47,099 bases of DNA from Candidatus Bipolaricaulota bacterium (GTDB lineage Bacteria > Bipolaricaulota > Bipolaricaulia > Bipolaricaulales > Bipolaricaulaceae): assembly GCA_938083225.1 (NCBI GenBank), contig CALKCH010000027.1, forward strand, positions 1 through 47,099. Reading direction: 5' to 3'. The notes below the pieces were generated by a model. It made no database searches and was not told the origin of the DNA. It worked only from the letters and a program-made list of their open reading frames with translations. A program made the translations under genes and the position numbers. Positions within the stretch are counted from its first letter, which is position 1; each line of letters opens with the position of its first letter. Positions 1 to 47,099 of this stretch are shown here, piece after piece.

Positions 1-588
1 CTGGACGTGCCGCACGTCGAACACGGCCTGGCGGGTGATGTAGGCTGGGCCATCCAATTGGGCTAGCATTTCCGACATTTTGAGGGGGTAGCCGGTGAGG
101 CGGACGTCGCGGCCCTCGGGCGTGGTCACGGTGCGCATCCCGGGAAGGGTGGTGGGCGCCATCTCCCCGCCAGTCATCCCGTAGATCTGGTTGTTCACGA
201 AGATCACGGTGATGTTCTCCCCGCGGTTGGCCGCATGGATGGTTTCCGCCGTGCCGATGGCGGCCAGGTCCCCGTCCCCTTGGTAGGAGAAAACGATGAG
301 GTCGGGGTTGGCCCGTTTGATCCCGGTGGCCACGGCGCAGGCCCGGCCATGAGCAGCCTGAGCAAAATCGCACCGGAAAAATTCGTACAGGAATACAGCG
401 CATCCCACAGGGGCAATGCCCACCGTGCGCTCTTGAACCCCCAACTCGTCGATGACCTCGGCCACAAGCCGCGTGATGATCCCGTGGTGGCATCCGGGGC
501 AGTAGGTGAAACGCTTGTCTGAAAGGGATTTGGGCCTGGTGTACACGGGAACAAAGCCGGCCGGCACCTCCGTCTTAACCACCGACAT
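1..588 (-). CDS. 2-oxoacid:ferredoxin oxidoreductase beta (TPP-binding) subunit, 3' end truncated by window edge
   Basis: Frame read by hand from ATG at 588: [11 protein letters not shown]...[16 protein letters not shown]...[14 protein letters not shown]...[23 protein letters not shown] motif; open to base 1. Confidence 0.9.
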
Positions 589-1627
589 GCTTTTTCACCT
601 CGCTTAGGATTTCGTCCGGGGTGGGCACGACGCCCCCCAGCTCCCCATAGAACGGGGTTTTCGCCCGCCCTTCCACGCTCAATCGCACATCCTCCCACAT
701 CTGGCCCGCGGAAAGCTCCACGGTCAAAAGCACAGGGACGCGGAGAGAAAGCTCTCGCAACGGCTCATAGGGGAAAGGCCAGAGGGTTATGGGGCGAAAG
801 AGGCCCACCCGCAGGCCCTCCTTTCTTGCCCGCCGCACCACCGTCCGGCAAATCCGCCCCATCGTTCCATAGGCCACCAGCACCAGCTCCGCATCTTCCA
901 TCTCGTACTCCTCCCAGCGCACCTCGTTCCGTTCGATCTCACGATAGACATCCCAGAGGGTGCGCAGGATCTCCCGAAATCGGTAAGGATCAAGATCGAA
1001 ACTTGATGCTACGTTGGGATCGCGTCCCTTGGCCCCAGTGAGGGCCCAGGGCTTGGGGGGGATCCGCTCCGGCGGTATAGGTTCAGGAAGCTCCACGGGC
1101 TCCATCATTTGTCCGAGCATGCCATCCGCCAGGATCATGGCGGGCACGCGGTAGCGATCGGAGAGATCGAAGGCCAGCATGACCAATTCCGCGGCCTCCT
1201 GTACGGTGGAAGGGGCGAGCACGAGGAGGCGATAGTCGCCGTGGCCCCCGCCCTTGGTGGCCTGGAAGTAGTCGCCTTGGGCGGGGGCGATGTTGCCCAA
1301 GCCTGGGCCGGCACGCATGACGTTCACGATCACCGCTGGAAGCCGGGCGCCCGCCAAATACGAAATCCCCTCCATTTTGAGGGAGATCCCGGGTGAGGAG
1401 GAGGAGGTCATGGTGCGCACGCCTGCGGCTGCCGCGCCGTAGACCATGTTGATGGCCGCGACCTCACTTTCCGCCTGAAGAAAAACCCCGCCGTGGCGGG
1501 GAAGATGCCGGGCCATGTGCTCCACAAGCTCTCCTTGGGGGGTGATGGGGTAGCAGAAGTAACAACGGCACCCGGCGCGAATGGCCGCCTCGGCTATGGC
1601 CTCGTTGCCTCGCATGAGCACCTTCAT
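575..1627 (-). CDS. 2-oxoacid:ferredoxin oxidoreductase alpha subunit
   Basis: [33 protein letters not shown]; overlaps beta subunit start; classic Kor/Vor alpha. Confidence 0.92.
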
Positions 1628-1857
1628 ACGGCCTCCTTCGCTGGGCGAAAGAGAAAGACCTCAATGGCCGCATCCGGACACATCTGTGCGCACATGGTGC
1701 ACCCGGTACATTTTTCGGGTGCCCTCATCGTGGCTACGTTGTAACCGTAACGGTTAAAAGCTGAGGAAACGGCGAGAACTCCGAAGGGGCATGCTTCCAC
1801 ACAGAGCCCACAACCTTTACAGCGGTCCTCGTCGATCGCCACCATCCCTTTGGGCAT
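1624..1857 (-). CDS. 4Fe-4S ferredoxin (delta) subunit of 2-oxoacid oxidoreductase
   Basis: CKGCGLCVEACPFGVL and CTGCTMCAQMCPDAAIEV, two CxxCxxCxxxCP motifs; overlaps alpha subunit. Confidence 0.92.
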   Translation of the reverse strand: MPKGMVAIDEDRCKGCGLCVEACPFGVLAVSSAFNRYGYNVATMRAPEKCTGCTMCAQMCPDAAIEVFLFRPAKEAV

Positions 1858-1858
1858 A

Positions 1859-2311
1859 TCACTCTCCTAGCGTACGGGAGAGGCGTTCATTGCGACGGCG
1901 GCGGATGGTGTTGAGGGTGGCCTCGGCTTCCGTCAGCCACCGACGTAACCTCCACTCCAGGCGCTCCTCCGTCCTCTGGGGTTCAGGCACGCTCGTCACC
2001 CGTTGGGAAAGAAGGGCCCCGAATTCCACGGCCTCGCGATGAAATTCCGCCGTCTCCCGGTCCAATTCCGTTACCCGGCGCAAGGAGACCGTGGGCCGAC
2101 CAAGCCGATCGTAGCCGATCACCTTCACGAGCAGCTCCGCACCCTCTTGCAACCGCTCCTCCACCCGATTCACCGGCTCATCCGCGATCTCCGAAAGATG
2201 TAGGAATCCTTGGGTTTCTTCGTCGAGGGAGAGCAGGGCGCCGTTGGGCACTATTTCCAAAACTTTGGCCCATACAAGATCCCCCACGCGGTAGCGCTCG
2301 GCCATGTTCAC
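1859..2311 (-). CDS. S1 RNA-binding domain protein
   Basis: YRVGDLVWAKVLEIVPNGALLSLDEETQGFLHLSEIAD...VKVIGYDRLGRPTVSLRR is a canonical S1 domain. Confidence 0.85.
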   Translation of the reverse strand: MNMAERYRVGDLVWAKVLEIVPNGALLSLDEETQGFLHLSEIADEPVNRVEERLQEGAELLVKVIGYDRLGRPTVSLRRVTELDRETAEFHREAVEFGALLSQRVTSVPEPQRTEERLEWRLRRWLTEAEATLNTIRRRRNERLSRTLGE

Positions 2312-2371
2312 GCTGGGTAACAGGCTACCCGATGGTCCCGGTATCTCTCAAGGGGTAGAGAACCGCCCTCT

Positions 2372-2560
2372 TTAAGCCTTTTGTACCTTCCCAGCCTTAA
2401 GGCAGCGAGTGCAAACCCGAACCCTTCGCCGCACCCCATCAATCACGACGTGAACGCGCTGCAAGTTCGGAGCACGAACCCTCTGGCTCCGTTTGCCGGA
2501 GTGGGAGACGCTTCGGCCATAGCTCACCCCCCGGCCACAGATCGCGCATACCCTAGCCAT
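2372..2560 (-). CDS. rpmB: 50S ribosomal protein L28
   Basis: MARVCAICGRGVSYGRSVSHSGKRSQRVRAPNLQRVHV...RVCTRCLKAGKVQKA; CxxC pairs. Confidence 0.93.
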   Translation of the reverse strand: MARVCAICGRGVSYGRSVSHSGKRSQRVRAPNLQRVHVVIDGVRRRVRVCTRCLKAGKVQKA

Positions 2561-3230
2561 GCTTTCCCTCCTCGTGCACGTAATGCGGTTCTAATGCAAA
2601 GATATCGCTGCCACCACTTCGATCATACCTAACAAGGGCTAGTTGCGCCACCACAACCGGACGCGGGACACAAAAAGGTTCAGGAACGAGGGTTACTTCT
2701 GGAGCTTGTGTGCGCAGCTCTGAGGCGAACCGCTGAGCTCCCGAGCCCACAAGAAGAACCTGGGAGCGCTCGCGCAGTTTGGCCAAAGCCTGAGGGAAAG
2801 AAAGTACGGTTTCCATGCTGGCCCGGTCCCGGTCCACCCAGGCCATATACACGTAGTCCCGGCGGTCATGGATCCACACGCAGACGCGCCCGGGCCAAAC
2901 CTCCGCCCAGGGAAGGCCAAGGACCTCAGTCTGTCGCACTCCCACCACGGGAAGGCCTCGCACCTGGGCCAAGGCCTTGGCCAAGCTCAGGCCCAGGCGC
3001 AGCCCGGTGAACGAACCCGGGCCGAGGTCCACCGCCAGGAGCCCGAGCTCCTTCCAATCCAAGCGGGCAAGGTTTAAAGCCTCCTGGACGAGTTGGGGGA
3101 GGATTTCCCCCCGTCCGGGCCCAAGGGTGGTGAGGAGCTCCACCTGGACTCTTGGACCAAAAATCCCTACTCCGCCGACGCTGCCCGCGCTCTCCAGGGC
3201 CAAGACGTGCATGGGCAAGATCATAACCAA
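2553..3230 (-). CDS. tsaB: tRNA threonylcarbamoyladenosine biosynthesis protein TsaB (exact start uncertain)
   Basis: LGLLAVDLGPGSFTGLRLGLSLAKALAQVRGLPVVGV is the TsaB signature. Confidence 0.9.
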   Translation of the reverse strand: MVMILPMHVLALESAGSVGGVGIFGPRVQVELLTTLGPGRGEILPQLVQEALNLARLDWKELGLLAVDLGPGSFTGLRLGLSLAKALAQVRGLPVVGVRQTEVLGLPWAEVWPGRVCVWIHDRRDYVYMAWVDRDRASMETVLSFPQALAKLRERSQVLLVGSGAQRFASELRTQAPEVTLVPEPFCVPRPVVVAQLALVRYDRSGGSDIFALEPHYVHEEGKHG

Positions 3231-4096
3231 AGAAGCGGACGGGGTGGCGCAAACTCCGCCAAAAGCGCGCGGGCCTGGGCCACATCCCGCTCAATCTGCT
3301 GGGCCAAAGCCGTAGTTGAGGGAAAAGCCTGATCAGGACGAAGCCAGGCAAGAAGATGAACCTCGATTTCTTCCAGGGCAAGCGGTGGAGGGGAGAAGAG
3401 GTGGACTTCCGCAGAAGGAGGAAGGCTGGGGAAGGTAGGACGCTTTCCCTGGTAGAAGAGGCCGGGCGCTTGGCCTCCGGGCCAGAAGGCCCAAGCCGCG
3501 TAGACCCCGTCCGCAGGGTGCACCAGAATCGGGTCCAACTCCAGGTTTATGGTGGGGAAACCTAGCTTCCGGGCTAGACCAGCTCCAGGTATGACGCGCC
3601 CTACGAGGACAGGCGGACGGCCCAAAAGGCGGGCCGCGCGTTCCACCGCTCCTTGGACGATGAGTTCGCGAACGAGGCTCGCGCTCACCACCTCCCCGTC
3701 CAACTGAAAAGGCTCCACAACCCACACCTCCAAGCCCAGCTTTTTCCCGAGCTCGCGGGCCTGTTCTGGGCCGGCCTCGCGTCCCCGACCGAAACGGTGA
3801 TCGGGCCCCATCACCAGGGCCCGGCCCCCCAGCCGGCCCACCACCTCCTCCCGCAGGAACGCTTGCGGAGAAAGCTCCCGCACCCGTTCCCACTCCACCA
3901 CTTCCACCTCATCCACAAGGCGGCGAAGGAGGGCCACCTTGGCGGGCAGAGAAAGGAGGGCCGGAAATTCCGGGGGAAAGGTGTAGGCGAGGACGGACCA
4001 GCCGCGGCGCTGGGCCAGTTCCTTGGCCTTGGAAAGAAGCCTCTGGTGACCCAGGTGCACCCCGTCAAACCGCCCCACGGCCACCACGCAGCCCAC
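3221..4096 (-). CDS. ribF: Bifunctional riboflavin kinase/FAD synthetase; GTG start proposed at 4096
   Basis: VVAVGRFDGVHLGHQRLLSKAKEL...MGPDHRFGRGREAG...GRVIPGAGLARKLGFPTINLELD. Confidence 0.9.
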   Translation of the reverse strand: MGCVVAVGRFDGVHLGHQRLLSKAKELAQRRGWSVLAYTFPPEFPALLSLPAKVALLRRLVDEVEVVEWERVRELSPQAFLREEVVGRLGGRALVMGPDHRFGRGREAGPEQARELGKKLGLEVWVVEPFQLDGEVVSASLVRELIVQGAVERAARLLGRPPVLVGRVIPGAGLARKLGFPTINLELDPILVHPADGVYAAWAFWPGGQAPGLFYQGKRPTFPSLPPSAEVHLFSPPPLALEEIEVHLLAWLRPDQAFPSTTALAQQIERDVAQARALLAEFAPPRPLLWL

Positions 4097-4100
4097 AGCG

Positions 4101-4907
4101 CTAGTAAGTTCCTGCCCGCAAGAATTGCCAGCCCTCCAGACGGAAGGAGGCATAGCCCAGAACGAGCCCATCGGGCGACCAACAGGGGAACGCGTCCTCC
4201 CAGGGATCTTCGGTCACCGGAAAGGGAGGGCCTCCCTGAAGGGATTGGATCCAAACGTCAGAAAATCCCCCGCGGTTGGACACAAAGGCCACCCACAGCC
4301 CATCGGGCGAGATCCTCGGACACCAATCGAAGTAAGCGTCGGATGTAAGCTGAAGCAAATTTAAGCTTCCCAAGTCAAGATAAAAAATTTCCCAGCTCGG
4401 TTCATCGGCAAAAAGCCACAGGCCCACGAAGACCAAAGCCTGGCCCGCGGGAAGGAATTCCGGCGTAGCTTTGGGCCAGGGTCCGCCCAGAACCCTACGG
4501 GCCTGACCCGCGGCAAGCTCAAGAACGACCAAAGTCTCCCAATCTTCGATGAAGGCCACCTTATTCCCGTCCGCGGACACGGTGGGCCACCGCAAAGGAT
4601 AAGGGCTTTGGAAGAGGAGCTCCGGTTCCCGACCATCGAGGAATCCCCGCCAGAGAGCAAAACCTTCCGCCCAAGGAGCAACAAAAACGAACCAATCTTC
4701 AGGTCCAAACCGCGCCCAATCCGTGACCATCTCTGGGTAAAGGGGGCGCATGTCTTGAGGGGAATCCGCAAACGCCCAATAAAGATGCCCTTTGACCACA
4801 ACGAGGAGATGTGTCCCATCCGAAGACCAGTCCAGGGCATTCAACTCCGGGATCTGGGCCCAGGCTCCAAAAACCAAAGCCAACGAACAAACCCAAAGAA
4901 CGCGCAT
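4101..4907 (-). CDS. Secreted TolB/PD40 beta-propeller-like protein
   Basis: Signal peptide [17 protein letters not shown]; repeats [59 protein letters not shown]. Confidence 0.8.
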
Positions 4908-4982
4908 CAAAATATTGTAGGCGCCCAGGAGTTCTTGGACAAACTGGATCTTCCCGGGCTTCTTTCGCTACAATGCTTAGCC

Positions 4983-5984
4983 ATGACGGCGCGGTGGCTG
5001 GACCCGCGAGTGGAAGCCATAGACCCCCAGCTTCGTACCCTACGGCCCCGAATTCTAGCGGAGTTCGTGGGACAAAAAAAGGTGAAGGAGCGGTTGCGCG
5101 TGTACATCCAGGCGGCCAAAGCCCGCGGCGAACCTTTGGATCACGTGCTTCTCCTCTCCCCGCCGGGATTGGGGAAGACCACGCTGGCCCACATCATCGC
5201 CCACGAGATGGGGGTGCAGATCAGGGTCTCTTCCGGACCAGCTGTGGAGCGGCCTGGGGATTTGGCGGCCATCCTGACTCACCTTTCGCCGGGAGACATT
5301 CTATTTGTGGACGAAATCCACCGGCTGCGGCCGCAGGTGGAAGAAATTCTGTACCCAGCCATGGAGGACTGGAAGCTCCCCATCGTGTTGGGGGAAGGGC
5401 CGCATGCCCGGTGTATTGAGCTCTCCTTAGCCCCCTTTACCCTGATCGGAGCCACTACCCGCGAGGGGCTCCTCACCACACCCCTACGGGATCGGTTTGA
5501 GGTGGTGTTTCGGTTGGAGTTCTACCAGCCAGAGGAGCTCGCGGAGATTTTGATGCGGGCTGCAGCGAGGCTGGGAGTGGGAATCGAACCGCAAGCGGCT
5601 TGGGAGTTGGGCCGGCGTGCCCGTGGCACTCCCCGCATCGCCCTGCGCCTCCTGCGCCGGGCGCGCGACGTGGCCCAGGTCCAGAATCTTTCCACCATCA
5701 CCCCCGAGGTGGCCCAGGAAACGCTGCGCATGTTGGGCATTGACGAGGAAGGCTTGGACGAGCTGGACCGCCAAATCCTTGCGGTGATCATTGACCGCTT
5801 TGACGGGGGCCCGGTGGGGCTAGAGACGTTGAGCGCGGCGCTGGGCGAGGACCCGGAAACTATCGCCGAACTGTACGAGCCTTACCTCATTGCTCTGGGG
5901 TTCCTTCGCAAAACGCCCCAAGGGCGAATAGCCACAGAACGGGCTTATGCCCATTTGGGCCGCACTTCGCCCCGCTTGCTTTAG
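4983..5984 (+). CDS. ruvB: Holliday junction branch migration ATPase RuvB
   Basis: [56 protein letters not shown]...DEIHRL...[17 protein letters not shown]; true start ATG 4983 rather than 4608. Confidence 0.97.
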
Positions 5985-6520
5985 CGGCGAATGTAGGCCC
6001 GGGCTCCCGAAAGGAAGTCCCCGACCACACCCAAAAACCTGCGCCAATCCACAAGGAGGGCGAGGATCAACCACACGAGACCCGCATAGGCAGCCGCCGG
6101 CGCGTGGAACAGGGCCAAAATGAAGGGCGTGAACACCCAGGGAAAGGCCAACAGCATGGTAACAGACTTGAACTTGAGGAAGTGCCGGAACCGCAGGGTG
6201 TAGAGGGACACGAACACCGCGCCCGCCATGTAGGAAACACCCACGGCCAGTGGCACAAGCCCAGTGGCTGTGAGGAACACGGCGGAAGCGAGAACCATGA
6301 TCATGTCGATCTGGAAGTCGTGTTCGCCAAGCCAGGTGGTTCCTTTCTCGAAGCGGCGGGCGAGGCGGCCATCCACCATGTCTGTGGTCCACCCCAAAAG
6401 CAGGAGCCCGGCCACTGCGTCCAAGGCTTCTGGCCCAACGGGAATGAGAGCCACAATGGCCACAGCAATGAGGATTCGGCTGGCTGTAAGCCAATCGGGG
6501 ATGCCCTTACACCTGCTCAT
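5981..6520 (-). CDS. CDP-alcohol phosphatidyltransferase family protein
   Basis: [20 protein letters not shown]...[33 protein letters not shown]-transferase motif (variant) with several TM segments. Confidence 0.82.
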
Positions 6521-6529
6521 CAACGAGGA

Positions 6530-9463
6530 TTATAGCCCGCCCAGACGAAGGCCTTCATCCAGGGGCGCAAACTGAACTCTCGCCTCGGGGAAAGCCGGAA
6601 CATCCAGACTCAACCGGAACCCTCCAGGATACACGCTCAGCCCCACCCGCAGGCATCCGAGAAACGTGCGAAAAACTGCGGCCTCAGCCTGCACGAAGGT
6701 TCGCGTCAGGAAATCGAACTCCCAGGATGCCGCCCAACTCCACGCTTCGGTCACCACACCCTCGGCGGAAAGGGCCAGACGTTTGAAATAAACACCAGGG
6801 AAGCCCAGCCGCAGGCCTCCTTGCACGAACCAGCTCTCCCCCTCGATCTTCCCGCGCACAAGCAGGTCCTCCCATGTGGACCCCGTGCGCCCACCTGCAA
6901 GTTGGACCAGCCAGGTGCGCCCCTGCCATGTCCCCTCCCAACGCACTTGGGCAAAAGCCAAGGCCTGCATGTCGAGGGACAAAGACAAGGAAAAATTCGA
7001 GGTTTTCCAATTCCAGCGGGCGGGAAGGAACGTCTGGCTCAAGAGATCCCAGCTGAGCACCAGGTTTTGAGAAAGCCCCCGTTCGCGCGCGGAGAGGCTC
7101 AGCCCGACCTGGTAGGAGCTGGGAACAGCATCGAACGTGAACAGGGAGCGTCCCCAGGTGACACGGCCTTCGTACCAGAGGGTGATGGCTCCCAAAGATA
7201 GATTTGGGCGGACGAAAACGTACATGCGCTCCGTTCCTGGGTACTGATCGAGGCCGAAACCCACCGGGAATTGGAGACGAGCGAAGTGGATCTCCCCGGA
7301 CCAGTTCCAAGTTCCGCTCAAGCCTGCGCGCCAGCCTTGAGCCTCCCCTTCCTGATAGCGGCCGAATCCCACGCGCAAATCCATGTTCCCTTCCAGGACA
7401 GAAAAGTTCTGCCTGAGCGTGATTTCCGGAAGTCGCGTGTATTTAGAGCTTTCCGTTTCGGCTAGCCCGGCCTGGACATCCAGTCCCCAACCGCCCAAGC
7501 GCCCCGTAAGAGAAAACAAAAGGCCGGTGGTATCGTATTGGCCCCGCACGCGCCAGACCTCGCCCAAAAGCTTCCCTTGGGCCCAAAAAGAAACGCGGTC
7601 TTGGGCAAGGTAGAAATTCCCGTCCGCCCAGCGCGCTTGCAGAACAGGCTCAATTCGTCCGACCTCGGGGTGAACGGTGAAAATGAACGCGCCCACCGCG
7701 TCTTGGCCCACCGCCCAGGGAAAAGACCAGCGGAAAAACCAGCCCCATATGGATCTCCCTATTTCTGGAAGGAAGGGCACGCTCTCTTCACCCACCCGGG
7801 TAGCGTAGAAGGGAAGCCACACGATGGGGTAGCCAAAGGAATGGACGCGCAAGTTCCGGGCAAAGAGCCATTTCTCCCGAGCGAAGAAAAACTCCTCGGC
7901 CCAGACCAGGTACGGCGCGCCGTCCGGGCACGGGCAGGTGGTGAACGTCACGTTTTTCCCGGTGACCTGAGAGATAGCCCCTTCTGCAAAGATCACCTCT
8001 CCCTCCTGGGCGGAAAAGTGCAGGGTTTCCTCCTTCTCTGGTCCACTGAACGTCGTTTCCCCAGAAAAGTTTTGCAGATCCGCTTTGAGGAGTGTGCCTT
8101 CTGCCGCAAGCTGAGCCCTGAGGAATTCGGCGCGAACACGGGTCTTTGGGGAGGAAACCTCCGCGCCCCAAGCTTCGAGGATCCAGCCCTCCCCTTCCCG
8201 CAGGGAAAGACGGTGGGCGGTGAGGGTGTACTCCGGAAGGGTTAGGCGGGCGTCGGTGGCCAAAAACGCTGTACCGTCCTGCTCGACCACCAGTTCCTCA
8301 GCCACAAGTTCCGTGAAGGGGGGCGCGCCTATGGCCATAACTCCCCATAGGGCGAAGAGGAGAAGGCCGCGGAACCTCAGACGATCTGCACCACAAAAGA
8401 GCAGGAGGCCCACGGTGCCAAACACAAGATGAGGAAGCCAGCCCCCCAGGGCTGGGGGCAAGAAGCCCCGGCGGGCCAGGGTGCGCGCCCACAGGAAAAG
8501 AGCCTGGGCTCCCGCGGCGAGGAGAAAACCCACGACCATCCCGGTGGCTCGGCCCCGGTGGCCAAGGATGGCCCCAAGGGGCGCGCCGAACAGCACGAAC
8601 ACCAACGCTGCTGCGGCCACAGCTAGTTTCCCATGGTACTCCACCAAAAGGTCGCGCACGTCGTGGCCGCTCTTTCGTAGGAGCTCGATGCGCTGGCGCA
8701 ACTCGCGGGTGGACATCTCGCTGGGCGTGCGGCCACCTAAAATGACATCCTCCAAATCCTGGCCCACCGCGAGAGTCAGTTCCTGGAAAGCCAAAATTTC
8801 CGTGAGCTCTCCCTGGGAACCAAAATGCATCAGCCGCCCCTCTTTGAGAACGAGCTGGCCCGAGGAAAGAAGGCCTTCCCGGGCGGTGATGACCGCGGGA
8901 AAAGAGCTGCGGGGATAAAGCTGGCCAGCCAAGTCATACACCACGATGCCTTGGATCTTTTCTCCCGTGTACCGTTCAGCATAGAACAACTCGCCCTGCG
9001 GGCCGCGGAAGAACACGTGTTCTTGGATGAGGGGGGTTGGTCCGCGGTAGAGGAGGGTGAGGAGTTCCTGGCGATACCGGGCCTCTGCCGAGGGCACCAC
9101 GAGCTCGGAGAACCCAAAGGACAGGGCGCTTATGATCAAGCCGAAGGAGAAAAAGGGGAGGAGCAGCCGGCGCAGGGAATAGCCCAGGGCCTGAAAGGCC
9201 AGGAGTTCCCGGTCGGAAGCCAACCGAGCCAAAGCCAAAAACGTGGCCAAAAGAACGCCGGCCGGCGCGGCCAGGGTCAGGATGTTGGGGAGCTTATAGG
9301 AAAGAAGACGGAGAAGAGAAGCGGCAGAAACTCCGCGGGCGAACAGGGCGTCGGAAAGAGAAAGGATAAGCTCGAGCCCGATGAATACAAGAAAAGCCAA
9401 CAGGGCCACGAAGAAAGGTGGGATAATTTCCCTAAGCAAATACCCATCTAGGCGCAGCCGCAC
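6530..9463 (-). CDS. LptF/LptG-family permease fused to LptA/LptD(OstA)-like outer-membrane barrel region; GTG start proposed at 9463
   Basis: N-terminus VRLRLDGYLLREIIPPFFVALLAFLVFIGLELILSLSD...FLALARLASDRELLAFQALGYS (LptF/G), C-terminal permease TMs KLAVAAAALVFVLFGAPLGAILGHRGRATGMVVGFLL, then OstA-like beta region (TDARLTLPEYTLTAHRLSLREGEGWILEAWGAEV...GKNVTFTTCPCPDGAPYLVWAEEFFFAREKWLFARNLRVHSFGYPIVWLPFYATRV) and many beta-barrel-like strands to the C-terminus. Confidence 0.85.
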   Translation of the reverse strand: MRLRLDGYLLREIIPPFFVALLAFLVFIGLELILSLSDALFARGVSAASLLRLLSYKLPNILTLAAPAGVLLATFLALARLASDRELLAFQALGYSLRRLLLPFFSFGLIISALSFGFSELVVPSAEARYRQELLTLLYRGPTPLIQEHVFFRGPQGELFYAERYTGEKIQGIVVYDLAGQLYPRSSFPAVITAREGLLSSGQLVLKEGRLMHFGSQGELTEILAFQELTLAVGQDLEDVILGGRTPSEMSTRELRQRIELLRKSGHDVRDLLVEYHGKLAVAAAALVFVLFGAPLGAILGHRGRATGMVVGFLLAAGAQALFLWARTLARRGFLPPALGGWLPHLVFGTVGLLLFCGADRLRFRGLLLFALWGVMAIGAPPFTELVAEELVVEQDGTAFLATDARLTLPEYTLTAHRLSLREGEGWILEAWGAEVSSPKTRVRAEFLRAQLAAEGTLLKADLQNFSGETTFSGPEKEETLHFSAQEGEVIFAEGAISQVTGKNVTFTTCPCPDGAPYLVWAEEFFFAREKWLFARNLRVHSFGYPIVWLPFYATRVGEESVPFLPEIGRSIWGWFFRWSFPWAVGQDAVGAFIFTVHPEVGRIEPVLQARWADGNFYLAQDRVSFWAQGKLLGEVWRVRGQYDTTGLLFSLTGRLGGWGLDVQAGLAETESSKYTRLPEITLRQNFSVLEGNMDLRVGFGRYQEGEAQGWRAGLSGTWNWSGEIHFARLQFPVGFGLDQYPGTERMYVFVRPNLSLGAITLWYEGRVTWGRSLFTFDAVPSSYQVGLSLSARERGLSQNLVLSWDLLSQTFLPARWNWKTSNFSLSLSLDMQALAFAQVRWEGTWQGRTWLVQLAGGRTGSTWEDLLVRGKIEGESWFVQGGLRLGFPGVYFKRLALSAEGVVTEAWSWAASWEFDFLTRTFVQAEAAVFRTFLGCLRVGLSVYPGGFRLSLDVPAFPEARVQFAPLDEGLRLGGL

Positions 9464-9529
9464 GAAAAGATCATACCCAAAAGAAGGCGGTGGGTTGTAG
9501 AAAAGGGCAAACTGGATAGGATTAAAGCG

Positions 9530-10834
9530 ATGAAGGCCTGTATTCTCACCTGGGGCTGTCAGCTCAACCATCACAAGAGCGAGGAGATCGCCGGAGTTCT
9601 GGCCGCAGCTGGGTACGTCCTCGTGGACCGGCCCGCGGAAGCCGACGTGGTCCTCCTCAATACCTGCATGGTCCGGCAAAAGAGCGAGGACAAGGTGGTG
9701 AGTCGGGTCGCGGAGCTCTCCCGGCTGAAGCGCACGCGGCCAGTGCTCATCGGCGTGGGGGGCTGTATGCCCCAGGGCCGCGGCCAGGAAATCCTCTCCC
9801 TGTGCCCCAGTGCGGACTTCGCCTTCGGAACTACCGGCTTGAGCCGCCTGCCGGAACTCATCCGCCGTGTGCGGGAAGAGGGCCAGCGCCTGGTTTATCT
9901 GCCCGAACCCCAGGGATTGGAGCGCCTGCCCGTACAGCGCCGAAGCCCATTTCAGGCATACGTGACCGTGGCCGAGGGCTGCGCCCATTCCTGTGCCTAC
10001 TGCGTGATCCCTAAAGTTCGAGGCCCCTTGCGCTCCCGCTCCTTGGAGGAAATCGAAGCAGAGGTATGGAGGCTGGCAGAGGCTGGGTACATCGAGGTTA
10101 CCCTGCTTGGGCAAAACGTGGACGCCTATGGTCTGGATTTGCGGGACGGCACAAATTTTGCTCGCCTCCTCAGGCGCATGGGGCGCATTCCTATCCCCCG
10201 GGTGCGGTTCACCAGCTCTCACCCGGCGTACATGACCGACGAGGTCATCGCGGCCATCGCTGAAGAGGAAAACATTTGCGAGCATGTGCACTTGGCGGTG
10301 CAGTCCGGAAGCGATCGTGTCTTGCGAGCCATGCGCCGTGGCTATACCCGTGAGACGTTCCTTGCCCTTGTGGAACGTATCCGGAAAGCTATTCCTGAGG
10401 TGAACATCACCACCGACGTGATCGTGGGCTTCCCCGGGGAAGAGGAAGGGGACTTCCTGGCCACGTTGTCCCTCATCGAGGAGGTTCGGTTCGGTACGGT
10501 ATATGTGGCGGGGTATTCGCCTCGTCCCCATACCCCGGCGGAACCCCTGGGGGATCCCATCCCGCCTGAGGAGAAAGCTCGCCGCCTCCAGGAGGTTTTG
10601 AGCTTGGCCAGGAAAATCGCGCTTGAACTCCATCGGGAGCGGCTGGGGCAAACCGTGGAGGTCCTGGTGGAGGAATACTTGGAAGAAAAGGGGATGGTGC
10701 TGGGAAAAACCCGGGACTTCAGGACGGTGCTGTTTGCGGGCACGGCGGACCTGGTGGGTCAACTTGTGGAAGTGGAGGTGGACGCCGCAACTCCGGCCGC
10801 CCTGTTGGGGAAAGTGAGGGAGTTGGTGCGATGA
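9530..10834 (+). CDS. miaB: tRNA-2-methylthio-N6-dimethylallyladenosine synthase MiaB (MiaB/RimO family)
   Basis: MKACILTWGCQLNHHKSEEIAGVL...VAEGCAHSCAYCVIPKVRGPLRSRSLEEI; radical SAM CxxxCxxC; C-terminal TRAM. Confidence 0.92.
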   Translation: MKACILTWGCQLNHHKSEEIAGVLAAAGYVLVDRPAEADVVLLNTCMVRQKSEDKVVSRVAELSRLKRTRPVLIGVGGCMPQGRGQEILSLCPSADFAFGTTGLSRLPELIRRVREEGQRLVYLPEPQGLERLPVQRRSPFQAYVTVAEGCAHSCAYCVIPKVRGPLRSRSLEEIEAEVWRLAEAGYIEVTLLGQNVDAYGLDLRDGTNFARLLRRMGRIPIPRVRFTSSHPAYMTDEVIAAIAEEENICEHVHLAVQSGSDRVLRAMRRGYTRETFLALVERIRKAIPEVNITTDVIVGFPGEEEGDFLATLSLIEEVRFGTVYVAGYSPRPHTPAEPLGDPIPPEEKARRLQEVLSLARKIALELHRERLGQTVEVLVEEYLEEKGMVLGKTRDFRTVLFAGTADLVGQLVEVEVDAATPAALLGKVRELVR

Positions 10835-11799
10835 TCCTCACCGTGACCCTCAATCCCGCGTTGGATAAGTTCTATTGGCTGGATTATCTTCCCGAGGACT
10901 TAAGACCCAGCGAGGAGGGCATCACCATCCGGGCCACAAAATCCCTGACCTCCGCGGGCGGGAAAGGAATCAACGTCTCGATGTTGCTGGCCGCCCACGG
11001 GATTGACACGGTGGCCATGGGTTTTTTGGCCGGTCACACGGGCCAGATCATCCTCCGCGATGTGCTTGAGCGCGGAGTGAGTGCGAGTTTCGTGTGGATT
11101 GAGGGGGAGAACCGTACCAACGTGGCCTTGATCATTCGCGGTCACGAATATCACCCCATCCACATCCACGAAGAAGGTCCCTCTGTTCCACCGCAAGCTC
11201 TGGAGCTTTTCCTGCGCAAGTACGAGCGCATGCTCAGGCGGGCCACGTACGTGGTCCTGGCGGGTGTTCTGCCCCCCGGGGTACCCGTGGACTTCTATAA
11301 AGAGCTGGCGCGCAAGGCCAAAGACCAGAACATTCCTGTGGTGCTCCACACCGGCGGCGAGGCCATGCTGCGCGCCCTGGCCGAACAACCGTTCTTGGTT
11401 AAACCTGATGTGCGCGAGACCTTGCGCTTAGGGGATATGCCGCTGCGCACGAAAGAGGAGGTCATTGCCGCCGGACGCAAGGTCGTAGCCCAAGGTGCAA
11501 GTCTCTGCCTTATTTCTCACCATCTGACCGGGGACATCCTGGTGAGCAAAGAAGCTGTTTGGCACTTCGAAGCCAAAGTCCCCCTCAGTGCCTTCAGAAA
11601 GCTGGTGGGAGCCGATGATGCACTGGTGGCCGGAATTCTCGTGGGCTTAAGTCAAGGAAAAGACTTGATCGAAAGCGTCAAGTATGGGATGGCTGCGGCC
11701 GTGGCTTCCGCGGAGGCGGAGGAAAAGCTTTGTTTGGACCAAGGGAAAATTCAGGCCGAGCTAGCTCGGGTGGAGGTTCGCAGCTATGAAAGTCCGTGA
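10831..11799 (+). CDS. PfkB-family sugar-phosphate kinase (1-phosphofructokinase-like)
   Basis: MILTVTLNPALDKFYWLDYL...TSAGGKGINVSMLLAAHG...KLVGADDALVAGILVGL. Confidence 0.85.
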   Translation: MILTVTLNPALDKFYWLDYLPEDLRPSEEGITIRATKSLTSAGGKGINVSMLLAAHGIDTVAMGFLAGHTGQIILRDVLERGVSASFVWIEGENRTNVALIIRGHEYHPIHIHEEGPSVPPQALELFLRKYERMLRRATYVVLAGVLPPGVPVDFYKELARKAKDQNIPVVLHTGGEAMLRALAEQPFLVKPDVRETLRLGDMPLRTKEEVIAAGRKVVAQGASLCLISHHLTGDILVSKEAVWHFEAKVPLSAFRKLVGADDALVAGILVGLSQGKDLIESVKYGMAAAVASAEAEEKLCLDQGKIQAELARVEVRSYESP

Positions 11800-12217
11800 C
11801 TTTCTCCGCCGTGAGTTGACCTCCCTGGAGCGTTCTACCACCGTGTCCCAGGCCATCAAACTTTTGGAAAATTCCGGCCTTTCCTCACTGCCCGTGGTGG
11901 ACGAGGAGGGGAAAGTAGTGGGGGTGCTCTCCGAGCGTGATCTCATCCGTGCCCTCCTCCCTGGTTACATGGACATGCTCCATTCTGCGTCTTTCCTCCC
12001 CAGCCTGGATCAGCTGGCCAGGCGGCTGCGAGAAATCGGGGACCAGCCTACGGAGCGGTACATGACCAAAGAAGTGGTGGCGGTCACTCCAGATGATTCC
12101 GACCTTCATGTGGCGGACCTCATGCTGCGCAAGGGATTGAAGCAAATTCCGGTTGTGGACGCTCAGGGCCGGCTGATCGGCGTGGTCCGCCGCATCGATC
12201 TTCTTTCGCGCCTGTAG
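11786..12217 (+). CDS. Tandem CBS-domain protein
   Basis: TTVSQAIKLLENSGLSSLPVVDEEGKVVGVLSERDLIRAL...YMTKEVVAVTPDDSDLHVADLMLRKGLKQIPVVDAQGRLIGVVRRIDLL. Confidence 0.9.
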   Translation: MKVRDFLRRELTSLERSTTVSQAIKLLENSGLSSLPVVDEEGKVVGVLSERDLIRALLPGYMDMLHSASFLPSLDQLARRLREIGDQPTERYMTKEVVAVTPDDSDLHVADLMLRKGLKQIPVVDAQGRLIGVVRRIDLLSRL

Positions 12218-14460
12218 TGGAGTTCCTTGCGTTTGTGGAAACCCCTGAACTTGTGGCGCGGGTGGTTTTTTCTGGGCGCGGCCGCGCCCGCCTTCCCCCT
12301 GAAGCCCCCTGGCCCAAGCTCCCTCTGGCCACCTGGGGGACCGAGCACAGGAAAGAGGTGCTGGACGTGCAATGGCTGTGCCGGGTGGTTTGGCCCGAGG
12401 ACACGGACAGGCCAAGCCTGGCCCGCCGCACCGGGCGCCCTCTCACCCACCCCGATCCTTGGATCCAAGCCGAGGCCCTGGGAGACCTCGTTCTTCTGGC
12501 CATGGAGGAAGTGAGCACTTGGCCCAAGTCAGCTCGGCACGCCTTGGCCCGAGCTCTTCCCACTGGGTGGTCCCTGCCCAGCCCTCGCCCGCGGTTTCCA
12601 CCTGCACCGCCCCCAGACTTGGCCACAGCCTTCCACACCTTAAGGGAAAAGGGCCTTTCCTATCGGCCTTCCCAAGAGGCTTACGCCCAAGCCGTGAAAA
12701 AAGTTTTGGACAACGAAGAGATAGCGCTGTTGGAAGCTGGGCCAGGAACGGGAAAAACCTTTGGCTACCTGATCCCCCTCCTTTTGCATCTGCGCAAGGG
12801 AGGCCGAGCCGTGGTGGCCACGCGCACCCGCACCCTGCAGGACCAGCTCTGGAAGAAAGATCTGCCCTGGCTTGAAGAAAACCTCGACCTGCGGGTGGAG
12901 CGAGCCTTGCTGAAAGGTCGAGAGAACTACGTTTGCCTCCGGCGCCTTTGGGAAATGGAGGGTAGGCTCATCCCCGAAGAACTCCTCTTTCCCCTCAAAG
13001 TGCTGGCCCTGCGCGGCGGGGATCTCGACGAAGCGGGGTTCCTAGAGGAGGCCTGGTGGCTCGAGGACCTACGGGATCGACCTTGGCGGTGCCTGGGCCC
13101 GCGCTGTCGGGGGTGGGAGGCCTGTCCTTCCCGGCGTGCCCGGGAGAAAGCCCAGGCCGCCCAGCTGGTGGTGGTCAATCATGCCCTCCTTGGCGCAGAT
13201 CTGGCCAGAGACAATGCCCTTTTGGGTCCCTACGATTACCTGGTGGTGGACGAAGCCCACGCCCTTCCCCAGGCCTTGCGCGAGGCGTTGGGATTGGAAT
13301 TGAACCCAGAGGATTTGCCTTTACTCCTTGGGGAATTGCGCCGCTTGGGCTGGGAAGACGAGAAGCCGCGAAGGCTCGAAGAAGAAGTTCGCCGGGTCCA
13401 TGAGGAATTCTGGGATCTCGCGCGGGCTCAGCTTCCGCCTGGCCGAAGCCGGCTCAAGCCCGAGACCGCAGCTTCTCTCACCGCCCAAGCCCAGTCCCTA
13501 AGCCATGCGGTGGAAGAGCTCGCACGGGCTCTCAAAGCCAAGGAAGAGGGCGCAGAGCTCCTTTCGGCCTTGCTTTCCTACAAAAACGCCATGGAACAGG
13601 TGCTTTCTCCAGGTCCGGGCGCGTGGGTCCAGTGGTTCAGCCGGGAGGAAGAAGTGACCTTGGGCCTGACTCCCCTGGATCTTGGGGAAATTCTTTCCCA
13701 GAGGCTTTGGCCAAAGGTAAAAGCGGCGGTCCTCACCTCGGCCACCCTGGCTGTAGGAGGAAGCCCAGCCTTCCTCCTTCGGCGCTTGGGTTTGCCCGAG
13801 GAGACCCCCTTTCAGGGTTGGCCTTCTCCGTTCACCTACGAAAGGGTAAAGGTGGCCCTTCTGGCCGGGCTTCCCGAGCCGGACGATCCGGGCTATCCCC
13901 GAGCCTTGGCTGAGGTGCTCCGGCGTGTGGTGAGCCAAGTTCCCGCCAAGATCTTGGTCCTCTTCACCGCCAGGCGCGCCCTCGCTTCTTTGCACGAGCT
14001 CCTTAGGGACGTTCCCCATCTTGCCCAAGGATGGGATGGCGAGCGCGACCAACTCCTCCGCAAGTTCCGGCTTATGCCCGCTCCCGCAATTCTCCTGGGC
14101 CTGGAGAGCTTTTGGGAGGGCGTGGATCTTCCGGGCCCCGAGCTGGAGGTGCTGGTGGTGGCCCGCCTTCCCTTCTCCCACCCAGCTGAACCTGTGCTCG
14201 AGGCCGAAGCTGAACGGCTGCGAGCTCAAGGGAAAAACGAGTTCCGCGAACTCTCCTTGCCCTTAGCTGTTCTGAAGCTCCGCCAGGGATTGGGGAGACT
14301 TGTCCGCACGCCCGAAGACCGTGGGGTCATCCTCATTGCCGATTCTCGGCTGGCCTCCCGGTCTTATCGCTCTTCTTTCCTGGGAGTGTTGCCGGTGGAG
14401 CCGGAAATTTTGCGCCAGCCCGAAGAGGTTGATGTTGTGTTGCGCGCGGTCTTCCGGTAA
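12217..14460 (+). CDS. DinG/XPD-like Fe-S superfamily 2 helicase
   Basis: LLEAGPGTGKTFGYLIPLLLH, Cys cluster (YVCLRR...WRCLGPRCRGWEACPS), VVDEAHAL, ILLGLESFWEGVDLPGPELEVLVVARLPF. Confidence 0.9.
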   Translation: MEFLAFVETPELVARVVFSGRGRARLPPEAPWPKLPLATWGTEHRKEVLDVQWLCRVVWPEDTDRPSLARRTGRPLTHPDPWIQAEALGDLVLLAMEEVSTWPKSARHALARALPTGWSLPSPRPRFPPAPPPDLATAFHTLREKGLSYRPSQEAYAQAVKKVLDNEEIALLEAGPGTGKTFGYLIPLLLHLRKGGRAVVATRTRTLQDQLWKKDLPWLEENLDLRVERALLKGRENYVCLRRLWEMEGRLIPEELLFPLKVLALRGGDLDEAGFLEEAWWLEDLRDRPWRCLGPRCRGWEACPSRRAREKAQAAQLVVVNHALLGADLARDNALLGPYDYLVVDEAHALPQALREALGLELNPEDLPLLLGELRRLGWEDEKPRRLEEEVRRVHEEFWDLARAQLPPGRSRLKPETAASLTAQAQSLSHAVEELARALKAKEEGAELLSALLSYKNAMEQVLSPGPGAWVQWFSREEEVTLGLTPLDLGEILSQRLWPKVKAAVLTSATLAVGGSPAFLLRRLGLPEETPFQGWPSPFTYERVKVALLAGLPEPDDPGYPRALAEVLRRVVSQVPAKILVLFTARRALASLHELLRDVPHLAQGWDGERDQLLRKFRLMPAPAILLGLESFWEGVDLPGPELEVLVVARLPFSHPAEPVLEAEAERLRAQGKNEFRELSLPLAVLKLRQGLGRLVRTPEDRGVILIADSRLASRSYRSSFLGVLPVEPEILRQPEEVDVVLRAVFR

Positions 14461-14473
14461 TCTCCGAGCCGCT

Positions 14474-16219
14474 ATGGCTTTGGTCCGGGCGAGCCAGTAC
14501 TTTCTGCCGACCTGGAAAGAGGAGCCGACCGAGGCGGAGCTTCCCAGCCACAAGCTCATGTTGCGGGCGGGGATGATTCGGAAACTGGCGGCCGGGATTT
14601 ACACGTACCTGCCCCTTGCGCGCCGCGTCCTCCACAAGATCGAGACCATCATTCGCGAGGAGATGGACGCCATCGGCGGTATGGAGATCACCATGCCCAT
14701 GGTCCATCCCGCGGAGCTGTGGGCCGAAACCGGAAGGCTTCAGGAATTTGGCCCGATCCTCGGGCACCTGCGGGACCGAGCTGGCCGGGAACTGGTGCTG
14801 GGGCCCACCCACGAGGAGGTCATCACGGACCTGGCACGCCGGGAGATTCGCTCCTGGCGGCAGCTCCCTCTCGTCTTTTACCAGATCCAAACAAAATTCC
14901 GCGATGAGCCTCGCCCCCGCGGCGGCCTCGTCCGCGCCCGGGAGTTCACCATGAAAGACGGGTACAGCTTCCACGAATCCCAAGAAGATCTAGACCGATT
15001 CTACCGGAAAATCTACCAGGCCTATCTCAATATCTTCCGCCGGTGCGGACTTTCCGTGGTGGTCGTGGAAGCGGACCCTGGCCTCATCGGCGGATCAGAA
15101 TCTCACGAGTTCATGTTGCCTAACCCCTTTGGCGAAGATTCTTTCATTCAATGCGAACACGGAGATTACGCGGCCAACCTGGAGAGTGCGGTGAGCCGGA
15201 AGGAGGAGGACGACCCTGCTGAACCCCTCCTTCCCCTGGAAGAGGTGGCCACTCCCGACTGCTACACCATCGAGGCGGTCGCTCAGTTCCTGGGTGTTCC
15301 CCCGCGGAAAACGGCCAAAGCCGTGTTTTACCGAGCTGGGGAGGAACTGGTGTTCGTGGTCATCCGCGGTGACCTGGAGGTGAACGAGGGCAAGCTGGCC
15401 CGGGTTTTAGGCCGGGCCGATCTCCGTCCCGCTAACGAGGAGGAAATCGCTAGGGTGGGGGCTGTCCCCGGGTACGCCTCGCCCAGGGGGATCCGCAGGG
15501 ACCGGGTGAAGGTGGTGGTAGACGATTCCATTCCCAAGGCGCGCAACCTCGTGGCCGGAGCCAACCGCGCAGGTTTTCACCTCAAGAACGTTAATTTCCC
15601 CAGGGATTTCTCAGCGGACATTGTGGCGGACGTGGCTTTGGCCAAAGAGGGACAAGCTTGCCCGCGCTGCGGTGGCCGCTTGAAAGTCCAACGGGCCATG
15701 GAGCTCGGGCACATCTTCAAACTGGGCACGAAATATTCTGAGGCCATGGGCGCTACTTTCCTCGATCGGGAGGGAAAGTCCAGACCCCTCATCATGGGCT
15801 GCTACGGAATTGGCGTGGGGCGCCTTCTGGCCGCTGTGATCGAAGCTCATCACGATGAAGAGGGGATGATCTGGCCTGTGCACCTCGCGCCCTTTGAGGT
15901 CCTCGTAAGCGTGTTGGACCCAAAACAGGGTGCTCTTCTGGAGTCAGGGGAAAAGTTGGCACAGGCTTTGGCCGAGTCCGGTTTCGAAGTGCTGTTGGAC
16001 GATCGGGATCAGAGTGCAGGCGAGAAGTTCCACGACGCAAAGCTTTTGGGCATTCCCATCCTTGTGATCGTGGGACCGCGGGCGGTCAAGCAAAATCAGG
16101 TGGAACTAGAACGCCGACCCGACGGAGCCAAGTTCCTCGTGGCAGGTGAGCCTAAAGCCGTGGTGGAAAAAACCACAGAGCTCATAGGCGCCAAAGGACA
16201 ACGAGCCAGCACATCATGA
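14474..16219 (+). CDS. proS: Prolyl-tRNA synthetase
   Basis: MALVRASQYFLPTWKEEPTEAELPSHKLMLRAGMIRKLAAGIYTYLPLARRVL...GPTHEEVITDL...FRDEPRPRGGLVRAREFTMKDGYSFH; includes editing-insert region. Confidence 0.97.
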   Translation: MALVRASQYFLPTWKEEPTEAELPSHKLMLRAGMIRKLAAGIYTYLPLARRVLHKIETIIREEMDAIGGMEITMPMVHPAELWAETGRLQEFGPILGHLRDRAGRELVLGPTHEEVITDLARREIRSWRQLPLVFYQIQTKFRDEPRPRGGLVRAREFTMKDGYSFHESQEDLDRFYRKIYQAYLNIFRRCGLSVVVVEADPGLIGGSESHEFMLPNPFGEDSFIQCEHGDYAANLESAVSRKEEDDPAEPLLPLEEVATPDCYTIEAVAQFLGVPPRKTAKAVFYRAGEELVFVVIRGDLEVNEGKLARVLGRADLRPANEEEIARVGAVPGYASPRGIRRDRVKVVVDDSIPKARNLVAGANRAGFHLKNVNFPRDFSADIVADVALAKEGQACPRCGGRLKVQRAMELGHIFKLGTKYSEAMGATFLDREGKSRPLIMGCYGIGVGRLLAAVIEAHHDEEGMIWPVHLAPFEVLVSVLDPKQGALLESGEKLAQALAESGFEVLLDDRDQSAGEKFHDAKLLGIPILVIVGPRAVKQNQVELERRPDGAKFLVAGEPKAVVEKTTELIGAKGQRASTS

Positions 16220-16437
16220 CCCCTCATAGACCAAACATCACCGCCACCTCGTCGAGCGGCCCATAAACTGGCTTTTCTCAGCAGGGTCAGCCCATGCCAG
16301 CTGAGGTTTGGCAGAGGTTACTGACCAGGCCCATAGGACGGGAGGACAAGGTCCGTTTCCGCTTTTCCTGCCCGTGCCAAAAAGAGGCTGACTCATCCTC
16401 TCTAACTCCCCATCTCCTGGCGCTTTCACCGGGGCGC

Positions 16438-16466
16438 TTGACCGGCGCCGCCCGCGATGCTATAGT
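16438..16466 (+). promoter_or_regulatory. Predicted sigma70-type promoter TTGACC-17nt-TATAGT upstream of glycosyltransferase
   Basis: TTGACC at 16438-16443, spacer 17 nt, TATAGT at 16461-16466, ATG at 16496. Confidence 0.65.
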
Positions 16467-16495
16467 GCTTGTTGTACGCCCAGAATCGCACCCAC

Positions 16496-17131
16496 ATGAA
16501 AATCTCTGCCATCATCTCCGCATATAACGAGGCCGCACGAATCGGCGCTGTTTTGGAGCCATTGTTGGCCGCACCTTCTGTGGCGGAGATCATCGTCGTG
16601 GATGACGGCTCCTTCGACGGTACAGGCGATGTGGCCCAGCGCTATGGGGTCAAAGTGGTGCGACTTCCCGAAAATCAGGGAAAGGGGGCGGCGATGGCCG
16701 CGGGAGTACGAGCAGCTCAGGGCGATACGCTTCTCTTCCTGGACGCAGACCTCACCGGGCTCACAGCCCAGCACGTGGAGGATTTGGTGCGGGCTTATGG
16801 AGCTGGGGATGCGGAGATGGTGATCGCTGTTTTCCGTAAGGGCCGGGCAGCCACGGACTTCTCCCAACGCCTCGTACCCTTCCTTTCCGGTCAGAGGATC
16901 ATGCCCCGACACCTTTGGGAGAAAGCGGAGGCCCTCGTGCAAATCAGCGATTTCGGCATCGAAACAGCCCTGACCAAGTTGGCTTTTCGGGAAGGTTGGC
17001 GGCAAAAAACCGTGGTGTGGGAGGGCGTGAGCCACGTGCGCAAAGAGGAAAAACGCGGGTTTTGGCTGGGCCTTTGGGATCGCCTGCGAATGTATGCGGA
17101 TGTGGTGCGATCCATGTTCGGGCGGATCTAG
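16496..17131 (+). CDS. Family 2 glycosyltransferase
   Basis: MKISAIISAYNEAARIGAVLEPLLAAPSVAEIIVVDDGSFDGTGDVAQRYG...LFLDADLTGL. Confidence 0.9.
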   Translation: MKISAIISAYNEAARIGAVLEPLLAAPSVAEIIVVDDGSFDGTGDVAQRYGVKVVRLPENQGKGAAMAAGVRAAQGDTLLFLDADLTGLTAQHVEDLVRAYGAGDAEMVIAVFRKGRAATDFSQRLVPFLSGQRIMPRHLWEKAEALVQISDFGIETALTKLAFREGWRQKTVVWEGVSHVRKEEKRGFWLGLWDRLRMYADVVRSMFGRI

Positions 17132-17150
17132 CGCGGCGAGGTGAGCGGCT

Positions 17151-18398
17151 ATGGAGATCAGCGAGGTCCGAGCCCTCGGGCAAGAAAAGACCTTGGAGCT
17201 CGCGGAAAAGCTGGGCCTCAACGGGACGAATGAGCTTTCCCCCGCAGAGCTGGAGATGGCTGTGCTGCGCGCTTTGGCCGAGCGCCAGGAGCTCACCGTC
17301 ACCGGAGTTTTGGAGACTATGCCCGACGGCTACGGATTCCTACGAGATAAGTCCTGCATTCCCAGCCGCTACGATGTGTATATTTCCCCTTCCCAAATCC
17401 GGAAGTTCGCCCTGAAGGACGGGGACATCGTGCGGGGGACGGTGCGGCCGCCCCGCGAGGGCGAACGTTATTTCGCCCTGTTGCGGGTGGAGGATGTGAA
17501 CGGGCTGGATCCAGAAGTGGTGAGGAAACGCAAGGATTTCTCCCAGCTCACCCCCCTCCATCCCAACCAACAGTACGTGTTGGAGCACGATCCGGATGAG
17601 CTTTCCACCCGCATGATGGACCTGTTCGCCCCCATTGGGAAAGGACAGCGCGGGCTCATCGTGTCCCCGCCCAAGGCCGGCAAGACCACGCTCCTCAAAC
17701 ACATCGCTCAGGGTCTGGAGGCGAACTACCCGGATATCAAGCTGCTCATCCTCCTTGTGGACGAGCGTCCCGAAGAGGTCACGGACTTCAAGCGCTCGGT
17801 GCGGCGCGCTGAGGTTATCGCCGCCACGTTCGACATGGAGCCCCAGCACCACACGAAGCTGGCGGAGCTCGTGACCTCGGAGGCCAAACGCTTGGTGGAG
17901 GTGGGTTACGACGTGGTGATCCTCATGGACTCCCTCACCCGTCTGGCCCGGGCCTACAACCTCTCCATCACTCCTTCCGGGAAGCTTCTTTCCGGCGGCA
18001 TCGACCCCACCGCCCTGTACAAACCCAAGGAGTTCTTCGGTGCGGCGCGGAACATCGAGGAGGGCGGTTCCCTCACCATCATCGCCACGGCCCTCATCGA
18101 CACGGGTTCGCGCCTGGACCAGGTGGTGTTCGAGGAGTTCAAGGGCACGGGAAATATGGAGCTTGTGCTCAACCGGGATCTCGCCAACCGCCGAATCTTT
18201 CCGGCCATCGATCTCATCCAGTCCGGCACAAGAAAAGAGGAACTCCTCCTTGAGCCAGATGTCCTTCGCCGGGTGTGGATCCTCCGTAAGCTCATCTCCG
18301 AGATGCCGGACCCAGGGGTGGCCCTGGAGTTCATAAAACAGAGGATGGAACGGACAAAGAACAACAAGCAATTTTTGGAGCTGATGAACAGTGAATAA
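17151..18398 (+). CDS. rho: Transcription termination factor Rho
   Basis: GYGFLRDKSCIPSRYDVYISPSQIRKFALKDGDIVRGTVR...GKGQRGLIVSPPKAGKTTLLKHIAQ...VDERPEEVTDFKRSVRRAEVIAATFD. Confidence 0.98.
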   Translation: MEISEVRALGQEKTLELAEKLGLNGTNELSPAELEMAVLRALAERQELTVTGVLETMPDGYGFLRDKSCIPSRYDVYISPSQIRKFALKDGDIVRGTVRPPREGERYFALLRVEDVNGLDPEVVRKRKDFSQLTPLHPNQQYVLEHDPDELSTRMMDLFAPIGKGQRGLIVSPPKAGKTTLLKHIAQGLEANYPDIKLLILLVDERPEEVTDFKRSVRRAEVIAATFDMEPQHHTKLAELVTSEAKRLVEVGYDVVILMDSLTRLARAYNLSITPSGKLLSGGIDPTALYKPKEFFGAARNIEEGGSLTIIATALIDTGSRLDQVVFEEFKGTGNMELVLNRDLANRRIFPAIDLIQSGTRKEELLLEPDVLRRVWILRKLISEMPDPGVALEFIKQRMERTKNNKQFLELMNSE

Positions 18399-19212
18399 CG
18401 TGTGGATCGTTGCTGTCTTGGCTCTGTGTTTGCCCCTGCTTTTTTTGCCGTTGACAGCTTCTTTGGAACTGGGCGGGCCGCCTCAAACCCTGAGCTCCTG
18501 GCAAGCCACCGCTTCCCTGTACGAAGTCCGTACCGGCGACACCTTGAGTTCCATCGCCTCCCGCTACGGTATGCCGGTGTCCTGGATCATGGTGTCCAAC
18601 AACCTCATGTCCACCACCATCTATCCGGGCCAGAAGCTCTACGTGCCCGCGGGCGGGGTCCTACACACCGTGAGAGCTGGGGAAACTTTGGCCTCCATAG
18701 CCGCTGCCTACGGAGTCAGCGAGACCGTCATCGCCGAAACGAACGGCGTGCGAGAGAACCCTCAGCCCGGCCAACGCCTGTACATTCCAAACCCCGCTAC
18801 TGTGCCGGCACCTTGGGCTGGCCAGGCCCAAGGATTCATGTGGCCCGTGCGCGGGTCGATATCTTCGACCTTTGGGCCGCGCATCCACCCCATCTACGGA
18901 ATCCCTTCTTTCCACACGGGGCTCGACATAGCTGTCCCTGAGGGAACAGCGGTGCGGGCTACCGCCTCGGGAATCGTCACATTCTCTGGTTGGCAAGAGG
19001 GATTCGGTCTCCTCGTCGTCATCGATCACGAAAATGGCTACGAGACTTATTACGGCCACCTCTCGAAGCTTCTGGTGAGCGCGGGCCAGAGGGTGAGCCA
19101 AGGGGAAGCGATTGCTTTGTCCGGCAACACCGGTCTTTCCACCGGGCCCCATCTGCACTTCGAGGTCCATTATTTCGGCTCTCCTGTGGATCCCCGGCCC
19201 CTTCTCCCGTGA
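18391..19212 (+). CDS. Secreted M23-family metallopeptidase with two LysM domains
   Basis: Signal peptide; YEVRTGDTLSSIASRYGMPVSWI and HTVRAGETLASIAAAYGVSETVI; FHTGLDIAVPEGTAVRATASG...GNTGLSTGPHLHFEVHYFG. Confidence 0.95.
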   Translation: MNNVWIVAVLALCLPLLFLPLTASLELGGPPQTLSSWQATASLYEVRTGDTLSSIASRYGMPVSWIMVSNNLMSTTIYPGQKLYVPAGGVLHTVRAGETLASIAAAYGVSETVIAETNGVRENPQPGQRLYIPNPATVPAPWAGQAQGFMWPVRGSISSTFGPRIHPIYGIPSFHTGLDIAVPEGTAVRATASGIVTFSGWQEGFGLLVVIDHENGYETYYGHLSKLLVSAGQRVSQGEAIALSGNTGLSTGPHLHFEVHYFGSPVDPRPLLP

Positions 19213-20453
19213 TCGTCATTGTCGGCGGAACACCGCTTGGCGGAGAGATTCGCGCCTCGGGAGCGAAGAACGCCGCGCTGCCCGCCATCCTCGCCAGCCT
19301 TCTCACCTCTGAGCCCGTGGTGCTCCACAACGTTCCCCGCCTGTTGGACGTGGAGACCGCGGTGGAATTGATCCGAGCTTTGGGCAAAGAAGCACGGTGG
19401 GAAGGAAACACACTGAACCTGTGGGGGGGAGAGCATTTGGCCTGGGAAGCACCGGCCGAACTGGTGCAGCGCATGCGCGCCTCGTTCCTGGTCCTGGGAC
19501 CGCTGTTGGCCAGACTCGGGCGGGCACGGGTGCCCCTTCCGGGAGGATGCGCATTGGGACCACGCCCAGTGGACTTGCATCTTCACGGGCTGGCCCGCCT
19601 CGGTGCCCATCTCGCCTTGGCGGATGGTGGAGTGTTCGCCGAAGCGCAGCATTTGCACGGAGCCTGCGTGTACCTGGATTTTCCCTCTGTAGGAGCCACA
19701 GAGCAGCTTCTCTTCGCAGGAGCGCTGGCCCAGGGCGAGACCACTGTGGTCAACCCGGCGCGAGAACCGGAAGTGGCAGACCTTGTAGAGTTGCTAAGAA
19801 AAATGGGCGCACAGGTAATTTGGCACACCGAACGGCTTACCATTCGGGGCCAACGAGAATTGGGAGGGGCCGAGCACACCCTCATTCCCGATCGGATTGA
19901 GACCGGAACTTATCTCTTGGCCGGGGCCATCACGGGGGGGAGGGTCCGGGTTCAGTCCGCCCAGCCCCAGCACCTCGCGGCTCTGGGGGACCGTCTGATC
20001 CTGGCTGGCTGCGAGCTGGAGCAAGGAGAGGATTGGCTGGAGGTGCGCGGTCCTGTGCGCCCCAAGCCTGTGGATTTGCGCACCTGGCCATATCCTGGGT
20101 TTCCCACCGATCTTCAACCGCCCATGGTGGCTTTCCTCGCCCGGGCCGAGGGCCGATCTACCGTCACCGAAACCGTTTACGCGGCGCGGTTCGGTCACGT
20201 AGAACCCCTCATCCAGATGGGCGCTAAAATTCAGGTGGCGGGGAGTATCCAGGTGGTGGAAGGTGTGGAACGGTTGCGGCCAGCCCAGGTAGAGGCCACA
20301 GACATTCGCGCTGGAGCGGCCTTGGTATTAGCTGCCCTCGCCGCGGACGGCGTAAGTTTTGTGGCCGCAGAACAACACCTGAGCCGCGGCTACGAAGATA
20401 TGCTGGGAAAGCTCGGGGCTCTGGGAGCCAAGGTATGGAGGGAAGAGGGCTGA
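19209..20453 (+). CDS. murA: UDP-N-acetylglucosamine 1-carboxyvinyltransferase
   Basis: GTG start 19209: [27 protein letters not shown]...[18 protein letters not shown] with the fosfomycin-target Cys. Confidence 0.95.
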
Positions 20454-21634
20454 GACCCCTGCTCATTGAGGACTACTTGGGCCAGCGGGCTCGCGTCTAT
20501 GGTGGGGAACGCGCGCTCCTCGTGGAGGTCACATCACCCGAAAAAAATCCGGAGGAACGTCTGGCCGAGCTTTCTGCCCTGGCCAAAACCGCTGGGGTAA
20601 CGGTGGTGGGAACCTGTGTGCAGCGCCGCACCCGGCCGGATCCAGCCACGTACGTGGGGCGGGGCAAGGTGCAAGAAATTCTAGATCTGGCCAGGGAAAC
20701 GTGGGCTGACACTCTGATCTTCGGGGTAGAGCTCACCCCCGCCCAGGCCCGGAACCTCGAGGAGCACACGGGGCTCAAAATCATCGATCGTTCTCAGCTC
20801 ATCCTGGACATTTTTGCCCTTCACGCGGGCACAAAAGAGGCTGCCCTTGCCGTGGAACTGGCCCAGCTTCGGTACCTTCGTCCTCGGCTGCGCGGATGGG
20901 GGCAAGTTTTGTCCAACCCCGGCGGAATTGTGGGCACGACGGGACCAGGTGAAACGCGGTTAGAGCAAAGTCGGCGGGCCATCCGCCGTCGCATCCAGGC
21001 CCTGGAGCGCGAGCTCAAGGAAGCCGCGCGGGCCCGAGAAATCCGGCGGGGCCGGCGCCGCCGCTTCGGTCCCCCTGAGATTGTTCTGGTGGGGTACACC
21101 AACTCCGGAAAGTCCACCCTGTTCAACGCCCTCACCCGGGGCGATGCCCTCGTCGCAGACCAACTCTTCGCTACCTTGGATACGAAAGTCCGCCGCACAG
21201 CCCTTCCCGACGGCCGCGTGGCCCTGGTCACCGACACGGTGGGCTTCATCCGCGACCTCCCGCCCCAGTTGATCCCCGCTTTCCACGCCACGTTGGAGGC
21301 CGTGCGCGAAGCTAGCCTCCTCCTCTTCGTGGTGGACGTAGCTTCCCCTGCGGCTGGGGAACAGTTGGAAGTGGTGCGCCGGGTAGTTCTCACCGAGATC
21401 CTGAAGCCCGAAGATCCCAAACCTCCGGTATTGTACGTGTTGAACAAACTGGATCTCCTGCGTTCTCCGGAGGAATGGGCCCGGGCGGAGATGCTTTCGG
21501 TCGAGGCTCAGCCCAGCGTGCTTGTGTCCGCCAAAACCGGGGAAAATTTGGCTGAGCTGCGCCGGCTCATTGCAGGCTCTCTTCTTCGCCCTGTACCAGA
21601 ACGAACGGGCGCTGGATATCATTACCCCGGGTGA
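20435..21634 (+). CDS. hflX: GTPase HflX
   Basis: [11 protein letters not shown]...[28 protein letters not shown]...[17 protein letters not shown]...[27 protein letters not shown]. Confidence 0.96.
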
Positions 21635-21849
21635 TGGTTATGCGCTGGTGGCGCTACGGTGCGTTTGGTTTGGGGTTCCCACCCTTTTTCTTCTTTCGGT
21701 TTGGTCCTGGTCGCTTCGGACCGTGGTGGAGCCGTGAGGAATACCGCCGTTTCCTTCAGGATTATCTCCAAGAGCTCGAACGCTACAAAACCGAATTAGA
21801 AGAGGAAATCGCTGCGGTGAAGCGCGAACTTGGGGAGCTCGGGGAGTAA
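21631..21849 (+). CDS. Small protein with Phe/Gly/Trp-rich N-terminus and C-terminal coiled coil (DUF5320-like in appearance)
   Basis: [69 protein letters not shown] overlap with hflX. Confidence 0.6.
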
Positions 21850-21876
21850 CCCCAAAACAAGGTAAGATGCGACGAG

Positions 21877-23094
21877 GTGATTCTGCCCATGGTGATCCTT
21901 TGGCTTTTGGTAATCTTGGGTACGTTGGCCCTGGGGCAGACCCAGGTGGTCCTGTACTCCTCCGGTTTGTCTTTGGTGGAAGAGACGCGAAGGCTCCCGA
22001 TTTCCACGGAAGGAGTGCTGGAGCTTAGGGGCTTCCCTGAGGGCACGCTGTGGGAGACCCTTCGCGTGGAGGGTGTGGAAGCGTTGGCTCTGCGGCCCTT
22101 GCCCTCCGAGCCCTGGAACCTACGCCGGCTTTTGGGGCAAGAAGTTACAGTGCAAACGGAAACCGCAGCATTCCGGGGAATACTCCGGGAAATCACGGAA
22201 GAAGGGCTCGTGCTGGAAACTGCGGACGGTGTGGTGCTGGTGCGCGAATACCAGTGGGTGCGAGGTCCGCGCTACGTGCCCATCTCCAAAGTCCAAGCTC
22301 TCCTCCACTACCGCGCCCCCGCGCCAGGAGAAAAAGACCTGCGCTTCCAATACCTCACCCAGGGGGTGAGCTGGAAGATCACCTACGACGCGGAGTTAGT
22401 GGAAAGAACACTCGACATTTTCGGCAAAACTGTGGTCAGAAACGACACAGGTCTGGATTTCCTCAAGGCCAAAATCACCCTAATCGCCGGAGAAATAAAA
22501 ACCCAAACCAAGGAAGGTGTGCGCGCCTTGGCCCTGGCACCGGAAGCCACGCCCACCGAAGCCTTCGAGTACTATCGCTACGATCTTCCGGGAACCTGGG
22601 ACCTTCCCCAGGGTACGGTGGCGCTCCCCCTCGTTCGGGCGTCCCTTCCGGCCATCCGGTTCTACCGCCTAAGCGGAACCGCGGTAGAAGTAGGGGTACG
22701 TTTTTCCGCCGCGGATCAAGTGTTTCCTGCCGGGGAAATGCGGGTCTACACCGAAGGTATTTTGGTGGGAGCTGGAGCCATCCCCCATCTTCCTAAAGGA
22801 AAGAGCACCGAGCTGGTCCTAGGCTCAGCTTTTGACCTCTGGGGGAGTCGGGAGCAGGTGCACCAGGAAAAGGTTGGAGAAAATCTGTTTCGCAGCACTT
22901 GGCGCATCACCCTGCGCTCGGCGAAAGCCGAAGAGGTGAAGGTGGAGGTTATCGAGACTCTTCCTGGATACTGGCGGATCCTGAGTGCCACGCTTCCCTA
23001 TGAGCTCCTCGATGTTCAGCGTGCAAAATTTATTGTTCCTGTGCTCCCGGGCAAGGAAAATTCCCTGGAGTACACGGTGGAGTGGCGTTACTAG
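21877..23094 (+). CDS. Secreted DUF4139-like domain protein
   Basis: TQVVLYSSGLSLVEETRRLPISTEGVLELRGFPEG...RFQYLTQGVSWKITYDAELVERTLDIFGKTVVRNDTGLDFLKAKITLIAGEI. Confidence 0.75.
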   Translation: MILPMVILWLLVILGTLALGQTQVVLYSSGLSLVEETRRLPISTEGVLELRGFPEGTLWETLRVEGVEALALRPLPSEPWNLRRLLGQEVTVQTETAAFRGILREITEEGLVLETADGVVLVREYQWVRGPRYVPISKVQALLHYRAPAPGEKDLRFQYLTQGVSWKITYDAELVERTLDIFGKTVVRNDTGLDFLKAKITLIAGEIKTQTKEGVRALALAPEATPTEAFEYYRYDLPGTWDLPQGTVALPLVRASLPAIRFYRLSGTAVEVGVRFSAADQVFPAGEMRVYTEGILVGAGAIPHLPKGKSTELVLGSAFDLWGSREQVHQEKVGENLFRSTWRITLRSAKAEEVKVEVIETLPGYWRILSATLPYELLDVQRAKFIVPVLPGKENSLEYTVEWRY

Positions 23095-23095
23095 C

Positions 23096-23332
23096 ATGCC
23101 AGAACTGGATGAAGAATTAGCCAAATTGCGGGAGCGCTATTGTCAGGCACTGGAAAAAGCGTTTGAACGGGTTCCTGTGCGCGGTGGGGTTGTGTCCATT
23201 GAGGATCTCTGGATAGAGACGGCGATCCCCATGGATCTCATCGCGGAGCTTTTGGAAAGCGACGGGGTGAAGATCCCTCCTTTTGTGGAGCGAGTAGACT
23301 TAGGAAAAGCGAAGCGAAAGGGCCGGCGATGA
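23096..23332 (+). CDS. Hypothetical protein (78 aa)
   Basis: ATG 23096, MPELDEELAKLRERYCQALEKAFERVPVRGG...; stop overlaps next gene start. Confidence 0.55.
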   Translation: MPELDEELAKLRERYCQALEKAFERVPVRGGVVSIEDLWIETAIPMDLIAELLESDGVKIPPFVERVDLGKAKRKGRR

Positions 23333-24783
23333 AGCAAGAGATCAAATTTGGCACAGATGGGTGGCGGGGTGTGATTGCCCGCGATTTCACGTTCGCCAAC
23401 GTGGCGCGGGTGGGGGCAGCGCTGGGCTCGTATCTGCGGGACCCGCAGCGGAAGGAGATGCAGGTTTACCGAGAGTGGGGGGTCCGTTTGCAACCCCCTG
23501 AGGCCGGGGTTCTGGTCGGCTACGACACCCGGTTCCTCTCCCGAGAGTTCGCTGTGGAACTAGCGCGAGCCCTCCAGCAAGCTGGGGTTCCAGCCTGGAT
23601 CACGCCAGAACCTGTACCCACCCCCGCTCTCTCTTTCTCCGTGCGCGAAGAGGGGTTGGCCGGAGGCGTGATGATCACGGCCTCCCACAACCCGCCGGAA
23701 TATAACGGGATCAAATTCAAACCGGAATACGGTGGATCCGCCACGGAAGAGATTACCCGGGAGATCGAAGCCCATCTCCCTCCCCAACCGCCCAAATTGG
23801 ACCAAACCGAGGTTCCTACCAAAGGGGTGCGGGAACACTACTTGGAGAAGGTGCGGAAGGCTGTGAATCTCGAGCTCATCAGACAGGCACCGCTTTTTCC
23901 TGTGGTGGACGCCATGTATGGTTCGGCTCAGGGGTACTTGTCCACCATTCTCCGGGAGCTGCGCCTTCCTCATCTTGCCATTCGCTCCGGCCGGGACCCT
24001 CTGTTTGGCGGGAAAAAGCCGGAGCCCATCGCGGAGAACATGCGGCCGCTGCGGGCAGTCATCCGGGGCCTGCGCGGCCGAGTGCGGGGCCGGATCATGG
24101 TGGGACTCGTCACTGATGGCGACGGAGACCGCGCCGCGGGCATGAACGAACAGGGGGAATTTTTGGACACCCACCGCACCGCTTCCCTGCTCCTCTGGCA
24201 TCTCTTCCGGAACCGCAACCTACGGGGGCCAGTGCTGAAATCTTTTGCCCTCACGGACATGGTTCGCAAGCTCGCGGATGCCGAAGGCGTACCCTGCCAG
24301 GAGATCAAGATCGGGTTCAAGTGGGCGGTGGAAGGATTGGTCACGGGAACAGCGATGTTCGCCGCGGAGGAATCCGGAGGTTATGGGTACGCCTGGCATC
24401 TGCCCGAGCGCGACGGAATCCTCTCCGGGCTCCTTCTCCTGGAGCTTGTGGCCACTACCCGAAAACCCCTCTCCTCTTTGGTGGAGGAACTTTTTGCCCG
24501 GGTTGGCCCCCATTACTATTCCCGACGGGATCTGACGCTGCCCAATCGCTTGGAAATCGCCGAAAAACTAGAGAAAAATCCACCGGACACTCTTGCTGGG
24601 CATAGCGTGAAAGCTCTGGAGAATTTGGATGGGCTAAAATTGCGGTTCGCCCGAGGGTGGTTGTTGTTCCGCGCCTCCGGGACTGAGCCTATCCTCCGCT
24701 TATACTGCGAGATGGATGACCCGCGGGAGGTGCAAAAGGTTTTGGCCGCCGCGGAGGACCTGGTGAAAGGGGGACTGCTGTGA
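23329..24783 (+). CDS. Phosphoglucomutase/phosphomannomutase family protein
   Basis: [16 protein letters not shown]...[24 protein letters not shown]...[16 protein letters not shown]...[14 protein letters not shown]. Confidence 0.95.
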
Positions 24784-27668
24784 TCCCAGAGCCCTATAAC
24801 CCCCAGGTGGTGGAAGAGAAATGGCGGGATTTTTGGCGTGAGCGGGGCTTTTTTAAAGCCAAAACCCACGAACCCCAGCGGAAGTTTTACTACCTCAACA
24901 TGTTCCCCTACCCATCCGGCAAACTTCACGCTGGGCACGGCCGAAACTACATCCTGGGCGATGCCATTGTGCGCTTCCTCCTCATGCGGGGCTGGAACGT
25001 GCTCAACCCCATGGGCTGGGATGCCTTCGGCCTCCCTGCAGAAAACGCAGCCATCGAACAGGGCGTGCATCCTCGGGATTGGACCTGGGCCAACATCCGT
25101 GAGTTCAAACGACAGTTCAGAGCTTGGGGAGTGGAGTACGACTGGGACAGGGAGATCGCTACCTGCGAGCCCGGCTACTACAAGTGGACCCAGTGGATCT
25201 TCCTGAAGCTTTACGAGCGGGGCTTGGCCTATCGGGCCAAAGGGAAGGTCAACTGGTGCCCCCACTGCGAGGTGGTACTGGCCAACGAGCAGGTCATTGG
25301 CGGCCGCTGCTGGCGTTGTAACTCCCCCGTGGAAAAGAAGGAGCTCGAACAATGGTATTTCAGGATCACCGCTTATGCTGAACGGCTCTTGAAAGATCTG
25401 GAGAAACTGGACTGGCCAGAACACGTAAAGAAGATGCAGGAAAACTGGATCGGCCGCTCGGAAGGGGCAGAAATCGTTTTTCCCACGGAAAAAGGAGCGG
25501 AGATCAAGGTCTTCACTACCCGGCCGGATACCCTGTGGGGAGCGACCTTTCTGGTCCTGGCTCCGGAGCATCCCTGGGTGCCGGAGCTCACCGCGTTGGA
25601 GCAGCGCGCCGCCGTGGAAGCTTACCGCGCTGCTGCCGATCGCCTGACCGAAGTGGAACGCACCTCCACAGAAAAGGAGAAGACTGGGGTCTTTGTGGGC
25701 ACGTACGCCATCAATCCCGCCACACGCGAACGCATCCCCATCTGGGTTGCAGACTACGTCCTCATGGGCTACGGCACCGGCGCCATCATGGGCGTCCCCG
25801 CCCACGACGAGCGCGATTTTCAATTCGCCTTGTCCCACGGTCTTCCGGTGATCCCCGTGATCGCCCACCCTGGCGGGGAGATCCGGATTTTCGTCCCAGC
25901 CGACGCCTTTGTTTCCTCCCTGCCCCAAGCTTTACGGGCCTTGGGAATCCCAGTGGGCTCGACAAAAGATGGGGCGCTTTTGGCCAACGCTCCTACGGAA
26001 ATCATGGACAAGGCCGCTTCCGTGATCCGGGAACGTTTGACCGAAAAGGGATGGGCGGCGATGGTGGGCCAAGGTTGGCAGATCGTGTTCCCGGACGAGG
26101 TGATCAGCATCGGGAGCGTGGCGGAGGAGCGGCGAGCCCTGAGCCGGCTCAAGGCCATCGATCCGGCGCTGGCCGAAAAACGTACCGTGGCGGAGATCCT
26201 TTGGGCCGTGCCAGCACTGCGGGACTTCCTTTTCCATGCAGAATTTGGGCCGATGCTCAACTCCGGTCCCCTCTCCGGGACGCCCGGGGCCGAAGCGGTT
26301 CGAAAAACCGTAGCTTGGCTTGAGGAGAAAGGCTTAGGAAATGCCGCGGTGACCTATAAGCTTCGGGACTGGCTCATTTCCCGCCAACGCTATTGGGGCG
26401 CGCCCATCCCCATTATTCACTGCCCGCGGTGTGGCATAGTCCCTGTTCCCGAAAAAGATCTTCCTGTCCTTCTTCCTGAGGTAAACCGCATCGGGAAACT
26501 GGGGTTGGCGGACATCCCGGGGTTCATCTCCACCACCTGTCCGCGCTGCGGCGGACCTGCCCAGCGGGATACGGACACCATGGACACCTTTGTCGACTCT
26601 TCTTGGTACTTCCTGCGTTTCATTTCGCCGAAGGACGAGGATCGCCCGTTCGATCCGGATCTGGTGAACAGGTGGCTGCCTGTGGACCTGTACGTGGGTG
26701 GTGTGGAGCACGCTATCCTCCACCTCCTTTATGCTCGCTTCATCACGAAATTCCTCCACGACCTGGGTTGGCTCTCCTTTGACGAGCCGTTTAAAAAGCT
26801 TTTCACCCAAGGGATGGTCACCTATCCGGCGTATTGGTGCCCCACCCATCATTGGATCCCGCCCAAGGAGGTTCTGCCGGGCGACCGCTGTCCCAAATGC
26901 GGGGCGGAGTTGGAGGTATCGGTGGTGGCCATGTCCAAATCCAAAAAGAACGTGGTCTCGCCTGACGAGCTCATCGCCCAATACGGTGCGGACACGGAAC
27001 GGCTCTATACCCTCTTCATGGGCCCGCCCGAAAAGGAGATCGAGTGGAGCGAGGAGGGCGTGCGGGGTTGTTGGCGTTTTCTCAACAGGTTTTGGAACAT
27101 GGCGTTGGCCATCATTTCCCGCGCTGCCGGAGTGCGAGAGGAGCCAGATCCCCAGGCCTTGGGAACACAAGGGCGTGCCCTTTGGACCAAGCTTCACGCC
27201 ACAGTGAAGAAAGTGACTGAGGAGTTTGAGGGGCGGTTGGCCTTGAACACGGCAGTAGCTGCAATTATGGAGCTCACCAACGAACTGGCCAGCTACGCTG
27301 AAGATCGCGAAGCAGACCCTCGACTCCTCCGCAGTGTGCTGCGCAACCTTGTCCTGATCCTCTCCCCCTTTACGCCTTTTATCTGCGAGGAGATTTGGCA
27401 CCGCTTAGGCGAGACCAAAGCCGTCTTGGAGACCCCTTGGCCGGAGTACGATCCCCAGGCTTTGGCGGAGGGAGAGGTGGAGATTCCTGTACAGATAAAC
27501 GGAAAGGTGCGGGTTAGGGTACGTGTTTCCCGCGCCGCGGCCAGTGACCCCCAAGTTCTGCAGGATTTGGTGCTGGCTGATCCCTCGGTGCGCGAACGTC
27601 TGCGGGGGTTACGGATTGAGAAGGTCGTGGCCGTTCCGGCCAAGCTTGTGTCGATTGTGGCCCGATGA
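24780..27668 (+). CDS. leuS: Leucyl-tRNA synthetase
   Basis: [14 protein letters not shown]...[50 protein letters not shown]...[12 protein letters not shown] start. Confidence 0.97.
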
Positions 27669-28789
27669 GTCCAACCCTTTGGGGCGTTTTGGGGGGAATC
27701 GTCGCGGGCATAGCTCTCGCGCTCCTGGGGGAAGCGAAGAACCTGAAGGTCCTCAGGAGGCTTGTGGCCTGCGCGGGCACCCCGGGAAAACTTTCCATCG
27801 TCATCGCCAGCCGTAATGAAGAAGCGGTGATCGAAAATACCGTTCGCACTTTGGCAAGCCACGCTCCTCCAGACACGGAAATCGTGGTAGTAGACGGATC
27901 CACTGATTCCACGCCCCAGATCCTGGCCCGCCTCTCCCAAGAAATCCCGGCACTCAAAGTTCTCGCTGATCCCTACCGCACAGGTAAACCCGCGGCCCTC
28001 AACCATGCCCTCAAACATGTAACGGGGGACATCATTCTCTTCCTCGATGCCGATGCCCGCATGGACCGTGAGGCGCTGACCTTCTATCCCCGGCTTTTGG
28101 CTCATCCCAGCGCTCGCGCCGCCTACGCTGATTTCACTTTCTACAACTTCCGCAAGACTTGGGTCATCGAGGCCCAGGAGTACCTCTTCTCCTTTTCCCG
28201 TCGTCTTGTGTTCTCTGGCCTTTTGTGGCGCCCAGTATTCATGACCTGCGGCTTGTTCGTGCGCAAAGATCTCTTGCAAGAGGCCGGGGAATTTGACCCA
28301 AAAACATTGGTAGACGACTTTGACCTTAGCATTCGCCTTGCGCGGGCAAAGGTGAGGGTGCCTTTTGTGCGCGGCCCCCGTTGCCGAATCCAATATGCAC
28401 CAACCCTGCGTGATCTTTTCTATCAGTTCCTGCGGTGGTACACCGGGGGCATTCGGGAGATGCGGGACGAGATCAAACAAGGTGATCTTTCCTATCTGCT
28501 CCTCATGGTGGCTCTTGCACTGTTGATTTATTTCCCCCAGGTTGCGCTTTTGTTAGATGTGAGCCGAGGAACGTGGCTCCTTGTGCCGCTTGTACTCCCG
28601 GGATTTATGGCTTTTCTTTGGGCAGCTACCTCGGTCCCCACACTGTTGGACCAGCGTAAGCCAAGGCTTACCATCTTGTGGGCCTTTCCCTTCCTGTACT
28701 TCTGGATCCAGCTGACCGTGGCTGTAGCCCTCCTCCGTTCTTTTGGGGGCCAACAGCCGTGGTACAAAGTGCGGAGGGAAAGGGGGTAA
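27665..28789 (+). CDS. Membrane processive-type family 2 glycosyltransferase (BcsA/HAS-like topology)
   Basis: [23 protein letters not shown]...[13 protein letters not shown]...[10 protein letters not shown]...[10 protein letters not shown]...[10 protein letters not shown] (Q-x-x-R-W-like) and C-terminal TMs. Confidence 0.88.
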
Positions 28790-28791
28790 AG

Positions 28792-29514
28792 ATGCCCAAG
28801 CTCTCCATCGTCATTCCCACTCTCAATGAAGAAGCCTATCTTCCAGGACTTCTCGAGAGCATCGCTGCCCAGGACTGGAAGGAATACGAAATCATCGTGT
28901 CCGACGCGGGTTCTTCTGACCGAACGGTGGAGATCGCCCGAAGCTATGGGGCCAAGGTCGTGGTGGGCCCAAGACGTGGACCCGGATACGGGCGCAATCG
29001 CGGAGCGGAAGCGGCCCAAGGCGAACTCCTCCTTTTCCTGGACGCCGACGTGCGCCTGCCCAAGAAGGATTTTCTGCACAAAGCAGTGCAAGAATTCGAA
29101 AAAAGAAGGTTAGGGGCGGGCGGGTTTTACATCCGCGCCTGGGACGGGAACTTAGGACATCGCCTGCTTTTCTTGTTGGGTAACGTCTTGTTTTGGGCAA
29201 CCCAGAAAGTCGATCCCCATGTACCAGGCTGGGCCATCTTTGTCCGAAAAGAGCTGCACCAAAAAATTGGGGGGTTTGATGAAACCCCAGCCTTTCGTGA
29301 GGATCACGATTACATAAATCGCATTCGCCCCTACGGAAAAATTGGGTTTTTGAGAACAGGACCAATTAGGGTTTCTACCCGGAGGTTCGCCGCCGAGGGC
29401 ACTTTTCGTACCCTGGCCATTTACCTCTACACTGAGCTTGCTCGCCCCTTCGGCCGCATTCCCTATGAGCGTTTTCGGTATAAGTTCGGCTGGACTGAAA
29501 AGAAAAAAGGATGA
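28792..29514 (+). CDS. Family 2 glycosyltransferase
   Basis: MPKLSIVIPTLNEEAYLPGLLESIAAQDWKEYEIIVSDAGSSDRTVEIARSYGAKVV...LLFLDADVRLP. Confidence 0.9.
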   Translation: MPKLSIVIPTLNEEAYLPGLLESIAAQDWKEYEIIVSDAGSSDRTVEIARSYGAKVVVGPRRGPGYGRNRGAEAAQGELLLFLDADVRLPKKDFLHKAVQEFEKRRLGAGGFYIRAWDGNLGHRLLFLLGNVLFWATQKVDPHVPGWAIFVRKELHQKIGGFDETPAFREDHDYINRIRPYGKIGFLRTGPIRVSTRRFAAEGTFRTLAIYLYTELARPFGRIPYERFRYKFGWTEKKKG

Positions 29515-30254
29515 TTTCGTCCGACTTTCGCTCCCGCCTTAAGATCGCCTTCATCCAAGCGACATATGAATTCTTTTGGTGTGGTTACGTTCTGTTCATT
29601 CTCCTTTTGGCTTGCTTTGTGCGGATCCGGCGTGAAGGGGAGAAGCCCTCACGGCCCTGTGTCCTGGCGGTGACCCACGTTAGCGGCTATGGCTTTGACC
29701 CCCTTTTCGTGACCTGGGCTAGCCGACATTTCCGGGGTTTTGCCCTCTACTCTCTGGACCGGCCTGGCCGGTTAGTTCGCTTCCTCTCCCACAGCTTTTG
29801 GCGCTTCGGGGTCACCCAGGATCCCCAAAGGAAAAGAGTCGTCAACCCCAGGACTATCGAAGCGGCGGTCCGATATTTGAAGGGCGGTGGGAGTCTCCAA
29901 GTTTTTCCTGAGGGGGATCGATTCTGGGAGCGCAGGCTCTACCCCGGCGCTGCCGTCTTGGCCAGGCGGGCCCAGGTGCCTCTGATCCCGGTGGGACTTG
30001 AGAACGCGCCCGCTTACGAGCCCGGTGCGGAGTCACTGCCAGTTCTGCAGGGCATCCTGCGCGCCCTGAGAAAGACCATCCAAAAGCGCCAGATCGTCGT
30101 GCATTTCGCCGACCCCATCTGGCCCAATCCCGCCCTCCCCGAGGATGAGGACGTGGATTGCATGATGCGTGAGCTTGAGCGCGTTTTCCATGAGTTCTAT
30201 CAAAAATTCTACGGGCTTCCTGGCCCGGTTTGGCTCAGCCCGAAAGAAGCTTGA
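29511..30254 (+). CDS. PlsC-like 1-acyl-glycerol-3-phosphate acyltransferase family protein
   Basis: CVLAVTHVSGYGFDPLFV (variant acyltransferase motif), GGSLQVFPEGDRFWE (FPEG motif), PLIPVGLENA; TM near N-terminus. Confidence 0.75.
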   Translation: MISSDFRSRLKIAFIQATYEFFWCGYVLFILLLACFVRIRREGEKPSRPCVLAVTHVSGYGFDPLFVTWASRHFRGFALYSLDRPGRLVRFLSHSFWRFGVTQDPQRKRVVNPRTIEAAVRYLKGGGSLQVFPEGDRFWERRLYPGAAVLARRAQVPLIPVGLENAPAYEPGAESLPVLQGILRALRKTIQKRQIVVHFADPIWPNPALPEDEDVDCMMRELERVFHEFYQKFYGLPGPVWLSPKEA

Positions 30255-30747
30255 CAACCTCTTGAATTTTCTCCTCGCGATTGCTCTGGGTGAGACGGAT
30301 GAGCAAATCCACCTCGTGGCGGATACGATAGGCCAAACGGTGGTTAGAGGCGCGATGCACGGTGACCAGGAGGTGTTTTTCGCTGGCCAAAGCCTTTTCC
30401 ACGGCCGCGATGAACCTGGGTGACTTAAGCTCCATCGGGCCAACCTCATCGATCACGACGAGCTCCGCTTCATTTATGGCACGCCCAATGGCCGCCGCGC
30501 CAATTTCTTCGAGGTCGCGCAAACAAAGTCGGTACTTCCCAAATTCTGGGCCATCACAATGATGGCGGTGGGCCAGCAACCCCTCCCGACCCGTGGCCAC
30601 ATCCCGCAAAAGGAACCCCACGCGGTAGCCACTTTTGCGGATCTCCTCGGTGATCATTCCGCCAGCCCGCAGGGGCACCGCCAAAAGCACCCTTTTCACC
30701 AGCGTGGTTTTCCCCACACCAGGATTCCCCGTAACCCCGATCTTCAT
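30235..30747 (-). CDS. THEP1-type nucleoside-triphosphatase (NTPase_1)
   Basis: MKIGVTGNPGVGKTTLVKRVLLAVPLRAGGMITEEIRKSGYRVGFLLRDVATGREGLLA...VVIDEVGPMELKSPRF. Confidence 0.9.
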   Translation of the reverse strand: MKIGVTGNPGVGKTTLVKRVLLAVPLRAGGMITEEIRKSGYRVGFLLRDVATGREGLLAHRHHCDGPEFGKYRLCLRDLEEIGAAAIGRAINEAELVVIDEVGPMELKSPRFIAAVEKALASEKHLLVTVHRASNHRLAYRIRHEVDLLIRLTQSNREEKIQEVVKLLSG

Positions 30748-30792
30748 CGGCGGAATTGTAAACTCTCGCTTTTTCCGCGTACCCTTTAGGCC

Positions 30793-31695
30793 ATGATCCT
30801 CCAGGTTATCGGTCCAGCCTTCTTGCTGGTAGGGGTGGGCTACGTCTTGGGAAAGACGGGCAAAATCCCGGCCCGGCCGTTTGCAGAATTCAGCTTTTGG
30901 GTCCTTTCGCCCGCCCTCATCTTTGAGACCCTGCGCACGGCCCAATTGCCCGCCAGGGACGCAGCCCTCGTGGCCCTTTTTGTGGTCAGCCACTACGGAG
31001 CCATGTTTCTTCTGTCTCTTCCGCTTGGACGCATCCTTTTCCCCACCGACCCGGACGGGCGTCGCGTTACCTCTCTCCTCCTTACGTTTGGAAACTGCGG
31101 AAATCTTGGTCTTCCTATTCTCCTTTTCGCCTACGGGCAGCAGGCCATGGATGTGGGTGTGATCTTTTTGGCTACGAACACCGTGCTTTTGGCCACTTTA
31201 GGGGTGGGGATCGCAGGCTGGGAAGGAAAGCCGGACCTACGCATTCTCCTCCGGAGCATTTTGGCCGTGCCCTGGCCTTACGCCGTGACTTTGGCGGTGG
31301 TGGTGCGGTTGACCCAAGCCTGGCCCACCGTGTTGGCCCGCGCCTCCGAGCTTCTCAGCCAGGCTGCCATTCCCGTGTTCCTTGTGCTTTTGGGTTTGGA
31401 ACTGGCCGAAGCGAACTTCAGGGCCGTGGCCAAGTCTGCAGGGATTGTGGCCCTGGCACGCTTGATCTTGGCTTCTGCCTTGGCTTGGCCACTGGCGTCG
31501 CTTTTCGGGGCCACGCCTTTGGTGCGGCGAAGCCTCGTCATCGAAGGCAGTGTTCCCAGTGCCGTGAACGCCTATATTCTGGCCGCCCAATACAACCGCA
31601 ACTCCAAACTAGCCGCCACCGCTTTGCTCCTCTCCACCCTTCTTTCCCTGGGTACCCTCTCCCTCACCCTCTTCTTCCTCGCTCGATTCGGATAA
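30793..31695 (+). CDS. AEC-family (auxin efflux carrier-type) transporter
   Basis: MILQVIGPAFLLVGVGYVLGKTGKIPARPFAEFSFWVLSPALIFETL...TFGNCGNLGLPILLFAYG; ~10 TM pattern. Confidence 0.87.
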   Translation: MILQVIGPAFLLVGVGYVLGKTGKIPARPFAEFSFWVLSPALIFETLRTAQLPARDAALVALFVVSHYGAMFLLSLPLGRILFPTDPDGRRVTSLLLTFGNCGNLGLPILLFAYGQQAMDVGVIFLATNTVLLATLGVGIAGWEGKPDLRILLRSILAVPWPYAVTLAVVVRLTQAWPTVLARASELLSQAAIPVFLVLLGLELAEANFRAVAKSAGIVALARLILASALAWPLASLFGATPLVRRSLVIEGSVPSAVNAYILAAQYNRNSKLAATALLLSTLLSLGTLSLTLFFLARFG

Positions 31696-31715
31696 ACTCC
31701 ACCAAAGGAGACGCA

Positions 31716-32702
31716 ATGGCGAAAGTAGTCATCACTACGAAGTTTTTCCCCGAGGAAATCGAGCGGATTACCCGTGAGGGCCATGAAGTCCGTGTGCACG
31801 AGGGCGAATCTCTAGAAAAAGCCAAACTCGTGCGTTTCGCTAAAGATGCGGAGGCTTTGATCGTCCTTCTTTCGGATCGCATCGATGAGGAACTTCTGCA
31901 GGGTCTTCCGAAACTGCGCATCGTGGCCAATCTCGGCGTGGGAGTGGATAACATCGACCTGGCAGCCGCCACACGGCGCGGGATCCTAGTGACGAACACT
32001 CCGGATGTGCTCACGGAGGCCACGGCGGACCTGGCCTGGGCCCTCCTTTTGGCAGTGGCGCGGCGGATCACAGAGGCGGATCAGGACCTGCGGCGGGAGG
32101 GGTTCCCCGGCTGGACTTTTCTTCCTAAACACCTGGGCGTGGATGTATACGGGAGGACCATAGGGATCGTGGGGTTCGGTCGTATTGGCCAAGCGGTGGC
32201 CCGCCGGGCTCAGGGTTTCAGCATGCGCATCCTTTACTACTCTCGCACCCGCAAGCCCGAAAAAGAAGCGACCCTCGGTGCGCAGTATGTTTCCCTGGCG
32301 GAACTCCTCAGAGAAAGCGACTTCGTGGTCCTTTCTCTGCCCCTCACCCCGCAAACCCGACACCTCCTGGGAGAGCGAGAACTCAGGCTCATGAAGCGGG
32401 AGGCGATCCTGGTGAATGTGGCGCGAGGGCCGATCGTAGACGAGGGGGCTTTGGCCCAGGCGCTGAAAGAGGGGCGCATCCTGGGCGCGGGCCTAGACGT
32501 ATTCGAACGGGAGCCCGAAGTTCATCCTGAGCTTTTGTCCTTGAAAAATGTGGTGCTCACTCCCCACATCGGCTCCGCAACCTGGGCCACGCGCCGCCGG
32601 ATGGCCGCCTTGGCCGTGGATAACGTCTTGGCCGCCCTGCGCGGAGAACAACCCCCCACGTTGGTGAACAAGGAAGCCTGGACAAACCGCTCCCCGGCGT
32701 AA
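31716..32702 (+). CDS. D-2-hydroxyacid dehydrogenase (glyoxylate reductase-like)
   Basis: NLGVGVDNIDLAAATRRGILVTNTPDVLTEATADLAWALLLAVARR...GRTIGIVGFGRIGQAVARRAQGF...NVARGPIVDEGALAQAL...HIGSAT. Confidence 0.93.
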   Translation: MAKVVITTKFFPEEIERITREGHEVRVHEGESLEKAKLVRFAKDAEALIVLLSDRIDEELLQGLPKLRIVANLGVGVDNIDLAAATRRGILVTNTPDVLTEATADLAWALLLAVARRITEADQDLRREGFPGWTFLPKHLGVDVYGRTIGIVGFGRIGQAVARRAQGFSMRILYYSRTRKPEKEATLGAQYVSLAELLRESDFVVLSLPLTPQTRHLLGERELRLMKREAILVNVARGPIVDEGALAQALKEGRILGAGLDVFEREPEVHPELLSLKNVVLTPHIGSATWATRRRMAALAVDNVLAALRGEQPPTLVNKEAWTNRSPA

Positions 32703-32713
32703 CCGTCATCACT

Positions 32714-32741
32714 TGACAGCACGGTCGTTCCGCATAGGATG
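32714..32741 (+). promoter_or_regulatory. Predicted sigma70-type promoter TTGACA-16nt-TAGGAT
   Basis: Perfect TTGACA at 32714-32719, TAGGAT at 32736-32741, upstream of the Cys-rich secreted ORF. Confidence 0.7.
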
Positions 32742-32803
32742 AAGACGGTGGGGAACCTGAGCAGGCCCTGCGGTGTAAGGAATAGACGAGGAGGTGGAAG
32801 GCT

Positions 32804-33400
32804 ATGAAAAGATGGGCGACGCTGGTGTTGGGCGCGACGCTGTTATTGGGTGTGAGCACCCTGGGCACGTTCGCGGCGGAGCAGTGGTGTGCACCCTGCG
32901 CCGAGACTACTCCTGAACCTTCCTGCTTCACGGCGTTTTGGCAGGGGGAAGACGTGTGTTTTGAGTTGGTGGTGCCTTGGAGTTGGTTCTCTTGTTGGTG
33001 CCCTACCACTCCCAAGGTTCAAGTGGCAGGCTGGCGCGTGGTTACCTTAGACGGCAACACCGTGTACCAAGAGGTCTTTCCTAGCCCGATAGTACCAGGG
33101 AAATGGGTGTGGAAGCAGGTAGATGCCTCAGGCAACCCCGTGGCCCCGGGGTACTACAAAATTGTTGTCTCCACCAGCGCGGGCGAGTACGAAAACACCG
33201 TAAAAATTGTGGCCAAACCCAATTGTTGTGGGCCGTGCTTTTTCCCGTTTGTCTTCTTCGGCTGCTTTGGGACTTACTCTAAGCCCTGCCCAGTTTCCTG
33301 GTGTTCTCCCTACGTCAAGCTCTATCGTTGCCCGACTTGTGTGACCCCGTGCCCAGCCTCGTGTGGAATTACGATCTTTTTGGGAACTAAAGACCCATAA
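32804..33400 (+). CDS. Cysteine-rich secreted protein of unknown function
   Basis: Signal peptide MKRWATLVLGATLLLGVSTLGTFAA; 16 Cys in the mature region (QWCAPCAETTPEPSC... PNCCGPCFFPFVFFGCFGTYSKPCPVSWCSPYVKLYRCPTCVTPCPASCG); SD gaggagg upstream. Confidence 0.8.
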   Translation: MKRWATLVLGATLLLGVSTLGTFAAEQWCAPCAETTPEPSCFTAFWQGEDVCFELVVPWSWFSCWCPTTPKVQVAGWRVVTLDGNTVYQEVFPSPIVPGKWVWKQVDASGNPVAPGYYKIVVSTSAGEYENTVKIVAKPNCCGPCFFPFVFFGCFGTYSKPCPVSWCSPYVKLYRCPTCVTPCPASCGITIFLGTKDP

Positions 33401-34225
33401 GTGCCGGAGCTTCCAGACCTAGAGGTAATCCGGGAGAACCTGGCGGCCCGGCTTCTGGGCCGGGCTGTTAGTTGTGTGGCGGTGCGCCGGCCTGGACTAG
33501 TCCAGGCCGGCCCCGTGGATCTCGCTCCCCTGGTGGGGAAAACCTTGCATGACATAACGCGACGGGGCAAACACCTCCTTTTCCACTTCCAAGAAGATCT
33601 TTTCCTCATTGTCCATCTCATGCGCTACGGCTGGCTCTGGCATGGTCCTTCTCGTTACGAGATCACTAAAACCACCACCCTAGTTCTTTCTTTTTCCGAC
33701 GCCACGGATCTCAGGCTCATCGAGCCCGGCACCCCTCAAATCGCCGCGGTTTGGCTTTGCTCTGATCCATCCCAGGTTGACCCCCTGAAAAAGCTGGGGC
33801 CAGAACCCCTTGGACCGCAGTTCACCTTGGACGCTTTTTCCCAAGCCTTAGGTAAGAGGCGTCGGATCATCAAGAAGATCCTCATGGACCAAGCCATCGT
33901 GGCCGGCATCGGCAATGCTTACGCAGATGAGATCTTGTTTTGGGCCAGACTTTCTCCGTTCCGCTACGCGCACACCCTCAGGGCCGAAGAGGTTGAAAAG
34001 CTATGGAGAGCTATTCCGGAGACGCTCCGCTGGGCCATCGGTGAAATTAAACTCCGGGTAGGCGAAAATCTTTTCGACAAGGAAATCCGGGATTTTCTCT
34101 TTGTACACGGCCGGGCCGGCGCTCCCTGCCGGGTGTGTGGAACGCCGATTGGCGAGGTTCTCTTCGAGGGCCAGCGCACCAACTACTGCCCCCGCTGTCA
34201 AAATGTGAGCCAGCCTGTCCGGTAA
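33401..34225 (+). CDS. mutM: Fpg/Nei-family DNA glycosylase (MutM-like)
   Basis: (V/M)PELPDLEVIRENLAARLLG...RRGKHLLFHF...AIVAGIGNAYADEILFWARLSP...VHGRAGAPCRVCGTPIGEVLFEGQRTNYCPRCQ zinc finger; GTG start. Confidence 0.92.
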   Translation: MPELPDLEVIRENLAARLLGRAVSCVAVRRPGLVQAGPVDLAPLVGKTLHDITRRGKHLLFHFQEDLFLIVHLMRYGWLWHGPSRYEITKTTTLVLSFSDATDLRLIEPGTPQIAAVWLCSDPSQVDPLKKLGPEPLGPQFTLDAFSQALGKRRRIIKKILMDQAIVAGIGNAYADEILFWARLSPFRYAHTLRAEEVEKLWRAIPETLRWAIGEIKLRVGENLFDKEIRDFLFVHGRAGAPCRVCGTPIGEVLFEGQRTNYCPRCQNVSQPVR

Positions 34226-34228
34226 AGC

Positions 34229-34682
34229 ATGGGATTGGCCCTGTTTCTTGCGTTTCTCTACAGTCTGGGCACCGTCATTCTCCTTCCAAGCCCTCAGGAA
34301 CTGGTGTTGGGGACGGTAACGGCCGTGCCGGGCTGGGCGGTGATCACAGTCGCTGTGACCGGCCGGGCAGTCGGTGCTTATTCCCTTTTTTTTCTTGGGC
34401 GACCGTCTGAAACGCTGGGCGTGGTTTAAGAACCCGCGCTTCAAAAACGAGGAGAGGTTGCAAAAATGGCTTTTGCTCACAGAACAATGGGGGAATCGCT
34501 TGGGCGCCCCAGCTTTGTTTTTTCTCCTCCTCATCCCGGGATTTCCCGATACCGCCATGAGTTACGTTTTAGCCCTGTTCAGCCGTCGACCCTGGGCCTT
34601 CACCTTGGCGGTGGCCGCAGCCTCCGCCCTACGCCTGACCTTGGCCTATCTGGGGATCTTCTACGTCCTGAGCCGCACCTAG
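34229..34682 (+). pseudogene. VTT/DedA (YqaA)-like membrane protein split into two frames at a T8 run
   Basis: Frame 1 (34229-34429) MGLALFLAFLYSLGTVILLPSPQELVLGTVTAVPGWAVITVAVTGRAVGAYSLFFLG runs into frame 2 (to 34682) ...FFFLGDRLKRWAWFKNPRFKNEERLQKWLLLTEQWGNRLGAPALFFLLLIPGFPDTAMSYVLALF...; T8 at 34386-34393. Confidence 0.75.
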
Positions 34683-35534
34683 TTCCACGTCTCCCGTGGT
34701 GACGCGGCGTAAGCCCCGCTGAGTAGAGACCAAAAGCTCACCGTTAAGACCTAAATCGAGGGCCAGACCTTCTATTCGTTCCCGCGCGGTTTGGATCACC
34801 ACTCTTCGTCCCAACGTGATGCTGTGCTTTTTCCAGGCTGCAAAGACAACAGACCTTTTTTCGCTCAGCCAGCTTTCCAAAGACCAGAGGAAATCAGCGA
34901 GAAGTGTGGCGCGCTGAACGGAGCGGAACTCACGCAGGGCCGCAGCCGTAGGAAGCGGAGCAATTTCCACGTTAACTCCCACACCCAAAAAAACGCGCGT
35001 TCCGACACGCTCTACAAGGATCCCCCCGAGCTTACGCCCATCAGGAGCGAGAAGATCGTTGGGCCATTTGAGATAGCCTACTTGAGTGGCCTCCACTAAA
35101 GCCACGCCTACTCTAAGGGGGAGCAAATCGTCCACATCCTCGCCGAGAAACAAGGAAAAGTAGAGGTTGCCCGGGGGGCTTTCCCACACCCTTCCCATGC
35201 GGCCGCGCCCTTTCGTTTGCCGCTCAGCCAGGACCAAAGCGCCCGCCGGCGCCTCAGACCAAGCCCGCAGCACATCCTGAGTGCTGGGAACTGTGCCCAA
35301 GTAACGGTAGGATCTGCCCAGTTTTCCCCGAAGCAGTGGGAGAAGGATTTGCGGCGCGGGCGTACCTGGCGCAAGCCTGGCCCCAGGCTCTTCCACCATC
35401 ACCGGAAAACCCTGCACCTGGAGTTCGCGCAAAGCGCGGGCGAGCTCGGCCTGTGGAGTTTTTGTAACTCGACAAAGTTCAGACCAGCTGGTCCAAGTTT
35501 CGCTAAGCAGGGAAAGAAGCTGCTCCGAGGTCAC
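34629..35534 (-). CDS. birA: Biotin--[acetyl-CoA-carboxylase] ligase / biotin operon repressor-like
   Basis: N-terminal HTH-like region; GTVPSTQDVLRAW...ERQTKGRGRMGRVWESPPGNLYFSLFL...YLKWPNDLLAPDGRKLGGILVE. Confidence 0.93.
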   Translation of the reverse strand: MTSEQLLSLLSETWTSWSELCRVTKTPQAELARALRELQVQGFPVMVEEPGARLAPGTPAPQILLPLLRGKLGRSYRYLGTVPSTQDVLRAWSEAPAGALVLAERQTKGRGRMGRVWESPPGNLYFSLFLGEDVDDLLPLRVGVALVEATQVGYLKWPNDLLAPDGRKLGGILVERVGTRVFLGVGVNVEIAPLPTAAALREFRSVQRATLLADFLWSLESWLSEKRSVVFAAWKKHSITLGRRVVIQTARERIEGLALDLGLNGELLVSTQRGLRRVTTGDVELGAAQDVEDPQIGQGQA

Positions 35535-35546
35535 GCTCTCCCAAGT

Positions 35547-36476
35547 TTAACGGCTTAGGGAGAGCTCGAGCTTATAGGTAAAGCGTGGAACACCTTGAGC
35601 AATGGAAATGCACACCCAATAAGCTCCGCGTACCGGGGCCTGGTAAACAATCCCCAACTGGCCAGAACCGCTGACCCAGCCCACTTCCTTGCCGGAAGGA
35701 TCCAGAAGGCGCACGTGCAAAATTTGGGGAGAAAAGACCTGAAGGCACAAAAGATGGCCACTATTGAGGTTCACCCGCAGCCAATCCTGCGCATCGACGA
35801 GCTCCCCTGGTCCAGGCCAGCCCAGCTCGCCCGTATATTTCCCGGGACTCAAAAACGGAGCATCGTGCATGTCTTCGCACTCATAGATGCTCTTCTCCCA
35901 AGCCGGAGGATTCTTCACATCCCCGGTAGCGGTGGAGCCAGAGCCCAAGGTCTGGGGAGAGTTTAGGACCAAGGGTCCGCCCATCCCGCCCGCCCCTCCC
36001 ATGGCGGAAGAACCCGCATAAACCGGAGAAGCTCCACGGATGCGCAAAGAAGCGGGGTGAACAGCCCACTCCACCCCGCTTGGGCCACCAGGGATTTCCA
36101 CCCTAAGGTACGCGCCAAGATCCAAATCTCGTCGAGCCAAAATGTATTGGCCAAAGTACAGCACAACGCCGGCTCGCTCCTCAGCTCGCCAGAGCTCCAC
36201 CCGCCGATCCATGCTCGAACAAAACGTGGAAAAGTGCAGGGTCAGCCAAATCGAAGGGGGCGGGGGCGTGAGCCAGCCCCGGGTGGCACAGAGGATCTCC
36301 ACGCTTAGGTACTGGCCTGCGTTCGCCAGATCGTAGAACTGCCATTGGACTTTCCCCTTAGCCCTGGAAATCCATACCCATCCCGAGGCATCCATCACGC
36401 CGCTCCCGAAAAATTCCGCTCCAGCGAGCGCCATCCCCACCGCAAGGCTGAGGAGAACCACCCAGATCCCACGCAT
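35547..36476 (-). CDS. Secreted protein with C-terminal PPC-like beta domain
   Basis: Signal peptide MRGIWVVLLSLAVGMALAGA; VDAQDWLRVNLNSGHLLCLQVFSPQILHVRLLDPSGKEVGWVSGSGQLGIVYQAPVRGAYWVCISI. Confidence 0.65.
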   Translation of the reverse strand: MRGIWVVLLSLAVGMALAGAEFFGSGVMDASGWVWISRAKGKVQWQFYDLANAGQYLSVEILCATRGWLTPPPPSIWLTLHFSTFCSSMDRRVELWRAEERAGVVLYFGQYILARRDLDLGAYLRVEIPGGPSGVEWAVHPASLRIRGASPVYAGSSAMGGAGGMGGPLVLNSPQTLGSGSTATGDVKNPPAWEKSIYECEDMHDAPFLSPGKYTGELGWPGPGELVDAQDWLRVNLNSGHLLCLQVFSPQILHVRLLDPSGKEVGWVSGSGQLGIVYQAPVRGAYWVCISIAQGVPRFTYKLELSLSR

Positions 36477-36553
36477 GACCGGAAAATTGTGGAGTGAGGC
36501 TTTGAGGTCACCGGGGGAGTATGAGTCGTGGGCGAGGGAGCCCAGGGTTATGA

Positions 36554-36595
36554 GGGTGACCTTTGGTCACCCCAGATTTGGGACAAATGTCCCAA
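36554..36595. terminator. Two tandem perfect hairpins in the intergenic region between uppP and the 35547 gene
   Basis: GGGTGACC-TTT-GGTCACCC (36554-36572) and TTGGGAC-AAAT-GTCCCAA (36578-36595); no long U-tract, so role (terminator, processing or operator) is not established. Confidence 0.45.
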
Positions 36596-36599
36596 TCCC

Positions 36600-37358
36600 T
36601 TAACCCCAGAGCAAACTAGCCAGACCAAGGAGGAGGCAGTAGAGGCCGAAGGGCCAAAGCTTTCGGTGCACGAGCCCCGCGCGGAACAACCGGAGGGCAA
36701 AGAGGCCGAAGAGAATAGCGAAAAGGGCACCAAGGCTCAGACCGAGCCAGCTTTCCGGCGGACCACTTTCCCTCAGGACAAGGAGAGGGGCGCCTACAAA
36801 TGCGGGAATTCCCAACAGGAAAGAAAAGCGAAACGCTTCCTCTGGAGCTAACCCGAGAAAGAGGGCCACGGAGAGGGTGGCTCCCGCGCGGGAAACCCCG
36901 GGGAGCACAGCCACTGCCTGGGCCAACCCGATGAGCAGAGCTTGGCCCGGGGTAGGAAGTTTTCTCGTTCCAGGTTTCACGAGCTGGGCCCCAAAGAGCA
37001 GAGCCGCGGTAACAAAAAGAAAAGCCGCCGCGAGTTTGGGGGAAGAAAACGCACCCTCCCTTTGCCCTGCAAAGAGAAGAGCTGAACCGAGCAAGGGGAT
37101 CATGCCCAAGACTAAACGTCCAAGGTAACGGCGTGCCTCCCGCCCCCGCGGAGTTCCCGCCGAAACCAACCAAAGAAATTCTTTCCGAAACCAAACGAAA
37201 AGGGCGAGCAGAGTGCCCACGTGCAGGAACGCCACAAGCAGGGGGCCCGACTCAGCTAGTCCTAGCCAGCGACCCAAAAGGAGAAGATGAGCAGAACTGC
37301 TCACGGGAAGAAACTCCGTAAGCCCCTGGACTACTCCCAGGAAAACGTAACGCAACAT
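36600..37358 (-). CDS. uppP: Undecaprenyl-diphosphatase
   Basis: MLRYVFLGVVQGLTEFLPVSSSAHLLLLGRWLGL...GLAQAVAVLPGVSRAGATLSVALFLGL. Confidence 0.95.
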   Translation of the reverse strand: MLRYVFLGVVQGLTEFLPVSSSAHLLLLGRWLGLAESGPLLVAFLHVGTLLALFVWFRKEFLWLVSAGTPRGREARRYLGRLVLGMIPLLGSALLFAGQREGAFSSPKLAAAFLFVTAALLFGAQLVKPGTRKLPTPGQALLIGLAQAVAVLPGVSRAGATLSVALFLGLAPEEAFRFSFLLGIPAFVGAPLLVLRESGPPESWLGLSLGALFAILFGLFALRLFRAGLVHRKLWPFGLYCLLLGLASLLWG

Positions 37359-37462
37359 AGTTTCATTCTCCCGGGGCAAAGAACCTCAGGCAAAAGCGGT
37401 CGAGAACAACCCCACTGAGGGTTCTCCAGGGCCATGGCAGGCGAAGTCCGACAAAAACCGGT

Positions 37463-39058
37463 CTAGCTCTGCCCCAAAAGAACCACCAGAGCCAGCAAAC
37501 CCACAGCTAACAGGATCAAAATCCACAGGGGTGGTGCAAACCCCGCCTGCGCATCCTCTTCCAAAATCACAAGGGTTAGCGATTCTTGGGCTACTTGGAA
37601 ACAGGTTTCATCGGGGCAGTAGCGGTAATTCGCGTTCCATTTGACAGGGGCAGGGAAAGCTTGAGGATCAGCATTCCCCACGACTAGGCTGAGCTGGACC
37701 GTTTGTTCGCCGCGGGGTGGAATGGAAAAAGGTTCGGGCAGTCGGACTTCCACCCCCGTTGGCAAATCTGCGGGCGCAAGTCGCACCTCCTCTGCAAGGT
37801 AAGCGGAGGTGTTGACCAGCCGCAAAGCGAGAAAATTCTCCGCCCCTTTGCGAAGTTCAGCCTTGGTGGGCGCCTGGATTTCCAGGATCGGTTCAGGAGA
37901 AAGACCGCTAACGGAAGAAGACGATGAAGCCCCGGGTTCAGCGAGAAGCTCGCGGATAGCCTCCCGTAAGGCTTCGCCCTCCACATTCCGGAAGCGAATG
38001 ACGCCGTTTTTGTCGAGCAGGTAAGTGGTGGGAATCTGGTACACCCGGTAGAGGCTAGCGATGGCGTTATCCCAGCGTTTCCCCTCGAAGGCCACGGACC
38101 AGGTGATGGCGTAGCTGGTGAGAACTTGGCGCAAATCAGACTTGCTTTCATCCAGGCTCACCCCCACGATCTCAAAGCCCCGCGGGTGAAATTCCCGATA
38201 GACCTCCACGAGTTTGGGCAGGCTGGCCATGCACGGGGGGCACCAGGTGGCCCAGAAATCCAAAAGCACCACTTTTCCCCGCAGCTCCGAAAGGGCTATG
38301 GTTTGGCCCGTGAGAAAGTCCCGAAAAGAAAAGTTTGGGGCGGGCGCACCCGGAATGAGGGGAACCTTGGGCGGCACGTAGTCTGTTTTCTCTACCCGTA
38401 TCCACTTCCCATCCGCCCTGATCCCGGCCACTTTGAAGCTCTCCGCGCCCAAAGTGAACGGTTCCCAGAGCCCAAAGTGTTCGTGGCCATCGAGCTCAGC
38501 GTAGATCACCCCATCGCCGTCCAAATCAATCCCGAAAAAGTCGCCTTTCGTGCCAAAAACACCGTCCAAATCCCCGTCCACCACCACAATCTCATGGCCT
38601 TGCCAAGAACCGGTGTGCGGAGCTCCGCCCACGAGGAACACATAGCCTCGCCCTTCCGGCCAAAGAAGCAAGAGCGGGTAAGGGAAGGGCTCGGCCCCCG
38701 GTGGCCAGGACTGAAGTTCCAGGGCCCAGGCTATTCCTCCCTGAACCGGCGTACCCAAAACCTCCTCTTCTCCCCCGAGGCGGCTGTCTCCGTCGAAATC
38801 CACCCAAAGTCTCACCTGGCCCTTCTCGTCCACGCCGAGGAGGAACACGTAGCCCGCTGCGCCCAGGGAAATCTCTCCGTATAAGCGGGTGAGAAGAGAT
38901 GGGCCTTCGTAGGCCACAGATCTGCTCGGAGTGGGATAGAGGCGAAGAGGAAGGTTCACCTGAGCCCAGGAATCCAACGCAGCCCGATCGGCCGGGGCCA
39001 AAGCGATCTCCTGGGCCGTTCCGAAAATCGCACCCAAAAGGAGGAGAAAAAGGATCAT
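37463..39058 (-). CDS. Membrane-anchored TlpA-like thioredoxin protein with C-terminal DsbD-alpha-like Ig domain
   Basis: Signal peptide; GAPAPNFSFRDFLTGQTIALSELRGKVVLLDFWATWCPPCMASLPKLVEVY; later NYRYCPDETCFQVAQESLTLVI; C-terminal TM PPLWILILLAVGLLALVVLLGQS. Confidence 0.85.
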   Translation of the reverse strand: MILFLLLLGAIFGTAQEIALAPADRAALDSWAQVNLPLRLYPTPSRSVAYEGPSLLTRLYGEISLGAAGYVFLLGVDEKGQVRLWVDFDGDSRLGGEEEVLGTPVQGGIAWALELQSWPPGAEPFPYPLLLLWPEGRGYVFLVGGAPHTGSWQGHEIVVVDGDLDGVFGTKGDFFGIDLDGDGVIYAELDGHEHFGLWEPFTLGAESFKVAGIRADGKWIRVEKTDYVPPKVPLIPGAPAPNFSFRDFLTGQTIALSELRGKVVLLDFWATWCPPCMASLPKLVEVYREFHPRGFEIVGVSLDESKSDLRQVLTSYAITWSVAFEGKRWDNAIASLYRVYQIPTTYLLDKNGVIRFRNVEGEALREAIRELLAEPGASSSSSVSGLSPEPILEIQAPTKAELRKGAENFLALRLVNTSAYLAEEVRLAPADLPTGVEVRLPEPFSIPPRGEQTVQLSLVVGNADPQAFPAPVKWNANYRYCPDETCFQVAQESLTLVILEEDAQAGFAPPLWILILLAVGLLALVVLLGQS

Positions 39059-39062
39059 CGGC

Positions 39063-40373
39063 TCATCCTTTCTCCGCGCCAAGCTTGGTCGCGGCTAGCC
39101 TGAGGCGCTCGGCCACGAGTTTTGGGCCGGCCATGGCCAGCACCTCGAACAGGCCAGGCCCCACCCGAGAACCGCTCACCACCACCCGCATGGGCAACGC
39201 CACAGCTTTGAGAGGTAGACCCAACCGCTCGAGCACAGCCCGCACCGCGGACTCGATCTCTGCGGGTCCGGGATCGGAGAGCTTCTCTACCGCCGCAGCC
39301 AAGCTCAGGAACACTGGCCCAAGCTCAGGCCGCAGGAGCTCGCGCGCATCCTCGGGCAGAGGAACTTCTCCCGGAAAGAGGAACCGGGCGCTGTGCGCCA
39401 GGTCCACTAAAGTGTGAGAACGGTCACGCAAGAGCTCCACGGCCCGGAAGAAACGCGCCTGAGGTAGGGCATCCACCTGCTCCGGCGCCGCCACCCCTTC
39501 GAGGACCAAAAATTCCCGCACCATCTCCGCCAGCTTTGGCACCGGAGTGCGCCGCATCCACTCCCGGTTGAGCCAGAGGAGCTTCTGCTCGTCGAACACG
39601 GATGGAGACTGCCCAACCCCGTTCAGGTCAAAGTATTGGATGAGTTCCTCCCGCGTGAAGATCTCCTGGTCCCCGTGGGACCAGCCCAGGCGGACCAGGA
39701 AGTTGACCATAGCTTGGGAAAGGATGCCCTGGCGTTTGTATTCCAAGACGGACAAGGCACCGTGGCGCTTGGAAAGCTTCGTGCGATCCGGCCCAAGGAT
39801 GAGAGGAATGTGGGCGAATTTGGGCGGAGCGAGGTCCAAAGCCCGGTAGATGTGCAGCTGTTTGGGGGTGTTGGGAAGATGCTCATCCCCGCGGATCACG
39901 TGGGTGATGCCCATCTCGGTGTCGTCCACTACACAGGCGAAGTTGTAGGTCGGAGTGCCATCGGAACGCAGGATCACCAGGTCTTTGAACTCCCGGTTTT
40001 GGAATTCCACCCGGCCAGCGATGAGGTCCTCCACCACCGTCACGCCCCCTTTAGGCATGGAAAACCAGAGAGCCCCATCGGCCTCATAAGCCGCACCGCG
40101 ACGCAAAAGTTCTTGGGCGTAACGCTGGTGCAGGTGAAATCGCTCGGTTTGCCGATAGAACTCGTCCCAGTCCAAACCCAGCCAGCGTAAGGAAGCAATA
40201 ATCTGGTCGATGGCCTCGTCGGTAGAGCGGGTGCGGTCCGTATCCTCGATGCGCAGGATAAAGGTTCCACCGTGGTGTCGAGCGAAAAGCCAGTTGAACA
40301 GCGCGGTGCGCGCCCCGCCCACGTGGAGATAGCCCGTGGGGCTAGGAGCAAATCTGACTCTTACCTTCTCCAT
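39063..40373 (-). CDS. gltX: Glutamyl-tRNA synthetase
   Basis: VRVRFAPSPTGYLHVGGARTALFNWLFARHHGGTFILRIEDTDRTRS...GPDRTKLSKRHGALSV. Confidence 0.97.
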   Translation of the reverse strand: MEKVRVRFAPSPTGYLHVGGARTALFNWLFARHHGGTFILRIEDTDRTRSTDEAIDQIIASLRWLGLDWDEFYRQTERFHLHQRYAQELLRRGAAYEADGALWFSMPKGGVTVVEDLIAGRVEFQNREFKDLVILRSDGTPTYNFACVVDDTEMGITHVIRGDEHLPNTPKQLHIYRALDLAPPKFAHIPLILGPDRTKLSKRHGALSVLEYKRQGILSQAMVNFLVRLGWSHGDQEIFTREELIQYFDLNGVGQSPSVFDEQKLLWLNREWMRRTPVPKLAEMVREFLVLEGVAAPEQVDALPQARFFRAVELLRDRSHTLVDLAHSARFLFPGEVPLPEDARELLRPELGPVFLSLAAAVEKLSDPGPAEIESAVRAVLERLGLPLKAVALPMRVVVSGSRVGPGLFEVLAMAGPKLVAERLRLAATKLGAEKG

Positions 40374-40416
40374 GAGTTTCGATTTTAGCGAATCCTCCGC
40401 ACTCCCCCAATCCCTT

Positions 40417-40444
40417 TTGTCACCCAGCCTCTCCGGGCTATGAT
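40417..40444 (+). promoter_or_regulatory. Predicted promoter TTGTCA-16nt-TATGAT for argF
   Basis: TTGTCA 40417-40422, TATGAT 40439-40444; SD AAAGGAGGGG and ATG 40473. Confidence 0.6.
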
Positions 40445-40472
40445 GGCCGCAAAAAGTACCAAAGGAGGGGCA

Positions 40473-41393
40473 ATGAAACGGGATCTCGTGAGCTTCGTGG
40501 ACTGGTCTGCAGAGGAGATCTGGGAAGTCTTGGAACTGGGCCTACACCTGAAGCGCGAGCAGCGCGCCGGCATTCGCCACGATCACATCTTGCGTGGGAA
40601 AACCCTGGCCATGGTCTTCCAGAAGCCTTCCCTGCGCACCCGTGTGTCCTTCGAGGTGGGAATGTGGCAATTGGGCGGCTGTGCCCTGTACCTCGGTCCG
40701 GAGGACATCAAGCTCGGCCAGCGGGAAACCGTGGAGGATGTGGCCTTGAACCTCTCCCGCTACGTGGACGGAATCATGGCCCGCGTGTTCGGCCACGAGA
40801 TCGTGGAAGAATTGGCCCGTTTCGCCACCGTGCCCGTGGTCAACGGCCTTTCTGACCTTTTGCACCCTTGCCAGGTCCTGGCGGATATGCTCACCATTTG
40901 GGAGAAAAAGCGGAGGCTTTCCGGGCTGACCCTGAGCTTCATCGGGGACGGCAACAACGTGGCCAACTCCCTCATCGAAGCCTCGGCAAAACTGAGGATC
41001 CATTTTCGCATTGCCTGCCCTGAGGGGCACGAGCCCAGCGCCCGCATCGTGGCCGAGGCCCGCGCCCTCGGCGCAGAAATTGAGATTCTGCGCGACCCGA
41101 AACAGGCAGCCCAGGATGCGGATGTTCTGTACACCGACGTGTGGACGAGCATGGGCCAAGAAGCCGAGGCTGAAATTCGCCGCCAGAAATTCCGGGGCTA
41201 CACCGTGGATCTGGACCTTCTCTCCCTGGCAAAACCCGAGGCCCTGGTCATGCATTGTTTGCCTGCCCACTACGGAGAGGAGATCACCTATGAGGCCGCG
41301 CGCAGCAAGAACTCCGTGATTTTTGACCAAGCCGAGAACCGTCTGCACGCGCAAAAGGCTGTGCTGGCCCTCCTTTTGGGCGGGAAGGTCTAG
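40473..41393 (+). CDS. argF: Ornithine carbamoyltransferase
   Basis: MVFQKPSLRTRVSFEVGMWQLGG...RVFGHEIVEELARFATVPVVNGLSDLLHPCQVLADMLTI...MHCLPAHYGEEIT. Confidence 0.94.
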   Translation: MKRDLVSFVDWSAEEIWEVLELGLHLKREQRAGIRHDHILRGKTLAMVFQKPSLRTRVSFEVGMWQLGGCALYLGPEDIKLGQRETVEDVALNLSRYVDGIMARVFGHEIVEELARFATVPVVNGLSDLLHPCQVLADMLTIWEKKRRLSGLTLSFIGDGNNVANSLIEASAKLRIHFRIACPEGHEPSARIVAEARALGAEIEILRDPKQAAQDADVLYTDVWTSMGQEAEAEIRRQKFRGYTVDLDLLSLAKPEALVMHCLPAHYGEEITYEAARSKNSVIFDQAENRLHAQKAVLALLLGGKV

Positions 41394-44245
41394 GGGCGCA
41401 CCTCCACAAGATACTGGGTTTCACCGGTGAGGCCCGCGGAATCCGTGACCTGAAGGGTCACCAAGTAGAACCCGGGGGCGGGAAAGGTCCAGGTGACCCG
41501 TGCTCCTTCGGCGTCTGGGCGCCCGTCGCCATCAAAGTCCCAAGCGTAGCCCACGATTTCACCGTCGAATGCCTGGGAGAAGGTCCCGTCGAACAACACA
41601 GAGGCGCCAGCTCGGGGGATGCTGGGCGTCCATACGAACTCGGCCAAGGGCGGCTGGATCATGATCAGCGGGCGCGGCCGCTCCCGCACCCCGAAACTGA
41701 CCGTGATTTTCTGACCCGGACGAAGAGCGAGATCCAGGGCCTGAGGAGTGGTCAGCTCGTGTCGGGGAGGAAGCAATTCGGGTAGAAGCTCCACCCTGTA
41801 CGCTCCAGGAAAGAGCTCCGTCCACCCAAAACGTCCCGCAACATCGGAGAGGAGTTCCAGGCTCAGACCGGGCGAAACGACACGCACCAAAACTCGAGCC
41901 AAGCCTGGCTCGCCTGGGTCTCTCTTTCCATCTCCGTCGGCATCGAGAAACACTTCGCCCTCAAGTTCTGCCCAAGGCAAAACCCCAAGGGAAATGCGGG
42001 TTTCCTCGGCTAAAGCGACCGTCACCGGGAATTCTCGTGTGGGCGCACCGTACCCCTGGGGTAAGCTCGTGATGGCCAGTGTGTATGAGCCAGGTGGCAA
42101 GCCCGGAAACCGGAATTCTCCGGTTTTCCCGGTGGAGACCTGGTGAGTTTCCACGGAGAGGACCGCACCAGGTACACCGGGCTCGCCAGGATCCCGACGG
42201 CCATTTCCGTTCAAATCGGCAAACACTACTCCGGTGAGCATCCCGTAGATGGGCAGGAAAGGCGGGGCCCAGGAGAACGTGTAAGAGAAGCCAAAATTCA
42301 CACGCAACCTCGTGGGTTGCCCTTCCCCTTGCCAACGAGCTTCTGCGCCGAACTTGAGCACGAGAGGCGGCCCGGGAACGACGGAGATCTCCGCTTGGAC
42401 CACTCCCCCTGTGGGGCTGTGCTCCGCCCGGATAAAAAGTTTCTCCTGCACGGAAAAGGAAATGGTGGTATGAGCCTCCGTGCGTTCCTCTCCGGGGGCA
42501 AAGAAAAGCACCTGGCGGAGCTCTCCTGCCAAAGATACTCCTGGCGCGGCCTGAATGTTCAGCCATTCCTGGTACTCCTGGCGGACCCAGGTTTGACGGG
42601 AGAGGACGTCCTCGGTGCGGGTGTACATGCCTTTGGCCCCCAGAGTGAATCCGGCCTGGGAGAACGCGAGGCCTGCCTCGGCGGAAAGCGTGCGTTCCCC
42701 CGAAGTTGGGGGCCAGGAAATGTCCGCGACGCGGCGCAGGCCTAAACCAAAAGAGAAACTCCAGGCCCATGCAGGGGGCGAGAGGTTCCAGCTCACTTGC
42801 ACGCTTTGGGTTCCCCGGGTGAGAGGCGAGAGAGCCCGCAGGTTATCGCGCTCCCAGCTCAAGGTGAAGCGTAGTCCAGCCTCGGGGGCTCCCAGCCTCC
42901 CCGACAGAAGGGTTCCGGCCCGGTCCTGAACTAGCCCAGGAAATGCGGGATCGCTGGCATAACCCCGAGCTTCCAGAAAGAAAAGCTCCGGAACTTCCCA
43001 GGTCAAGGCCGTTTCCCCGGCAAACCGAGTGAGCCCCTGAACCAGGGCAGCTCCTGCGGCGAAGCGGAACCATAGATCCTCCAGGGCCTGCAAGGCCAGC
43101 CAAAGAGCTCCTCCACGGCTGTGCGTAGCCGAAGCCCTTTCCTCACGATAAGCCCAGCCCAGTTCGCCCCAGGCCGGCTGAAAGACCAAGGTTCCTGCGG
43201 CGCGGCCCGTTTCCTCTAGCCAGCCGGAGCCAAAATCTAGACGCGCACTGGGCAGGGAAACGTTTGCCTCTAACCCCCAGAAACTCAGAGGGGAGAAAAG
43301 TTCTCCGAAGGAAAAGCTCGTGCGACCGGCCGTAACCCCCCAATCCTCCCGAAGGTAGAGGGCCTGGAAATCCAGGAGGGCCAGGGGCTGAGAGGCCCAG
43401 GGCCCAGTCCACCGTCCTGAAAGCTCGAGGGCGCCGGAGAAGGCTGTGCCGCGGCCAGAAAAGCCCAGGACAGAGGTACCGCTTTCGGACAAAAAATCAT
43501 AAGAAAAGCGAGCGAAGCCTTGCGTGGCGAGCTCGGCCAAGGTCCGCACAGAAACTCGTTCGGGTCCAGGAGGAAGGACCTCCACGTACCAGGCGGAACG
43601 GACCTCCACTTCGGGAGCGGTCTCGGAGCGAGCCTGGGCCAGGACCACCTCCCGACCCACCCCTGCGGCCTCCGGGATCCACACGATCACCCGGACCTCG
43701 CCCCGCTCGCCGGGCGAAAGGGAAAGCGCGCTCGGCCGCACCGCCACCCGCCAACCGGAGGCGGTGCGCACGGAAACCGCCACCCGGTCCACCGCATTCC
43801 CCCGGTTCACCACCTGCACGGAAAACTCCAGGGCCTCGCCAGGCTGGCCGGCCTGAGGGGAAGGGGGGAAGAGCGCCAGGGCGGCCACGGCCTCCACCTC
43901 GATCTGCGCCTCGGATCCGACCTCTTGCCCATCCCAGCGGAGGCGCAGGCGCACCGGGTACGTCCCCCTTTGCGCCGTGCGGGGCACATGCAGGGCGCAA
44001 AAGAGGTACTCCTCCTCGCCCGGGCCGAGGACCAGGGTCGACGGAACCCCCAGGGCCTCCCAGCCTGCGGGGACCTCAAGTTCGAGGCTCACGGTGAGGG
44101 AGTTCGGCGAGAGGTTGGTGACCTGCCACACCTGCACGGCGAAGTCGCCGGGCCGGACGGTGGCGGGCGGGGAAAGGCGCCGGACCTGAAGGTCCTGGCC
44201 CAGGGCCAAAGCCCCGCATAGAGCGAGGAGGAAAAGCGCTCGCAT
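41390..44245 (-). CDS. Large secreted beta-barrel protein with N-terminal Ig-like (NEW3-like), two CnaB/SdrD-like and one C-terminal PKD domain; candidate usher-like translocon
   Basis: Signal peptide MRALFLLALCGALALG; LEVPAGWEALGVPSTLVLGPGEEEYLFCALHVPRTAQRGTYPVRLRL; long alternating-hydrophobicity barrel region; GVVFADLNGNGRRDPGEPGVPGAVLSVE and GEVFLDADGDGKRDPGEPGLARVLVRV; VGYAWDFDGDGRPDAEGARVTWTFPAPGFYLVTLQVTDSAG. Confidence 0.75.
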   Translation of the reverse strand: MRALFLLALCGALALGQDLQVRRLSPPATVRPGDFAVQVWQVTNLSPNSLTVSLELEVPAGWEALGVPSTLVLGPGEEEYLFCALHVPRTAQRGTYPVRLRLRWDGQEVGSEAQIEVEAVAALALFPPSPQAGQPGEALEFSVQVVNRGNAVDRVAVSVRTASGWRVAVRPSALSLSPGERGEVRVIVWIPEAAGVGREVVLAQARSETAPEVEVRSAWYVEVLPPGPERVSVRTLAELATQGFARFSYDFLSESGTSVLGFSGRGTAFSGALELSGRWTGPWASQPLALLDFQALYLREDWGVTAGRTSFSFGELFSPLSFWGLEANVSLPSARLDFGSGWLEETGRAAGTLVFQPAWGELGWAYREERASATHSRGGALWLALQALEDLWFRFAAGAALVQGLTRFAGETALTWEVPELFFLEARGYASDPAFPGLVQDRAGTLLSGRLGAPEAGLRFTLSWERDNLRALSPLTRGTQSVQVSWNLSPPAWAWSFSFGLGLRRVADISWPPTSGERTLSAEAGLAFSQAGFTLGAKGMYTRTEDVLSRQTWVRQEYQEWLNIQAAPGVSLAGELRQVLFFAPGEERTEAHTTISFSVQEKLFIRAEHSPTGGVVQAEISVVPGPPLVLKFGAEARWQGEGQPTRLRVNFGFSYTFSWAPPFLPIYGMLTGVVFADLNGNGRRDPGEPGVPGAVLSVETHQVSTGKTGEFRFPGLPPGSYTLAITSLPQGYGAPTREFPVTVALAEETRISLGVLPWAELEGEVFLDADGDGKRDPGEPGLARVLVRVVSPGLSLELLSDVAGRFGWTELFPGAYRVELLPELLPPRHELTTPQALDLALRPGQKITVSFGVRERPRPLIMIQPPLAEFVWTPSIPRAGASVLFDGTFSQAFDGEIVGYAWDFDGDGRPDAEGARVTWTFPAPGFYLVTLQVTDSAGLTGETQYLVEVRP

Positions 44246-44358
44246 CCCCCAGGATTGTGGGGCCAAGGGGCCCATGTTTCGGGGAGAAATGTCTGCGGTG
44301 CTCGGGAAGTTCGGCCCCGCTCCTGCAGCCTGCGCAGGCGAAGGACGGGGAACGCAAA

Positions 44359-45357
44359 CTATGGGGACAGCCGCTGGCGCAGAACCTCGAGGTCCTGCTC
44401 GTCCAGGACGCCGTCGTTGTTGAAGTCGAAGGCCCGGAGGTTGGCGCGCACGACGGGGTTCGTGAGGTTCTGAGCGAGGAGATCGATGTCGGAAAGATCA
44501 AAAACGCCGTCGCCGTTCACGTCGTCAAAAAATCCGTCGCCGTCCAGATCCTGGGGGGTTCCCAGCCCCTCCGCGAGGGGCAAAAGGTTAAGGGGGCGGA
44601 CCACCAGGCGCACCACGGCCGCAAGGAGGCTTTCCCCGCCGTAGTCCACGGTGGCCAGGACCTGGTAGACCCCGGGCGCAGGGCGAAAGTCCGTGTCCAC
44701 ACGGATCCAGCGCTCCGCGCCGGGAAGGCAGGGCACGGCGGGCGCGCGGGCCTCGGCCACGGTCCGACCCTGCACGTCCACCACCCGCAGGCTCGCCTTG
44801 ACCTCCCGCAGGTTTGCGCTGCCGGCGTTGGCGAACTTCACCCAGGCCCAAAGGGGGTTGAGGCCGCGGATCTCCAGGCCCCTCAGCTCGGCGCGAACCT
44901 CAGCCGGCTCCACCGTGACGTAGATCTTGATGCCGATGCGGCGGGTCACGGTGACCAGGACCCCTTGATAGGGCACAAGGCGGGGCTCCCCCTGCACGAA
45001 CACGATCGCCCAGGAGGTGCCGCGGGGAGCATCAGGGGGAACCTGCACGAGGCCCTGGATCTCCCGCACCTCGCCGGGGCCGAGCACAAGGGAGGTGGGA
45101 GCCACCCGGATCCAGCCGGCCGCGGAGCGCGCCAGCGTCCCCGGCTCATAGAACCGGTTCTCCCCGAAGGGGTCGCGGTCCCAGTCGCCGAGGTACAGGA
45201 CGATCTGCTCCGGCTGGGCGAGCTCGTTGCGCACCAGGAACGAGAAGGGAAGGACGGCGCCCGGCCGGGCCGCGAGGTCCACCTCCAGGAGGTTCACCTC
45301 GAACGCAAGGCCAAGAAAGCTCACCAGACACAGACCGAGGAGGAACATGCGCTGCAT
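44359..45357 (-). CDS. Secreted PapD-like/Ig-fold protein with C-terminal dockerin-type Ca2+ module
   Basis: Signal peptide MQRMFLLGLCLVSFLGLA; GWIRVAPTSLVLGPGEVREIQGLVQVPPDAPRGTSWAIVFVQGEP; DVNGDGVFDLSDIDLL and DFNNDGVLDEQDLEVL. Confidence 0.7.
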   Translation of the reverse strand: MQRMFLLGLCLVSFLGLAFEVNLLEVDLAARPGAVLPFSFLVRNELAQPEQIVLYLGDWDRDPFGENRFYEPGTLARSAAGWIRVAPTSLVLGPGEVREIQGLVQVPPDAPRGTSWAIVFVQGEPRLVPYQGVLVTVTRRIGIKIYVTVEPAEVRAELRGLEIRGLNPLWAWVKFANAGSANLREVKASLRVVDVQGRTVAEARAPAVPCLPGAERWIRVDTDFRPAPGVYQVLATVDYGGESLLAAVVRLVVRPLNLLPLAEGLGTPQDLDGDGFFDDVNGDGVFDLSDIDLLAQNLTNPVVRANLRAFDFNNDGVLDEQDLEVLRQRLSP

Positions 45358-45399
45358 ACGTAAGTCAATGTTCGGAGAGGAAAGGCCCGTCCACAAGGA

Positions 45400-46308
45400 C
45401 TAGGGGCTCGTAAGGGTGTAGCGGAAGTCCAGGGCGTAGGTGCCGGGCCAGGTGGTGTCGTAGTCCACAAGGAGGCGGAAGCTCAGGCTGAGTTTGGCCA
45501 CGCCGGCGGAGCCCCGGGCTACCTGACGCTCGAAGGTGGAAAGAGGGGTGAAGGTCTTCTCCACCGTGCTCACCGGGCCGTCGGCGGACTCCACCCGCCA
45601 AAGGAGGTGTTCACAGGGTTTCTTCGGGTCGGGAAGGTCGCCGGTGTAGCGCCAAGTGGCAGTCAGGGCGGCCACGGAGAGGGTCCAGGCGGTGGCGCTG
45701 CTCAGGCGCACGGTTTGGGCACTCAGGCGCTCCACATAGCCCCGGTCGTAGTCGGCCAAGGAGAGCGTCCCCAGGTCCACGGTGGAAGGAGCGAGCTCCA
45801 GGGACAGGCCCGTGCTGTAGTAAACGCGCACGGCCACCCAATCCAGGCGGATTCTATGAACAGCTCCACATTGGGCTCTCAAGCGCACGCGGAAAAGCCC
45901 AGTCCCAAACTCTGACGAATTCCAACTACGGCCCCATTCGTCCGTGGGGCCCCCCAAGATGTACGTGGCTTCGGTGGTTTGCAAGGCTCCCGTGCGGTAG
46001 CCTGTGGTCGTCCAGGAGTTTCCTCCATCCCAGGAAAGCTCGGCGTACAGGTAGGCAGCAGGTCCACCGGTTTTCCAAGCATCAAGGCGAAGTTCGATAC
46101 CCAGGATGATACTTCCCGCAGGGATAAACACAGCGTAACTCCAGTAGTCATGCACTTGGCCATTTCGGGCCTCGGCGAAAAGATTGTCATCATAATAAGC
46201 GCGGAACCCGTTCACAAAGGCCCCTGCATCGGCCGAAGGATCCAGCCAGCCGGTGTCCTGGGCCCAAAGGGGCAGGGCGAGAAGGATCAGTACCAAGAAG
46301 GCCAACAT
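45400..46308 (-). CDS. Secreted two-domain protein: N-terminal beta-sandwich-like domain plus C-terminal domain homologous to the 46383-46898 subunit
   Basis: Signal peptide MLAFLVLILLALPLWAQ; C-terminal STVDLGTLSLADYDRGYVERLSAQTVRLSSATAWTLSVAALTATW...LLVDYDTTWPGTYALDFRYTLTSP. Confidence 0.7.
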   Translation of the reverse strand: MLAFLVLILLALPLWAQDTGWLDPSADAGAFVNGFRAYYDDNLFAEARNGQVHDYWSYAVFIPAGSIILGIELRLDAWKTGGPAAYLYAELSWDGGNSWTTTGYRTGALQTTEATYILGGPTDEWGRSWNSSEFGTGLFRVRLRAQCGAVHRIRLDWVAVRVYYSTGLSLELAPSTVDLGTLSLADYDRGYVERLSAQTVRLSSATAWTLSVAALTATWRYTGDLPDPKKPCEHLLWRVESADGPVSTVEKTFTPLSTFERQVARGSAGVAKLSLSFRLLVDYDTTWPGTYALDFRYTLTSP

Positions 46309-46334
46309 GTTCCGCTCCACAAAAGGAAATGTTA

Positions 46335-46369
46335 GGGCAGCCCGGTTCTTTAGGGGAACCGGGCTGCCC
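46335..46369 (-). terminator. Perfect 14-bp intercistronic hairpin (partial terminator / mRNA stabiliser candidate)
   Basis: GGGCAGCCCGGTTC (46335-46348), 7-nt loop, GAACCGGGCTGCCC (46356-46369), between the two pilin-like genes. Confidence 0.6.
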
Positions 46370-46382
46370 GGACCATGCTGGG

Positions 46383-46898
46383 TCACGGCGCGGTGAGGGT
46401 GTAGGTGAAGCTGAGCGAGTAGTTGCCGGCCACGTCGTTGTCCCAGCTCACCAGGACCCGGAAGTCCATGGTGTGCTGGAAGTTCCCGCCGGGCTGGCCC
46501 TGGGCGACCGTGAACCCGGCCGTGGTCAAACCCGTCAGGGTCGAAAGCAGGTAGGTGATGCGCTCCGGCCGGTTCACGGCGGCCACGCGCAGCTCGAGAT
46601 CGCTTGCCGGCTTGGCCCATGGGCCAGTCCAGGTGGCGCTATCCGCGGCCACGGACAGGACCCAAGGCCGGTTGCTCCACACGTACACGATCTGCGCTTC
46701 CAAGGCGTCCTTGTACCCCAGGTCGTAGTCCGCGAGGGTGAGTGTGCCGAAGTTGATGGTGTTCACATCCAAGGAAAGCCGAATCAAGGTCGGCACCGTG
46801 AACACCGCCGTAGAGTTCGCCGTCACGCTCTGCGCCATCCCGCTCACCACGCCCAACGCTCCAGCCACCAAAACCGCCAAAACCTTCAAGCTCTTCAT
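46383..46898 (-). CDS. Small secreted beta-rich subunit, SCPU/pilin-like
   Basis: Signal peptide MKSLKVLAVLVAGALGVVSGMAQ; TAVFTVPTLIRLSLDVNTINFGTLTLADYDLGYKDALEAQIVYVWSNRPWVLSVAADSATW...FRVLVSWDNDVAGNYSLSFTYTLTAP. Confidence 0.7.
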   Translation of the reverse strand: MKSLKVLAVLVAGALGVVSGMAQSVTANSTAVFTVPTLIRLSLDVNTINFGTLTLADYDLGYKDALEAQIVYVWSNRPWVLSVAADSATWTGPWAKPASDLELRVAAVNRPERITYLLSTLTGLTTAGFTVAQGQPGGNFQHTMDFRVLVSWDNDVAGNYSLSFTYTLTAP

Positions 46899-46902
46899 TT
46901 GT

Positions 46903-46973
46903 GCACCTCCAAGAGAAGTTTTTCTTTACCGGGCCTCCTACCCGGGAGTTTTTTTGAACTTCTCTTGGGGTGC
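46903..46973 (-). promoter_or_regulatory. SD-sequestering hairpin (riboswitch expression platform)
   Basis: On the minus strand GCACC-CCAAGAGAAGTT (46973-46957) pairs with AACTTCTCTTGG-A-GGTGC (46920-46903); the SD GGAGGTG (46910-46904) lies within the 3' arm, 5 nt before ATG 46898. Confidence 0.8.
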
Positions 46974-46974
46974 T

Positions 46975-47044
46975 TCGGCAGCCCAGCCGTCCCTGAGGGA
47001 CCTGTGGCTTTGCGCCCCCGGATTGCTCCGGGTTTGCCTTTATC
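46975..47044 (-). ncRNA. GEMM-I (cyclic-di-GMP-I class) riboswitch aptamer
   Basis: Minus strand GATAAAGGCAAACCCGGAGCAATCCGGGGGCGCAAAGCCACAGGTCCCTCAGGGACGGCTGGGCTGCCGA: GGCAAACC, GNRA (GCAA)-capped P2, GCAAAGCC, P3 AGCC-A-CAG/CTG-GGCT, terminal TGCCGA. Confidence 0.88.
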
Positions 47045-47099
47045 GGTCACCCCGCAACTGCGCTTCCCTTTCGGCTCCCACCTCCCTTCAGCCCTGCGG

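Follow-up and report, generated by a model that had tools for sequence, protein, structure and literature searches.

The window analysed here is a 47,099-nucleotide stretch from a Bipolaricaulota MAG. Towards its end, four consecutive minus-strand genes (P1, P2, P3 and P4) lie behind one c-di-GMP-I-GGC riboswitch, and a sequence-only reading of the same DNA had proposed that they form a chaperone-usher-like surface fibre operon. The four open reading frames, each with an N-terminal signal peptide, were confirmed as follows.

46973..47047, minus strand: c-di-GMP-I-GGC riboswitch aptamer (RF03167; cmscan 72.2 bits, gathering score 59, E 2.8e-15)
46383..46898, minus strand: P1, small pilin-like subunit, 171 aa (signal peptide; domain shared with P2; conservation)
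45400..46308, minus strand: P2, two-domain subunit and candidate tip adhesin, 302 aa (AF2 pLDDT 94.7; Foldseek)
44359..45357, minus strand: P3, WxLIP-like two-Ig periplasmic protein with a dockerin, candidate chaperone (PF06030, EfmWxLIP1, hhalign)
41390..44245, minus strand: P4, outer-membrane barrel protein, candidate assembly/secretion platform, 951 aa (AF2 pLDDT 90.1; FimD as top PDB matches)

Among Bipolaricaulota class genomes, 24 of 29 loci have P4 downstream of P3 at a distance of at most 1.5 kb, and subunit genes lay upstream in 21 of 26. Within the set, conservation and linkage are strongest for P3 and P4, and in some genomes P3 was seen with subunits and no adjoining P4. The set is co-conserved in relatives class-wide, in line with the sequence-only reading. 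Because the relatives extend further upstream, with an additional subunit gene and a second riboswitch, the operon in the window is truncated at the contig end.

The two subunits contain the following elements.

46776..46835, minus strand: N-terminal extension of P1, candidate donor strand with alternating hydrophobics (column hydrophobicity)
46386..46427, minus strand: C-terminal 14 residues of P1, GNYSLSFTYTLTAP, terminal strand (fixed Gly and Tyr positions)
45811..46257, minus strand: N-terminal jelly-roll domain of P2, carbohydrate-binding-module-like (CBM22, CBM4, CBM16 and CBM6 matches)
45403..45810, minus strand: C-terminal pilin domain of P2, a P1 homologue without the N-terminal extension (sequence comparison)

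P1 and P2 do share a domain, as proposed (E 6.7e-21, 44% identity). Hydrophobicity alternates over 13 N-terminal columns in 23 P1-type subunits, and the extension is absent from 10 of 10 P2 pilin domains; absence from the tip adhesin is a trait of chaperone-usher pili. At the subunit C-terminus, glycine occupies position -14 in 65 of 94 sequences and tyrosine stands exactly at -6 in 74 of the 76 sequences with the motif. The subunits stop two residues past the last predicted strand and have a fixed C-terminal geometry, which may reflect an Ig fold lacking strand G. At the level of sequence, P1 and P2 show apparent hallmarks of donor-strand pilins. The incomplete, donor-strand-dependent fold suggested earlier would fit these sequence signs (the fixed C-terminus and the alternating N-terminal strand missing in P2), and no subunit was predicted to be a complete, self-sufficient Ig fold.

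Foldseek of the P2 AF2 model placed TLP-1a first (3.8e-6) and had the chaperone-usher tip adhesins PapG (6e-6), FimH (2.2e-4) and CsuE (5.4e-4) among its top matches, with carbohydrate-binding modules matching the N-terminal domain. In architecture, P2 resembles a two-domain tip adhesin with a C-terminal pilin domain, and the earlier description of it as a two-domain subunit/adhesin fits the predicted structure. TLP-1 (PDB 9ikj, 9ikk), which we take to be an assembled environmental fibril, is also the best PDB sequence-profile match of the subunits, at an insignificant E of 0.09-0.37; this weak collinear match includes the N-terminal strand and an S-x-x-W-x-L motif, and the TLP-1 subunit is larger. 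A Pfam profile search of the subunits returned no pilin, SCPU or WxL family match.

Two elements were located within P3.

44926..44964, minus strand: strand G(V/T)xVxVxRR(I/F)G(I/V)K, candidate donated strand (alignment with EfmWxLIP1 puts it in the segment that separates the two Ig domains of WxLIP)
44368..44523, minus strand: C-terminal dockerin-type EF-hand pair (PF00404, E 7e-8)

PF06030 was found in 12 of 30 P3 members (best 2.1e-6), the P3 of the window itself having no Pfam PF06030 match. The P3 profile matched EfmWxLIP1 in the PDB at E 1e-4, hhalign of P3 against WxLIP gave 97.2% (E 3.6e-11, 218 columns), and comparison with 13 WxLIP sequences scored 78, against a shuffled maximum of 19. 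Comparison with PapD-family chaperones by hhalign gave 0.83%, with a score of 19.2 against a shuffled maximum of 18.5. Judged by sequence, P3 is a relative of WxLIP (DUF916/DUF3324) and not of PapD, and the PapD-like label that it had been given is not supported, since the PapD comparison lies at the level of shuffled controls. Within the candidate donated strand, G133, V136, V138, R141 and K145 are invariant across 14 sequences. The P3 sequence has no C-terminal hydrophobic or membrane helix, the dockerin lying at its end instead. The dockerin, the WxLIP kinship and the truncation of the operon at the contig end had all been missed earlier.

P4 is built of three regions.

43577..44191, minus strand: two N-terminal NEW3/WxLIP-like Ig domains, residues 19-223 (PF10633; hhalign to WxLIP 52%, E 1.4e-4)
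42269..43531, minus strand: 26-stranded beta-barrel, residues 239-659, without an inserted plug domain (DSSP of the AF2 model)
41393..42246, minus strand: C-terminal SdrD_B x2 and PKD domains (PF17210, PF13620, PF18911)

Pfam bore out the SdrD and PKD domains proposed for the barrel protein (SdrD_B, CarboxypepD_reg, NEW3 and PKD). When P4 was searched by Foldseek against 350,542 PDB chains, the best seven matches were FimD ushers (1.6e-16 to 1.2e-12) and PapC was also matched, with low TM-scores of 0.2-0.3 by query; with the barrel only, ushers were matched at 2.8e-7 and 1e-6, no better than LptD at 1.7e-7. The AF2 model and these low-TM-score FimD matches are consistent with a large barrel in the outer membrane that has its N- and C-terminal domains in the periplasm. 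Ushers have a 24-stranded barrel with an inserted plug, whereas P4 has 26 strands and no plug (AF2/DSSP). The sequence-only reading had recognised no canonical usher plug, and the AF2 model indeed has no inserted domain; the barrel, predicted at high confidence to have 26 strands and with FimD ushers as the top seven PDB matches, is not a small porin. As 26 is an even number, both barrel ends lie on one side; if the barrel is oriented as in ushers, the N-terminal Ig and C-terminal SdrD/PKD domains would both be periplasmic. Omp85 was found in 18 of 20 genomes and was not detected in the incomplete source genome.

The leader of the P1 gene contains, besides the aptamer, elements of a predicted switch.

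47048..47053, minus strand: GGGGTG, 5' half of the extended aptamer P1 stem (pairs with 46967-46972)
46967..46972, minus strand: CACCCC, switching strand (partner either 47048-47053, in the P1 stem, or the ribosome binding site)
46957-46968 and 46909-46920, minus strand: 12-bp hairpin arms flanking the ribosome binding site (RNAfold)
46904..46910, minus strand: GGAGGTG, ribosome binding site (occluded by 46967-46972 when the leader folds freely)

The riboswitch reported ahead of the cluster is genuine, its aptamer exceeding the gathering score. The pairing of 47048-47053 with 46967-46972 covaries, appearing as GAGGTG:CACCTC or GAGGTG:CGCCTC in other genera, and the switch strands covary across four genera. 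RNAfold gave the leader -88.8 kcal/mol when free and -79.6 with the P1 stem enforced. The leader is predicted to be an ON switch: high c-di-GMP would stabilise the aptamer P1 stem, the switching strand would leave the ribosome binding site, and the operon would be turned on. The second riboswitch, carried by the extra upstream subunit gene of relatives, is predicted to be an OFF switch. What sets the arrangement apart from known c-di-GMP-I riboswitches (RF01051/RF03167) is that a single operon uses two in tandem: by prediction, one of them exposes the ribosome binding site and its partner masks the start codon.

Compared with the WxL/WxLIP clusters of Bacilli (PMC10599100, PMC9772566), the operon likewise encodes, side by side, a one-domain small subunit, a large subunit with the same domain at its C-terminus and a two-Ig WxLIP-like protein, and the P3-WxLIP alignment spans both domains. 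The subunits also share the first W-x-L motif and, at the C-terminus, a strand with aromatic-x-L (AGDYSLGFTYTLTAP here; Lactococcus has AGDFSTTLEWDLVTAP). In contrast to those clusters, the host is diderm, the operon includes a 26-stranded outer-membrane barrel and is under riboswitch control, P3 has a dockerin and no C-terminal membrane helix, and the subunits have a second motif of Y-x-L rather than W-x-L, an N-terminal donor-like strand and no PF13731 (WxL) match among 35 subunits. Comparison of P1 with WxL by hhalign was unstable, giving 74% with nine WxL sequences and 1-18% with larger, split or other sets; as the match falls with set choice, membership of the subunits in WxL is not claimed. 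Since P3 is related to WxLIP and not to PapD, the operon reads as a WxL-type parts list (small WxL, large WxL, WxLIP) in an outer-membrane setting, to which a barrel has been added.

The likeness to chaperone-usher pili (type 1, P and archaic Csu) lies in organization: a two-Ig periplasmic chaperone-like protein whose gene directly precedes the barrel gene, one-domain subunits with an N-terminal extension and a two-domain tip subunit without it, subunits that end at the last strand, and a large barrel in the outer membrane with beta domains on either side. The differences are that sequence homology was undetected for chaperone, barrel and subunit, and that P4 has 26 strands, no plug and NEW3/WxLIP-like N-terminal Ig domains. 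We propose that the operon may work like a chaperone-usher pilus; the sequence comparisons do not support placing it in that family. The earlier proposal was thus largely right as to function and wrong as to family (no PF00577, no plug, P3 not PapD-like).

The operon probably specifies a surface fibre that is under c-di-GMP control and is put together by donor-strand complementation in a host with two membranes, and we infer that P1-P4 carry out its assembly. All four proteins would enter the periplasm via the signal peptides seen in their sequences. P3 would hold each pilin-like subunit, lending its alternating-hydrophobic strand to a fold that ends at the C-terminal strand; P4 would take up the P3-subunit complexes and let each incoming P1 displace the P3 strand with its own N-terminal strand, and P1 would polymerise outwards. 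P2, which has a domain resembling carbohydrate-binding modules and lacks a donor strand, may cap the fibre tip as an adhesin. Published work offers a parallel for such a step: a WxLIP hairpin is predicted to enter WxL in parallel, completing its sandwich (PMC10599100), and chaperone-pilin complexes have the same geometry (PMC3960871). More tentatively, at somewhat short of even odds, the operon represents a separate donor-strand fibre secretion system that is not chaperone-usher-derived, with WxL-like subunits assembled by a WxLIP-type chaperone together with a plugless 26-stranded outer-membrane barrel, and with opposed c-di-GMP riboswitches choosing the subunit made.

The same proteins could instead constitute a non-polymerising diderm WxL surface complex, with P3 holding P1 and P2 together in a short complex that acts as an adhesin, and P4 doing no more than anchoring it to the outer membrane or tying the outer membrane to the wall. 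The kinship of P3 with WxLIP and a set of genes comprising a small WxL, a large WxL that has a WxL domain at its C-terminus, and WxLIP (PMC10599100, PMC9772566) are consistent with this arrangement, as are the PKD and Ig domains of P4 and its missing plug. We consider it unlikely, however, because the donor-like N-terminal strand of P1 is missing only in the tip-like P2, the 26-stranded barrel is far bigger than an anchor needs and P3 is without a membrane helix for anchoring. The lead structural match of P2, TLP-1, is moreover presumably a fibril.

It is improbable that the operon is a true, highly divergent archaic chaperone-usher system in which P3 is homologous to PapD and P4 is an usher minus its plug and plus two strands. 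Such an origin would account for FimD and PapC heading the Foldseek matches of P4, for the tip-adhesin matches of P2 and for an hhalign alignment between the C-terminal domains of P4 and the C-terminus of ushers; this alignment is collinear but weak (E 0.06), and its score of 23.5 falls below the shuffled maximum of 25.1. The P4 barrel compared with usher by hhalign at 0.25%, near shuffled controls, the P3-PapD value (0.8%) was likewise at control level, and at E 0.01 not one of 100 class genomes had a PF00577 usher, the E. coli control being positive. TasA/TLP-like self-polymerising fibres, in which P1 would assemble alone beside an unrelated porin or receptor barrel, are very improbable: TLP-1 does lead both the structural matches of P2 and the insignificant profile matches of the subunits, but the conservation and tight linkage of P3 and P4 argue against this, and the fixed subunit C-terminus suggests chaperone anchoring.

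To our knowledge, no fibre has so far been seen in the phylum Bipolaricaulota. A detailed analysis of its surface detected neither pili nor fimbriae nor adhesins and left one versus two membranes unsettled (PMC6092417); the operon, which is conserved throughout the class, offers a concrete candidate for an appendage and for an outer-membrane platform. A further suggestion from it is that WxLIP binds WxL in Gram-positive commensals by the same trick as chaperones bind pilins, arrived at by different proteins or from a common source. If the operon is indeed a separate system, Gram-positive WxL adhesins would be linked to outer-membrane fibre export.

The paired riboswitches make c-di-GMP-dependent subunit choice testable in vitro, with no culture of the organism needed. 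Of a further 40 c-di-GMP-I sites in the class, 7 lie ahead of subunit genes and many of the rest lie ahead of subtilase-like secreted proteins, indicating a wider regulon; use of the riboswitch as a marker of the present system only was therefore ruled out. The source genome also encodes a GGDEF protein.

The four genes that a sequence-only reading had proposed as a c-di-GMP-gated, chaperone-usher-like fibre operon follow the riboswitch on the minus strand in this order:

c-di-GMP-I-GGC riboswitch, upstream of P1, minus strand
46383-46898, minus strand, P1, small pilin-like subunit with signal peptide
45400-46308, minus strand, P2, two-domain subunit and candidate tip adhesin with signal peptide
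44359-45357, minus strand, P3, two-Ig candidate chaperone with signal peptide
41390-44245, minus strand, P4, outer-membrane barrel protein with signal peptide

At the level of architecture the proposed function is well supported, but the system does not belong to the canonical chaperone-usher family. It is best described as a donor-strand fibre system in which the chaperone is of WxLIP type and the 26-stranded barrel resembles an usher, and for which we infer complex formation and polymerisation through P4. No pili, fimbriae or adhesins were reported in an earlier genome analysis of a closed phylum member (PMC6092417).

The genome carrying the window is 0.92 Mb and 87% complete, and the contig ends just upstream of the riboswitch and P1. 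Beyond this position relatives carry both an additional small-subunit gene, P0, and a riboswitch belonging to it, indicating that the operon in the window is cut at its 5′ end. In a search of 100 Bipolaricaulia genomes, 83 gave a P3 match, 89 a P4 match and 34 a match to P1-type subunits. P4 lay ≤1.5 kb downstream of P3 in 24/29 named loci, and subunit genes lay ≤3 kb upstream in 21/26. Within the family, the genes usually run P0-P1-P2-P3-P4; families further away differ in the number of subunit genes and mostly keep the P3-P4 pair. The named relatives that P3 picked out come nearly all from Bipolaricaulota (Acetothermia) MAGs; the remaining matches are to records whose titles are generic or doubtful, plus a single one in Rubrivivax that covers only the dockerin. 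A 198-aa frame elsewhere in the window (32804-33400, plus strand) has a weak match to the P3 profile (E 6e-6) and none to any Pfam family.

The WxLIP family PF06030 (DUF916), from Gram-positive WxL clusters, matches 12/30 P3 members, and the P3 profile matches the solved EfmWxLIP1 across both Ig domains. By hhalign P3 matched WxLIP sequences from Lactococcus, Lactiplantibacillus, Latilactobacillus and Enterococcus (97%, E 3.6e-11), and a set of 13 that added Listeria innocua and Vagococcus (97%, E 1.9e-10, score 78, where shuffled controls reached at most 18.9), whereas nine K-12 chaperones gave 0.8%, the shuffled level. The P3 stretch aligned to the WxLIP inter-Ig region is among its best conserved (G133, V136, V138, R141, K145). 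AlphaFold2 predicts that the WxLIP hairpin enters the WxL gap parallel to a WxL strand, completing the sandwich (PMC10599100); the pilus chaperone strand likewise runs parallel to strand F (PMC3960871). Unlike WxLIP, which has a membrane helix, P3 ends without one in a dockerin-type EF-hand pair (44368-44523), also present on 19/30 family members. Because PF06030 also matches in two control genomes, those of Thermotoga maritima and Methanosarcina acetivorans, the range of WxLIP-like proteins may extend beyond Bacilli and Bipolaricaulota. In a record titled as a Klebsiella pneumoniae plasmid (CP069367.1), positions 101803-102474 code for a protein that matches Enterococcus WxLIP at 73%; the record is probably a mislabelled or mixed assembly.

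P1 is homologous to the C-terminal half of P2. A final aromatic-T-aliphatic motif occurs in 76 of 94 distinct subunit C-termini, its aromatic residue exactly six from the end in 74 of these, and Gly occupies -14 in 65/94, as in most of 20 E. coli K-12 chaperone-usher subunits compared; as in chaperone-usher pilins, the protein ends with the C-terminal strand. The P1-type N-terminus has ~20 residues in which hydrophobics favour every second column across 13 columns, a stretch missing from the pilin domain of 10/10 P2 proteins examined. Donor strands are present in pilins and absent in tip adhesins (PMC3960871), and P2 would occupy the tip. In the P2 AF2 model (pLDDT 94.7) a jelly-roll similar to carbohydrate-binding modules forms the N-terminal part, and a beta-sandwich the C-terminal one. 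TLP-1, PapG, FimH and CsuE are among the model's best PDB matches; because TM-scores are low, these matches speak for the two-domain architecture more than they establish homology.

No PF00577 usher match was found in the 100 class genomes. The P4 AF2 model (pLDDT 90.1, 27 sequences) contains two Ig domains and a 26-strand barrel (residues 239-659) that no inserted domain interrupts, followed by a pair of SdrD-like domains and one PKD domain. In Foldseek, FimD ushers ranked 1-7 among 350,542 chains (1.6e-16 to 1.2e-12), with PapC lower. Barrel-only FimD and PapC entries (2.8e-7, 1e-6) scored about the same as LptD (1.7e-7); what links P4 specifically to ushers is therefore the barrel together with its flanking domains. 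The N-terminal Ig region is WxLIP-like (52%, E 1.4e-4). Omp85 was detected in 18/20 genomes tested, in line with an outer membrane; it was not detected in the incomplete genome studied here.

Directly 3′ of the aptamer, CACCCC (46967-46972) can pair with either of two partners: GGGGTG (47048-47053) 5′ of the aptamer, which extends the aptamer stem, and the ribosome binding site GGAGGTG (46904-46910), which is concealed in the free fold of the leader. P1 leaders of other genera covary: they keep the three strands, and the bases change in pairs (GGGGTG:CACCCC, GAGGTG:CACCTC, GAGGTG:CGCCTC, TTGGGG:CCCCAA). From this arrangement c-di-GMP is predicted to turn P1 on. In relatives a second c-di-GMP-I riboswitch precedes P0 (L136:4594-4690, L137:7739-7830 and other P0 leaders), and its extended stem, CCTGACCATT:AATGGTCAGG in locus L136, covers or adjoins the P0 start codon; P0 is therefore predicted from its leaders to be off with c-di-GMP, opposite to P1. 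A riboswitch of its own lies just before each of the three subunit genes in one distant genome. The genome studied here encodes one GGDEF protein.

Many of the remaining c-di-GMP-I riboswitches in this class are immediately followed by secreted proteins whose C-terminal motifs are subtilase-like (GAGLVDAG; loci L196-L198, L200-L203, L205, L209, L210, L216, L217, L222 and L224); a single regulon may thus cover both secreted proteases and fibre subunits. Apart from the one before P1, a single c-di-GMP-I riboswitch was found in the genome carrying the window (L207, contig C4, 1719-1793). It lies ahead of an open frame of 554 aa, and the related L208 has repeat-like sequence of the kind seen in surface proteins.
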